From the NCBI GenBank assembly GCA_011800155.1, contig CM022368.1, positions 3,410,001-3,474,000 on the forward strand: a DNA stretch of 64,000 nt. The letters are read 5' to 3'. Numbering within the stretch: the first letter of the stretch is position 1; each line of letters begins with the position of its first letter. The notes beneath the pieces are model-generated. The model saw nothing but the letters and a program-made list of their open reading frames with translations, made no database searches and was not told the origin of the DNA. The position numbers and the translations under genes are program-made. Below are positions 1 to 64,000 of the stretch, in pieces. The DNA comes from Flammulina velutipes (taxonomy: Eukaryota; Basidiomycota; Agaricomycetes; Agaricales; Physalacriaceae).

Positions 1-418
1 AAGCTGGGAACGGGCAGCAAACAGGAGATGGAAAGAGAGAAAGAAACAAAGGCAAGCTAGGGTAGGGCTAGGGACACTCGTAGAAAGGATAACGATAACA
101 AGCTGTTGGGCAAAAGAAATGAAAGTGATGGTTACGTCAGCTCGCATCCCTGATCAGCTACTAGTCCGCTAACGTGGCGTTGCAGGATTCCTGACATACC
201 ATTGTCCTGACAACTGAATGCTTGAGATGAACCGAGGCCGCCGCACTATCCTAGCCTTGAATTAATTTTCACCTCCATCTAATAAATGTTCAGCAAAAGC
301 GGAAGCAAATTGACAGTGTGGCCAATGTTACTCAGGCTGAGCATCTACTTTTCGAACAAGCTGGACGTCTATTGCGTGCTAGTGATGTGTACTTACATTT
401 ATTTATTTTAATCAGTGC
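1..418. other. Non-coding left edge
   Basis: No convincing coding stretch on either strand. It lies downstream of the stop codon of the minus-strand dehydrogenase, so its right end should hold that gene's 3' untranslated region. I see no repeat or RNA gene in it. Confidence 0.4.
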
Positions 419-1629
419 CTACGCATCAAGAAACTTGTAAACGGAGGAAAAATCTTTATTTCCCATCTCTGGCTTCTCTTTGAGCATCCTAGCGTAAATG
501 GCCTTCGCTGCCTCGCCCAGTGGCAGCGGGCTTCCGGTTTCTTCGCCCACTTGCGTCGCAAGGCCTAGGTCCTAGAGATTAACCGTAAGCAACAATTAAT
601 GAACGGTCGGGAACCGAAGAGTATGACTGACTTTGAGCATTAGGCTGCTGGCAAACCCACCCTCATAATCTCGTTCGCAAGGCGGAGATACAGTAGATAA
701 GGAAGAAGGTACTGGATTATTGATAGAAATCGACCAGCAACTCCCAGTCGAGGAGCTAATAACGCTTGTCAGGACAGCTGGATCTAGCCCAAGCTTTTGC
801 CCCAGTAACATCGCTTCGGCAGTTACGATTTGCTGTACCCCCAGCATAAGCTTTATGAAAAGGATCAATGATTCTCCAGCGACCGATGAATAATGAAGAC
901 CGACGTTGTTGCAAATCTTTGCACCCAGTCCCGCTCCATTAGGGCCACAATGGATGATTCGTCGTCCCATTGATGACAAAATGGAGTGAGCTTGTGCAAA
1001 ATCTTCCTCAGAGCCGCCCACCAGGAAGGTGAGTGTACCCGCTTTCGCGCCGGTGACGCCTGTGTAAACTGATCAGTAAATGCTAATTCGCTAGACAATA
1101 TGCCACTAACCGCCAGAAACCGGTGCATCGACCATAGGTACTCCCATTCGAATCATCTTTACCGCAATGGCTTGAGCTTCCTGTACGTCCAATGTTGTTG
1201 AATCGATGGCAAGCGTGTCTTGAGCGACATCCGGATCTAGACTGAGGAGGGCGGGAATTATGTTTTCCTCGTAGACAGTCTTGACATGTGGAGTAGAAGG
1301 TAGCATAGTAATGATAGTTCCAGACGTTTGTGCGGCTCTGTGAATATCTAAATTGAGCTCGCAAGAATTACAAAAGCGGCGTACTGTTTAGGTGTTTCAG
1401 CGACGGAAAGATGTGCCCCAGGAAATTGACTCGCAAAGTTGTTGCAGAATTTATTGGCGTTATCCTGTATAGCATCGCAAACGACAAAGTGGGGGTCTTT
1501 CTCCACAGAGAGCCGTTTCGAAAACAGATTGAAAGCCATTTCGGAGCCCATTCGACCTAAGCCTATGAACGCTATAGTCTTTGAACGAGCATGTATATGA
1601 TTTAGAGGATTCAGAATACGATGCGCCAT
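419..1629 (-). CDS. 3-hydroxyisobutyrate dehydrogenase, probably mitochondrial
   Basis: NAD-dependent oxidation of 3-hydroxyisobutyrate to methylmalonate semialdehyde in valine breakdown is the known role of the family. The reading frame starts at the ATG at 1629 and shows a Rossmann dinucleotide motif (FIGLGRMGS), the substrate motif DAPVSGG, and the catalytic lysine segment GAGLGAKICNNV. The C-terminal part has RDYEGGFASSLMLKDLGLA and ends KDFSSVYKFLDA, both typical of the eukaryotic enzyme. Several short introns break the frame, for example near 1310-1385, 1030-1100 and 570-660. The N-terminus before the Rossmann fold is short, basic and Ser/His/Asn rich, compatible with mitochondrial import but not proof of it. 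The gene is divergent from the arrestin-like gene. Other beta-hydroxyacid dehydrogenases share the fold, but the DKD/KDFSSV tail favours HIBADH. Confidence 0.88.
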
Positions 1630-2175
1630 GTCCCAAGTCCTTAGCTTGTGGTAAGTTGATCGCAAGTTCGTGCGGGGAAAGCGTGGGGAAGAGTTGTGAT
1701 CTATGATCCGGGTGTCATTTGCACGTGCTCGGACCCACGGCGCGCAATAACACAAGGCATGGGATGGCCGGTGGGCGCCCGGCGGTGGCGGGATTGGCGA
1801 CCACTCTGGCGCAGGTCAATTCGAGAGAATACTATTTTAATTTATCGTCGAGATGAATGGGAACTGCTCCTGATCAACTTAAACTTCAAAGTTTCACCTG
1901 AATTAAACCCAACGGACATCCCCGATTTCGGTCCTTGTTTCCTCCCATCCATGTATCTATTTTGCGAATTGTGATTGGATGGATTTCCTTCGCCTATCTC
2001 AGCCTCCTCAAAATCGGGTTAGACCTCCGCACCGTTCTTGCAACAGTGTAAGGCACGCAGACGGTCTGGATCCGAGCGTTTGAAGGATAGGCCGCTCGTC
2101 ATTCAACTCTAGACTTCATCCTAGACCTCATAAGTTGGTGATTATCTTCTTGAAGTTCTTTTTATCATCTCCACC
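1630..2175. promoter_or_regulatory. Divergent promoter region of the dehydrogenase and arrestin-like genes
   Basis: A 546 bp gap between two divergent start codons. It holds a perfect CACGTG E-box at 1722-1727. No other strong element or coding exon was recognised. That both genes are driven from here is inference from their orientation. Confidence 0.4.
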
Positions 2176-3733
2176 ATGGACACCGACATCCCACTCGACA
2201 TACAGCTTCCATCGTACGAAATCGACGTCTCTGAGCACTCCCCGACCTACTCTGAGCGGCCGGGGGTTACAGAGATACGACTTCATCCGGAACCATTTGC
2301 ACCGCAGACATCTTCCTCGACACAACACTGGGTCTGCGAGACCAAGCACATGAAAATCGACTTGGGGCCTCACATATGGGGCTTAAACGCTCCAAGCTAT
2401 GGCCTAAATGGCGTAGTCGAGGGCACCATCCTATTCCTCAACAAACGGCCGAACGTTGAGCAAGTTAGCGTAACAGTGCGTGGGGTTATTTTTCTGATAT
2501 AGCTGTATCTTACTTCTGATACCAGTTCGAGGGTCGTTTGACAACATCCCGCCCCGCATATCATGCAGCGTCTGGAGATAACAGCAGTACATTAATTTCG
2601 CGCACAATTTCTCTATACTCGTCTTGTGCGGGCTCGATATTCGACTGGGAAGCGGAGCACAAATTTTCCATACCCATCCCAGCCGAAATCAACGCCGATG
2701 AAGGTCAGACACCAAGTCCACCATCCTACAATTGCTATTACTACGGTTCTTCGATGGAGGTGGCATACTATATAAAGGTCGACATGATTCACAGAGTGAC
2801 TGGCATACGAATGCACGAAACGCAAGTGCGCTATCTTGTTGATAAATATCATTCGCTCAATCTTTATCCTCAGCAAATTGATCCCTATATATTACTTGCC
2901 AAAGTCCCATCCATCGGAAGCGCCACTATCAGCGATACCAAGACCATCCCGATTACGCGACGACTCCGACCTCTATCTATCTTGGCTCAACAGAGTGCAC
3001 ACCGTCCCCATGACGCCCCAGTGGCCGAATTCGAAGTGCAAGCTTGAACTTTCGTCCTTCGAGAAATCTGTATTTGTGAGTCAATTGTCCTTGCCGCTCT
3101 TGATATAGATAGGCTCACTTCTTCGATAGTTATCAATACCCAACCCACCGAAGTTTTGCTCTGGCGATAGTATACCCTTTGGCGTTAGCCTCATATACCC
3201 CAATGACCCAGCCTTCGCCAAGATCTTGACTCGCTGTATACGCGTCATTCTACTCAAACGCATCGTGTTTGGAACGAAGAGGAGAATTTTAGCTGTGAAA
3301 TCAGAAGAATCGGAGAATCCGCACCACGAATGGCCTCTGGATTCTGGCACTCTCAAGTCTCAGAATGAATTCGCGGAGGGTATTCGATTACTGCGAGGTT
3401 CAATCAAGGCCGGCGTAGGAGGCAAAGAAGCATCATGGACTGTTGACGGGACTGGCGTTCAGGTAAGAAGTTCAATTCATCTTCCATGACCAAGGTCTGA
3501 ATCCCGATGTTTAGTATATCCTGCAAGCATCGATAATTCCGCCCAGGAGTATGGCGGGACATATACCAAACTTCCAGTCCGAACTAGTGGTCGATATTAC
3601 GACAGATCACTGGGATCCTTTGCCACATATAGATCACTGTGTTATCCGTGGAATTCCAACGCCAGCCATCGGTCTGGCAAGTGATCCTCAGGCTAACTGG
3701 ATTGGCAATTCTAGCTATTCAGCTATGGTATGA
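2176..3733 (+). CDS. Arrestin-like (N-terminal arrestin fold) protein
   Basis: The protein starts MDTDIPLDIQLPSYEID at the ATG at 2176 and carries a segment typical of the fungal arrestin family: a proline-rich leader, then beta-sandwich stretches such as YGLNGVVEGTILFLNK, followed by an IYYLPKSHPSEAP segment and the second sandwich (GDSIPFGVSLIYPND). Exon 1 runs 2176-2475; the first intron is 2476-2525. An apparent frame change near 2825-2920 is explained by another intron whose donor is the GTGCGC at about 2826. Further introns lie near 3075-3130 and 3461-3513. The stop is TGA at 3731-3733. Alpha-arrestins act as adaptors that recruit ubiquitin ligases to membrane proteins in known cases; no PY motif stands out here, so the partner is unknown. 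This type of gene is common and expanded in Agaricomycetes. Confidence 0.7.
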
Positions 3734-4582
3734 GGAGAAACGACCTATATTATCGACAGAATCGCACTGTATCTATACCACACATTTATCTATATGTTTA
3801 TTCAACCTTAAATTATAAAGCCAAAACTGTATCGCGATTCGCGATGAACAATTCCTCAGATAATTTATGATGGCCGGAAGCAAAGATGGATGTGCCTTTC
3901 GTCTCCTACCACCATCATATGTATGCCTGTTTACCGTCCTTGGCTACGACGCCTCTGCTCCAGATCGCCTTTACCTCTCGGACTCCTCTTGTGGGCTTGT
4001 ATTATCACACATAGAATCGAATAGATGGCCTGGCAGCATTCTAGGATGACCGAGCACGTTCGCGGTTCATTTCCAAGTCAACTCCTCAATTCAGGATACC
4101 GTGACTAGCCGTCCACACGGTGGATTTTAGAGACATTCTCTCGACCTGCCATTCCCAAGGCGCTATGTCTTTCGATACCTGGAGGAATTTACCTGTGCTG
4201 TCAGCGCGGCCAACGAGGGCTATGCGTCGCCAGCCACTTCCCCGTTCTGACTCGGACGCACGTCGGCGACCGCGATGTGCCAAATACGCTAAGTACGTAC
4301 AAAGGAGTCGACTGCCTACCGTCACGCAATTTCATCGTTGCGCAAACGGCTTTGGGCAGCACCGCCACCCCCGTCTTCCACAGAACGCTCACTTGCTGCA
4401 ATAGAACGACTCCAGTATTACCTAATATGCCAGTTCAAGTTCTACAAGATCTTCCGTTTCCGTCAACTACGCACCGTCGGTAACCGCTTTACCGCCTCTC
4501 GTGGCAATGCCGATTCTGTGGCAAAACTTTTGTCGCTTCCTTAAATACGCAGCGCCATTCCTTGTTTTCGCTTCACACCACT
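3734..4582. other. Intergenic region, no gene recognised
   Basis: About 850 bp between two plus-strand genes. Several short open frames overlap each other on both strands but none has a family signature or a splice pattern I trust. A near-perfect palindrome with 7 bp arms round a single central base (ATCGCGATTCGCGAT) lies at 3831-3845, just after the arrestin-like gene. The right end should be the promoter of the protease gene. Confidence 0.4.
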
Positions 4583-6474
4583 ATGCATCTTCGCACAATT
4601 CTCTTCACTACTTCCGCACTCTCTGCGACATTCGTATTCGGATATCCCTTGGAGTTCAATATCACTGCAACTCCCAAGAGTAGTGTCATCAGCCACCTGG
4701 GGCAAAACCTACGTCGCTCTCAGCTGGCTGTGACAGGTGTCCAAGATCTAGTATACACCATAGACGTTGCTCTAGACAGTAAGGACGAGGTTTACACTGT
4801 GGTACTCGACTCGGGGAGGTATGATCGCGTTCGCTCGTACCACAGGCTTAGGCTGATTCAATTTTAGCTCTGAGTTCTGGGTATCCCCGTTGGATGGGAA
4901 AGCAGTACGCAACAGCAAAAGTCTCCCGAACGTGAGCCCTTCAGTTATCCTAATAGGAGGCACTACCATTAGAGGTATGTGTAATGCTGGTACTCATCGA
5001 TTTTCAATTATTGATCGTGCATTCCAAACACTAGGAGCATTTAAGACGGCAAATTTAAACTTTGCTGGCGAAACAATTCCCGATCAGGCCTTCTGTATGC
5101 ACATCTTATCATTTAAGTCACTTCAGATTTGACGCGTCTCTACATAGATGAAGCTTCCAGTACTGGTGGACTTACTGACAAGGGGGTCTTAGGACTCCGA
5201 ATTGATCTCAAGAATAACCTCGTAAATGAACTGAAAGACATCAGAGCCTACCGGCCTCTACAACGAGTTTTCATGCAAGATACAAAGTTGCCTCACTATG
5301 TTACTGTTCTACTGGGCCGCTCACAAGGTGCGCGTTACCTACCACGGCTTATTTACCCACTAACCTTAGTCCGTAGGTGAAGCGACTTCTAGTGGAAAAT
5401 TCACAATCGGCGAAACTCTACGCGAGTATGTCGAGGTTGAAGAGCAGCCCAAACTCAAACATCCTTCCGGAGAGTCCTTCAAGTTCTTGATGGATGAGGA
5501 CAGTATACTGGACAAAGATGATAAAGCCATTGATTTGGGTACAAAGCCGTTAACAGCGATAGCAGATACTGGTTTTACTCTGACTCAAGTACCCTTGTAA
5601 GTCATATATCCAAAGGTCCCTCTATAATCTAACACACCAGCTAGTTGGGTTGCTGAAGCGATCTATGGAGGATATCCTGGCGCGCGAGAAGGGCTATATC
5701 AAATGGATATGACCTGGTTCGTTCCTTGCACACAAGAAGTTAAGGTCACAATTCAACTTGGAGGAAAGAAGTTTCCTATACATCCTTTGGACGCAACAAT
5801 GTATGTTCTGACTTGTCACTGTACGAAGCCACCTTATATGAAACGGTTAACAGGGATCCGGGGGACATTGATGATTCTGATGACGGCAAATCCGAAAAGT
5901 CTGACGATACCAAATCTGAGAATTCAGAGGAGTCGGAGGGTTCGAACCAGTCTTACAAGTCCTACACCTCTTACAAGTCTTACAAGTCTAATAAGTCTGA
6001 TAAGTCGTCCAACTCCGACGGCTCAGATAAGAACAAGGATAAAGTGAAAATGTGCATTGGCACTGTAAGTCGATAATTCCTACCATCCCCGATATGTTCA
6101 GCTCCTAACTTCTGATTCAATAGTTCCAGCCTATGAGCATTGACACCGACGAGACAGATATAGTTCTTGGCGCATCATTCCGTGAGTACTTGAATCATGA
6201 ACATAGACTTCTTACTAACATTTATGACTTAGTTCGTAATGCCTATCTTCTGAATCACTACGGGTCAGATATTAAAGAGAGCAAGAAGGATGGATATACA
6301 CAATTGCTGCCATTGACAACTGACTCTGAAACTGGTGCGTCCCACCGTCGCATGTTTTATATAACGCGCAGGCTGATAATATTGGTTTTAGCACACAAAG
6401 AGTTCGAAGCAGCTCGGTGCAATGGGGAGGACTGTGATGAGTTTAGAAAGAAAGAAGCTAAGAAATCACAGTAA
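4583..6474 (+). CDS. Pepsin-type aspartic protease (A1 family) with Ser/Lys-rich insert
   Basis: The start ATG at 4583 opens a signal peptide (MHLRTILFTTSALSATFVFG), so the product enters the secretory pathway. Splicing GGGGAG to CTCTGAG around 4820-4867 restores the first catalytic motif, VVLDSGSSEFW. The second catalytic motif reads AIADTGFTLTQ, where the usual DTGT/DTGS has Phe in the fourth place. Between them are short introns near 4976-5034, 5098-5131, 5328-5376 and 5597-5640. After the second motif comes a long low-complexity segment (about 5860-6050) made of Ser, Lys, Asp and Tyr with SYKS/NKSDKS units, then a conserved-looking tail with DIVLGASF, which matches the usual ILG-x-x-F near the C-terminus of the fold. 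The stop is at 6472-6474. The insert is unusual in place and composition. Enzyme activity is likely but not certain because of the altered second motif. Confidence 0.85.
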
Positions 6475-7138
6475 AAATAATCTGGCCTCGTACCGCGCAG
6501 GAGGGATGACGAGAACGAGCCCAGGTTACGGTCATGAAAATAACGTAGGAAAGGCACTAATAATTGCATCTACAGATTAAATTAAATGAACGATCTCGTT
6601 TCACTGAACGACTCGGTAGGATACATGATGTGGTACGGGATACTGAAAATCCAGCACACCATGCACAGGAGCATACAGTCCCGACTTGACACACACGTTG
6701 AAGCCTGTTGATGAACTGAGGTCATCTGGCGAAAAGCCTCCATAGGAAAGGCCCTCCCAGATTGAGTTTTTCGTCGAAGAGCCCGACGCCAGTACTAGTA
6801 GAGCTCGAGCCTTATCATCCTCTCACTCCGCCAACCCAAGATTCATCCGTAGCGGTCGGGAATAACGACTCCTCTGTGGACTCGAATGGCGACAGACCGT
6901 TCAAGAGTTCGACTTGCTTCCCAGAGTTTATTGCGCAATGTTTCGTGGTTTTGTCGCGGGTCATGCTGAGAAGCAAGGAATGATTAGTTGCACCGTGTGA
7001 GTCAAATTGGCGGCAAAAAAGATCCACGTAGGCATCCTTGAACGTTGAACTTTGAGCTGCATGGTAGAAGGAAGGTAACCCCGAGATCGTGCTTTGCCTT
7101 CGGCAATCAAAAGTTTTCACCATTAACGTTCACCTGCA
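6475..7138. other. Intergenic region, no gene recognised
   Basis: About 660 bp between two plus-strand genes. A 73-codon open frame at 6762-6983 lacks an ATG start and has no family signature. The right end should be the promoter of the ankyrin gene. Confidence 0.35.
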
Positions 7139-7776
7139 ATGGCCGATACACGACCAACGACAGTTCCTACTGTCGAAGAAAATGATGACCTACTACTGGC
7201 ATGCAGATATGGCGATCTCGAAGATGTCCAGACGTTTGTAGAGCGCTTCAATGCCGCGTCCCTCGAACACATTACAGATGATAATGGGAACACGATACTA
7301 CACATGATATCAGCCAATGGCCACACAGGTTCAATCTATTTGGCCTTCCCTAGTTCAATCGCTAATGAATGCTCTATCCACTAGATCTATTGTCTTACAT
7401 TCTGGCCCTCCCATCATTCCCCACATCCTTGCTACAGTCCACCAATTCTTCAGGATCTACACCTCTGCACTGGGCTTCGCTGAACTCTCATCTTGCGATA
7501 GCCCAATTGCTTGTAAAGGCAGGCGGACCTCAGCTCATCGACATAAAGAACAAAGCAGGCCGAAGTCCACTCGGTGAAGCAGAGATGTCGGGCTGGGAGG
7601 ACGGCGCAAAATACTTCGTAACTGTCATGGTTCTAGGGAAAGACGGAGAGACAGACGAATCAGATGAAAAAATAGATCCCGAGCAGAGTATCGAAGTAAC
7701 GATCGAGGATGCGGAAGGAGGCGTAGCGAAGATGACCTTGGGAGGCGACTCAGAAGGCCAGTCAAGTAGACCATGA
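7139..7776 (+). CDS. YAR1: Yar1-like ankyrin-repeat protein (putative Rps3 chaperone)
   Basis: Two exons, 7139-7328 and 7385-7776, joined across a 56 bp intron (7329-7384), give a protein of about 193 residues, close to yeast Yar1 (200). The N-terminal acidic leader (EENDDLLLACRYGDLEDV) begins the ankyrin region. The second repeat contains GSTPLHWASLNSHLAIAQLL, very like the yeast TALHWASLNGKLDVVKLL, and a third conserved stretch, NKAGRSPLGEAEMSGWEDGAKYF, matches the yeast capping region. The tail is acidic. In yeast this protein binds ribosomal protein S3 (uS3), keeps it soluble and escorts it to the nucleus for 40S assembly. The assignment comes from recognised similarity, not from a search. 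It converges with the kinase-like gene, whose stop is only 60 bp away. Confidence 0.8.
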
Positions 7777-7835
7777 ATAGTGTATGATATACATTGTCAG
7801 TGAAGCGGTACATTGCTCTGTTCGAAATTCCAAGT

Positions 7836-9771
7836 CTAAGCTATCCGAGGTTTACGATGCTTTCTAGCCAGGTCTGGCCGAATCTCTAGGAAGTCCTTCC
7901 TTGCTTCACGCAGCTCGCCACATTTCTTCCTTCCCGGACACGTGTGCCTTTCTGAATGTCCAAAATCTATGATGCGTACGTCTCCTTTCTCGTCGATGAC
8001 TACGTTTCGCGAAACAAAATCGTTATGTAGGAATCCAGCAATGTGAAGTCCATCTAGACAACGCAGGATATTTTTTCTACAACAAGATCAAGTCAGCTCT
8101 TTGAAACAAACACCAGGAGACAGTTATAACATACGCTTGCGTCGTAGTCAACCCTTCGAGCGACTCGCGTTGCCATCCATCTATACCCTTCAAATGAGTA
8201 CCACCGTCGTCTAAAATGATCATAGCAGCAGTATCATCCTCCAGAATGTATGATCCGTAGTAGGTTGGTGCGATGGTGTCAGAGCGGCTCGTAAGAACAT
8301 CGTAAATGTGCGCTTCTCGTGCGAGGCCTAGAAAATGTGTCCGACGTGCCATTTTTGCAATAACAGACCTAACAGACCCGTCAAGGAATTTTGCTGTCCC
8401 GCGCCAAGTCATATCATAAGGCCTTCGCAGTGGTTCGACAAGAGTGATATCGGCTAAATTCTTTGCTGCAGGAAGTGGGGATTGGGCTCTCCGTTGTACA
8501 TCAAGAGGCCCGAAATCCCATAGGTAATCGATATTCTCTGTAGAGTCCATGTTGTTGGAAGAAGTGAATGGGGGCAGCATAGACAGTGTTACTGGTGTAT
8601 CAGGGGATGTGCTGAAAAAGCTGCACGGGAAGAGGGAGCGCGATTTGGGAGAAAGATTTGGCTGGGAGAAAGAGAGTTTGATTGGTGGCTTTTGACTCAC
8701 CGGGGAGGCATCCATGGACCTGGCCTCCAAAATCGTAGGAAGTCCAAGTTCGAATACTGGAGTGCTATGATTGTTTTCTTTATCGCTTTTCGGATAGAGC
8801 TCAGCAGTGATAACGCCAGTCGGCCGAATCTTCTCAGCTGTTTTCGGCAAGAGCAGAGACGTTAAAATGCCTATGAGAGGTATCGACTGCGAGTCCAAAG
8901 TTGACCTGAGACGATAAGAATCGGATAACGATATTACGATACTGCCATCAGGACGGTGACCTAATATCAATGACGATGAGCGTGTATTCAACAAAAACTC
9001 CCTCTAGACTCACATAGCTCGGAGAACACGATTGTGGCACCGGTGAATAATACTCCAAAACCATGGTGTGATGATCCTTTTGAAACGTCGAGAAGATGTA
9101 ATGCCATCTACAGCGGACGTATGTGAACAAAGTAGTCCAGCGTAAAAGTGACAAAGTCTCACCTTCATAGCGAGGGCAGAACCGTCGGAAAGGGACCCTT
9201 GGTTTAATGCTTTCCCGCGAAGTAAGTCGGGTAGATAGTATTGTAGAACATGAGGTGCCTCGAAGTCCAAGGCGATTACTGTAAGACGCTCCTCGTCCTG
9301 AGTTACTGCTTGCAAGTTGTAGCCACCGTGAAGTAATTCTGAAGACGGAGTAAGAACATAACGTATCGTGGGGTCCAATTCGGTGAGTAGAATGTCAAGC
9401 ACGTTAACAAAGCGCTGGGCGTAGTCATAGATAGCCATTTTGTCCAAGAACGACTGAGGTTCTTTTCTTGTGCGTAGCGATTCGAGGACAACGAGAACCG
9501 GGTAAGGTATAGGCGTGTCTGTCAGGCCATGATCCCCCAGGAAATCTGTGAAAGCCTGGCGAATGCGAGATGTTATGGAAGAGTCGTGGGTTACATATGA
9601 TGGTCGAAGGAGTGGTGGAAAGAGGTCGACGTAGGGGTCTATGTTGTGATCTTCATGTTGATCAAAGTTATTTGAAACCGGTGGGAGGCAGTAAGTGGCA
9701 AGGTCGCCCCATGTTGTAGGCAGTTCTGACAATGTCATGACAGTACGAAAGAGAGTCGTTGTCGGCATCAA
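7836..9771 (-). CDS. Protein-kinase-like fold protein with HND catalytic loop
   Basis: The predicted product starts MMPTTTLFRTV at 9771 (an in-frame ATG at 9738 is an alternative) and ends at the TAG at 7836-7838. The N-terminal half (to about 9010) has no family I recognise. The C-terminal half is a kinase-like fold: a lysine region around SVIAKMARRTHFLGLAREA, then a catalytic loop read across a short intron as HNDFVSRNVVIDE, and the metal-binding IIDFGHSE. The loop has Asn in place of the Arg of the usual HRD, a trait of RIO-like and choline-kinase-like folds and of several basidiomycete kinase-like families. Catalytic Asp, the following Asn and DFG are all present, so phosphotransfer is possible. 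Substrate is unknown. Introns lie near 9002-9160 and 8080-8145. A Ser/Pro-rich middle segment around 8600-8760 is likely disordered. Confidence 0.7.
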
Positions 9772-9962
9772 TCCCGGCCCATGGATCCCGATTCCCGACG
9801 ATGCATTCTTTCGGGCCGTACATTGGCTTGTGTGCTACGGAGGAGATGGAAGTGTCGGACAACTCAGAGGGCTCCAGCGCGAGCGGGATATGTTTGAAGA
9901 AAGGCAAGGAGGCACCAAGACTAGGCGTACATTTGTAATCGGAACTTTACGTAGAATTGTTT

Positions 9963-12900
9963 TTATGCACCACTACGACCAGCCGCTTTGACAACCCCAG
10001 CTGCAAGAGTAGGTAAAGCCTTGATTGCGTTTTCCACCGGCGGCGAAGGTAGGAAACCCGCCCTCACCAACCAAGCCAGATATCTGCCCATTATCTCGTC
10101 ATCCACCGTCATATTCAGACGATCCGTATGCGGCGCTAGCACCTTGTGAGTGTTGGTGTCGTCTAATTCGGGCGCTTTGGTGCTCGTAGGCAGATCGTCA
10201 AGCACAAAGTGTAGCAATGGATACAATGCGTTGTCCTGCACTTCCATGACATGCTGCTCGAGCTTGCGACGCCATACGAGGTACTCGCAGGTCTCTGTAG
10301 GGAAGCCATATTGTGCCAGTGGCGATAGCATGCCGTTGAAGGTGGGAGGTGGTCGGGCAGTGATATGCATGACCGACATTGGTGCCTCAGGCAAAGGTGA
10401 TATCGCTGCGAGAGACGTTGCTAGTGCTACATGATCCACGGGAACCATGTTGATAGTGTTGTTCATGTCGGGTACTAAGCCCAGTTGAATGCAGCCTTTG
10501 ACCATGCGCCAAATGAAGTCGTCAGTGTTTGTCACTATGAGCGCCAATCAGCACATATTGGATGAGATCTTATACAAGAACGTACCCGCAGACGTTGAAT
10601 CACCGACTACATAGCCAGGACGGACGATGTGTCCACGTAGACCTCGGCGACCAGCCTCAAAGAGAAGTTTCTCAGACACCCACTTCGTTTGACCATATCC
10701 AGTCTTCAAAGTCGACCGAGCTCCTTCCAAATCATCACTCTCTGGTATTCCCTTCAAGCCCGAATCTCGGCTAGCGAGAGTCTCGGCCAGCCTGACATAG
10801 TGCTCGGAATCTATGGCAGATGTAGATGAAACGAAGACTAGAGACTTTTGCTTGGTCGTCGAAGCTAGTTCGATGGCTGTCAGCGTTGCAATGACGTTAG
10901 CTGCACGAAGCTTCTCGTATGGATACACCCAATGGACCTGTACTCATCCTGTCAGTACATGTTACGAAAGGACATAGAAGAAATGGACAAACCAAGGCGC
11001 CATTGTGTAACACGACATCGGCTTCTCGAGTGACATTCTCCCAATTATCACCTAAGCCAAAACGCTCGAGACCAAGATCACCCGTCAAGACCTCTAACCG
11101 TCCTTCGGTGACCCACTCATCATCCCAAACCCCGCGATCCGTAGAGCCTTCCTTCAACCTGTCTAGTCCCTTCTGCTTGTCTGAAGCACGGACCAAACAT
11201 ATGACCTTCTTGACATTCGGTCGTGAGAGAAGGTCGCGCAGCACAAACGCGCCAAGGAATCCAGTAGCACCCGTCAAGAACACTGTAAGGGGCCCATTGA
11301 AGTCCACACGCAATGGTCCATACGAGTCCTGCAATTTCCCCACCAGCTCGTCATAGTCATGACCGTACTCGACGGCAGTAGCAGGCTTGGATGACGGTGT
11401 GGAGGGAACTGCTAGATGACCATTGGAAGATGGCGCGTCAGAATCCTTGTAAGTAAGTCCAAAGTCCGCATTTCGAAGAGCTTCCACGGCTTGAACGAGA
11501 CCGCCAATCGTCGGTTGGTCGAATATCAAGCCAAGTGGGGCTTCCACGACAAAGGCCTTGCGAATCTCAAAGATGAGACGAGTGGCGAGGATAGAATGGC
11601 CACCGAGGTCGAAGAAGCTCTCATCTAGTGGTATCGGTTGAGGTGCATTGGGCAAGACACCAGCCCAGAGGCTGCGCATCTTCTCTTCCGTCGAACTTGG
11701 CTTGCCAGATGACTGTGCTACTGCTGATACCGCCTGGGCAGTATCGGGGAAGGGCAAGATGGGCTTGTCAATCTTGCCATTGGGGTTCAGAGGCATCCGC
11801 TTGAGAGGAACGAACACTATCATGTCGTCAGAATCTATGCCACGTCAATATTGGACCAACTTACGAGTCGGCACGCTGTAACTTGGTAGCTTCTTCTTGA
11901 GGTACTCTCGGATATCTTTGATAAGGCGACGATACTTTCTTATTCCATGTACAAGACCCTTGCTGTCTTCCGCATCGCTCACGTCGCTGGCAAACCCGCT
12001 AAGCTTGTCGCTCTCCAGTGGAACGAAGTAGCTGACGAGGATCTTCTCTTCGTCCTTATCACGTCTGACCAAGGTGACATTCTCCCTGATAAGAGGGTGT
12101 TGGCTGAGATGAGTGTCGATTTCGCCAAGTTCGATTCTAAATCCTCGAATTTTGACCTGGTCATCGGCACGACCCGTGCATTCGACGATACCGTCTGGAA
12201 GATAGCGACCAAGATCTCCAGAGCGATACATTCTGTCGCGTACACCCTTCCAGTATCGAGCCTCCGGTCCTGGTAGCGAGCCAGTGGTCGGATGCTTGAT
12301 GGTATCTTTGAACGTGACGGTGGAGGCAGAAAACCAGTTGTTCACGAACTTCTGCGCAGAGGCGTCGGTATCAAGGTACCCCTCAGCGAGGCCACCCGAA
12401 CGGACATAAATCTCTCCGACTTCTCCAACAGCGCATGGAACGTTCTTGTCGTTTCGGTTCACAACCAGAAGCTGTACATCAACCATGCCCTCACCTGCGG
12501 GCATGATGTCTTTTTGTGTCGCGAGGAAAGTAGGATCGACGGAGATAGATGGAATGGCGAAGTATGACACCGCACGTTGGGTTTCCGTAGTGCCATACAT
12601 GTTGATAATGCGGACATTGGCGGCGAGGGACTGAAGTCGAAGACAATCGCGCTTTGTTAACACATCTCCAACGAAGAATGCATTGAGGAGGGAAGGGATC
12701 TGCCGAGTAGCTTGCGCTGATAACAACTGACCCATAGCAGGCGTTAGGTGAGTGACGGTAACTTCGCTTTCCGCCATCCATTCTGCCAGTCGGCCGGGAG
12801 TGCCAATGTCATCTGCTGTGGGTACGTGCAGTTGTGCCCCGAAGAAGAGTGGCGTGAACACTGAAGACGGCATTCAACGGGGATAAGAGAGTGATACAGT

Positions 12901-14510
12901 GCCACACTCACTATCACGCTGAATGGGATCATGGGCGATACCGCTAAGCATGGTGAACTTGGACGTCTCGTCTAACCCGAATCTTTCGCCCATCCAGGGG
13001 AAGAAGTGGGTTAAACTATAGTGGCGGCCGCGTACGCCCTTGGGTATTCCTGTACTTCCGCTCGTAAATGATAGGGTCCCCACACTGTCTGGACCCAGAG
13101 TGACATTCGGATCGGTGTCACCTAGGTTGCTCAACGTGTGAAGGACATCGACGTTATCCGCGCCCATACCTCCCAAGATCTGCCCATCGGACATAACCTC
13201 GAGACCTGGAACCTCAACTCGAATTTTGAGCTCTGTTGACAAGAATTCGCGGACTGACGGGTTGATAACGCCTGCGCCCTTTAGTACTACCAAAGCACGC
13301 GGCTGTGCGACACGGAGGTATATGGTCTGTCGAGAAGCTGGGTAGGCAGGATCTGACTATCTGTGGTTAATAATGAAGACATGAATCACACCGGAGGATT
13401 CTTACCTATAACCGAGAAAGTTGCACCAGCCTTCAAAACTGCCATCACGGCCACGACGAGATCAACGCTTCGATGTGCATAGACCATAACAACTTCCTCA
13501 CGCTGTACACCGTTCTTGATAAGGTGATGAGCAAGGACGTTTGAAGCGCGTCTGATTGCTCCGTAGGAGAACACACGCTTTCCTTGCGGTTGACCGAGTG
13601 ATGCAGCTGGGATGGTCTGAACAACGCAAGGTCGGTCAGGCCACTGTTGTGCATTGCGAGAGAAGACGTCGGTAATGGCGCCCTTCCAATCGCACCAGTT
13701 GAGGTCAGCCGTGGGATTAGGGAGTTTTTGGCGTTGTGCAGGCGTCAACAATGGGACGGCTCCCACTAGGGTGACTGGGTTGGAGGAGACTTTTTTGAGA
13801 AGTACAGTGAGCTGGTCAACTATTGTTGTAATTCTGGAATGGGAGAAGAAAAGGGAGTTGTAGAGGATGCGTAATGATATTCGGGGAGCGATCGACGCGC
13901 GAGATGAAGCAGGAGGACGCGTCACGAACACGGTCAAGTCGGATGTTAGACTGGTGGATCTTATAAAGTTGTCTTGTGGCGCATCTGTTTCGTCGAAGAA
14001 ACGGACGCGAAAGATGGGGCCCTCCATATTTTCGTCCCTGCCTTTGTACAAGGCCTTGGTGATGGCTTCGAAGGGAACGGCATCTAGTTCGGCCTCTCCT
14101 TCGATCTGCTGGACGCGGCGGACGATGCCCCAGAATGGATCTGACGGATCGACGGAAAGCCTTAGAACGAGTGGATCGCGAGCCAAAGCAGATGAAGATC
14201 CAACGACAATATCTGTGTCTCCGGTGTATCTGTGTAGGAGGACGGTAAAGGCTGCGAGAAGGAGATGGAAGGCTGAGGGCCTGCTGGTCTGATCGACGGT
14301 GTCATCCTCGTCGTCGTCTTCAATTTCGTTGTACAAAGCGAGTTTCATCAACGAGAGAGATGCATTTTCGGAGAGTTCTGCTACATGTTCGACCTCGATG
14401 AGTTTATTGGATCCCGATGGGCGGGGATAGTCCGTCGGAAGGGACATTGAAGGCAGATTTTGCAGTCTTGCCAGTACTCTGGCCAGACGAGCGTCCATAG
14501 AGTCTGCCAT
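9963..14510 (-). CDS. LYS2: L-2-aminoadipate reductase, large subunit (Lys2)
   Basis: An NRPS-like enzyme that adenylates alpha-aminoadipate, loads it on a carrier arm and reduces it with NADPH to the semialdehyde in fungal lysine synthesis. Domains in order: N-terminal condensation-like region (from [13 protein letters not shown], first in-frame ATG at 14510), adenylation domain with [31 protein letters not shown] and [13 protein letters not shown], then NPNGKIDK, the carrier motif [14 protein letters not shown] whose Ser takes the phosphopantetheine, and a Rossmann reductase with [19 protein letters not shown] and the catalytic-type [13 protein letters not shown]. The tail ends [11 protein letters not shown] at 9965. 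Short introns sit near 13294-13410, 12874-12900, 11824-11862, 10935-10992 and 10535-10585. Length, about 1,400 residues, fits the family. It shares a 92 bp divergent promoter with PFS2. Confidence 0.95.
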
Positions 14511-14602
14511 GGTGGTAAAAGTTTGACTCGAAATTGCTTCGGATGGGCGGTCCGAAGCTGGTAATGTTCTGCTGACATAATTAATACCTCTCCGCCACAA
14601 CC
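14511..14602. promoter_or_regulatory. Compact bidirectional promoter LYS2 / PFS2
   Basis: Only 92 bp separate the two divergent start codons. Inside are a TGACTC core at 14524-14529, which is the half-site of Gcn4-type bZIP factors that control amino-acid synthesis, and a perfect 7 bp inverted repeat CTTCGGA-N7-TCCGAAG at 14537-14557, which carries facing CGG/CCG triplets of the kind bound by Zn2Cys6 dimers. Binding itself is inference. Confidence 0.4.
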
Positions 14603-16793
14603 ATGGCAGAGGTTGCCCTGCCTATTCTCCTTCCGCTGAACTCGGTCCCCCGAAAACATGATATCGAATGGCAGCCAACAAAGTACCGCCTGCCGCCACA
14701 GCCACCACCTTCAGTCGACGATTCGAAAACTCCGGAAATTGTCCTCGATGGCAGACTCATAAAAAAGACACGCCCAAGAAAGACAGTCGATTATTTCGGC
14801 GGAATGGGCCGCTGGGAAACCGTGCGTCTCACGATTTGAATGCCCTCTCAAATTAATTCCTTGTTTAGCTCCGGAAAACGCGCCCAAGTGCAGGCTACAC
14901 GCCATACATGAGGACCAGTCCCCCCGAGATAATAAATGTGCGTCATTCTGTACATTTCATACAACAACATCTCACACATTGCAACAGCTCCTTCCACCCA
15001 AGGCATATCCTGATAACGCGTCCACGTCCCTCTGTACCAAGTTTGTTCACACTTCAACGAATAAAATCCGTTGTCCCGTTAACGTCGTGACGGTTCGTGG
15101 CCCACACCTTCTTCAATCTCAAAACACCAACAATCCCTTAGTGGACACCAGAAGGACGCCGTATCCTCACTGGATCCACCAGTGGCGAATTCACACTTTG
15201 GAACGGACTTACGTTCAACTTTGAAACAATTCTCCAAGCTCACGATAGTCCTATATGCACCCTTACATTCACGCATTCGGGGCACTATGTGGCGTCCGCT
15301 GACAAGAGTGGCGTCATCAAGTACTTTGAGCCCAACATGAACAACTTGACAGCGTGGCAGGGATCCAATTCCCGAGAAGCAATTCGTGGCATAAGCTTCA
15401 GCCCAGACGATCGTCGCTTCGCTACTGCCAGCGATGACTCCAGTGTCAGGATATGGTCTTTCCAGGAAAGCCGAGTAGAGAGTGTATTGAGCGGTACGAC
15501 AACAATAGCGCCCCATTTATGTTTCAGACTAATAAAAATATCAAGGTCACGGCTGGGATGTCAAATGCGCAGAATGGCACCCCACAAAAGGACTCATTGC
15601 TTCAGGAAGTAAAGACAACATGATCAAATTCTGGGACCCAAGGACAGGACAGGAATTGACCACGCTGTAAGGAAATAACGAAATAGCCCCCTTCCATTGC
15701 TCATCCATCTCTAGCCACAACCACAAAAACACCATCCAGGCGTTATCATGGTCTCCAAATGGGAATCACCTAGCGAGCGCTTCTCGGGACCAGACAGTTC
15801 GAGTATTCGACATTCGTGCCATGAAGGAATTCCGCATATGTAAAGGCCACAAGAAAGAAGTCTGCTGTAAGTAGAGCCGTCATTTCATAGTGTCCTGCTC
15901 ATCTTTTCCAAGCTATCGCGTGGCATCCCTTCAGCCCTCTCCTTGCGTCTGGCGGCTCCGAAGGCGCCATCCTTCATTGGGACATGGACGCGGACGACGT
16001 CACCCTAAACCAGCCCGTAATCGCTCCTCGAGCAACCCTCTCTGAAGCCCACGACTCCAACGTCTGGTCTATGGCCTTCCACCCGCTCGGTCATCTCCTC
16101 GTTACCGCCTCAAACGACCACACAACTCGTTTCTGGTCGCGCGAGCGCCCCGGAGACGCCAGCTCTGTGTTCACTGCAGGTGGAGAGAAACCACCTGAGA
16201 TGAACGATACCAGCGGGCAGGACGAAGACGACGATGCTATGGTACCAGGATTCAGCTATGGTGGTGGGGCTGACCCTGCTGACCCGGAAGAATGGTGGGG
16301 CAAGCAGCAAGATGACAGCTTTAGGGAAAAGTCGATAAATGGGAATGATACCTCGGCGGGCTACGATGCTGGTAGCGACGACTTCATCCCAGGGCTAGGA
16401 CCGAGCGCACCTCCACCGGTGATACCACCTCCCCGGGTTCAACATGATGATTATTATGAATCTGGACCAGATGAGTACGGTAGAAGTAGAGGTGGTGGTG
16501 GCGGTGGTGGACGAGGTGGAGGGAGGGGTGGATATGACGGTGGCGGTGGTGGTGGCCGCGGTAACTATGAGTCGGGCGGGCGAGGTGGTTATGAATCTGG
16601 AGGGCGCGGTGGCCGAAGTGACTATGATTCTGGAGGACGAGGCGGTCGAGGTGATTATGATTCTGGTGGACGGGGAGGGTATGATTCAGGCGGACGTGGA
16701 GGATACGATGGCGGCTACAACAATTCTCGAGGAGGCCGTGACGACAGAGACCGAGGTTCAGGAGGAGGGTATAACAAACGTGGTAGATATTAA
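14603..16793 (+). CDS. PFS2: Polyadenylation factor Pfs2 / WDR33-type WD40 protein with RGG tail
   Basis: A subunit of the cleavage and polyadenylation factor that recognises pre-mRNA 3' ends. The N-terminus carries the hallmark [12 protein letters not shown] just before the propeller. WD40 repeats follow: [78 protein letters not shown] and [16 protein letters not shown]. The C-terminal 110 residues or so are almost wholly RGG and Gly/Tyr/Asp/Ser repeats (16485-16790), an RNA-binding, methylatable type of tail. Several introns interrupt the N-terminal half (for example near 14820-14870, 15085-15150, 15495-15545, 15665-15735 and 15868-15912). The stop TAA is at 16791-16793, 65 bp from the stop of the convergent WD40 gene. 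Confidence 0.92.
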
Positions 16794-16857
16794 CTTGCTT
16801 TCGTTCTATGTAGCATACGTGTAGTACTTATATTAGCTGATTGAGGCAGACTTATTT

Positions 16858-18390
16858 CTAGTCATCCATCAGCTCTGCTAACTCCCTCTCCTCCTCTTCC
16901 GAAAGCGCAAACGCGTCTGGCTTGGGAGGTGCTGGTGCCTTCGGAGTATCAACTTTGGGTGTCTTTAGAGCGGGAGGAGGGTTCAACAATTCTAGATATT
17001 ACCGTGAGTTCTGCCCATTCCAGAAACTTCATACACATACCTGCCAATTTCCACTTTCTGAGAGTACCATCAAGACTCGCACTAATAATCCATGGTTCTA
17101 TACGTGTTTGCCCATCGATCGTAGTTTTCCGCATCCACAATCGCACATTTGTGACATCGTGCCAATGAGCATCGACCGCTCCCAGCAGGTCTGGTTCTTG
17201 CAAAGAAGATATGTCAAAAGAACGTATGGTATCGCCCGCGCCCGTGATGAGATAGGGCTCGATGAGGTCTGTTAGCACGATTGGGAGGAGACACCGTACG
17301 GCCGTCTGATGAGCGATGATGCGAGGGACCTTGTCAGCCTCCGACGATGAGTTGATGGATACGACCTGGACGGTATCGTCGGCAGAAGCTGTTTCTCCAT
17401 GAGCAAATTAGAATTAAAAGTGGACAGTAAGGGCTTGCCCGTCCAGAGTTGATCATTGCCGTAGTGCATCTCATTGATCCTCGTGCGATGATGGTTGAGC
17501 TCGTACTTTAAGGAAGACCTCCATCGCGGTGGAACGCTAGCGTCCTTCGTAAGAGTCCATATTTTGATGACGCCCATGGTATCACCGGTGCATAGCTCGA
17601 ACTCAGACTGCGAAATCGACTTCGCAGCCAAACATTCCACTGGTCGAGTGTGAGAGGATATGGAGCCTGCGCTGGAAAGTGGTTGTCCGTCTACGATGTT
17701 CGATAGATCCCTGGGGACCCTCAGATGTCAGTAATGAAGCTTCGAAAGCACGCTCACCAGAATCTAACGATCTTGTCCGAACTGCCAGAGATGAGCAACT
17801 TCATTTCTGGCAAGACCAGTAAAGTCTTTACGAAGTCTGTATGTGCATCCGTCGACGAGATGAGGGCTTTCGTCTGAAGACCTCAAACATATAAATTAGA
17901 TCATATGATAAGGCCCACCTCTCTATCCCATATCTTAATGCTCTACCAAATAGTCAGTACAGGGACACGAGGCAAGTACTTGACTGACAGTATCCCAGGA
18001 ACCAGATATCAAGAATTTCCGTCCTTCAGATTCAAAGAAGGCAATGCATGTTACAGGACCAGTATGTCCTCGATAAATTTGCAAGGTCTTGCCAGTCTGT
18101 GGCGCATCTTAATGCAACTGATCGCCAGCGGTAAGATGATGCAAGAACCTCCAAGTCCAGTTTTCGTATGACCGTCGTGTTCTCGGCAATCCACGCGTCG
18201 TTATCCAGTACATGCACGGAAAGCGCCTTTCCAGGCAATTGAATGGGGGATCCGATATCTTTTGTTTGTTCAGCCTTTTCTTTTCGTGACTAGATAATCG
18301 ACGTCAATGCTAGTGTCAGAATTTTTACAGTAGGCCTACGAGGTCCAGTAGGAGATGGGCCTCCGAGACCATCAAATTCGACTCATCGAC
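16858..18390 (-). CDS. WD40-repeat protein of unknown role
   Basis: The protein contains WD40 units such as ISGSSDKIVRFWDL, ELCTGDTMGVIKIWTL, LITGAGDTIRSFDI and IISASLDGTLRKWKL. After a 51 bp intron the last exon encodes a Pro/Lys-rich linker and an acidic end, ALSEEEERELAELMDD, with the stop TAG at 16858-16860. Introns are also supported near 17740, 17880-17990 and 18290-18330; the last has a clean GTAAAA...CTAG form and joins RRPT to SRKEKAEQ. The 5' end is not resolved: the frame before FDGLGGPSPTGPRRP meets a stop with no ATG, so a further short upstream exon is likely, and the right boundary is approximate. I do not recognise a specific orthologue. It is convergent with PFS2 and divergent from TFB3. 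Confidence 0.7.
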
Positions 18391-18503
18391 GCCACTCATT
18401 GTGAAAGTAAAAGGGAGATTGTGGCTGTGCAAATGGCATGCAATGACTTGAAGAAACGGACCGAAATTCCGAATTACTCTTGTAACTTGCTCTCAGGATT
18501 GCT

Positions 18504-19841
18504 ATGGCTGCACGGTCATGGCTGCAAGGAAAGACCGTGCGCAAAAACGCCACTGGATCTTCAGGCTCACGCTTGAATACGCCTCAAGTCCACAGCACGT
18601 CGAGCACAGTATTCAGCGGCGGCGTCAAGGATCCTTCAGGCAGAACCGCAGAATTCTTCGTCCGTGTCTTTAATTCCTATCTACTTCGAAGCTTACATTG
18701 CTTCAGTCAATGGATGACCAATGTCCTGTTTGCAAGAGTGACAGATATCTCAATCCCAAATTACGCCTGTTGGTTAGTTCTTGCTACCACAAAATGTACA
18801 CATTGATCCGTGCCCCACATCCACTATTAACACATTGTTTTATAGGTGCGAATCATGTATAGATCGTCTGTTTACTCTCGGACCGGCACCATGTCCTATA
18901 TGCAATACCGTTCTCAGAAAACTCGCGTTCACCCCACAAACTTTTGAAGATCTAGGCGTAGAGAAGGAGGTTGCCATTCGACGGCGGATAGCTAAAGAGT
19001 TTGTGTACATTCAAGCCTGTGGAGAATGTGCTTAACATCATTGCAGCTTTAACAAACGGCTCGAGGACTTTGACGACCTCAAATCGTACAATGATTATCT
19101 AGAAGAGGTGGAAGATATAGGTGGGCACGTCCATGATCTTAGTCTTGACCACGCGCTGACGTTTCTCCAGCCTTCAACCTTATTAATAACATCGATGTTG
19201 CCGAAACGGAGCAACGCGTCGCGTCTTATAAAGCCGCCAACGCCGCCCTCATCACATTAAACATGCAACGCGAGGAGGCCTATGCACAAGCTCTGAAAGA
19301 ACAAGAAGAATTCGAGCGGCAAGAACGTGAATATCGTGCTGCCGAAGCTGCAAAAGCGGAAGCAGATGAACGAGAGGAGAGAGAAAAGGAACGACGCGAA
19401 ATCATCGACAAACTCGAGACTAGCGATAAAGACGCCTCAAAACTCATCGCCAAGCAACGGAAGCGGGCACTGGAGCGCTCTTCCCAACGGACTACTTCAA
19501 CGATGGGCTCTGACAACTTGTCGCGACTACTGAGGACGCGTTCGAAAGCCAACACAACCATACTAGACGTACCACATGTACCGCTGCAGGACAATTGGGA
19601 CTGCTATGAAAGCAAGATAAGTCTAAAGGTGAATGGATACGATGATTTCTTCAGCGATGCTGTGAGGAAGGACAGGGAGGGCATCATGCGGGCTGGAGGT
19701 TACCGTGTTGAGGAGGCTTGGGAGCGTGCTCTGAGGTTCGCCGTAGCTGGACTGGACCTCATGCCTATATCTGACGCAGATACTAATGCATCCTTGGCAC
19801 CCTCTGTGGGCGTGGATGGAGACGCTGTGATGGCTTCATAG
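18504..19841 (+). CDS. TFB3: TFIIH / CDK-activating kinase subunit Tfb3 (MAT1)
   Basis: Splicing restores an N-terminal C3HC4 RING finger: CPVCKSDRYLNPKLRLL, then SSCYHKMCESC, then CPICN. This is followed by KLAFTPQTFEDLGVEKEV, strongly diagnostic of MAT1/Tfb3, a long charged coiled coil (about 19215-19470, rich in EEFERQEREYRAAEAAKAEA), and a hydrophobic C-terminus (WERALRFAVAGLDLMPI). The first ATG, 18504, gives a 50-residue basic leader before the RING; introns are near 18659-18704, 18794-18845, 19007-19046 and 19121-19170. In known organisms the protein bridges the CDK-activating kinase and core TFIIH in transcription initiation and repair. The stop is TAG at 19839-19841. Confidence 0.92.
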
Positions 19842-20140
19842 TGACGGTTGTATTGTATCATTTTACGCTGTATGATTGTTTTCGTAGTATTAGATATCGT
19901 TCTTATCTGCTCTGGAGGGAATTCCCGACGGACAGTGATTGAGACGCCAAATTGCTCATACTTAGGGTAAGTAACAAGTTACCTCGAGCTCTTGTCACCT
20001 ATAGTGTGGCGCACTAGGTAATAATGAAAGGGACAGCATCAAATTCCAACCGAAAAATACATTTTTACAGCGAGCTACTTTGCTTTAACGTTACAGTGCT
20101 GTCTGTGTTTACTTAACGTCTCCTCATACGTAAAGGTCTC

Positions 20141-21230
20141 TCACCCTCGGAAATTATTCTTTAATTCTCTTAGTTTGGCCATTACTGCGCTATTTGACGA
20201 CTCAGATGTAGCGCGGCTATTGAGAGCATCAAAAAAGCGACATATATAGGAAAGCTCTCCAGCTTACCGAACGGTTTCATTCTCCAGGCGCATGAAGACG
20301 TTCCACTTCTTCTCATCGCCGATACTAGTAAGTCCAGTGGTGGCCTTGTTTTCTTTCACCAGTTGACTGAGCCGTTCAATATCCTTGTTGTCAGGTTCGA
20401 TTGTCTTCGCAAAGGCTACGTTCCCCGAGGTGTATTCGTGACCATTGTAGACGACCGTTTCGTTGGGAAGTGTACCCAAGTAAGTGAGCGCGGCATCCAT
20501 CTCCTCGGATGTACCTTCGAAGAAACGACCACATCCAGCGATGAAAAGCGTGTCGCCTGTGAAGACGCCCCCGGGGTTCTCTTTCTTAATGGCATCTGTA
20601 ACGTGGTAGCAAATGGAATCCTGAGTGTGGCACGGGGTCGCGAGACATCTACGCGAAGGATCAGAACGCGTACGCAGTGTACAATCAGCTTATCGCACTT
20701 GATATTGATGTTTCCCAAAGTAAATTCGTCCTTGTCCTTGACGAGATTTGTAAGAGCAGGAATCTTGTCACTTCCGCCATAGATGGGTACACCAGGATAT
20801 GTCTTGGCCTGCAACAATCATTCAGTACGTTGCTCCCGAAAGTCAACGCAGAACATACGAATGTCTAGAAAGCAAAAGATGAGGACATGTGGGCAGGAAA
20901 TATGTATGATCGTCCTCACCTCATTCCCCCCACTGTGATCAAAATGGTGATGCGTGGTGATACCGGCGACGATCTTGACGTCTTTAGGAATAGTTAGCAG
21001 TTGGTATCAATCTGGCGCCTGACATTGCACTAACTGAGCATGCTCGCAGCGGACGAGACCTTGCCTACATCGTACGGGTCGACAGCTGCCGCCGTCTGTG
21101 AAGCCTCGTCGATGAGGAGGTAGGCGTAGTTATCGTCCCTCACTGGTACAGCTACGACTTTCATGCTTTTTCCTATGAGATTAGCGGTTTGTTTAAAGGC
21201 GACGGTGGACGCTTGACGCAGAGCCTGCAT
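20141..21230 (-). CDS. GLO2: Hydroxyacylglutathione hydrolase (glyoxalase II)
   Basis: A metallo-beta-lactamase-fold thioesterase that hydrolyses S-D-lactoylglutathione to D-lactate and glutathione, the second step of methylglyoxal detoxification. Metal ligands are visible in THHHFDHSGGNE, GDTLFIAGCGRFFEG and YNGHEYT. The end is restored by a splice near 20215-20268, giving SNSAVMAKLRELKNNFRG and the stop TGA at 20141-20143, a typical family tail. Two in-frame starts stand out: 21230 (MQALRQASTVAFKQTANLIGKS, a basic amphipathic leader like a mitochondrial presequence) and 21164 (MKVVAVPVRDDNYAYLLID), which matches the cytosolic start of the animal enzyme. A single gene may thus give both forms. 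It is divergent from the membrane protein gene. Confidence 0.92.
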
Positions 21231-21485
21231 GACATGGCATGACATAACTGATTGAACGGAATCAAATGATCGTTGTATGGCACGGCATGATCGTGGCCAC
21301 AACCTAGCGGTCCTAGCCCGCCTTAGTATAAAACAAGAACTTAAAACAAACAGACGCGTCGTCTTCCCCTTCTGATGCGTAGAGCTACCATCCAGTGCAC
21401 TTGATTTTTCTCGCCGACTCTTCTTGAGCTTGCTTCCTTCCTCATTCGCTCGAGTTGTGCAGGCCACTTTCTACTACATTCTTCT

Positions 21486-22074
21486 ATGCCCCCAATCAGA
21501 TTCAAGAAATATGCGGAAGATAGTTCATATGTACGTTTACATGCCCGTCCACTTTAGAGCCCAACTGACAGTATTTGAAGAACATTGTAAGGCGTCAGAC
21601 GGACGAGGCATCAACAGATTCAGGCTGCAAAGGTCGGTACTTCCAAATGTCCTCCTGGTATGTTTAGCGAACATCAAATCAGACATTCCAGGCTGCTTGG
21701 AGGGACCAGGATCACTAGGCTCTGGTACCACATCAGGTACAGAGATGTCCAACTCGGACACACCTCGACTGGACAAAACAAAGATTGGACTCATCATCGG
21801 CCTAACGGTCCTCGGGGCATTCGTCCTTGCAATGATCCTCTTCTTGCTGGTACGGCGTTGGCGCAGAAGACATCGCACCGCGCCGTCAGCCGAGTTTTTG
21901 CGCAACGAGAAGCCCGCGACAAAGAGACAGTTCCCGTTTCGAAGTAGTTTGATGAGCCCCGTGTCGCCTTCAGGCTTCACCAAGATTGCCAGTCGGACTA
22001 TTGTTACGCCTCCTCCAGTCCACGTCCACGACGTTACACATACACATCCTACAAGTCTTCCGCTAGCGCCTTGA
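21486..22074 (+). CDS. Single-pass membrane protein of unknown function
   Basis: The best supported part is the last exon, which encodes a Ser/Gly/Thr-rich segment, one clear transmembrane helix (IGLIIGLTVLGAFVLAMILF) followed by a stop-transfer RRWRRRHR, and a Pro/Ser-rich cytoplasmic tail ending at 22072-22074. Upstream, splice sites at about 21531-21580 and 21633-21690 join MPPIRFKKYAEDSSY (ATG 21486) to NIVRRQTDEAS and a Cys-containing stretch. The first exon is uncertain; a more upstream exon with a signal peptide is possible. The layout resembles fungal Mid2/Wsc-like surface proteins in form only; no domain was recognised. Confidence 0.5.
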
Positions 22075-22337
22075 AGTTTGATGCCTGGCGGTCATCATAA
22101 AGTTTCCGTTTATCCTATACACGTACGCCACGATCAGATGTATTATGCCAATCTCGTTACTTACCTTATTTAACATAAATTAAACTACGCACAGTTCTCT
22201 TTGGCACGGACCTAATGAGGGTTCAACGTTCAACGCTTAACGCTCGAGTCGATAACATCGTGTTACGAAAGACAGTACTATCAGTGATGAGCAATTATAG
22301 AAGTGTAGAGAATACAATACAAGTATACATGATAATG

Positions 22338-24891
22338 CTAGTCGTCAAGGATGGCCTGAACCACGCTGCCAACTCTCAGCTGTTTGAGGTCCGTATAAGT
22401 CTGCCAACTTATCAGCAACGGGGATTTTCGATCGTAGAGCCTCCTACCTGTCCAGTTCCAAGGAATATAATAGGTTGTCCTGTAACATATGTCATAGATA
22501 ATGCTGCCCCAACCTGCACACACAAAAAGGTGAGCATTTTAGATATAGTGCAGCAAAGAGAAAATTATCACCTTATCATCCACTGTATCCCACTTCGTGA
22601 CGAGCATACCATCAATGCCCCTACCCTTTCCAAGGCCTCCAGCAGCGGAGGAGAAATCCTTCAACGCTCGGTCAAACTTGGTGAGTTGGTCCACTGCTTC
22701 GTTGCCAACGAGGGCTTCACCAACGAAGATGATTTTGTCCGGATTGTTTACAGACACGAGCTAAGTTTCTGTTGAGAAAACCTACTTCTCCGGAAAAAGA
22801 GAAGATTAATACCTTCGCTAGAGCCCGCATGAGAGGCTGGAATTGAAGACTGTCAGCTACCAGCGAACCGACAACGGCGAGGTACACACCTCGTTATCCT
22901 GCATGCGTCCAGCTGTATCAATCAAAACAACGTCGAAATCATTTTCCTTCGCTACGAAAATGAGCCTAAGCTTTTTTTGAAGATGTAGAATGAATAGCTT
23001 ACCATGGTCGATTGCTTGTTTTGCTATGCCAGCGGCGTCTTTGCCGTAGCCCTTCTCAAATAATTCGACTCGGCCCTTGCTATCCGTCGCTCCGTTCATG
23101 CCGAGCATGCTTAAATTTCGAACATGAACACGTAGTTGTTCCACTGCACCGCTCCTATACTGTACGTGAGACCTAGGTAGCTCGAAGCAATTTCTAAACC
23201 CACCTGAAGGTGTCGCACGCAGCTATCAAGACGCGTAATCCATTTTGGATGAGCCAGAAGCAGACCTTTGATAGGTTCGTGCTTTTGCCTACGCCATTGA
23301 CACCAACAAAGGTGATGGAGTAGGGCATCCGTTGCTGATTAGACGCAAGAGGCGATGACAGTTTACTTCGAATCGATAACAAAAGATCCGTGGACGTCTT
23401 TGGGGTGAGAATGCGTGTGATGGAGTTGGACAGTGCCATTCGCACCGCGGAGTTTGTTGCTATATCCAACATTAAGTTATTGAAAACCGCAGGAAAGGGA
23501 GGCTCACTTTGAAAGCTGCCTACTTTCTTCCCCAACAGGGTCTCGCCTACACCCTCGCAGACCTTCTCCGAGATGTCCTTTGCTACATTCTTCTTCATGA
23601 GATGCTGCTTCATTCCTTCAAGGACAGGCTTCAAGTCAGCCTCAGTGAACGTCTTTGATCCTGTCAAGCGGGCAAATAGAGATCCCAGAGTACCAATGGA
23701 CGTCGCATCCGTATCTTCTTTCTTGCTTTTCGCAGATTGGAGAATATTCTGTATCTTGGCATCTTCCTCCTGGTCCGCCTTGCGTTTAGGCTGCCAATCA
23801 GCAACACTATACATACCGTCTTTCACGGTGCCGAGAGCAGTCTGGTCAACCAAGGAGCCAAGATCTTGCGCCACCGAATACCTATCCTCGGCCTTATCCA
23901 TGCTGTAGTCGAGACTCTCCATGTCTTGGTCGGTGGGCGCCTCGTCACCCCATTTCCGCTGGACTTTGGCCTTCGACTTTCGTTTATTTGGGGCCTCCGA
24001 GCTGCAAACACATTAAGATGGGAGAAACTAGATAGGGATGGTACCCACTCCGAGCTTTGCACACTGTCGGCGCCATGAGCAGGTGTACGTGGCCGACCAC
24101 CTCCTCGCCCACCCCTACGCCCGCCTCGGCCTCGTAGTCGAGCCTTGAGAGCTTGGACGTTTCTGGCAATCTGTTGTTCATCCAATGGCTCGTCCGTAGC
24201 CTGAGACGGAACTGATAATGATGAGTTTATTTTTGGATGTTGGGAGATGTAATACGCACGTGTGCTTTGGTCGTCAGAAGGAGGAGTTGATTCCACCTCG
24301 AGGGGTGCAGCCTTTACCGGCGCGCGCATACGAGAGCTACGGTCCTAACCCGGATAAGCACGACACAGAAATAAATGTTAGAGCTGACTCACCTTCTCTT
24401 CGAGACCTTTCAAAAGTCGCTCAAATGTTTTGTCCCATCCGTCTAAGGCCTTGGTAAAATCCCATGAGGTGAGCACCTCGCTAGCCAATGTTGCGCCATT
24501 GTTTACGGTATGCAATGATGCCACGAATGCAGTGAGAAAGGGGCGGAAAAGCTCGACGAAAAGGGTCTTCATTGATTCAAGGAGTTCGTCCACGTATGTG
24601 AGTTGAAGGATGCGCTGATACGCCACGACGAAGATGAGCTCCAGGTCATTGAAAAAGGTCCATTTCACAGCATAACCACTCTTCTCGTATGTCTCTTCCG
24701 CAGTCCGGCCTTCTATCAGAGCCTCGCGGATTAACGAGTTGACTGGAGATGCTGAGGATGCTGCTAGTTGCGATGCCTCAGGTGTGAATGACTTGGACCA
24801 TAAAACAAGTCCTCCTGAACGGAATAAATACAGCGGGATGAGCATTCTCCGAGTACACACCTTTGTGGGAAATAGAGCAGAGGTCTAGCAT
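22338..24891 (-). CDS. SRP101: Signal recognition particle receptor subunit alpha
   Basis: The GTPase that docks SRP-ribosome complexes at the ER. The true N-terminus is in a small first exon (ATG at 24891) joined by a 46 bp intron: MLDLCSISHKG then GLVLWSKSFTPEA, the classic start of the SRX domain that binds the beta subunit. A charged linker with a Gly/Arg-rich patch (RGRGGRRGGRGGGR) follows. The NG domain has the P-loop GVNGVGKSTNLSK, the G3 motif DTAGRMQDN and the G4-like TKWDTVDDK, and ends QLRVGSVVQAILDD before the TAG at 22338-22340. Introns lie near 24330-24390, 24180-24260, 24000-24045, 23470-23510, 23150-23205 and 22530-22560. Length and order fit the family. Confidence 0.95.
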
Positions 24892-25138
24892 TTTTTGAAA
24901 TAGGTATATTCACTCCTTTGGCCGCGGTAGAATCAGGAGTTTAAGGACTGACAACAGACGAGGAGGTAGTTTCGAAGATGGTTGCGGCAGAATGAAAGTT
25001 ATTAGCCGGCGGCATTTCAAAGCTTGAGTACTACGCTGTATTTATTTCATCGATACGATATATTTATACACCACAGCATAGACTATAGATAAGTGTACAT
25101 ATATTGCCAAAAGATGGACGAAGAAAAGATAGGGAGGC

Positions 25139-25461
25139 CTAGGGTGTGCTCTTGTCAACAAGCTCGCGGGGAGTGCTCTTATCGACGAGTGCTCGTGGGG
25201 TGCTCTTGTCGACGATCTCGCGTGGGGTACTCTTGTCGACAAGTTCGCGTGGAGTACTCTTGTCGACGAGCTCTCGCGGTGTGCTCTTATCGACAATCTC
25301 GCGGGGGACGCTCTTGTCAACGATCTCGCGGGGGGTACTCTTGTCGACGAGTGCTCGTGGGGTGCTCTTGTCGACGAGCTCTCGGGGTGTGCTCTTGTCG
25401 ACGAGCTCTCGGGGTGTGCTCTTGTCGACAAGCTCGCGTGGGGTACTCTTATCGACGAGTC
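25139..25461 (-). repeat. 27 bp coding minisatellite, twelve copies
   Basis: Exon 2 of the repeat-protein gene is an uninterrupted array of 27 bp units. Most units carry the palindrome GTCGAC (codons for Val-Asp) or a one-base variant. Because the unit length is a multiple of three and lacks stops, frames on both strands stay open across it, which creates spurious overlapping open frames. Units differ at synonymous positions, so the array is not a fresh duplication. Confidence 0.95.
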
Positions 25462-25589
25462 CTAGAAGCGAACAAGTCAGCACGAGCGCCACATCAATGA
25501 AAGCGCGAACGCGTACCACCTGTAGGAGCGGCGGCCACTCCAATGGCTGCGACAAGGAAGGCAATGACGCTAAAAATGCTGAACTTCAT
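25139..25589 (-). CDS. Secreted tandem-repeat peptide; candidate RiPP precursor
   Basis: Two exons (25589-25520 and 25461-25139) separated by a 58 bp intron encode 130 residues. Exon 1 is a clean signal peptide, MKFSIFSVIAFLVAAIGVAA, followed by APTG. Exon 2 is nothing but a nine-residue unit, LVDKSTPRE, repeated twelve times head to tail (the last copy ends at P just before the TAG). Variation is confined to L/I at position 1, one T/V at position 6 and E/A at position 9; VDKS and PR never change. Each unit ends Pro-Arg then Glu, which could act as a Kex2-type cleavage site (Kex2 accepts Pro-Arg in some substrates) and would release ELVDKSTPR-like nonapeptides; there is no dibasic site. Next to it are two UstYa-family genes, as in dikaritin-type RiPP clusters. 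It could instead be a structural secreted repeat protein. Confidence 0.85.
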
Positions 25590-26170
25590 GTTAGATTCTG
25601 GGGAGAAGTTCCAGGTTATCCAGCGTCCTTTTATGGGTTCCAAGAGCCCGATTTTTCTCCATTATGTCGACGCGATCTTTTTCGATCTGAGACAACACGG
25701 GTTCGCATCAGTGAGTGTTCTTCTTGTGGACCTGTACGAACAATCAGATACATGTCAACTGAGGGCTCGATAAGGTTGGTCACATAGTACTGCAACTTCT
25801 TGTACGTGTCAGACACGGAATTTCATCAAGGAAAGATGCGAGGAAATGAATGGGCATGGACGAGGGTGGTGCTATCTTGGTATTATGTTATGCAGCGCGC
25901 ATAACCACTTGCCGCGTTTCCATTCCATAACGAAGCGTACGCAGTAGATGGAGAGTGTTTTCCATCACGGAGTCTTGTGCTTCAGAAGACCGCCATAAAC
26001 GGATACTAGCGTTGTATGTACGTGGGAAATCATCTGGGAGATCAAAGAACTTTAGTGAGGCCGACGGAAAGTCTCCGATCATGAATCAGAGTAAGAAAGA
26101 AAAGAAATTCGGAGCTACGTTACATGAATTGCGAATACCAGGCCGGGCCAGCTCGTACGGAGAGAATAGC
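25590..26170. other. Intergenic region between repeat protein and UstYa-like gene A
   Basis: About 580 bp that should hold the promoter of the repeat gene and the terminator of gene A. A 64-codon minus-strand frame with an ATG at 26082 (starts MIGDFPSASLKFFDLPDDF, stop at 25888) reads rather like protein, but has no recognised family and no splice partner; I do not call it a gene. Confidence 0.35.
25627..25637 (-). promoter_or_regulatory. TATA-like element of the repeat-protein gene
   Basis: On the minus strand the sequence reads CCCATAAAAGG, 38-48 bp before the start codon at 25589. A short 5' leader after a TATA box is common for highly expressed secreted fungal proteins. No experiment supports it. 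Confidence 0.3.
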
Positions 26171-26787
26171 TCATTCCCCTTTCTTTCGCCACTCTTCATA
26201 CACCATGTGATTTCTCTCAGCCTCCTTGTAAACCTCCGTCCAGTCCTTGCAAACAGCCTCGTAGGTCCGAACCGCTGTGGCACGGGAGTTCTTTGTCGAC
26301 TCCAAGCCAAGACTCGGACGACAAAGGATTGTTTGGCGGAGATACGTGAGACAGTGCTTTGTGAGGGTGGATGGCTCCTGCGAGGCGATGTAGTCCTTGC
26401 GAATGAGATCGAGGCACTTGAACTGATGAAATAGAGTGACCGTATACGCCTGCCCGGGCTGGTCGTCTTCGTCGATATGGACGAGGTGGCCGCCAGATGG
26501 AAGTAGAGCAGCGAATTCGACGTCACTGTCCGCGGCGTCAGGCCGATAGTGGGCTGTGGCACTGTACATCATCGCGACTGGATCCGACGCAATGGGCGAG
26601 AAATAGTTATGTGTCAATCCTGAAAGCGTGGTTAGTTCTGGATATGGATTTACGAAGTCAGCAAACCTTGGAGTGAGGCACTCTGGCTGACTGGCCAAGC
26701 CAAGCGTGAGAGAAGGTAAGTTGCGACGATAGCAAGCAGCACCGTCGAGAGCTGGAGAGCACGATGGGTAAGTCTTTGCGAGGACAT
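26171..26787 (-). CDS. UstYa/DUF3328-family protein A (HxxKC variant)
   Basis: Two exons (26787-26667, 26619-26171) around a 47 bp intron with a CTAAC branch point give 189 residues. Residues 10-31 form one N-terminal membrane helix (ALQLSTVLLAIVATYLLSRL) with a short cytoplasmic end, as in UstYa proteins. The family core is HQFKC at 105-109 and HC at 129-130 in KHCLTYLRQTILC, then CKDW and EEWRK near the end. The usual first motif is HxxHC; here Lys replaces the second His, so metal binding or catalysis may differ. UstYa and UstYb are needed for oxidative macrocyclisation in ustiloxin-type RiPPs. The gene is head-to-head with copy B and tail-towards the repeat-peptide gene. Function here is inferred from family and context. 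Confidence 0.85.
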
Positions 26788-27062
26788 TGTGGGAGGCAAT
26801 CAGGAGTCGAAGCTTGAAAAGCGCGTCAGAGAGCCTTAGGCTCAGGAACTACAAAGAGCAGTCTCAGTTCAATGAGGGATGACAACAATAAAACGGTCGA
26901 GATCTCGAAACAGTTCAGTTCGCAATCTGCCATATCGAGTATAGGCGTTAGTAGTTCGGACATCCGGGGTAGAAACACATAACAAGAGATCCCGGAAACC
27001 CTATCTGAATCAGTGAGCGTCTTAAAGTGTAAGATGGCAGGCATTACCGTAATCTTCGCAAC
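26788..27062. promoter_or_regulatory. Shared divergent promoter of the two UstYa-like genes
   Basis: A 275 bp gap between the two start codons. It contains a perfect 12 bp palindrome, TCGAGATCTCGA, at 26897-26908, a possible binding site for a dimeric regulator of both genes. Co-regulation is inference. Confidence 0.4.
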
Positions 27063-27712
27063 ATGTCCCTCTACTTTGGATTTCTCATGGTGCTCAACGT
27101 CGCGATTTCGTTGGTGCATCTTCTTCATCTCACGCCAGAGTTCAAGATGGGTTTGAAAGGTCAGCCAGAAAGTCCGGACAAGGAAGAATGTAAATTGACC
27201 ACGTAGCAGGTGGAATTGAGCGCGAGTATTCGTACATCGGAGATGACTTCCCTTCACGCCACCCTCTCCTCGAGTTTTCAGCGGCATCCTTCACGTTGCA
27301 GGAGACCGCTCACTACGGCCACAATGCGACGGACGCCACAGATGCTATCGAATGGGAGACCCTCAACGACTATCCTGGAGGGTATGGTCGAGCGCACCTT
27401 GGTCCAAATCAACGATCCTTCCTCATGACATTCTATCATCAATCCCACTGCATCCGGGAATTGCAGAAGGCTCTCGTTCATCAAGACCACGCCGCAGGTA
27501 CTGAACATCACGTCGATCATTGTCTCCAGTACTTGCGCCAAACGTTTCTCTGCGAGGCGGTAGACTCTGTCGAGAAGGGGGATTTCATGAAGAAGAATTA
27601 CCTAGTCGACCGCGTTCAGGACGAGATGGTGTGTTGGGATTGGGAGGCGGTCTTTCACCAGCTCGACGAAAGTTGGGGCGTATTTACTGAATGGAGAAAA
27701 CATTGGAATTAG
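27063..27712 (+). CDS. UstYa/DUF3328-family protein B (canonical HxxHC)
   Basis: Exons 27063-27159 and 27210-27712, joined over a 50 bp intron, encode 199 residues. The N-terminal 25 residues (SLYFGFLMVLNVAISLVHLL) form the membrane anchor. Then come REYSYIGDDFP, a well-known entry motif of the family, a stretch ending LGPNQRSF, the core HQSHC at residues 109-113 and HC at 136-137 in DHCLQYLRQTFLC, and CWDW plus TEWRK at the end. All His and Cys residues of the family motif are intact, unlike copy A. Both copies end with the same C-x-D-W and EWRK pattern, so they are paralogues. The ATG at 27063 is chosen because it gives the membrane helix; a short upstream exon is not excluded. Role in oxidising the repeat peptide is inference. 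Confidence 0.87.
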
Positions 27713-28366
27713 CTACATTGTATTTTTCTCGAATTATTGCCTTCGCGAGGTTACACTGAGGAGAAATCGAGTCGGGGAGCTTGAAAAAAGTAAGTTGCAT
27801 GGGCGCAGGTCGCAATCGACATTTCCGAACAATCCCGGTCGGAGTTTGAATCAAACAAGTTGGTTCAGTTCGTCTATCTGGCTGCTTTTGTTTTCACTCG
27901 ACACCTTGGCTTGGTGACGGCGCAGCTGATAATAGCGTGTGAGAGCTCCTGATCTCAAAAGAACTACATTCATCAAGAAGACTCTCCCAAGTTTGAACTA
28001 CGCCCCCACCGCATGATTTTTCTGGTGCATCGCCACAACCATTCCCCAAACGCAAGATTTTACCGTGATATTACGGCACGACTACCTCTAAAAATGTTGC
28101 TCTGGAAGCAACAGCGCTCGGGTCTCCCCTTGTTGACACTCGAGTTCCGGGACATGATCTGGAAACTTTGTTCTCTCCACCCTTCTGGTTCCGTCTAACC
28201 CCCTCTACGGACTTTATTTGGAGTCTCAGGTATAGAGGTCCTTTGTTCTGATATTTCAAACCCTGTCACGTCGGATTCACATCATCCTTTTGTTTTTTTG
28301 GGTGGCTGTCTTACCTCAAGAGGCCTCGATAATATACTAGAGACCGACGCTCCAATTGCAACCGAC
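27713..28366. other. Intergenic region between UstYa-like gene B and the But2-like gene
   Basis: About 650 bp. It should hold the terminator of gene B and the promoter of the next gene. A 61-codon frame at 28013-28198 begins with ATG but has no family signature. No other structure seen. Confidence 0.35.
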
Positions 28367-29367
28367 ATGGCTAACTCTAACTCCCATCTCTACGAAGCCC
28401 TGCTGCCTGAAAGCGAGAAGGAATACTCGACGGATCGTCCCCATACTCAACCGGGGACATCTACATCCTTCACGCGATGGGCCATCGTTTTCTGCACTCT
28501 CTGCACTCTAGTGAATGCGCTTCTTGCGTTCGGTCCAAGCTTCACACCTGGTCCAAGCCAACTCACCTGTCGGGATCCTCTAGCATCTGTAAAGAAGGCT
28601 GACCTCGGTCACCTTCGTCGTCCATCCCCATACATTGGCCTGCAAAACATTCCCCGACCTGATACGCCAGTTCCCCGCTCCATCTTGAATTACCCACAGA
28701 CCATCGCTCTCGTGGATTCTGCACATGGTGCCAAAGTCTTCGACGATGACCCCCTGCGGTATATGACTCGCACCGGCTCCGTTTCTCCAGAGGAGCGCCT
28801 GGTTCATGTCGATAAATCAGTGAGTTACCTTTTACATCAGCTGCTGATCATATCCTAACTTCTCTCAGTTGTCTACAATTGTACAGTTCCGCGCAATCGA
28901 TTTCGGCATGGAGTTGTGCCAGCTGAGGATGCGAATCCCAGCTGAATCTCTCAATCACACGGATCCCTTCATCGTCTCCGTGTACCGCCTCGATTCGACG
29001 CGATTGGATACCAAGTCTCTCTCGTATAACACTCGACCCTCTCGGGTGACCGAGGTAGCTAACATCGAAGTCGCCAATGAAGCCGTCGATTGGAGTCGTG
29101 ATTTCTCATGTGCCTGGGACGAGCTTCTGACCTTTGAGGTGGCTTGTTTCGCGGAGGATAGGCCTGGGTATGACAAGCAGAGAGAACGATGTTCTTTGGA
29201 ATGGTGGCAGAACAAGGAGAGTGAAGATCCTCAGCAAGGTATGTGTCGCTTCCAAGCGCGCCCACTCCATTCTGACTTAGCTTTTTGCCAAGCCCTGTTC
29301 ATGGTGCAACATGCCACTATCTGATTTCGTTGTAGGAATTATTTGTACACGATACTTAACTGAATGA
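28367..29367 (+). CDS. Type II membrane protein with But2-like C-terminal domain
   Basis: Three exons (28367-28819, 28869-29238, 29336-29367) encode 284 residues. Residues 1-35 are hydrophilic, 36-56 form a membrane helix (TRWAIVFCTLCTLVNALLAF), and the rest would lie in the lumen or outside. The outer part contains FRAIDFGMELCQLRMRIP and a beta-rich region with paired cysteines, ending QGIICTRYLTE. I relate it to the basidiomycete proteins annotated as But2 C-terminal-domain containing (a family named after a fission yeast ubiquitin-like binding protein); this is from memory of the pattern and is not certain. Its membrane topology equals that of the two UstYa-like proteins beside it, so all three could work on a secreted peptide in the same compartment. 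Confidence 0.65.
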
Positions 29368-29415
29368 AATGAATGAATGAATCATGTCGAGTGTGAGATA
29401 AACCTTCGGATTCGG

Positions 29416-31415
29416 TTACACAGGTAGGCCGCCCGCAAAGATCTCTGGCTGGACTTTCTTCTCCGACTCGTGTTTCTCGTAGCTATCGGTGTCGCCATTA
29501 GCGGACTGTCCGGTCTGGTTAATTGAAGATCGTTCTATCAGGAATAGGATGTACCTGCTGGGTGCGGCCAGGCTGGAATTCGATATCGACGCCGTCGGCG
29601 TCCGTTCTTCTGGTAGTAGTCTGATTCAAAACTTGAGCAAACTAAACTGCGAGCACACATAAATAACTCACTCGTGCCTCACTTGCTCCGAACGCAAACG
29701 AAGTCATGTCTTCCGTCGCGTGAGAGTAGAATGATGGGCCGCGCAGGTAAGCCCTGCTATTGAGATTGGCCTGTAAGCAGCGTCAACGAGTAGCTTTGAG
29801 TCATCGGAAGATTCACGCGCCAGCAGAGTGTTACAATAGAGGGGGCAAATTAGGAAGCTGACAGCTGTAAACGCGGGGTTACCGTGCCATACGGTCAACT
29901 GCGGAGCGTGTCAATAACATTATAGAACGTCTGTGGACAGCTTGACGAAACATACTGCGATGATAGTGAACATGGACACCAGAGCTGTCCAGACGCCGGT
30001 GTTGACCGTAAGAACAGATAGTCGGTCGAGTATTCTGTCCGTGCTACTTGCAGTGTAATTCATTGCATGATCACCAAAAATATAACTAAACATACCTCTG
30101 GAAACCATTGATAATTTGCGTCTTCTTCTTGTATGCCCGGATGAAGAATAGAAGGGAGACAGCGATGAGAACATCACAAGCCACTGATAGAGCCCAAGTT
30201 GCAATCATCAATCCCTGTGTGAAGAAGTGAGAATCGGCGGATATAGACGTGGGATAAACACACGTCTATCGCAAAGAGTCTGGCATTCGAGGATGTGTCT
30301 TGGTAGCTAGAATATATTTTGAGACGAATGAGCAGTATGATCAGTTGCAATGTACATACCACAAGGCGATGAGAGCTAGAAGGTAAATATTAGTATAACC
30401 GCGCTTCTCCTGGCAAAGCTGATTCACGTACCCGTCGTCAAAGCTGATGGTAAAAATATGACTTAGAATGTACATCGGTGAGTCGGAGATAGGCTTACCG
30501 GGCTGAGCGAGCGCCAAAGGCACCTAATAGGCACTTGTCAGTCTCGGGTACAGATGCCAACAAAATACCATAACTCACGAAAACAACAGGAACGATGAAG
30601 TGTTTGTTGCTCACTTCAGAATTCATCAGCAGTTAGCAATCATACTTGCGAGAGAACGCACATATCCAAATCCGATAAGCAAAGAACAGCTGTACAGGGC
30701 ACGATACCATCGTCTGTAACGACATGGGAATCAATTCATTCATTTCTTGGTATCAGAAAACTTGGACTCACATCAAAGAACAGTGACCACTACCCATTTG
30801 TATGAGATATATGTTCATTTATCAGAGGTAGAATCACGTACCAAGTATTCCTGGCTGATCGTATTAATGTATGCCCAATCGCCCCAGTGAGGAACGGTGA
30901 GCTGATAGACTGGAATCGGATGAGCGCTCAGCGCTCAGCCACCGGAGAAACTCGAGTGTTCGTACCACCAAGAAGACACGAAATCATATGTCCCGTGTTC
31001 ATTAGCCTATCCAGGCTCTAAGTTGATGATAAAAATCCGAGAATGTGGCGCACCATAGCCAAAGCACCTAGTAAAGTTAGTCACTGGGTACGACATGCAC
31101 CGGTCAATTCTAACGCACCAAAGTTGTGAAAAGCCACGAATCCTTCAATGAATGGCTACAATCCTCATCAAAACAAGCTTCCTGATGATCATATGGAAGG
31201 AAACGTACTGCACAAAATAATAGAATCTATGAGTCGCATCGCTCAGTCTGGTATATGCCGCGCTGTAAAATGAATCATACGTACGTCTGTACGCAGGTAG
31301 CACCCCATAACGCCGCGGAGAACGGCATCAATACGACCTCACTGCCAATAGAATCGGGAATCGAGAGCATTCCAGGCGGGGGGTTGGTACCAATGTTGCA
31401 CGATGTAGCAGACAT
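29416..31415 (-). CDS. DUF6534 seven-helix membrane protein
   Basis: A many-exon gene (about ten exons) starting MSATSCNIGTNPPPGMLSIPD at 31415. It follows the DUF6534 pattern of Agaricomycetes: an N-terminal helix with LMPFSAALWGATCVQT, later WGDWAYINT, a segment with CPVQLFFAYRIW, then helices separated by short loops, the C-terminal cytoplasmic motif LTNLNSR, and a hydrophilic tail ending EIFAGGLPV at the TAA 29416-29418. The family is expanded in mushrooms and has no settled function. Its 3' end faces the But2-like gene (48 bp apart). Exon borders were not all traced. Confidence 0.72.
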
Positions 31416-32082
31416 GGCTGCAGATACGAAGGAGTGCGAGGTCGTCCTCAGTAGAACCGAGAGCTATTATGGGGCAGCAGGATGCCGTTATGTGTGCCTC
31501 GTGGCGTGGCTAGTTTGTGCTCGACTGAATTGACGAGTCCATGAGGCCAAATATCCTATTCCCATTGAGCAGCCACATTATCCATGGGCTTGTGTCAACC
31601 TGTTTATTAGTGATGACAACAGGGCTGAGCGGAGCCGGGCGAGGAAAAACACCGTACCTCAGTATCATTCAAGTGGACTGAGGGAACACGGCATGGAAAG
31701 AAGTGATGGTCTCTGATCGCCCATTAGGTGCATGCTCATGGAGCAGGCCAGAGTGATACAGCGTTCATACCAGCGTTCACGCTCGGTAGATGCTCCCGTC
31801 GAAGAGCTAGTTAAAGAGCTCCGAGAGCAATTTCCAAAACATGAACGGAGTCAAATCGTGAAGAATGATCGGCACACCCAAGGCACTCCGAACATTCATT
31901 CTGTGCCGGAATCACGGCATGAGCCGATTTTCCCAGGGCACAAGGTTCGTGGTACATAGAATTGAGAACGGTCAGCAACACCTCATCCCCGAATGACATC
32001 GAAATCAATCGATGATGGAATCGCTATACAATAGAGTACTACATTTGTGCACTATCTTTCATTCCCTAACGGTCACTGAGAT
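31416..32082. other. Intergenic region, no gene recognised
   Basis: Divergent gap between the DUF6534 gene and the S33 hydrolase gene. A 75-codon frame at 31732-31959 starts with ATG and is charged, but has no signature and no splice partner. Treated as promoter region. Confidence 0.35.
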
Positions 32083-33251
32083 ATGGAAACGACGGGCACC
32101 GTCGACTTCGTTGTGCAAGGCGAAACGTACCAGACGTGGTATATAATCTTTGGTGATCTCAAAACCAGTGGTACTCGACCACTCGTTGCTCTCCATGGCG
32201 GTCCAGGCATGAGCCACCACTACATGCTGTGAGTACGTCGAAAGCATCCCTCCATTGACGGCTCAATTCCTCGTTAGTCCATTCAAGGCTGTATATGAAC
32301 GGTCGAGGTACGCGTTTCCGACGATCGTGTTCACAAGCGCAGGGTCATTATATATGTAGCACGCCCGTCATCCTGTATGACCAGCTCGGGAACGGAAAGT
32401 CTAGCCACATTCACGATAAACCGAAGTCATTCTGGACGCCGGACCTCTTCGCTGATGAACTAGATAACCTCATCACCCAGCTCGGAATATCTAATGACTA
32501 TAATCTTGTCGGACAGTCTTGGGGAGGTAAGCATCCTACAGGATAATTCTCATTGTTCACTGACCCAGACGATCGCAGGAATGCTAGCCGCGTACTTTGC
32601 AGCCAACCGACAGCCACAAGGATTGAGGCGCCTCGTTCTGTCAAACCCACCTTCCTCGATGGAGTTATTCATGGAGGGCGCCAATAAACTACTTGAACGA
32701 TTCCCACAGGAACAAGTCACTCTGATACGCGAGCATGAGAGCAAGGATGACCTCAAAGCGCTTGAGGTTCCAGAATATCAAAAAATTACAACTGCTTGGT
32801 GTCAACGCCACATTTGCGTACTTGACCCTTGGCCGGCAGACCTAATGGCATCCTTCAACGCTGCGAAGGAAGACCCGACTGTCCACCAGGCACTGTATGT
32901 CGTATTTATTGCGACTCGCACGTCAACTGACCACATCATAGAATGGGTGGCTTCAACTTCAAGCTCGTTGGCAACTTGAGAAAGTTCTCGGTCATCGATG
33001 ATCTTCACAAGATTAGACAGCCTACCCTCCTCATCGGCTCCCCAGAAGATGAGATCCAACCAAACGTGATACAGCCGTTCTTCGATAAAATCGACAAAGT
33101 AAAATGGATCGAATTTCCCAACAGTTCTCATCTCCCACATTTGGAGGAGCCTGACAAGTACGCCACCAAGTTCATTCATAATAGTGCTGTCACTCACAAA
33201 TGACATGACAGGTTCTTTGACGTTGTGCTGGGTTTTCTGGGGCTAGCATAG
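32083..33251 (+). CDS. Alpha/beta hydrolase, peptidase S33 (proline iminopeptidase-like)
   Basis: The start ATG at 32083 gives [19 protein letters not shown]. Landmarks of the proline iminopeptidase group are present in order: [13 protein letters not shown] (oxyanion hole), [12 protein letters not shown], the nucleophile elbow VGQSWGG (Ser), a lid region (about 32590-32900), the acid residue near GSPEDEIQP, and the catalytic His in [11 protein letters not shown]. The last exon, joined after DKYATK by a 43 bp intron, gives [12 protein letters not shown] and TAG at 33249-33251. These enzymes remove N-terminal proline or cleave small peptides and amides. No signal peptide is seen, so it should be cytosolic. 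It lies about 5 kb from the Pro-containing repeat peptide, so a link to peptide trimming is possible but speculative. Confidence 0.85.
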
Positions 33252-33811
33252 AAGGGTAACTTCATTAAATGGCTTCGGGCTGAATTGTACACAATAGAAC
33301 ATTAACTGAGGAGATAGGGAGTTTTGTAAGACGAAGGCTATGTTGAGCGACAGTCGGTAACGCGAAAGTGTCTATGGAGACGGGTGAGGCGTCGTCGTCG
33401 CCAAGGAAAAGGAGAAGAATCTCTGTAGGTGATAGTCAGTAAAAATTCGAGGAGGTTTGTGGCAAAGAGATTTCAGGATAACTAGGATTATTGATAAGGA
33501 ACATCTTGCCCTTGGGCGATTCTCCAATCAAAAGGTCGAGTGTGTCATCACAAGGATAGCGAGGAAAGAGACTCACAATGAATGCAATTGAGGCGAGAGA
33601 AGACAAGGAAAGAATTTCCCAAGACCGCAGATCAGTACATAGCAATGCAGTGACACTGCGCTCGAGGGGCTGTGAGAACGACGACGACGACGAAAAAGCG
33701 ATGGTGGTGAAAAAAGGAATTTGGATCGTGAGAAAGTTTTCCCGATTCAGAAATGAGAATCGTAATAATTACATGTGCAAGCACTGCTTAATTCCTTGAC
33801 GTCCCTCCACC
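33252..33811. other. Intergenic region with a short GAC microsatellite
   Basis: About 560 bp with no recognised gene. A short run of ACG/GAC units lies near 33673-33690. The right end is the promoter of the next gene. Confidence 0.35.
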
Positions 33812-34368
33812 ATGACCGAGTACGATTTCAGTCCTGCAGCCGTCGAAAGGTACAAGGAGAAGCAGCGAGGAATCAGCAGATGGGTTCAAGAGACACAGAA
33901 ACACAATCCGCCCAATCCGATCAGCTCGCGGCCGCAGGCGTACAGGTCTAGCACGTACAACGGGAATACTCCTACTCGACGACCATCGTCTAACAACCAG
34001 TCCGCTCGACCTTCGATGCATCGCTCACATACGGACGCTTCTCGCAGACCAAATATGCGCCAACCGACGAGGTCATATACTACTCCAGCTGCAGTGGCGC
34101 GTCCTATGGCTCCTCCTCCGCCTCCGCTGCAATTGTACTCTGCGCCTCCAGTCTACGGACCAGTCATTGTATCGGTGCGTGTCTCTTACCTTCCCCGCGG
34201 CCCGACTCACCGCTTAATCAGCCTGTGTCCTACTCGTACGGATACAATTCAGCTCCAAAGAAAGGCGTCATGACGCGTATCAAAGAGTTCGTAGGCGTGG
34301 ACACTAGTCATCCATCCAGGTCCAACTCCAAACGAAGCGACAGAAACAAACGGAATTATTCCTACTGA
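33812..34368 (+). CDS. Small disordered basic protein
   Basis: Two exons joined at about 34169/34222 encode roughly 170 residues. The N-terminus MTEYDFSPAAVERYKEKQRGI is probably helical; the middle is rich in Ser, Arg, Asn, Pro and Thr with the run RPMAPPPPPLQL; the C-terminus has GVMTRIKEFVGVD and a basic Ser/Arg/Asn tail ending NYSY at the TGA 34366-34368. I recognise the pattern (short helical N-terminus, Pro-rich middle, amphipathic MTRIKEF-type end) from Agaricomycete hypothetical proteins, without a known function. Confidence 0.65.
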
Positions 34369-34737
34369 TTTGGTTCCGTGTTCTATTTTTCGCTTGGATT
34401 CATTTGTGGACTGGCTTTTTGTGGTACATATGTACATATGTTCTACGTACATGGTTGAATGCGAAGTGCTGCGTATCAGGATCCGCATCGTACTCCCCTG
34501 CTCGATACTCCTCATTTCCGGCTGGAATCTATCTGGACATGCCTAGCGCTAAATCACCGTGTGGTTCATTTGTGTGGCGCATCAAATGATTTACGTGGGG
34601 CGGCGGGTACCCACGCTCCCCCGTTCATATCCGAGATTATTGTCAAGCCAAGTATCATCGACATCGTCAGCCATTTATCCTCGTAATTTGGCCACACCGC
34701 TTCGCCGTCTCCTCACAATTGCCATTCAATCTGGGGG

Positions 34738-34745
34738 TGACGTCA
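34738..34745. promoter_or_regulatory. CRE/ATF site TGACGTCA
   Basis: A perfect palindromic TGACGTCA, the consensus of CREB/ATF-type bZIP factors, 74 bp before the ATG of the small three-exon gene; a second half site, TACGTCA, follows at about 34764-34770. Stress and nutrient factors of this type are known in fungi. Binding is inferred from the motif alone. Confidence 0.35.
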
Positions 34746-34818
34746 CGACGTCCTCTACGCCGCCTACGTCATCCGAGAATTCTTGCCTTTCGACGCTCAC
34801 TTGTTTCCCCCACACGAC

Positions 34819-35256
34819 ATGCAGATCCCTGTGTTATCATCGACCCCGGAGGAGACAAAACATCATTCCCCGGAAAGCTCGCTTATCGAGTTTCTAGACG
34901 TGCGTTTTTGGCCTCTTTGCGACGGGAAGAATGTTGCTCGGACAGGTTCACGACTAACCCCGAATTTTCTAATTGTGTAGGCGTCGCCACAATCAATTTA
35001 CCGCTTTACTGCCCCACGAGACGCACCGGGTGCGGAGATATGCCGAGAAGGAAGAGGGGGAGAAGACTGCAGGACAATGGGAATGACTGGGAAGGAAATG
35101 TTCGCCATGATGCAGGTATGATTAATACCACACTGGGTAAAAGGTACAGCTTCACTGAATTGGTTGACTTAGAAACTGGGTTTCTTCTGCGCGCTGCCAA
35201 TGGACCCCACGAAGACATATATGGAGTGCTCTCCATCTGCGATACCCAAGTCATAG
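34819..35256 (+). CDS. Small three-exon gene, unassigned
   Basis: Two introns with good signals (34900-34980, GTGCGT...ACTAAC...GTAG; 35116-35172, GTATGA...TTGACTTAG) mark this as a transcribed gene. In the frame with phase-0 joins, ATG 34819 gives MQIPVLSSTPEETKHHSPES, then SSLIEFLDASPQSIYRF, and the product ends PSAIPKS after about 99 residues. A second frame also stays open through all three exons, so the reading frame is not settled; an upstream exon may exist too. No family recognised. Confidence 0.3.
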
Positions 35257-35687
35257 CATGCCCTCGGAGGGGTCTAGAAGCATCTACGATACATACAAAG
35301 TAATTGTACTTCTTCCTCATGCGTAACACTTATTGTTTTCCTGGTGTACGCGGTAGTGCGTATCGGTACCATCCGGACTGATGTGCCGTCACCTTGGCGC
35401 TCTAGCTTGGGGCTTTACTAAATATTCCGCACTGCAGCTGTACAGTGTACAGCCTACTGAATGGCCGTAGCCATGGCAGATGGATCATGGAACCGAATAT
35501 TCTGATTTAATTCAATTGACGTTGGGCAGCACTGAAATTAAATGCGATTTCATGATGCTGCCTGGGATAAGACGGCAGCACGTGGCCGCGCAGGTTTTCG
35601 CAGGGGTTTCCCTTTGTTCTGTCGGCTTATCTCATCCGGTGTGCTTCTCGACGAACACGATGTCCAGTATTCCTCGTATTCACCTCC
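35257..35687. other. Intergenic region, no gene recognised
   Basis: About 430 bp before the HMG-box gene. No coding signature or repeat recognised; presumed promoter of the next gene. Confidence 0.35.
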
Positions 35688-36859
35688 ATGGACGACTACC
35701 ACGGCCATGATCCTCCCATAGACCCACCACCGTCCTCGACGACGACGACGACGAGCAGCAGTTCTCCGACGCGCCAACGTTCAAATTACATTCCACGCGC
35801 CCCAAACGCGTTCATACTCTTTAGGTCGGCGTTCATCCGCTCTCAGCGTATCTCGGGGAGCGTCGAAGGGAATCACAGTAGACTCAGCCAGATTATTGGC
35901 AGCTACTGGAATGCCCTGCCCGCGCACGAGAAGGAGGAATGGGAAGCCAAGGCCGCGGTGGCATTGGAAGAGCATAAACGGAGGTACCCTGACTGGCGCT
36001 TTGTCAATGCGCAGGCACAGTCGCGTCGGGGACGTGGACGGGAAGGTGAAGGACGCGGAAAGCGCGCTAGGGGACGCGGAAGGAAGCGGAAACCAGAAGG
36101 AGAACGTGTTGAATTAATACGGGATTTACTAGTCGAGGGCATGGAGGGGGAAGAGCTTGCAAAAGCGGTCGAGGATTGGGAAAAGAGCAAAAAGAATCGA
36201 AAGGTAGTCTTTCTATTTCCAGTCATCGTCGGTGTCTAACTCTATTCTCTGCCGTCTAGCCAATCGCCTCCACATCGGCACACGATCCCTGCGCCACAAC
36301 TCAGAGTTCGCCAGACCAGTCGTCAGCGTACCAGACTCCTCCTGCATCGAGCTCATCTGCTGCGACATCTGCATCCTATCCAGTCTCGAGCTTCTCGTCT
36401 CTGAGTGGCTGGGCAGGTCAATATCCCACGGACGTTCCCAGTCCAACATCACCCTCATTTCCCAGCTCTTCCATGTCACCTGCCGCCTACCCTGGGTTCA
36501 CGCCTTATACCTACTACGACGAATTCAATCCGCCGGCAACATACGAAGAACCCATGCCATACGACAACCCGTATGCTTATCCTGCGTACTCTCACGCCCG
36601 CCAGGACAGCGGCGATCCAACAACCGTCGAACCCGAATTTCTGCCGTACGAACCTGTTCTTGAATCCTCCCACGTACCTTCACCACCACCCGGCCCGGCC
36701 GATATCCCGGAAATCCAAGGGCAACAGTTCCAGTGGCAGGCATGGCAGCCTCCACCGCCTAGAAAGGGCAAGGAGCGTGCTCAGCCGCCGCCACACCCCA
36801 TCGACGAATACGGATGGGGGGTTCCCAATGAAGATTCACAGCCTCATCCCAACAATTAG
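35688..36859 (+). CDS. HMG-box transcription factor
   Basis: Two exons (35688-36203 and about 36260-36859) encode a protein of about 370 residues. The DNA-binding HMG box lies near residues 36-105 with YIPRAPNAFILFRSAFI, SRLSQIIGSYWNALP and KEEWEAKAAVALEEHKRRYP; the NAFILFR form is typical of the MATA_HMG/Sox-like class, not of chromatin HMGB proteins. A basic Arg/Gly/Lys stretch follows (GRGREGEGRGKRARGRGRKR), probably a nuclear localisation signal, and then a long Ser/Pro/Tyr-rich activation-type tail. Related basidiomycete proteins include mating and dikaryon regulators such as Coprinopsis pcc1; membership in that subgroup is a guess. Confidence 0.85.
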
Positions 36860-37213
36860 AGACACCAACCCCGCCACAAAAGCACTTTCTTGGATATTTG
36901 GATGGTTTCCTTCCTAACATCACGACGAATACAGCGCCATCCCAACAACTTTGTCATATTCCTGCGGACCCACTGTATTATATCTTTCGCCTTCACCTTC
37001 ATGTACTTATTTTGCACGCAACTCTTTTGTATCCTCCCAACCTGTATATTCGCCCAACTTACCGCTTCCGTCTGTATATACATCTACGCAACCTTCTTGT
37101 ACATCGACCTTTTGTAGTATAAGTACTTACATTTGCAATTTAGTGACCATTCGATGCCAGGCGCGCTGTGCGGTAAATCGGGCCGCTTTTCCGTGGCTTA
37201 TTCCTGAACCACG
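36860..37213. other. Intergenic region HMG-box gene to cyclin gene
   Basis: About 350 bp, T-rich on the plus strand, holding the HMG gene 3' end and cyclin promoter. No gene recognised. Confidence 0.35.
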
Positions 37214-38058
37214 ATGTACCCTTTGGCGTCACTACAGCAAATCAGCCAATCTGCATCACCACTACCTCCCACTCTAGAAACAGCTCTGCGGGTACACGGA
37301 TGTAAACTCATCCACGTCGCCACCACACTTCTTCGTCTGCCACATGTCGCCTGCGCCACCGCACAAATACTTTTCCAACGCTTCTGGGTAGTATCCTCCC
37401 TACTGTCTTTCAGTGTCGCTGACATTGCTTTCGGAGCACTCTACATGTCCAGCAAATTAGAGGAATGTGCTGTCCGCATACGCGACCTAGTCAACATATT
37501 TCACATCTTATTGCACGCCGACAAGCGAGAGAAAAACAAACCGGTCGAGCCCATGTCGTACTTTGGCAACACCTTCTACGAACTGAAGGACCGTGTGGTA
37601 GTCGCTGAAATGCAAATACTGAAGAGGCTTGGATTTAACACGAGCGTTGTCCTGCCTTTTGGGTCGCTCATTAACTATTTGCGACTTCTGGGACAAGACA
37701 ATAAGGATGTCATACAGAAAGCCTGGGGATATCTCAATGACGGGTACGTTCTGGAGGGAATATGAACTACACGCCTCTAACATTCGTTTCCAGGTTGCAG
37801 ACTCCCGTTTACACTCTATATCAAGTGCCTACTATCGTTAGCGCGGCGATACTCCTGGCCACCCGCGATATGCAGATCGCATTACCTGACAAATGGTGGG
37901 TTCTGTTTGACGCGGAATGGGAGGATGTTTGGAGCGTGTGCGGATACATCATGACTTTGTATCACGCCGAGGAGAATAATGAGTGGGAGGTGGAGAAGTT
38001 AATGGACAAGAAGGACGTCAGGAGATGGGTGGAAGAAAATATCACATCCCAAGAATAG
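37214..38058 (+). CDS. Cyclin L-type cyclin
   Basis: ATG 37214 opens a protein with a cyclin box: LRVHGCKLIHVATTLLRLPHV, ILFQRFW, then ALYMSSKLEECAVRIRDLVNIFHIL, followed by EMQILKRLGF and, after a 50 bp intron (37744-37793), the second repeat with LYQVPTIVSAAILLATRDMQI and PDKWWVLF. The order and spacing match cyclin L (for example LFQRF, LASKIEE, RIRDVINVFH in the animal protein), which partners CDK11/CDK12-type kinases in transcription and splicing. The C-terminus is short and lacks an RS domain, as in other fungal members. Stop at 38056-38058; a GTTAGT...CACAG stretch just after may be a 3' UTR intron. Confidence 0.88.
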
Positions 38059-38392
38059 GTTAGTCAAAGATTTAGCAATGACTACACTTTTCCTAATTTT
38101 TTGTGCACAGGTGGTGTTTTAGTCATTTCTACCGGCTGCAATGGCAACATCTCTGTGTGCCATCTGGACCAGGAGCACAGGAAGTTTAGCTTCTCAAGCT
38201 GCCCTCGTTCATTCGAGGAGAAGCTTCGAACTATCCTTGGGCGCCGATCAGGTCGCGCATGCGTTCGTGACCAACACGAAGATAACATGATGGAACTGAA
38301 CGCCAGCTAGATACCGTTCTCTCAATCCACGTCTACGATACAACCTATATTCATACACTTACATTGTACAACAGTAATTAATGATAGGGTCG
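38059..38392. other. Intergenic region cyclin L / Argonaute (convergent)
   Basis: About 330 bp between two convergent stop codons, holding both 3' ends. A 69-codon frame at 38101-38310 has no ATG-led signature I trust. Confidence 0.35.
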
Positions 38393-41300
38393 TTACAGGT
38401 AGTACACATTTGCGATGTTGGGCTTAACCTTTTTGAAAGCCTTGCGCCACACCTCTAAATCGAACTCGCGTCCGTGCGAACCACCCTCACTGCCAAACTC
38501 GAAATCCTGGTTATCGGGATCGTAATGATACTGCGCTCGGTCACATATTTTCTGGAGGGAGGCGTTAGCTATGGCTGAAAACAGAAGGGATTCCATACAT
38601 CTGCATCTAAAGAGGGTATGTGAGAACGACACTCGTTAAACTTGCGAAGACTTACAGTATACTGGCGCCGGAAGAGATATTGAACGTGAAGCAGTTGCGT
38701 AAACATGGCACAGGTCGAAGGAGAGTCTTTCGATCCTAAGCAGATTGCCACTTGAGTTTGGAGTAGCTCACAGACAGAGAGATGTCAAACCTGTCATAGC
38801 TGTAGCCAAAGTTGTCATCGTGAAAGATGAGATGGCGTGCACTTCTTGCAGCTGTGACGATTCAGTTTCTAGTCGCACAGTACAGGAAGGAAGTTACTCA
38901 CTTCCTTGGATAGCAGAATGTGCTTGGAGATAGAATTCCATGTAACGAGGATGGTGGATGTTTTCGTCGGACGTAACGAAGCCAGCTCTTACGTTCCCTT
39001 TCTTGTCCGCAGTCCTAAGAAAGACGCAACGGTCAATAACTTGAAGATCCATACTCTTCGAAGTCCGAACTCACGGAGATTCACGAAATTCGGTAGGAAA
39101 GAATTTGATATGGTGCCTACGCATCCTGCATGAGACGGTATATCCAAAGATTTATAGATCGTTGAACGTACCGTTTGACCACGAAGATATATGTCACTGT
39201 CGGAATAGGAAATTGAACAGTATGCTTCGCGTTACTGGCGTCGAAGAAAGCCTTCAAGCTGGACATGATATCCTCCATCTCTGCGCTGCCGACGTTTGTA
39301 AACTCAGCATCAGACAGACCATCTCTGAAGAATATAATCCTTTTCGGAGGCCCTTTGTTCATGGAGGCGAAAGTCTTGACGGCATCTACGACCATAGCGC
39401 CTATCCGGCGAATATGCTCTACTCTCGGATCCTGCGGCTCGAGTTCTCCTCGATAATGTGTCCCGAACTCATTGCATGACCAGGCCAGGCCAGCATAAGA
39501 TGGTCGTTGGACGTTCGGAGGAGGATGAGTTACGTCGGCCCCTGTGAAGATAATGGGGTCAGTGAATCGTCCCAGATTGAAGATACGTTGGGCATGCGAC
39601 CTATAAGCATGAACCTCTCGCCACTTATCCGCCATGGTTTGAGAACTTCAGATTCGACAAAACCATTTGTTCCCCCAAGCCGTGAGTTAAGTCTATGGAG
39701 AGCGTCAAATTTTTCTGTGTATAAGCCTGAGGACGACCTTACTTCTGCGCAACGTTAGCCCAATACTGACTATCAGCTGATGCAAGCTTGTCGGTGCGGA
39801 TACACTGCGTCGGGATACCTGATAAGCAGAATTTTGTGAATCTCCAGTCATTCACTGTTGTGTAGAGATTTTACCACAGAGGACATCACCCCAATACTTG
39901 AGAGCGTGGCGAACCTGCGCAGCAGACTCTGGCAAAATCACGACGAACAGTGGTGGTCCGTTTCCCAAGTTACCCTTCATCGCTGATTTATAGTCTTCGA
40001 TCACAACGTTCAAATCCTGTACACATTGCGTGTAAGAATCTGAGAAAGTAGTATGCGAATGAGCCTGCGTACCCGTTTAACATTACCTTGAAAGTTCAAG
40101 GTTTTGAACACGGCAGGAGGAGCACAATCTGAACAAATTGTTGGGTGGGAAGCATTCATGTCAGAATAAAGAACTGACCCATGCCTATACAAATAGAATC
40201 AGTCACCGATTAGAAAACTAGTTTATCGTCGTACCAAGGCTTCGACAACGCTGCACCATACCACCCATGATCATACTATGCAGACGTTGCGTATCCCACT
40301 GTGCGTAATCGATGAGACACCACCTGCTCATTTTCATCGGGAGGTAGAATGTGTCCGACTTGTAATTCCACGCTCCGTTACGCACCTCCTGCGAACGCTT
40401 CAGTATCCTAGAAGTGTGCTGCAATTCAAGAACTTACAACGGAAGTTTCCATCGTCCCCGCAGATGTGCGTGCAGTCACACGTGGCGGAGCCAGAATCGT
40501 TCCCTGGATTTCAAGCGGAGTACTGCTAATGTCCATGTTCGAGGCTATAACATACGGAGACATAGAGTAACCTAAGATCTGGGAAGCTGATTGAATACAA
40601 GTAAGTAGCGTAAACATTAAGGGCGCACCGGCGTGGTCGCTGGAGGACTTCTGTCTCCCCTTCCGTCGCGTCGACCTTGGCCAGTAATAGCACGCCATCG
40701 AGCTTCCGGAAGTGTTGTACCAAATGTGACGGATTGACTAGTCAGATGAGAAGGAAGTCGCTTCTTGTACATTTGACCGGGAAGGATCGTACAAAGTTCA
40801 AGTGGAACAATGACCGGCTTCATCCCGGGTTTTGAAAGATTGGCCGCCACGATGGTCGGATATCTAGTTGTTTGAGAATACGCTTCCACGAAGTAGTCCT
40901 ACGATAGTAACGTGAAATTAACTGTATGATCAAGATACGCAGAGAATAACGTACTCTGACAGTTTTGCGCCGTCCCTCTTTGTTCGTAAACTCGAACATC
41001 GCTCCCTTTTCTTCGAGGTCACGTATTACCCTAACGCGCCTCGGTGCTCCCCTAATATGGACCCTCACACCGTCAAGGTAGCGAGATATCGACTGGAACA
41101 TAGGCTGGTCTCTTCGTAGTACAAGCTCTTTGATGTCACCCAACTGCATAAAACGCATCACTGAATCTAGAGCTCCAGTTTCCGTGTACCTGTAAGATGT
41201 TAGCAACTGAAAGGGAAACTTTGGTTGACAAAGTATACATAGCCGTCATAGAAACATCCACATTGATCACCATCCCCCGTAAGGTTGGCTTGACTGATCT

Positions 41301-42437
41301 GAGATGGAGATTAGAGATGCAAATCACAATACACGACGCGTAACGTACTGGAAAAATCCCTTCCATAGCTCCAGGCCATTGTGGCGGTCTTTGACGGGCT
41401 GGTCTCGCCATTTCGGAGGATTAAGCAGCGCGGTGTTTGCTTGATGATCGCTCATGAAGAATGAGCTACCATAATGTGGGTACTTTCTGTATTGGGCTTT
41501 GAGGCGCGTCACATCGAGGGAGAGCACTAAAGCTTACTGATCGGTTTCTTGTCGAATAATCATCTGCAGTACATTGGTGGCCGTCGAGACGAGGGTAGCA
41601 GATTCAGATCTTTCTTTGCCTGTGAGATTTCGAAGCCGCTGGAGCAGCGGGCCCAGTTCACTTTCACCAAGTTGGAGCAATGTTATAGATAGCAGCAAAC
41701 AGGAAGAAGACGTACCTTAATTTTATGGGAAGACTACCGGTCATGGTCAGCGTCACGTTGAACACACCAGCAGGAATCTTTTGATTTCCAGGCTGCAGTT
41801 GCACCGACCCGTCGTTGGAATACTGATTTACAGTGAACTGCGATGGATGTTGTATCGTCACGATTAATGGTGTTATTGATTTTGTGACTTACAGATCCAA
41901 CACTCGTGCTCGAAGGAGTTAATTGTAAAAGGCCAAAGCAGAAGGCCAAATCCCTTCCGTCGAAGAAGGCTTTGCGACCAAACACATTGGGGGCAACTAA
42001 GTTCTGTAGTTTTTGGAAGACCTCCTGCCGACGTTCACGAGACTTGCATTCCGGCTGGAAGGCTAATCCGAATCAGTACGCCTCACTGAAAGTTGGCCGC
42101 AAAACGCGTACTGACTAATAAACACGGTCAGTAAGTAACTTAAACGCGTCCATGTAATGAAAACTCACTCTTGTATAGAACGCAATCCTGATCGGGGAGC
42201 CTTGTGCATCTGTTGAGTCGCTGGAGTAGAGATTTTGAGTTGTGAAGTCTACCTTTTTATCTGAAAACAGTTTGTTCGAACAGTGATAGTTTGACCTATT
42301 GCTGGGATTGCTGGCCGAGCACCGCCAGGTCCAGGGGGTCTGTTGTAGGGCGTTGGCTGATGCATCCCCCTCTGCGGGGGTTGCCCAGAGCCTCTGAGTT
42401 GCCCTCTCGGCTCCTGGCCTCTGTATGGTCTTGACAT
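38393..42437 (-). CDS. Argonaute, RNA-silencing effector
   Basis: A highly split gene starting MSRPYRGQEPRGQLRGSGQP at 42437, with an N-terminal RG/Pro-rich leader. Next are the N domain (NVFGRKAFFDGRDLAFCFG), a linker (MTGSLPIKL, ALSLDVTRL), the PAZ domain (GLELWKGFFQS, GMVINVDVSMTAMY) and the MID and PIWI domains. PIWI catalytic residues can be traced: Asp in FTGADVTHPPP, the glutamate-finger region DPRVEHIRRI, Asp in FFRDGLSDAEF, and Asp in PVYYADKICDRAQYHYDP, restored by a 47 bp intron. The tetrad is therefore D-E-D-D, as in Neurospora QDE-2, and slicer activity is plausible. The tail ends KVKPNIANVYYL at the TAA 38393-38395. Many 45-60 bp introns cover the rest. Confidence 0.95.
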
Positions 42438-42876
42438 GGTTCACACGCGGCGCCCACTGAAGTTGTCAGTGTTATTTGTTGGTGGGGTAGAGAATATTGA
42501 GAGGGATAGATATGCCGTTAATTGGGAGTAGTGTGGAGATAAAGTACTGTCTTGCAGTTGCACACTACGGCGTAGTACACCTAGCACACCACGGTGCAAG
42601 TACAAGACTGTACAAGAGGGGTCACGGTCACGGTCACGCCCGCGTGTTGTATTACATGAGAAGGTTTAGTGTGGCGCAAGGCTCAGTATCTCGCTGGAGG
42701 TGAAGAGATTAAATCGACCATCGACATCTAAGCCACCACATATCACATCTGTAGCAAGAGGGAAATGAATATGTATCATGAAAACTAAACAGACGCGGAA
42801 CTGTTCCATATACAATAAAGGTGTAAAAGAGAAGGTCAAGTCATGCCATTAGTGAAGAAATATTGGCGGATCCCAT
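42438..42876. other. Intergenic region Argonaute / YPT1
   Basis: About 440 bp: Argonaute promoter and YPT1 3' end. It holds a GGTCAC triple tandem at about 42620-42640. No gene recognised. Confidence 0.4.
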
Positions 42877-43843
42877 TTAGCAGCAGCCACCGCTCTGTTG
42901 TGCTGGCAGAGTCGTACCAGGTGTGACCGTGGAAGACTTGGAGCCGCTGCCGGGTGCAGGTGTAGATCCCATTCGGTCCTTGATCTGCTTGGCCATTGTC
43001 AAGAACGCCTGCTCGACGTTGGTAGCATTCTTTGCTGAAGTCTCCAAGAAGGGAATGTTGATGGTCTCGGCGAATTCCTAGCGGATTTCGTCAGTGACAT
43101 TATCACACGGAATGTTGATACGCACCTTTGCTGCACCGTACTCGACGACCTTCTTGCTCGTCAAATCAGATTTGTTGCCTACAAGGAGTTTGTTGACGCC
43201 CTCCGATGCATAACGGTCGATCTCCTGGAGCCATTGTTTGACGTTCGAGAAGGTATCTGTAACAATGGTCATGCTCTGCGAAGCCACCAAACGCTGAAAG
43301 ACTGCGCACCGCTATCGGTAACGTCATAAACAACGATGATACCATGAGCGCCGCGGTAGTAGGAAGAGGTGATGGTGCGGAAACGTTCCTGTCCTGGAAG
43401 AGAGTAAACGACCTGGTAATGGAAACGGCAAAGGGGCGGGCTAACCTGCAGTGTCCCACTACAATAGAATGTCAAAGTCAGTAAACTGATAGGGAAGGGG
43501 CATTTTTGAGAAAGCAGATAACTGTTTGTTGCAACTGGCGAGGAGACCAGGGAAACGCCCACAAGAGGCGAGCAAGGACATGAGAAAGGATGTGGACTCA
43601 CAATTTGGAGCTTGACCGTCTTTCCCTCCAGCTCGATTGTCCTAATCTTGAAGTCTACGCCAATGGTGCTAATGTAACTCTCCGTGTATGTATCGTCGGC
43701 GAAACGAAGGAGCAAGCAGGACTGTTACCGCGTACGAGTCAGCTAGACGACTTTGAGAGCGGCCATGGAGCACCGACCTTGCCGACACCAGAGTCGCCAA
43801 TGAGAAGGAGCTTGAAGAGATAGTCGTATTCGCTTGTATGCAT
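42877..43843 (-). CDS. YPT1: Rab GTPase Ypt1 (Rab1)
   Basis: A small GTPase that controls ER-to-Golgi traffic and autophagosome formation. It opens [20 protein letters not shown] at 43843, with the P-loop GDSGVGKSCLLLRF, the switch region [41 protein letters not shown], the G4 motif GNKSDL, the G5 motif ETSAKN, and a C-terminus ending QQSGGCC, the double-cysteine geranylgeranylation signal, with TAA at 42877-42879. Four to five introns break the gene, including one that splits YDVTDSD from TFSNVKQW. The match to Rab1 is near-identical in the first 100 residues, so the assignment is secure. Confidence 0.97.
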
Positions 43844-44620
43844 GATGGCCGTGGTCAAAGAGAAAGAGGTGAGGCGAGCACGAACTGACAATGGCACTGA
43901 GGAGTATTCAAAAGGACAACAAGGCTGTGATACGCGTGGCAGCTCGGTAACGTCCGGCCGCTTCGGCTGCAGTTCCCAAGCTGGGCAGCTAAGAAATTGA
44001 AGGACTCCAAGTTTCAAGTGCCCAAACCGACTCTCGACAACAGGCAAAAGATAGAAAGGCGGAATATACACGGTGTCTGTAGACCGAAGCACGATTATCA
44101 TATAATCCGAGCGCGTACTAACTCAAATTTCCCTTGGTCAACGAATAATGTATAGTCGCAATGCCAAGTAATAGATATAGAAGAGTTTAAGAGCTGACAG
44201 TATTCATCAGAAGTCAACAGCAAAGTTCATCTACGGAAACACCATTGTTAGCGCGCACGAATGTGCATATCGATTATGTACGCCACACTAGCGCCGAAAA
44301 CTCTACAGGATGTTCAACAGCCATCCTCAAAGGTAAAATGGAGAGGTGAATCGAGTGTAATGTGTCCTGATTTTTTCTCGTATTCGTTACAGTTGTTTCA
44401 TACCATACGCAGCATGACCGCTCGCAGTTTCTGCGCCACCCCGGATCATTTCTTGTCCCGGCCTTCCAAGGCACGTGCACAGCCACTAAAATCCTTCGCT
44501 GATGTCATGTGCTCCGAAGTCCCTCTGATTCACACCTTGATAGCTCCCCCGTCGAGGCAGTGCTGCGTCTACCTTTAAAAGGCACAACTTTACATTTCAA
44601 AACATCCTCCTTCACTCGCC
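43844..44620. other. Divergent region YPT1 / penta-EF-hand gene
   Basis: About 780 bp between two divergent start codons. It has a CACGTG E-box at 44472-44477 and a TATA-like TTTAAAAGG near 44574-44582, about 40 bp before the penta-EF gene start. A 105-codon frame at 44261-44578 has no family signature. Confidence 0.4.
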
Positions 44621-45644
44621 ATGTATTCGAATTCCTACACTCAACCCGCTTACGGCGGACGCCCACTATCGGCGACTCCTAGCCATTATTCCAGCCACAG
44701 CTCGCGACACAGTGGGCGCCCTATTTCTCAAGCATACGTCCCAGGGCCACCACCTCCGCCTGCAGGCGTCGATCCTCAGTTGTGGCAATACTTCACGGCT
44801 GTCGATACTGACCGTTCTGGTGCAATCACTGTCGACGAATTACAGAAAGCGTTAGTGAACGGTATGTGGACATCTGCACCCTCTTGGTCTTCAACTCACT
44901 CATTATATTAGGAAACTGGTCCAGTAAGAGCTAAACAAATGTTTATCTTCGTCATCGTCTCATCCCTTGGCTTTCAGAATTTGATTTGGATACGGTGAAG
45001 ATGCTTATGGGCATATTTGTAAGTGCCCTCCAATTTCTATATACTACCGCGTCTCATAGTCCACAGGATGTGGATCGAAGCGGAACTATCAACTTCAATG
45101 GTACGTGCCACACTTTATTAATCAGTATCAATCTCATCCGTATCACAGAATTCGCCGGCCTATGGAAATACATATCAGACTGGCAAAACGTCTTCCGACA
45201 TTTCGACCAAGACAGGTCTGGCTCCATAGAGGGTCGCGAGCTCGCCGATGCCCTTCGAAGCTTTGGCTACACCCTTTCACCCCATCTCCTCTCGCTAATT
45301 GAGCGGAAATATGGTGGGTCTTCTTTCGTAAGCGCGCGTTTCAAGCATACTAAAGATACGTCAGCATCTGCTCCCTCCACTGGATACGGTCCACCCCCAG
45401 GCATCACGTTTGACCGCTTCGTTCGCGCGTGTGTAGTGGTCAAGACCTTAACCGAGTCTTTCCAGCGGTTGGTTTCGTTTGTCTTGAATCTTGTCACCTG
45501 ACCTAACATCCTTATTTCAGCGTTGACGCAGACCGCGACGGATGGGTTCAATTGAATTACGAGCAGTTCATGAGCGTACGTAGATATTAGGAAAGAGCCC
45601 TCGCTGTACTGACCATTCTCTAGATTGTTCTAAGCGCGCCGTGA
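44621..45644 (+). CDS. Penta-EF-hand calcium-binding protein (ALG-2/peflin type)
   Basis: ATG 44621 opens a Tyr/Ser/Pro-rich leader (MYSNSYTQPAYGGRPLSATP, PGPPPPPAG), as in peflin-type proteins. Five EF-hand-like units follow: DTDRSGAITVDELQ, DVDRSGTINFNEFAGLW (across an intron), DQDRSGSIEGRELADAL, a degenerate fourth, and DADRDGWVQLNYEQFMS. The first, second and third carry full D-x-D-x-S-G-x-I loops. Introns occur near 44863-44975, 45020-45066, 45102-45149, 45305-45355, 45476-45522 and 45574-45623. The stop TGA is at 45642-45644. Such proteins link calcium signals to membrane repair, ESCRT and vesicle coat functions; the partner here is unknown. Confidence 0.9.
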
Positions 45645-47254
45645 AATGCTACGACCAGTAATTTATCTCAATCCTCACGATGATCATCACAACGAATTGT
45701 TCGAAAGCAGTCATGCATATCATGTGTATTTATATATCGTCCTAGTTAATCATTTACCACCTACCGTTCGAGGTTACGATGCCTCGTATGAAATGTACTA
45801 CTTAGTTGAGAATATCCACGCGCCCTCCGTTCCGAGTCCATGAAGTGCGGAGTCTTGTAAGACGGTAGGCGTGTTGCCAGGATGGTGAGTCACGATGTCA
45901 TGGATTTTTCTACTTGTGATTTCTCCGAATCAGTCAATTTACGATCGACTCAGAGTGACTGATTCTCTATGAGTGACCTGAGGGCAATACGGGGACGAAG
46001 GAGGGAGTGGACCTTGAGTGGAAGGATAGAAGCGTCGTTCATGACGAATTCGAAGAAGTCGGCACAATCAGGAACGTATTATGCGCCCAAGTAGCAAGGT
46101 TAGATAAATTTCAGTGTTGTCGAGGCAACCAGGATGACAGGATATTAAGGCGCGATCTGCAGAGACTCCAGAAGGCGTTAGTATATGAAACTATCCAGGC
46201 TAGTATACCCTTGCGAGACTAAAATCTGGACCAGATCCACCAAGTGAATCATCCAATTACTTTACAAAGGCGGAAATATGGTCCCCTAGGATAGGTATGT
46301 CTTACGGAATGGCAATTATAGAGAAGGAATCGAGTTATTGTTTACTTGTAGTGATGTATACATACTACGTGTAGATTGATACATATCCTGTAGATCAGGG
46401 GAACAAGGATATATCGGATTAGCCTAATACGATTTTCGTCGTTTTCAGGTCTGAACGACTATAGGCTACGGCAGGGAAGATAAGTTCTTACTGCTTCTAA
46501 CTGCTAGTAGATAAATCTGCCGAGAGAAAGTGCGCCTGAATCGGACAACGCTCGGTGAAACATACAATAGTTTGATAAGCATTATACTTGAGCTTTGCAG
46601 ATGTTATATCAGGTTCCAAGGAAAGCCGGAGAGGAGCCAAGGAGGTTCAGTACGCCACTCCATGTGGTCGTTGAAAAAGTGCCGAGAAGATAACATATCA
46701 TATCAACTCGGAGGGAAGACCTTCTAATGAAAAATAAGGTCCTGGGAGTCAGAGGTTCAGATCCTGACCTTAAAGAACTCGATCGTCAAAACTGCAGCAC
46801 CGTAGTGGCATGTGGACCGTCTGAAATGAAAACACGAATTCGTGATACACATCATTGCGTGAAGGATGCAAGAACGTTTAACCTACTTCAATGCATGCAT
46901 TGTACTCGTCCCTTCTCATTAATTCGAGTGGTAGTCTCGAAGCTGAACTTGAAGGCGTGAGAAAACCCGAGCTCACCTGACCGCATATTGATGCGCCTCC
47001 GGTTACATGAATAGTCTATAACCGGGGTCCCAAGTACACCTTTTACTCTCACTCTCGAAGTCCGACGACACACCTCTGGCGTAATAAGACCATCACGTAT
47101 CGGATTGTCGCAATCGATCTCTGGAAAAGTAGCTCTCGCGGACTGTTTCGGTGCGACTTTACCACCGACACAAACCACGTTGCTTTGGGACATATTGGCC
47201 CGTTTACCAACTGGCTCCCCTCGGATTCTTTGCTCGTTATACACTGTGCCTATC
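45645..47254. other. Gene-poor 1.6 kb region
   Basis: AT-rich stretch between two plus-strand genes. Open frames at 46007-46222, 46530-46727 and 46727-46960 have no recognisable family and little conservation signal. It has a hairpin with 10 bp arms (GAATCAGTCA / TGACTGATTC, 45927-45936 and 45956-45965) and a tRNA B-box-like GGTTCAGATCC near 46754-46764. It could be decayed mobile-element sequence, but nothing is diagnostic. Confidence 0.35.
45927..45965. repeat. 10 bp inverted repeat (hairpin)
   Basis: GAATCAGTCA at 45927-45936 and its exact reverse complement TGACTGATTC at 45956-45965, with a 19 bp spacer. It lies about 280 bp after the penta-EF gene, so it could mark a 3' end structure or a transposon remnant. 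Confidence 0.6.
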
Positions 47255-48582
47255 ATGACTTCTCCTCACCTCAAGGCCGTCATATTTGACGTACGTGTGT
47301 CGCCTCGTTAGCCGGTCCCAGAATTTTTCAATAGACTAACTGCTGGCATACTCTCACTCTATCACTGAATCTATTATCTATCCTCATTTCGACGTGTCCG
47401 CTACTACCGCCAATTCACCCGTCTGATTTATGGCGTAGATCGGCGGTGTCGTCGTCCGCAGTCCCTTCATTGCCATCGCAGAATACGAACAAGCACGAGG
47501 GATACCCGAGAACTATCTGAACTGCTCCATGTATGTGAACCTACTCGGTTTTCTTGACGCTGAGTGGCTGACGGGCGAATGTTATTACTCGCAGCGTCGC
47601 TCGGGGCCGTGAAGGCGCCTGGCAGCGGTTCGAACGAGGAGAGCTGCCCTTGCTACAATTCTACGAAGCCTTCAGCAAAGACCTGTCCGACACCAGAAAC
47701 GGTAATATTTGGTATTCCGATTACTGTCGGAGAAGGAATATTGGTTGGCTACACTTTGCTAGTGCTTTTTTGGACGATTCGCGCTAATGATAAACGATAG
47801 AGTGTCCCAAGCTCCCCGATGAGTTGCAGATAGACGGCAGGGATGTACGTCGAACGATTCGGATGCGAATGGGTACACTTAACTTCAATAATTACAGCTT
47901 TTCGGTGCCATGATGCGTCTGGCTGGCGAGTACGATCCACACTTCCTAGAAGCGATACGTCGTATTCGAGGTCAGCCTTCCATTTGCGCTGTGTGACATG
48001 TATTTGACGCATCGGTAGCTGGCCGAAAGCACAAAATTATAGCCTTGACAAATAATTACGCGAGCGTTTCAACAGAGAGTCCCATTCCCAAGAAGGAACT
48101 TGAATTCTTAGGGTGGGGCGACGAGGGTGCCGTCCCCGAGAGTCTTCGGGCCTTATTCGACGACTTTTGCGACAGCAGTGCTCTGGGAATGAGGTATCCC
48201 CTCGTCTTCGTTTCACAAGGCCCAAAAATAAATCATGTAACAGAAAGCCGGAACCAGAATTTTACCTGCTTGCGTGTAAACGCAATAACATCCTGCCTAC
48301 GGATGCAGTATTCCTAGATGATATCAGGATGTAAGAGATCGTCTAGAGATCGGTTTTCACTCAAACTTTTCTCCCCGATAGGAACCTCAAAGCAGCGAAA
48401 GACCTTGGCATGGAGACAATCCGTAAGTTTACGCTTCCGAGATCACCTTCCAACAATGCTTATGTCCTGCCATTGTAGACGTTCCTATCGGCGGTTCTCT
48501 GGAGGCTGTACGAACGTTAGAGTCAAAGCTCGGCATGGTCCTTACAGCGGAGGGCAAGAGAGGGACAGCCAGTAAATTGTGA
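47255..48582 (+). CDS. HAD-superfamily hydrolase (EPHX2 N-domain / ACAD10 type)
   Basis: The spliced product begins MTSPHLKAVIFD joined to IGGVVVRSP, giving the phosphatase-like nucleophile motif FDIGGVVV (the second Asp of the usual DxD is Gly, as in the FDFGGV subgroup). Motif II is IIALTNN, and the conserved GMRKPEPEFY and VFLDDIRMNLKAAKDLGMETI supply motif III Lys and motif IV acids. The final part reads HVPIGGSLEAVRTLESKLGM and ends KRGTASKL at the TGA 48580-48582. At least seven short introns separate these blocks. Related domains act as phosphatases of lipid phosphates or of acyl-CoA pathway intermediates; the substrate cannot be told. The start ATG at 47255 sits in a good context before the first block. 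Confidence 0.85.
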
Positions 48583-48894
48583 TTTCGGTCGGCCTTCGGG
48601 TTCGACGCGTCCAATGGATCACTTGAAGTCGATCCGTGTGCGGGATGCTTAGACAGAGCAAAGGAAGAGTGTAGCAATGCATGCACATTCATAGAGACGA
48701 ATCATGACGGACGGCTTCATGATGCTCGACAGGTATTCTTCGTGAACCGTCAAATTTAGACGTATCGAGTTGTGAACAAGGCGTTTAATCCCTCAGACGT
48801 GCGAAGTCGGATTATTGTGCGAGGATCGCGCGGTACGGTTTTCTCAATGCACAAGTTTTGTCCCGATTCAAGAGTATATTGCCACATTAGGTGT
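48583..48894. other. Convergent region HAD gene / QCR10
   Basis: About 310 bp holding the two 3' ends. No coding signature or repeat recognised. Confidence 0.35.
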
Positions 48895-49267
48895 CTAGAA
48901 TGGTTTATCGGAAGCGGGGACCTTGTCTTCGTAGTATGTGCCAACCTGCGTGTCAAATGGTGAGCAGAAAAGTGGTATAAATTTATCGGAACGCACCACC
49001 GGGATCTTAACCAGGAATTCGCGACGAACGAGCGGGGTCACAGACAGGAACTGAGATACATTGAATAAAGGATTCTCAATTCTCAACTTGAAGGAACGTA
49101 CAAAGAGAGCAGCGGTACCAGCGCCAGCACCCCAGATACCCAGGGAGGTCGTCCATGGCTTAAAGGCCTGCAAAACATGAGTTTTCCTCTATGTTGAGGA
49201 GAACAGTAGGACCCACAGTGGTGAAAAGGGTGGCAGGGGACCTGCGGGCGTATTGAACTCTAGACAT
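48895..49267 (-). CDS. QCR10: Cytochrome b-c1 complex subunit 10
   Basis: A 73-residue protein spread over four exons. The first exon (from ATG 49267) gives MSRVQYARRSPATLFTT; introns of 49-51 bp separate it from AFKPWTTSLGIWGAGAGTAA, from LSVTPLVRREFLVKIPV, and from VGTYYEDKVPASDKPF, which ends at the TAG 48895-48897. The single membrane helix (GIWGAGAGTAALFFLSV) followed by a KIP...YYEDK-x-P-x-x-DKP tail matches yeast Qcr10 (KIPLLG...LEDHTPPEDKP) and related subunits of complex III. It sits in the inner mitochondrial membrane near the Rieske protein. It is divergent from NOP16, with 209 bp between starts. Confidence 0.85.
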
Positions 49268-49476
49268 TGTATATGCGATGGTGCGTTGAAATGGGCGCTC
49301 GTCAACGTTCGGAAAGGCAACGGCGGGCTTCCGGCATTCACCGGGAGGTCATGTGACATCAATTATTTTGCATTTCTATTTTTGTACTCAAACTGCTACT
49401 CCCATCGTTCAGTCCGCATAGTCCCTTTGAGCAATAATTTGTTCATCTATTCTCCACGAATTGCTGCGTTGTATCG

Positions 49477-51448
49477 ATGGCCAATCCTAGACAGCGCCGA
49501 AAGTCTCGCTCTGGCTCCCATCGTCCAGTCTCGCACTCACGACATGCTAAGCGCAATCTCAAGAAAACACCTCGTTAGTCCCGTCTCCGTTTCCCCTACA
49601 TGTCAGTATCTCATTCTCATATAGCAATCCGAGGCCCCGCAATACTCCAACATGCTTGGGACAATACAAAGACTGTCCGACAAAAGTGAGCAGATCCACA
49701 TCTGTCTCTTTTTCTGTTGTTCCTTCGTGCATCGTGCTACCTGTCCCAAATGAGGCCTTCCGGCTGCGTAGATTCTGTCAATCGTGCGAGTTAAGCTCTT
49801 TGTTCGCAACTTAGCATAGACATTCAAGACACTGAGCACATTGCGAACCGTCGGTTTCCGGTTTCCGGTTTCGTTCACGTTTACTTTTGACATTTTGGTT
49901 TCCTTCTGTGTAGCTCATCATGCTTACATACACCTTCAGCTATGCTGCCCTCGGCCTGGTGCACGACTTAAACCCAACCGCATCAGGTGGCGCAGAACCA
50001 ATTGAAATTTCCGCTACTGGCGATCTATCATCGGCTCGGGAACCTCCGTCTTTGGATGCTACTATGGAGGACGATGAAAGCCCGCGCGCTAGTACTTCTT
50101 CGTCCGCCATACCAAAAGGAATGGGCAGAATCATCCGTGATGAAGCTGGAAATGTCCTAAGGATTGAACTTGCTGAAGAAGATGTAGAAGGCGACCGGCG
50201 AATTCATCAGCGTACCGCGAATGCCGAGGGGCAAGACGTGGTCATGGAACTCCTTGAACCTGATCTCGACGCTACAGCCGTCGACAGGTGGGTGACGGAC
50301 TTGGGCGGATCGGAGACGCGGAGACCTGTCGGAAAAGATGGCAAAGTAGTCCAAGGTGAGCCCGATCTGCATTCAATTTTTTTTCGCTCTCTTCTCCCCC
50401 TTGAACGTGTCCATCCTGCGCGCACTCGTATGTTGTCCGTGACAGCACGGAGTCGCACAGTCTCGCCTTATCTTTTCTCGGTTTCCTAGTCCTATCGTGC
50501 CGCAGGTCAAAGGGTTCATCTAATGGATGTCATCCCGTCCTGTCGTTCCTTTCTCTGACACGCCTTTGCGACGTATTCCGAGCCCGAGACTCTGCCCGAC
50601 GCTTCTAGTGTCGCTCGAGTTCTCCTTGGATTTCCTTGGACGTTTTTAGGATGCCTCGCGCCCCAATCGGCTTTCGGGAACAGAGAGGACACGGCGGGGC
50701 TTCTCAAAAGTGCTTCTGGTCGTTCTTTGCATTAGACGACGTGCTCCGACTTCACGGAGTAGCATTGGACATTTCCGTCAATACGGGGGTGGCCGTGCGG
50801 ATGACGCAAGGCGTATCCCTGGTCGGATTCGCGTGGTTCTTTCTTCGATCTTGGTGGTCCATTATTTTCCTGGTTGTGCGCCACCGTTGTCATCTGCCCA
50901 TATCAGAGCGGGACACGGTAGGCTATCAATTACGAGGTTATATGGCCGGTACCAGTGTTAACCTTTTTTCATTCTCCCTTTGGAGGATCATTTTACGCTT
51001 TTCGTTCTGCCAACCATTGACAAGTCGGTGGGCGTGCTTTTTTCGCACGGTTCATGCGGACGCGTTGCTTCTCTTCTTTGGCGTTCTCTCCGTCTCTCCG
51101 TCCCCTAATTCCCGAGCCGTTGCGGAGTACTGTCAGGTCTTCTCGTTGATACCTTTTGCACCCTTTTTAATTTTTTACATTTATTCATCCTTCTGGTGGA
51201 CGGTCACTGATATTTTATTAGAGTTAGAGAAGATTGCTGTATGGACAGACGGAACGGGAACCACCATATCTGCGTCGTTGACTGGCGTGGGTCCCAGACA
51301 TTCGGCCCATGGGGAACTAGGTTACCTACGGCGGTTAGTGGACAAGTACGGGGACGACGTGGAAAAGATGACAAAAGACCGCAAGCTAAACCCAGAGCAG
51401 AGGACGACGGGCGAGTTGCGTAGGGCTCTCAAGAGAGCGGGGATGTGA
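49477..51448 (+). CDS. NOP16: 60S ribosome biogenesis factor Nop16
   Basis: Four exons (49477-49573, 49625-49685, 49940-50355, 51222-51448) give 266 residues with perfect phase. The start MANPRQRRKSRSGSHRPVSH is strongly basic as in Nop16, followed by RGPAILQHAWDNTKTVRQNY and AALGLVHDLNPTASGGAE, the best conserved block. IPKGMGRIIRDEAGNVLRIEL matches the yeast IPEGGARIQRDKNGDVVRV, and the last exon has LGYLRRLVDKYGDDVEKMTKDRKLNPEQ, the family's C-terminal block. Nop16 is a nucleolar protein of pre-60S particles. The second intron is 254 bp and the third 866 bp, far beyond the window's usual 50-60 bp. It shares its 209 bp promoter with QCR10, so two growth genes are paired. Confidence 0.92.
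50356..51221 (+). other. Unusually long intron 3 of NOP16, open in one frame
   Basis: A GTGAGC...TTATTAG intron of 866 bp. It is pyrimidine-rich on the sense strand, and the frame that continues into the last exon has no stop from 50636 to the exon. The conceptual reading is hydrophobic (for example LVGFAWFFLRSWWSIIFLVV). There is no ATG near the head of that frame, so I do not call it a protein. An inserted element or a hosted RNA are alternatives. Confidence 0.6.
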
Positions 51449-51960
51449 TTCTTGTTGTAATACACAGTCATATCGACCGAGGCGTTATCTGAGGTGGTCT
51501 GTCAAGTGTGAGATGCATGATTGATTGAATTAACGAGAATGAACGACAGACGGCTGGATGGGCGCGTGCACGTAGGAGGAAATGAATATAATTTCAATAT
51601 GAGCAGTAAACTAGAGCGCGACTTTACTTGACGCGCGAGACTCGTGGTCCCCGGCGATCAAGTTGATGTGGATGGACAGGGATGAACGTAGTCTACCGAA
51701 GGGTCTTGTAGAAGTGTGAGTCACTCCTTTGTTATTGTGATAGATGTAGAATTGGGTACCGCTGATCCATGAATGATTCCAGGCGTTGTCCGCCTGGTTC
51801 GTAGTGGCATTCCAGCTGTCCAGGGAATAACTGGACGGGACGGATGGAATTTTCAGCAAAATAAGTGGATTTCGTCGAACTGGAAAGCGCTAGAGAGTGC
51901 TAAGTGGTGATTTCCCAAGCTCTACCCGCGGTTGTATTGGTTGCCTTGCTATTGATCATA
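51449..51960. other. Region between NOP16 and the MITE, with a protein-like minus-strand frame
   Basis: About 510 bp. On the minus strand a frame that ends at 51611 reads like real protein (YSLDSWNATTNQADNAWNHS, then QFYIYHNNKG) but has no ATG and no family I know. It could be a last exon of a gene broken by the adjacent element, or chance. Confidence 0.3.
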
Positions 51961-52490
51961 CAGTGCCTGCCATCACCTTTCCGGGACATTGATTTCTGGC
52001 GACTTTCCCCTCAAAAAATTTCTACCCTTTCGTTCTAGGCGGGTAACCCACCGAGAAAATGCGATTTCCGTCAAAAACGAGAATTTTCCCACGGTGTTTC
52101 ACTTTTTTGAGAGTTTCGCGAAAGTTTTTTGTAATTTTGGTGCGTTCCCGAGCTCGAATGAGGTAGCAAATGATTGATATAAGCAAATATACCCAATTGC
52201 ACCATTTTGGGGCAACCGGCGAGACGGCTGTGGGTAACGGCAACTGTGGCGGCTGGTACCCGGACCGAGGTAATTACCATATATATCCAAGTGTTTCATT
52301 TTCATGGGGATGAAAAAGTGAAAAGTTGTCAGATCGACACCATACTCACACCAATAAGAGATGTGACCTTAAAGAGTCCATTTCTGATGTTTTTAGGACT
52401 AAAGAACTTTTTGAAAAATGTGAATCAGAAAAGTTTTGAATCCGATCATTCTCTGCCAAATGAACCCCCGTGAGGTGATGGCAGGCACTG
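51961..52490. mobile_element. MITE-like element with 18 bp terminal inverted repeats and TA duplication
   Basis: The left end CAGTGCCTGCCATCACCT (51961-51978) is an exact inverted copy of the right end (52473-52490). Both ends are flanked by TA (51959-51960 and 52491-52492), the target duplication of Tc1/mariner-superfamily elements, many of which begin CAGTG. The 530 bp body has no transposase frame, so it is non-autonomous. Outside the first 18 bp the two arms match only partly. Confidence 0.85.
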
Positions 52491-53084
52491 TAATGTCAAG
52501 AAGCGCCAGGTCAGGCTGATGATGGAGACCCACGGTTGAGTTTGGAGGCAGATGCGATTAAGTTCAAGATCTGAATCCCGCCTGATGAGTTGACGGCAAT
52601 CCCCTTTGTCGGGTGCGATGTGCCATTTTTGAGGGGTAGACGCCGGACATGGCCACGATGGGGACATGGAGACAGGGCTTGCCGATTGAATGCATTGACC
52701 GCTTTTGGGATGGCAGGGACGGATGTATTTGTATCAATACTGGAGGAAGGGAGTCTATCTGTGCGGTAATAAGGGAAAGTTGAGGATATCCCAGTGTTCA
52801 TGCATGCTCATACGGAGGCAAATAATTGAATCATTGAAATACAACGTTCGCGGTCGTTTACAGAGGCCGAAGGCAGGGTCAAAAGTACGATCGGCAGGTG
52901 TAACGCGCCTCGGTCACATCACATCACGCCTACTGGTTGTCCACTTACACATTTATTTAATTTAATTCACTGCCAAACATGAAAAGATCTCTATATATCC
53001 TCCCAGATCCGCTCCATTCGTATCCCCGTTTCCCTTATAATCTCGTGCTCCCCCGCCACCTTCATTGTTTCTTTCCTCATCCTG
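52491..53084. other. Region between the MITE and the Zn2Cys6 gene
   Basis: About 590 bp. Minus-strand frames here (52511-52801) again look faintly protein-like but have no recognised family. The last 150 bp, pyrimidine-rich, should be the promoter and leader of the plus-strand regulator. Confidence 0.35.
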
Positions 53085-56000
53085 ATGTCTCCCAGAGCGC
53101 CTTCGACATCGTCCCCGACGACGAGCGCAGCACGTAGCAACTCGGCTCCCTACCAGCGCCGACCTTCAGGCCAACCAAAATCTACTCGCCAACAGTTCTC
53201 AGCTTGTGGTGCTTGTCGTATGAGAAGGTGTGTATCCATCGCCTTTTCTCGCGACTTTCTCTCACAGCTCTCCCCAGGGTACGCTGCGATCTCAAGGACC
53301 TTCCCATGCCCAACACGGGACCAATTCCCGCCTGTTCGAACTGTAAAGAGCGCGGACTAAAATGCGTGTACGTTGCTTGTGTTGAATGATTGACTTCGTG
53401 TTAATTTGGTAAATTACAGGGACGAGTTCGCGGATGTTAAAGCTGTGAAATTACTTCGACGCGGCCGACGCTTGCAACAAGTCGAGTACGTTCCATTCCC
53501 CTTCCTCCAGTGCGAACAAAAAATCTCACATACCTCGTTGCCGCAGAGCCATTTACGGCAAGGCCACCGACGGTCACACCTCCCCCAATCTTGCCTCTCC
53601 AGCGACCCATCTTCCCAGCATCATCCCCCAACTGAAAGCAGAATTTTTCTCTTCCCCCTTTTGGCGGTGGTTCTCCTTGCAGCGTCAGTTCCGATTACCC
53701 CCACATCGTCCCAGCGACCTAACCATTTATACATTTTCTTTAGGTCCCATTCTGGATTCCTCCGAATTCGTTGCCCGATTCTCCGCTCATATCAAAGGCA
53801 CGCATCCTCTTGGCCACGAAGGCAGCGTAATCTCTCTCCTTCTGGTCGTATGGGCTGCTTCGTACGGCGTCGATGAGTACGGTGTACCCGTGGATCAAGA
53901 TGACCAGGGTTTTGACAGCTCCCATTCAATGAGCCATAATGACTTTGCGGCGTCGGGTCGAAGCACTCGCAGTGGTGTCAGCACGAGTCTATCCAGGACA
54001 TCGAAACAGACCAGGGAATCTTCTAAAACACGTTATAGTCGACGGGACGCCATTGAGAATATGCTACGCGAGATACTAGAGCTCGTCGACTATCACAGCA
54101 TTCTAAGGAAGCCATCTTGGGATGGAGTACGGGTTCTATTGCTCCTACTCCCTCTCCTGGAAGGTCCGCGCTTTCTCTGACTTTGGAAGTTTTTTTGACT
54201 GACACCTCTCAGACTCGCGGGCTCTGGAAAAGCAAGCGATACGCGAGGCTGCGATGCTACACGCTAACGCATTGGTCCTTCAATCGCCATCCAATACATC
54301 GTCGGCGTCACTAAGCCCAGACGAGTTTTTGGAGCGCGCGCGCATCTTTTGGTATGCACACATTCAAGAAGGCATTATGACCGGGATACACGGTGGCCGT
54401 CTGATACTGTAAGTTACTAGTCTCACTAATTAATCACCAAATATTTCGGAAGGCTAATTTTCTTCGACGCGGGCTATAGACTGGACGATGACCTCGATAC
54501 CTTTCAACGCACTCTTCCGCCGTACGGGTACAGCTCCCCAGGATCGTCACCCTATCTGAGCGGTTCGCATCCATACACGCAGCTCACGCATCTCTTCGCG
54601 ATCCCTCTGCGTATCAGCACCGTCTGCCGTAGGATGCACACCTTGTTGACAGGTCCGAAGGCGGCCAGAAGAGCAGAAGAAGGGGGTGGCGTTGATGGCG
54701 AAGGCATTCGAGAGATCTTGGATGGTCTTCAGCGCTGTTGGGAAGACCTTGAAAGTGTCAAAAGACCCGGCGCTATTGACATGGAAGTCGACAGCCAGGT
54801 TGAGAGGTTTGCGAGCGCATGGCAGGTCAGTAATCTTCCTGAGAATCACTGTGACCAAGTGTTGATGCCTCGCTATCCACTTTTAGATATTTGTTTTCGA
54901 ATGCTGTAAGTCCTGTGTCACATCGATTCTGGGGACATGGACTCACTTTCATACAGACCATCGCGTTCGGGAATCACTGAAACACTTTCTATCTCGATCT
55001 CATCCCACGGCCTCTTCGTCACCTCAACCTATGTTCTCAGCTCATCCATCGCCTCGAGGTTCACCACATGGACAAAGTAGCCCTCCCCCTTACTACACTT
55101 TGCAACAGCTTCACGGCATGGCTACCCGGAAATGCATGCAAATCCTCCCATATGTCCTCGGTGTTATCAAGCACCACTTAACGTGCGACTTTGGCGATAT
55201 GGCCGGTATGTTTCGATGGGATACTGGGCTCGTTCGGGAAGGATGTTATCTCGCCGGCTACTTGTCCGCGAGCACGGACGCCTCGACGCTCATGGACTAC
55301 GACAGCAACCCGACTACGTTTGGCCACATGAAATCAGAGTCGGACTCTCGTATGGACGCCTCAACTTCTTCCGTGCATTCGGCATACCTACCTGTCGTCG
55401 ATCCGGATGAGGGTGTGGCACTATCCATGCGTGCTCTTGCTGAGATGCGGTGGGCGTTCTCTAAAAGTGATCAACGGCATGAGAACCTCCGGTTAGTTTG
55501 GGAGGACCGGAAGCTGCACGAACGGAATTCGCAGTCTTATAGCCACCCTCACACGCCCATTTCAATGGAACAGCGCAACGGGGAGCTCGAAATGCGGTAC
55601 GGCGAACCTCAGGCGCAGGGCTCGTTCGTCAACGTGTATTCGAAAATGTCGCACCATCTCCCTCCGCTCAATATTAGCAATCTCTCGACGTCCCATTCAG
55701 CTCCGCCGACCGCTTACAGCACAGACAGCTCCACGGGTGCTCATGGCTGGCCATCGTACACGCCACCAGGTACTTCGACATCCACATCAGGGACGAGCGC
55801 GACAGGAACGAGTATGCGGTCTCCTGTGTTTTCGAATCTGGCGCCAGTCCCTTCTACCACCATCAAGAGTGAAGGGATACTATACCAGCATCACACGGCT
55901 GACCTTGAGCCATTCACCTTTAGTCCACCACCAGGGGCTGGGCCGCCCGATGTAAATGTGATGGTTGGGTACCATTCGCACGCTCCGAGAAACGTGAGTA

Positions 56001-56092
56001 ACGGTTTCATGGACTTTTCGCAGCCTGTTTCGTCTGCGTTGACGGAGGCGGGTGGCATTAGCTTTGCTGAAGACGGTGGCTATTATCACTGA
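53085..56092 (+). CDS. Zn2Cys6 fungal transcription factor
   Basis: The N-terminus MSPRAPSTSSPTTSAARSNS precedes the zinc cluster, interrupted by one intron: SACGACRMRR then VRCDLKDLPMPNTGPIPACSNCKERGLKC, i.e. six cysteines in the C-x2-C-x6-C...C-x2-C-x6-C spacing with a longer loop before CSNC. A basic linker (KAVKLLRRGRRLQQVEAIYG) follows. A long middle region (about 53690-54900, exons separated by introns near 54165-54212, 54411-54480 and 54825-54890) matches the fungal-specific regulator domain in position. The C-terminus, from about 55010, is Ser/Pro/His/Tyr-rich and probably disordered, ending EDGGYYH at 56092. About 860 residues in all. Target genes cannot be told from the sequence. 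Confidence 0.88.
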
Positions 56093-57810
56093 ACTTTTGT
56101 TGTTGTTTTTTTTGGACTGTTGTTTTAGTAAAATGGACCATAGGCCGCGCTCCCGTCGCTTTCGATTTCGCTTTCGCGGTTGTTGTAGTTTCTATCTATT
56201 CCTAGACTACTGTTGTCGAAGTACTTATCTAGTATGTAGTTATCCGAAAAATACTTTATATCGCTATCCACGTACTTACCCTACATGTACATCATGTCTC
56301 TTCTCTCTTTTGTCCGTGTATGTATATGTTATTGTACAAAAATAATTACCAGAAGGTTGTACACACTTTCGGTTACGAAATGCAAGCGCTTGAGCTTACA
56401 AGGTTAAGGGTGGCGTTTGATCTTGTCGACTTTCCTGAAATCTACGATCTGACTTCATCAATGACGCAAGTATTTGAGTTGTACTTTACTACTCGAGCTG
56501 AAGAACATTCCACAATCATGAGTCAGTAAATCGGCGGGGACGAAAGACTGGAGATCGTACTATCCCCAGTGGCGTCCCTTCCTTTTCTTACGGCACGCTG
56601 TTGTACTCTTACTTACCCCCGTTGATGGGTCTTCCATGAAGACGTCTGAATTGACTTCACAGACGATTGTTGCCAACTGGGGGAAACGTAAAAGTGTAGT
56701 ATGAGTGGTCTGGTTCGATGCCTGTGGAATCGGGTTTTTGATAAATGCGTAGTGGAGAGAAATTCAATGGTTCATTCAAAGTAAAACGTGGCATAGACGG
56801 GCCACTGCCGCGAGTCGCTGGAGATCGAGGCGGGGGCACAGGATCGCGGCTAAAATGACAGTGGACTTCACTCGGGCACGGTGTTGAATGGAGAATGAGA
56901 GAATGGATTAAATCGGGAATGAGATTGGGTTAGGGAGAAGTGGCCACAGGGATGATCCCCGTTGTCAGTTAAAGCAGGAGATAAAGCAGCTCCGAGCCCG
57001 TGAGGTGAGATACTGACGGGCAGTGTTATGATTACTAGGGAAGTTAGTACTTTCGACAGACGCGACAGTGATGTCTATGATGTCCGCATGTCTTCATATG
57101 TGTCTTACTTATGCTGTCTTAGGAGAACAATGGGATTTTGCACAACAATAGCATGATGCGTGTCACTTGAGGAGAGAGGAATCTTACTATCTAGGGTGTC
57201 GTGATCACGATGTTTAATGCGGGGATATAGCTACTTCCAGGTTTGAGAATTTATGCCAGTTTGCTATGAGTGGCGCGCGGCACACTTTGAATGGGGTATG
57301 TCAATAGATACGAGGTAGCAGTATTTGTATTTATCCGGATACAGCTGAATGGCAGTTATACAAAAGATGTGCGGGAATCAAGTTTAGAAGCAGTACAACA
57401 ATCAACAAACGTGAGTGTCTGAGATGTCCTCTTTCGAAGCAGACAGGGAACTAAGTTCAGGACCGTCAGAGAGACTAGTCATGTTATATTGCATTGCCGC
57501 TGTCGGAGGATGTTTGTGGAGGGTATGTTGTGGTAAAATAATTGTGGAGCTGATAGAATGCTCGGAAGACATTGTGACTTAATAAAGCGATCATTAAATC
57601 CAGGTGAGAGGCATGTAGAAGCCTAGAAACGATTGTGGCGTAACATGACACTGCCACTGATCGATCGTCGGTGTTTGCCGATAGCAGTACATGTCATCGG
57701 GCCAAGACAAACGACCAGCCAAGCGACGCAGTCGAGGCAGCTGTGCTCTATCTTGACCTCTTACCATCACCACCACCAACATCTCTTCCATTTGAACGTT
57801 CACTCCTATC
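56093..57810. other. Long intergenic region, 1.7 kb
   Basis: No confident gene. On the minus strand, a segment at 56640-56830 after a TTTTAG acceptor reads RDPVPPPRSPATRGSGPSMP and continues to RLYQKPDS-like sequence and a stop, so it may be the last exon of an unresolved gene. The remainder holds only short, overlapping frames, and the right end is the promoter of the zinc-ribbon gene. Confidence 0.35.
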
Positions 57811-58291
57811 ATGTTTAGTAAGTTTCGAGTAGATTAAATTGTCAAATGTATTCTGATATAGCTTGCAGTTTGCATTCCCCGTGAGCCTCGTTACCGCCTT
57901 ATCTAATGCATTGAGCTAACTGTCTCCAGTTGGCTGCCAAACTACAGTGAAGCCTGACGGCTCCGAGCAGATAGCCCATATCTGCCCTCGTTGCAACAAT
58001 GGTAAGTGCTGGAACAACTGGTGGCGAATGATTATCAACGAAAACCTATAGCGAGTGTAATTGCAGCGAAGAAGAAAACGTGGTTTGAGATATTCTTTAT
58101 CCCGGTTGTTCCATTGTCGTCGAAACACGTATGGCTGTGCACTATTTGCCAGTGGCGCACTCCGAACGGTCCAGGGTAAGTGATTGGCTAGGGATTTGGG
58201 CATCCGTTGACCTTGTTGCAGACTAGCTGAACCAGCCGTTGCTTATAACCCGGGATACCATGCGGGATACAATGTTGGACACCAGAAATAA
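57811..58291 (+). CDS. Small zinc-ribbon protein (zinc_ribbon_15 type)
   Basis: Five exons (57811-57817, 57869-57880, 57930-58001, 58067-58175, 58222-58291) total exactly 270 nt, 89 residues. The product begins MFICIPLGCQTTVKPDGSEQ, then AHICPRCNNAKKKTWFEIFF, IPVVPLSSKHVWLCTICQW and a Gly/Tyr/His tail (NPGYHAGYNVGHQK). CPRC and CTIC form a zinc ribbon, and the FICIPIGCQT/WFE...PLSSKHVW pattern is that of small fungal zinc-ribbon proteins, of unknown function. The first exon is 7 nt and the second 12 nt, so ordinary gene finders may miss it. All splice sites are GT..AG and the frame only closes with them all. Confidence 0.85.
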
Positions 58292-58757
58292 AGTGCCAGT
58301 GACGGCAACGGCGGCGGAAGCGCTGCACGTCTTGAACATAGTAATGTGTAATACCTACATACCATCGTATTCCCATGTACCATAGCCAGAAAGCTTGACA
58401 TTACCCAAAGTTTGCACCATTCAAGGCATGAGGAATTTTGGGGTACTGACTTGCTATGCCGCGGTGTATGAGCGGGAAGTGTATCATGATCTCTCACCGA
58501 ACTATTAGTATTTCAATTCCGTAACGCGATCGAGTGATCAGTGGTTTCCCCACGTCGCGTACAGACATATGCAGACTCTGCTCATTGGTCCCCAGTTGTA
58601 GGACGAATAGGCGTCTTCGGGAACTTCAATTACCGGAACCGCGATCGACACAGCGTCAGCCCGGAGTGGACTTGTTGATTCACGTGTAAGCTTGTTTCTC
58701 GTCCCCCATCACGAAGCCCGCTATCCTTTACTCTTCGTTAAATACTCCTCGTTCAAG
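58292..58757. other. Intergenic region before the acyl-CoA synthetase
   Basis: About 465 bp with no gene recognised; presumed promoter of the acyl-CoA synthetase gene. Confidence 0.35.
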
Positions 58758-61461
58758 ATGTTTGGACAGAACAAGACCATGTTGGTGACTGACTATGTCC
58801 ACCCCTTTCCGGACAAGGTTCCCTTCCACCGACAGGCAGCAGAAGTACCGGGCACCAAGCGGCCAGGCGGGACAGGTCAGTGATCTTCTCTGTCGTCCCA
58901 GCAGCTTCTGTCTGACTTAATCTTAACAGGCATATACCGTAACGGTTAGCATTCAATGTGTCCCATTGTCTCTAGTATTCTCAAGGAATTGCAGCCATCT
59001 TCGGCTATGTCGACAGTAACACACCCGGTGCTCTCCAAACGGTCGACCAGGTCTTTCTTAGTGGCTTAAAGGGCGGACGTGACCGCAAAATGCTCGGCCA
59101 CCGCCCTCGCATTAGCACATCGCCCCTCAAGTTCGCCAATTACTACGTTTGGCAAACGTATGGCGAGGTCGACTTGCGTCGGCGCTGGATCGGCAGTGCC
59201 CTGGTCAAGCTCTTCTCTAGCGGTGAACTCGGAGGCGGAGAGTTCCCGACAGTGGGAGTGTGGTCCCAAAACAGACCCGGTATGTCTCTATTAAACTATT
59301 CTCAGCAGCTCTGCCAAATTCAGACTGTTTCCCAGATTGGCAAGTTATCGACATCGCTCTCCAGTCTTACCAGAAAGTTGGTGTTTCTCTTTACGACACC
59401 CTTGGACGTGATGCAGTTGGTATGTGTCTCGCCCGCTTCATTCCCCACAACTCACCGATCTACAGAATACATGTAAATGTCTCCTTTGGGCTGCCATCCC
59501 ATTCGCTGACAGTCTATAGTGTGAAACACGCTCACGTCACTGTCGTATTTACGACAGCAGACCACATTCCATCCCTCCTCAAGATGGCACCTTCAATACC
59601 CATACTCCGTATGATCATATGTATTGACCCTCTCCCCACGGACGCTTGGAATATCCTCCAGCAATGGAGTAACACAGTGAACATTCAACTCAAGCAGCTG
59701 AGTGAATGTATGTCCTTTCAAAGCATGTACGGTCCCGTGCTAACTCGTTCCTAGTCGAAGAATTCGGTCGCGTCAACTTGATTGAGCCCATCCCCGCCAC
59801 CCTTGACCAATTGTCCTCCATCTGCTACACCTCAGTAAGTTCTCCTTGTGCTCTCCCATTCAATCTCTGAACCTTGGCAGGGCACGACCAGCAACCCCAA
59901 GGGCGTCCTCCTGACCCACCGTATGATGACCGCGGCAGTTCAGTCCAATTTGTACGGATTGACCCTACCCGACGATGGCTCTTTACTATCTTTCCTACCT
60001 CTGGCACATATCTATGAGGTAAGTCTCCCTCCTGAGTTCCGTCGAGTCTTTTTTTAACAATCAATCATTCTTAAGCGCGTCACTGAATTTGTGTGCATTG
60101 CAATGGGTGCTCATATTGGATTCTTTACTGGTGACCCAGCCCGATTAATGGAGGACGCGCAGGTCCTAAAACCTGCCATGATTCCTGCCGTTCCTCGTGT
60201 CTTCAACAGAATATACCAGGGTGCTATGGCTGGTGGTGATGTTCCTGGCTTGAAGGGTGCTATCTTCAGATACGCAGTTCAGACCAAACTCGCCAATTTG
60301 AGGGCAACAGGCGCCACTACGCATGCGCTCTGGGATCGAGTGATCTTCCGCAAAGTCAAGGCTGCACTTGGCGGTCAAATGGAGACCATGATTTGTGGCT
60401 CAGCGCCTATTAACAAGGACGTCCTTGACTTTTTGAAGATTGCCATGTGCTGTAATATATTGGAAGGGTACGTGTCTGTTTTTCACTATAACAGCAATAT
60501 TGATATATCCCTAGTTACGGAATGACCGAGACTTGCGCCACGACCACTCGTGCGATAGCGGACGATCCTACCGCCGGTGGAACCGTCGGACCCGTCCAGC
60601 CAGGTGTAGAGGTCAAGTTGTTGGATGTTCCTGCCATGGGATATACCTCAGAGGACAAACCCCACCCTCGTGGTGAGCTTCTCGTGCGCGGTGACATCTG
60701 CTTCAAGGTTTACTACAAGGGTACGTCAGAAATATCTTCTCCGATGTTTACTTAGAACTCACAAACACGGTTTTTGCAGACGAGAAGAACACAAAAGAAA
60801 CTGTGGATGATGAAGGATGGATTCACACTGGCGACGTTGCTGCCTTTGATGAGTGCGGCCGAGTCAAAATCATTGACCGAGTCAAGGTCAGTTAATCTCC
60901 GCCAGTCCTGTTCAGTTAGCTCACTTTAATGATATGTAGAACATCATGAAGCTGTCGCAGGGTGAATACGTCGCTCTCGAAAAGATTGAAAACACGTACA
61001 GCTCGTCCCCGGTTGTTGCCCAAATCTACATCCACGGAGATTCTCTCCAACCATATCTCTGTGCTGTCGTCGTTCCAGACCTCGTTCAGTTTGCTGGAAT
61101 TGTGTCAAGCGTGTCTGGAACAGCTGTTGCCCCGGAAGACTTGGGCGTGTTGGCCAAGGCTACGAAGGATCCAAAGGTCAATGCTGCAGTCCTCGCCATC
61201 CTTAGCCAGGAAGGCAAGAAGAACGGCTTGAAGGGGTACGTGAAATGAACCTTTAAACGCTGCTTATCTGACGTGGCCGTTACCAGCTTCGAGTATGTCA
61301 AGCGAATTGCCCTTAGTCTCAACCCCTTCACCGTTGAGAACGGTACACTTACACCAACATTGAAAATTCGTCGCAAGGATGCATACAACCTGTACAAGGC
61401 TGAACTCGATGCCCTCTATGCATTGGGCGAGCCTGGTGCAGCTCCTGTCGCACGACTATAG
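58758..61461 (+). CDS. Long-chain fatty acyl-CoA synthetase
   Basis: ATP-dependent activation of long-chain fatty acids to CoA esters for beta-oxidation, lipid synthesis and protein acylation. The start MFGQNKTMLVTDYVHPFPDK at 58758 is followed by an N-terminal leader, then the AMP-binding signature SICYTSGTTSNPKGVLLTH, the Ala/Gly-rich FLPLAHIYE, the gate-like ICGSAPIN, the EGYGMTETC motif, EGWIHTGDVAAF and KIIDRVKNIMKLSQGEYVA, i.e. all core motifs of the family including the fatty-acyl linker region. About nine introns of usual size, for example 59281-59335, 60019-60073, 60468-60515, 60721-60777, 60889-60940. It ends APVARL with TAG at 61459-61461, about 690 residues. It resembles yeast Faa1-Faa4; peroxisomal or ER location is not shown by a clear signal. 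Confidence 0.93.
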
Positions 61462-61636
61462 AGTTGAACACGGTATTTTCAGCGAGGGGCGCAAGTGCCT
61501 ATGGTCTCTTGTAACTTACGCTTATACGCCACCTTATACACATACATAGCTACTTTTACCTTTGGCATCAATGTTCGTTCTTCCAGTCTACGTTGGATTG
61601 ATACACATGTACATTTGGGTCATAGATAATCGACGT

Positions 61637-64000
61637 TTACAGGACGTAGCGGAAATCGCGATTTTGGAGGTCGGTCAAGTCCAAGAATTCCTGGAAGGAA
61701 TCCATAAATGAAGGTTCGGATGATCAACAGTAGCGGGCTCTTACCTTGTCAACTTTTACCATCTCCCGCTTTCCGTCTTCGGTGACCCGCTCAATGTAGA
61801 CATCCTCAAAGGCGTCGTCCGAGGAGGGTTCATTGTCTCGACGTTTGTTCTCACGGGAGAGAAGGAGACGAATACCGAGTAACAGCAGTATGCAGCAGAG
61901 GTAACAGATCCCGATGATGATCCAAGGGATGTGGTTGCTGTATCATATATTCAGGTAGAGCCGCGGAAAAGGTGGAAGAGCGCCTACCGAGGCTTGTACT
62001 GCTGCTGCCACATAAAGGGACCTGCTGCATTTCCGATACAGTACGATGAGAGCATGACGGCGTTGACAGTAATCTTCTTTGTATGTCCGGCTGTAACTGA
62101 TGATACCCACGCTAACGCCAGGACTATGAATTGTGTCAGTTAGAGGGTGGCATGGGTGTGGCGTCGGGACATACCGAATCCAGTCGTTCCAACACCTATT
62201 CAATTTGGTCAGTGTCAAGAATATAGATGGGTCAGCAGGACAGACCTGTTATCCAGACGGAGAACAAGAGCCCAATCTTGTTAGACCATGGCAGGAAGTT
62301 GACTAGGAGCGTTCCTAGAACGTTCGGTATGAAGTACACCGAGCCTACGTATGCGCGGCTATTAGGAATACGGGCAGCGATGTTCACGCCCGTATAGATC
62401 GTCACAATTTCCACAACACCATCGACACAGCCTAGAAGTGTCGTTTGAAGGTTTGTGAATCCAAAGGAAGAGACGATGATAGAACGCTGGTTGGTGAGCG
62501 AATTGGGGATGTTGTTGAGAGCGGCGAAGAGTGCAAAGAGCCATGTTTTGGGATCCAGGAGGGCTTCGATCATCCTGTCGTTGACATTAGTGTGACCTTC
62601 AGCCTATCGGAACAGATTCACTTACTGTGCTTTCTTGAAGGTCTTGTTCTCTACACCAGTTTGGTTTTCCTGCGTGTTCAATGAGATATGCTCTGAGCTA
62701 GTCCATGAGGATGTCAAACCTTTATTCTTCGGACGGCGATAGCTCTCTCAGGTACCGTCAAGAAATAAGCCGTCGTAGGAGAATCGGGGAATAGAAACCT
62801 ATCGTGTTGTCAGAAAAGAAAGAAGGAACTTGGTGAAATTTTCTTACCAGAAAGTGACCGAGCATATGAAAGTGATCATTCCGGTAATGAGCATCAACCT
62901 AACGCCAGGCTTAGTGCAGTCAAAATGAAACTTGCAATAGAAACACACCATTGCCAAGGCTCCATGTTCGGTGTTTTGATATGCAACGTCCCGAAACTAA
63001 TGAATCCAGAGATGATTTGAGCTGAGTTTAATAACGTCAGCTGTGCTTCTAGGACCAGACGCTGAGAGGGACGTACCGGTGCCATTCATTAAGACTAGAT
63101 TGCGAAAGAATAAGTCAGATAATGGACGCAATCAGATCATAGATATACTTACACCAATAGCCAACTCTAAGAGTTTGCTCGTTGCGCGTGTAGAACATGG
63201 AGCTGACGATCATGAATCCGGCTGTAATCGAGCCTTCGCATACACCCAGGATGAAGCGGCAGACGAAAAGACCAGCGAAGTTCTTGCATGCTGCATGGCA
63301 GCAAAGAGAAATGGCCCAAATGAATATGTTAATGCTGCACGGCGAGGAGTTAGGCTTTAGAACAATTGAAAGTCGTTTTTCGTACCTCATCCATTTTCCT
63401 ACAGGAAAACGCTGGAGGCACACGTTTTGAGGGAACTCGAAGAGAAGATAACTCAGATAGAAAATTGTCCCAAGCCTGTGACCTCCTTAGTTGAGCCTTC
63501 GGTGTTAGTCGATCTAAGACGTACCAATTGTATCTAGAAAAATCATTTAGCGACAACGTGACTTCGTAATGAGGTGTATAACTCACTGATTGGTGGACAG
63601 ATGGGTAGCTTCCCTAAAGCACGTCTTCAGTTTTAGGATCGATCAGTCAGAAGAGCGAGGTTCTATACCTGATACCCAGAATCGCCGCATTTCCCAACGT
63701 GGTCTTATCCATGAACTGTACCCTACATAGAGCTCGACTGAGCAGGTGTATCAACTGTGGTACAACCTCCTTACCAGTAAAGAACTGTAGAAGGTCAGAT
63801 ATTTGATCTAGAGCTTATTGAAAGATACATACTACACATGAGTGGGAGAACGTGCATGTCAATCTTCTTCCTGACGCGGTCTGCCTCCTTCGGATCGAGG
63901 ACTCCCACTGCCCCCGCAGCCACCTGAGCGGCGGTGTCGACCTGGTTCACATTGACCTCGACATGGTGATCGCCTTTTTCGCTGAGCTTTTCATCGAGCG
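61637..64000 (-). CDS. MFS transporter, allantoate permease (Dal5) type, 5' end outside the window
   Basis: The last exon ends LDLTDLQNRDFRYVL at the TAA 61637-61639. Reading upstream are membrane helices and the ACS-family landmarks KKIDMHVLPLM near 63840-63890, GLFVCRFILGVCEGSITAGF (63200-63270) and a C-terminal set including LLLGIRLLLSREN and PEGKREM-like charged ends. The N-terminal cytoplasmic part reaches 64000 (LDEKLSEKGDHHVEVNVNQV) without a start, so the gene continues to the right. Substrates of the group include allantoate, ureidosuccinate, and vitamins such as nicotinic acid; the specific one is not visible. Many introns, with exons of 60-250 bp. Confidence 0.85.

Follow-up and report, generated by a model that had tools for sequence, protein, structure and literature searches.

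The genes described here lie within 8.1 kb of the window, by which we mean the whole 64,000-nt stretch of Flammulina velutipes DNA that was analyzed. They are a KEP-like repeat precursor gene, two UstYa genes, a gene that we call gene C, and a proline-iminopeptidase-like gene. On the precursor side, the boundary is a housekeeping gene, that of the signal recognition particle receptor alpha (23197..24884, minus strand). A first-pass annotation had presented part of this group as a candidate RiPP cluster, with coordinates that are correct to within a few bases.

The precursor gene (25139..25589, minus strand) starts with an ATG at 25589 and a signal-peptide-like exon 1, followed by an intron at about 25462-25519 and by a repeat exon (25139-25461) with its stop at 25139-25141. 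The single intron is predicted from the sequence and not from transcripts, and it is either 55 or 58 nt long (25516 or 25519 down to 25462), so that the predicted product has 131 or 130 aa. By a hydropathy heuristic only, the start is signal-like (mean hydropathy 2.96 over 10 residues), the highest among the 5 starts listed between 24900 and 33400. The unit array (25142..25459, minus strand), when split after each Pro-Arg, reads PTGGLVDKSTPR, ELVDKSTPR (five times), ALVDKSTPR (twice), EIVDKSVPR, EIVDKSTPR (twice), and ELVDKSTP followed by the stop. The tandem repeat finder TRF scores it 348 at a 27-nt period and 403 at an 81-nt period. The KEP definition asks for 3 or more tandem repeats of 8 aa or longer, and the array has 12 units of 9 aa, the final one truncated. 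Twelve LVDKSTPRE units had been proposed; LVDKSTPRE is indeed the consensus and the array does have 12 units, but only 11 of them reach Pro-Arg, with 6 amino-acid substitutions among them, and the twelfth is ended early by a stop at ...LVDKSTP. As had also been claimed, aromatic residues (Y, F, W) are absent from all 12 units. Compared to the genome, the precursor finds itself and two weak matches on C7 (E-value 0.046, 30% identity), and no other convincing match.

The reading frame of the repeat is constrained beyond chance. Relative to their consensus, the 11 units show 37 nucleotide differences in all, 30 of them at third codon positions, and the 6 resulting amino-acid changes compare with 21.8 expected (sd 2.6) when the differences are placed at random, where the minimum in 5000 trials was 11.

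How would such a precursor be cut? There are no dibasic Kex2 sites (KR, RR, KK, RK) in the 131-aa translation, where Lys and Arg occur only singly. Published KEP surveys require KR/KK/RK/RR, or KR/RR/KK, between repeats, and thus this precursor falls outside the published KEP definition. Instead, every junction is Pro-Arg. None of the 11 units that extend this far departs from it, whereas the residue that follows varies (E/A). This invariance, together with the variable next residue and a last unit that ends at Pro, has the pattern of a cut site, with the Arg appearing as if it were a mere processing residue. We infer that the precursor is probably cut after Pro-Arg. Kex2 cuts after Pro-Arg in the yeast killer toxin; the literature passages that we retrieved on Pro-Arg and the killer toxin describe only Lys-Arg sites of Kex2, and no Pro-Arg cutting. 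For C. cinerea KEPs expressed in Pichia, KEX2 cutting after a single Arg has been suggested as possible (PMC9769878, in excerpt). The genome contains 28 kexin-like loci, against 1-3 in most of the fungi that have been surveyed.

A gap of 581 bp separates the precursor ATG from the stop of the first UstYa gene. UstYa A (26171..26787, minus strand, splice site uncertain) and UstYa B (27063..27712, plus strand) are divergent, with ATGs at 26787 and 27063, and they score 42.8 and 40.4 bits to PF11807, both above the Pfam gathering cut-off of 25 bits. A divergent UstYa pair 0.6 kb from the precursor, as first described, is therefore what we observe. UstYa B has an N-terminal hydrophobic anchor and retains both HxxHC motifs (HQSHC and HVDHC); UstYa A has lost both (HQFKC and LTKHC). 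Of the 8 UstYa genes that we detected in the genome, 6 carry both motifs by our reading, and excerpts of PMC12048977 describe the double HxxHC of UstYa proteins as conserved and as the suspected active site. UstYa A and C5:428224 are each other's best match, and both lack the same histidines. UstYa B has no match among PDB sequences, and a single-sequence fold model of its exon 2 (mean pLDDT 39.0) is too poor for fold comparison.

Gene C (28367..29367, plus strand; predicted exons 28367-28819, 28869-29238, and 29336-29367; 278-284 aa) encodes a protein with one N-terminal hydrophobic segment, in agreement with the earlier description of a third membrane-anchored gene. It belongs to no Pfam family, its matches to PDB sequences are at chance level only, and the fold model of its exon 2 from a single sequence (mean pLDDT 50.9) is again too poor for fold comparison. 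Downstream, the proline-iminopeptidase-family hydrolase gene (32083..33203, plus strand; four exons by match) scores 184 bits to TIGR01250, above the curated cut-off of 167.65 bits. Between the two lies a DUF6534-type membrane protein gene (29416..30523, approximate limits, minus strand), which is weak evidence for cluster membership because the family has 25 matches in the genome. A Pfam scan of 33 other window ORFs, a selection, reports no tyrosinase, P450, or methyltransferase families. An adenylating enzyme at 8.0-14.6 kb, with AMP-binding, carrier, and reductase domains and a condensation-like front, was rejected as a cluster member: its domains are Lys2-like, a set that presumably suits an alpha-aminoadipate reductase, and WD40, MAT1, and SRP receptor genes intervene.

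Part of this arrangement occurs a second time. The one gene C paralogue detected in the genome (C5:414990-415592) is adjoined by a UstYa gene and two iminopeptidase-like genes; the second of these, scored from an incomplete sequence, reaches 163.3 bits to TIGR01250, under the cut-off. Thus a block of UstYa, gene C, and a proline-iminopeptidase-like gene is found twice, and each of the detected gene C copies (2/2) has a UstYa gene no more than 1 kb away. The genome has 6 iminopeptidase-like genes, by our grouping of 13 exon matches, and 3 of the 6 are at these two loci; if such genes were placed uniformly, any given position would have one within 5 kb with a probability of approximately 0.0016. 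In the open-licence papers that we searched, we found no pairing of proline iminopeptidase with UstYa. In 40 kb of the C5 locus we found no KEP-like precursor, and therefore the module seems not to need one. Outside the window, the 4 regions with UstYa genes (130 kb) show no KEP-like array under the thresholds that we applied. Weaker repeats occur at other UstYa regions, such as C3:3317393-3317467, with autocorrelation scores of 40-49.5. A different UstYa gene has a repeat array 3.4 kb away (C5:410308-410395), with a hydrophobic start at 410962, 0.6 kb upstream of the array on the minus strand. This array is unlikely to be a second precursor: its units, about four in number, are 7 aa long and lack the basic junctions of KEPs, stops break its frames, and one frame reads as a coiled-coil-like heptad.

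Our tentative interpretation, and the most likely one, is that of a small peptide-biosynthesis locus with a KEP-like, possibly UstYa-modified octapeptide pathway. The precursor would enter the secretory pathway, a kexin-type protease would cut it after each Pro-Arg, and a KEX1-type carboxypeptidase would trim off the Arg. Copies of [E/A][L/I]VDKS[T/V]P would then be set free, an end with which the last unit is already encoded. UstYa B would oxidise the peptide in the secretory pathway, with UstYa A perhaps as a non-catalytic partner; the iminopeptidase-like hydrolase would trim or degrade it, and gene C would be an accessory membrane-anchored protein. Units free of aromatic residues leave no place for the known Tyr ether cross-link and, as the first-pass annotation foresaw, a different chemistry would be needed: the oxidation would have to target Leu/Ile, Val, Lys, Asp, Glu, Ser/Thr, or Pro. 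In favor of this pathway are the frame constraint, the signal-like start, the Arg-less last unit, and the 0.6 kb adjacency, as well as the UstYa B motifs, the linkage of gene C to UstYa, the iminopeptidase clustering, and the 28 kexin-like loci. The reciprocal match of UstYa A to C5:428224 with its shared histidine loss, and the KEX2 cutting after single Arg that was suggested as possible for C. cinerea KEPs, also favor it. Against it are the C5 module without a KEP-like precursor, the absence of dibasic sites and of aromatic residues, the absence of tyrosinase, P450, and methyltransferase in the scanned ORFs, and the fact that Pro-Arg cutting was not found in the literature passages. A more specific proposal, which we regard as doubtful, is that this is a RiPP class invisible to dibasic screens, in which aromatic-free octapeptides are cut after Pro-Arg by an enlarged kexin set, and oxidised at aliphatic or polar residues by two UstYa proteins, of which one is active and the other degenerate, while gene C and the iminopeptidase-like hydrolase serve as fixed partners.

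It is nearly as likely that the KEP-like peptides stay linear and unmodified, and that UstYa, gene C, and the iminopeptidase belong to a module of their own with a different substrate. The C5 module can be read this way, and so can units that offer no aromatic residue for cross-linking; moreover, excerpts of the literature report linear, minimally modified or unmodified KEP peptides in C. cinerea, L. edodes, and Pleurotus (PMC9769878), and DUF3328 neighbors at 6.1% of basidiomycete KEP genes (PMC7329392). On the other hand, the precursor sits on the edge of the module, and in the same excerpted fungal survey (PMC7329392) DUF3328 genes peak at the position adjoining KEP genes. Rather improbable, in our opinion, is a secreted repeat protein that stays uncut, its repeats acting as a cell-surface or structural chain; the lone Lys and Arg residues would agree with it, but not a Pro-Arg kept at every complete unit before a variable residue, nor a terminal unit that stops at Pro. 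Finally, that the array is a non-coding minisatellite, or that the gene sits on the opposite strand, is very hard to believe: an array of 27-nt units has several open frames, and one of the antisense frames varies as little as the sense frame (6 of 90), but the differences cluster at third codon positions when the sense frame is read, codon usage favors that frame, though only weakly (0.116 vs. -0.055), the minus strand has an ATG, a signal-like segment, plausible intron ends, and a stop, and the plus-strand starts listed there include no signal-like one.

If the UstYa-modified pathway is correct and the precursor is the UstYa substrate, UstYa chemistry would extend to a peptide that has no aromatic side chains. 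Going by their described methods, site-based KEP surveys would then be blind to monobasic repeat precursors. The grouping of UstYa, gene C, and iminopeptidase is a new genomic handle for such mushroom loci. And have the processing proteases, with 28 kexin-like loci, diversified alongside their substrates?

With respect to the dikaritins (ustiloxin, asperipin-2a, phomopsin), the likeness is that a repeat precursor adjoins UstYa/DUF3328 genes, one of them with a double HxxHC. The differences are units without Tyr or any other aromatic, no tyrosinase in the ORFs scanned, a basidiomycete host, and the linked gene C and iminopeptidase-like gene. The original cluster reading is supported in part: its genes are packed closely together, next to the SRP receptor alpha gene, and UstYa B carries the double HxxHC. 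The "exact pairing" with dikaritins is not supported, given junctions without dibasic sites, aromatic-free units, four other UstYa regions where our thresholds detect no KEP-like array, and a second locus where the partners of UstYa are gene C and iminopeptidase-like genes. Nor is repeat plus UstYa new to a basidiomycete: the pairing of KEP and DUF3328 in Basidiomycota is already known, with 103 of 1,680 KEP genes recorded in the excerpts of PMC7329392. Among the open-licence papers that we searched, none dealt with DUF3328 in Agaricomycetes. The recorded KEP loci share the phylum and the gene pairing with ours, but they were chosen by dibasic sites. The Agaricomycete KEPs (PMC9769878, PMC7329392, PMC6339444) resemble our precursor in being short proteins with a signal-like start and near-identical tandem 9-mers, with a basic junction residue that is absent from the last unit. 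They differ in that here the junctions are monobasic, a lone Arg after Pro, and since there is no dibasic junction site-based screens as described would miss it; the second, by-eye repeat screen mentioned in excerpts of PMC9769878 might still catch it. The window hydrolase matches the proline iminopeptidases (TIGR01250; PDB 3wmr, 7a6g) over nearly its full length.

The repeat gene, as read from the sequence, runs on the minus strand from an ATG at 25589 to a TAG (25139-25141) that closes the repeat exon, with a predicted intron of 55 or 58 nt. The 131-aa precursor starts with a hydrophobic, signal-like stretch, MKFSIFSVIAFLVAAIGVAAAPTG; it contains no dibasic pairs, and its repeats no aromatic residues. 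If split after each Pro-Arg, the pieces would be PTG(G)LVDKSTPR first, then ELVDKSTPR (five copies), ALVDKSTPR (two), EIVDKSTPR (two), EIVDKSVPR (one), and a final ELVDKSTP, a unit without Arg. Over the 11 full units there are 37 nucleotide differences from the unit consensus, not independent events because the units are related by duplication; 30 of the 37 fall at third codon positions. They result in 6 amino-acid changes, versus the 21.8 (sd 2.6) expected when the same differences are placed randomly, where the minimum in 5000 trials was 11. An 81-nt period also scores in the array. One antisense frame is as constant as the sense frame (6/90); codon usage has a weak preference for the sense frame, and at the array the plus strand has none of the signal-like starts listed.

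The divergent neighbours, UstYa A (26171-26787, minus strand) and UstYa B (27063-27712, plus strand), both score above the Pfam cut-off for PF11807 (DUF3328). Together with the frame constraint on the repeats, this confirms a repeat gene with UstYa neighbours, as the first-pass annotation had observed. Two HxxHC motifs are the suspected UstYa active site, according to a lichen study (PMC12048977). UstYa B has both (HQSHC and HVDHC), whereas UstYa A reads HQFKC and LTKHC at those positions, and thus both of its motifs are broken. In our reading of the genome matches (11 exon matches grouped into 8 genes, a lower bound), 6 of the 8 UstYa genes have both motifs and 2 have neither. The second gene with neither, C5:428224-428469 (C5 being another contig of this genome), adjoins C5:428991, which has both, and it is the reciprocal best BLAST match of UstYa A. 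An intact UstYa paired with a degenerate one therefore occurs twice, and the degenerate members, each adjoining an intact gene, are possibly non-catalytic partners, to judge by their sequences.

Gene C (28367-29367, plus strand) encodes a protein with a hydrophobic segment close to the N-terminus that matches no Pfam family at E-values up to 1. A search of the 38.1-Mb genome finds a single relative, C5:414990-415592 (27% identity over 199 columns, E-value 2e-22). A UstYa gene carrying both HxxHC motifs (C5:413779-414051) is 0.6 to 0.9 kb away from this relative. Downstream of the gene C relative there are two proline-iminopeptidase-like genes (C5:416371-417298 and C5:418065-418979), and 2.7 kb downstream of gene C there is another (32083-33203; TIGR01250, 184 bits for a cut-off of 167.65; PDB match 3wmr, E-value 1.6e-67), with a DUF6534-type gene in between. 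The DUF6534 family, typical of Agaricomycetes, has 25 matches in the genome, which supports a basidiomycete, and probably an agaricomycete, as the source. Thus, a block of UstYa, gene C, and iminopeptidase-like genes is found twice. Grouping 13 exon matches, and excluding a further, weak one on C13 (E-value 4e-4), gives 6 iminopeptidase-like genes: one in the window, two on C5, two on C10, and one on C3. The genome search reports no UstYa or gene C matches on C10 or near the C3 gene. Under uniform placement, a model that takes no account of gene density or tandem duplication, the chance that such a gene falls no more than 5 kb from any one position is about 0.0016. Duplication of a single cluster may have given rise to both loci, and if so, identities of 27-50% between them would imply a linkage kept for long. 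The window block starts beside an SRP receptor alpha gene; the C5 block has a ribosomal L5 gene at its start and a copia-type gag frame after its end. Among the open-licence papers searched, none was found to link UstYa with proline iminopeptidase.

Is the repeat precursor part of what is kept? The other UstYa regions (C5 404-444 kb, C5 684-714 kb, C3 3312-3342 kb, and C1 4227-4257 kb; 130 kb in total) were screened for tandem repeats both at the DNA level and in six-frame translation, and none of the four has a KEP-like (Kex2-processed repeat protein) array at the thresholds used. They include one strong array, C5:410308-410395, a 21-nt heptad-type repeat with about four copies of a 7-aa unit and a UstYa gene 3.4 kb away. 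A minus-strand hydrophobic start 0.6 kb upstream counts in favor of a second, odd secreted precursor there, but the array lacks KEP-like basic junctions, and we consider this unlikely. A precursor of the window kind is then present in one of five UstYa regions, versus a block of UstYa, gene C, and iminopeptidase-like genes present twice, and this is the main result against the repeat plus UstYa as a unit.

Elsewhere in the window, a gene at 8080-14621 (minus strand) with AMP-binding, carrier, and reductase domains and a condensation-like front is presumably an ordinary alpha-aminoadipate reductase, and a Gly/Arg/Tyr-rich, RGG-like repeat lies C-terminal to a WD40 match (16494-16787, plus strand).

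The genome has 29 PF01483 matches, 15 of them on C5, and 28 are preceded on the same strand, at no more than 1.5 kb, by a peptidase S8 match. In the two loci inspected, the sequence near the catalytic His and Ser is kexin-like. Kexin genes are described as varying least in number, with 1 to 3 in most fungi investigated (PMC5371821), and three kexins are named for C. cinerea and other agaricomycetes (PMC9769878). Kexin-like (S8 plus P domain) genes thus appear greatly expanded here, with 28 loci by domain matches versus 1-3, the published counts having been obtained by other methods. That this set bears on cutting at Pro-Arg is speculation.

The first-pass annotation called the pairing an undescribed one, which is too strong, since one survey reports DUF3328 genes within 15 genes of 1758 of 7878 KEPs, including 103 of the 1,680 Basidiomycota KEPs (PMC7329392). 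In that survey Tyr is present in 65.6% of the KEP repeats with DUF3328 neighbors and absent from about a third. Pleurotus is reported with 16 UstYa-like genes (PMC8893723). The proposed RiPP interpretation is partly supported: a peptide locus is likely, while modification of the precursor peptide by UstYa A or B is unproven.

KEPs are called by KR, KK, RK, or RR sites in PMC7329392, and PMC6339444 names KR/RR/KK. Screens based on such sites would pass over the window gene; perhaps the one in PMC9769878, which combines the four dibasic sites with a repeat screen judged by eye, would not. That study found linear peptides, and it reports products that seem to arise by cutting after a single Arg. 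By its sequence, the window repeat gene is KEP-like rather than a KEP as published, in that KEPs are defined by dibasic sites and its precursor has no dibasic pair.
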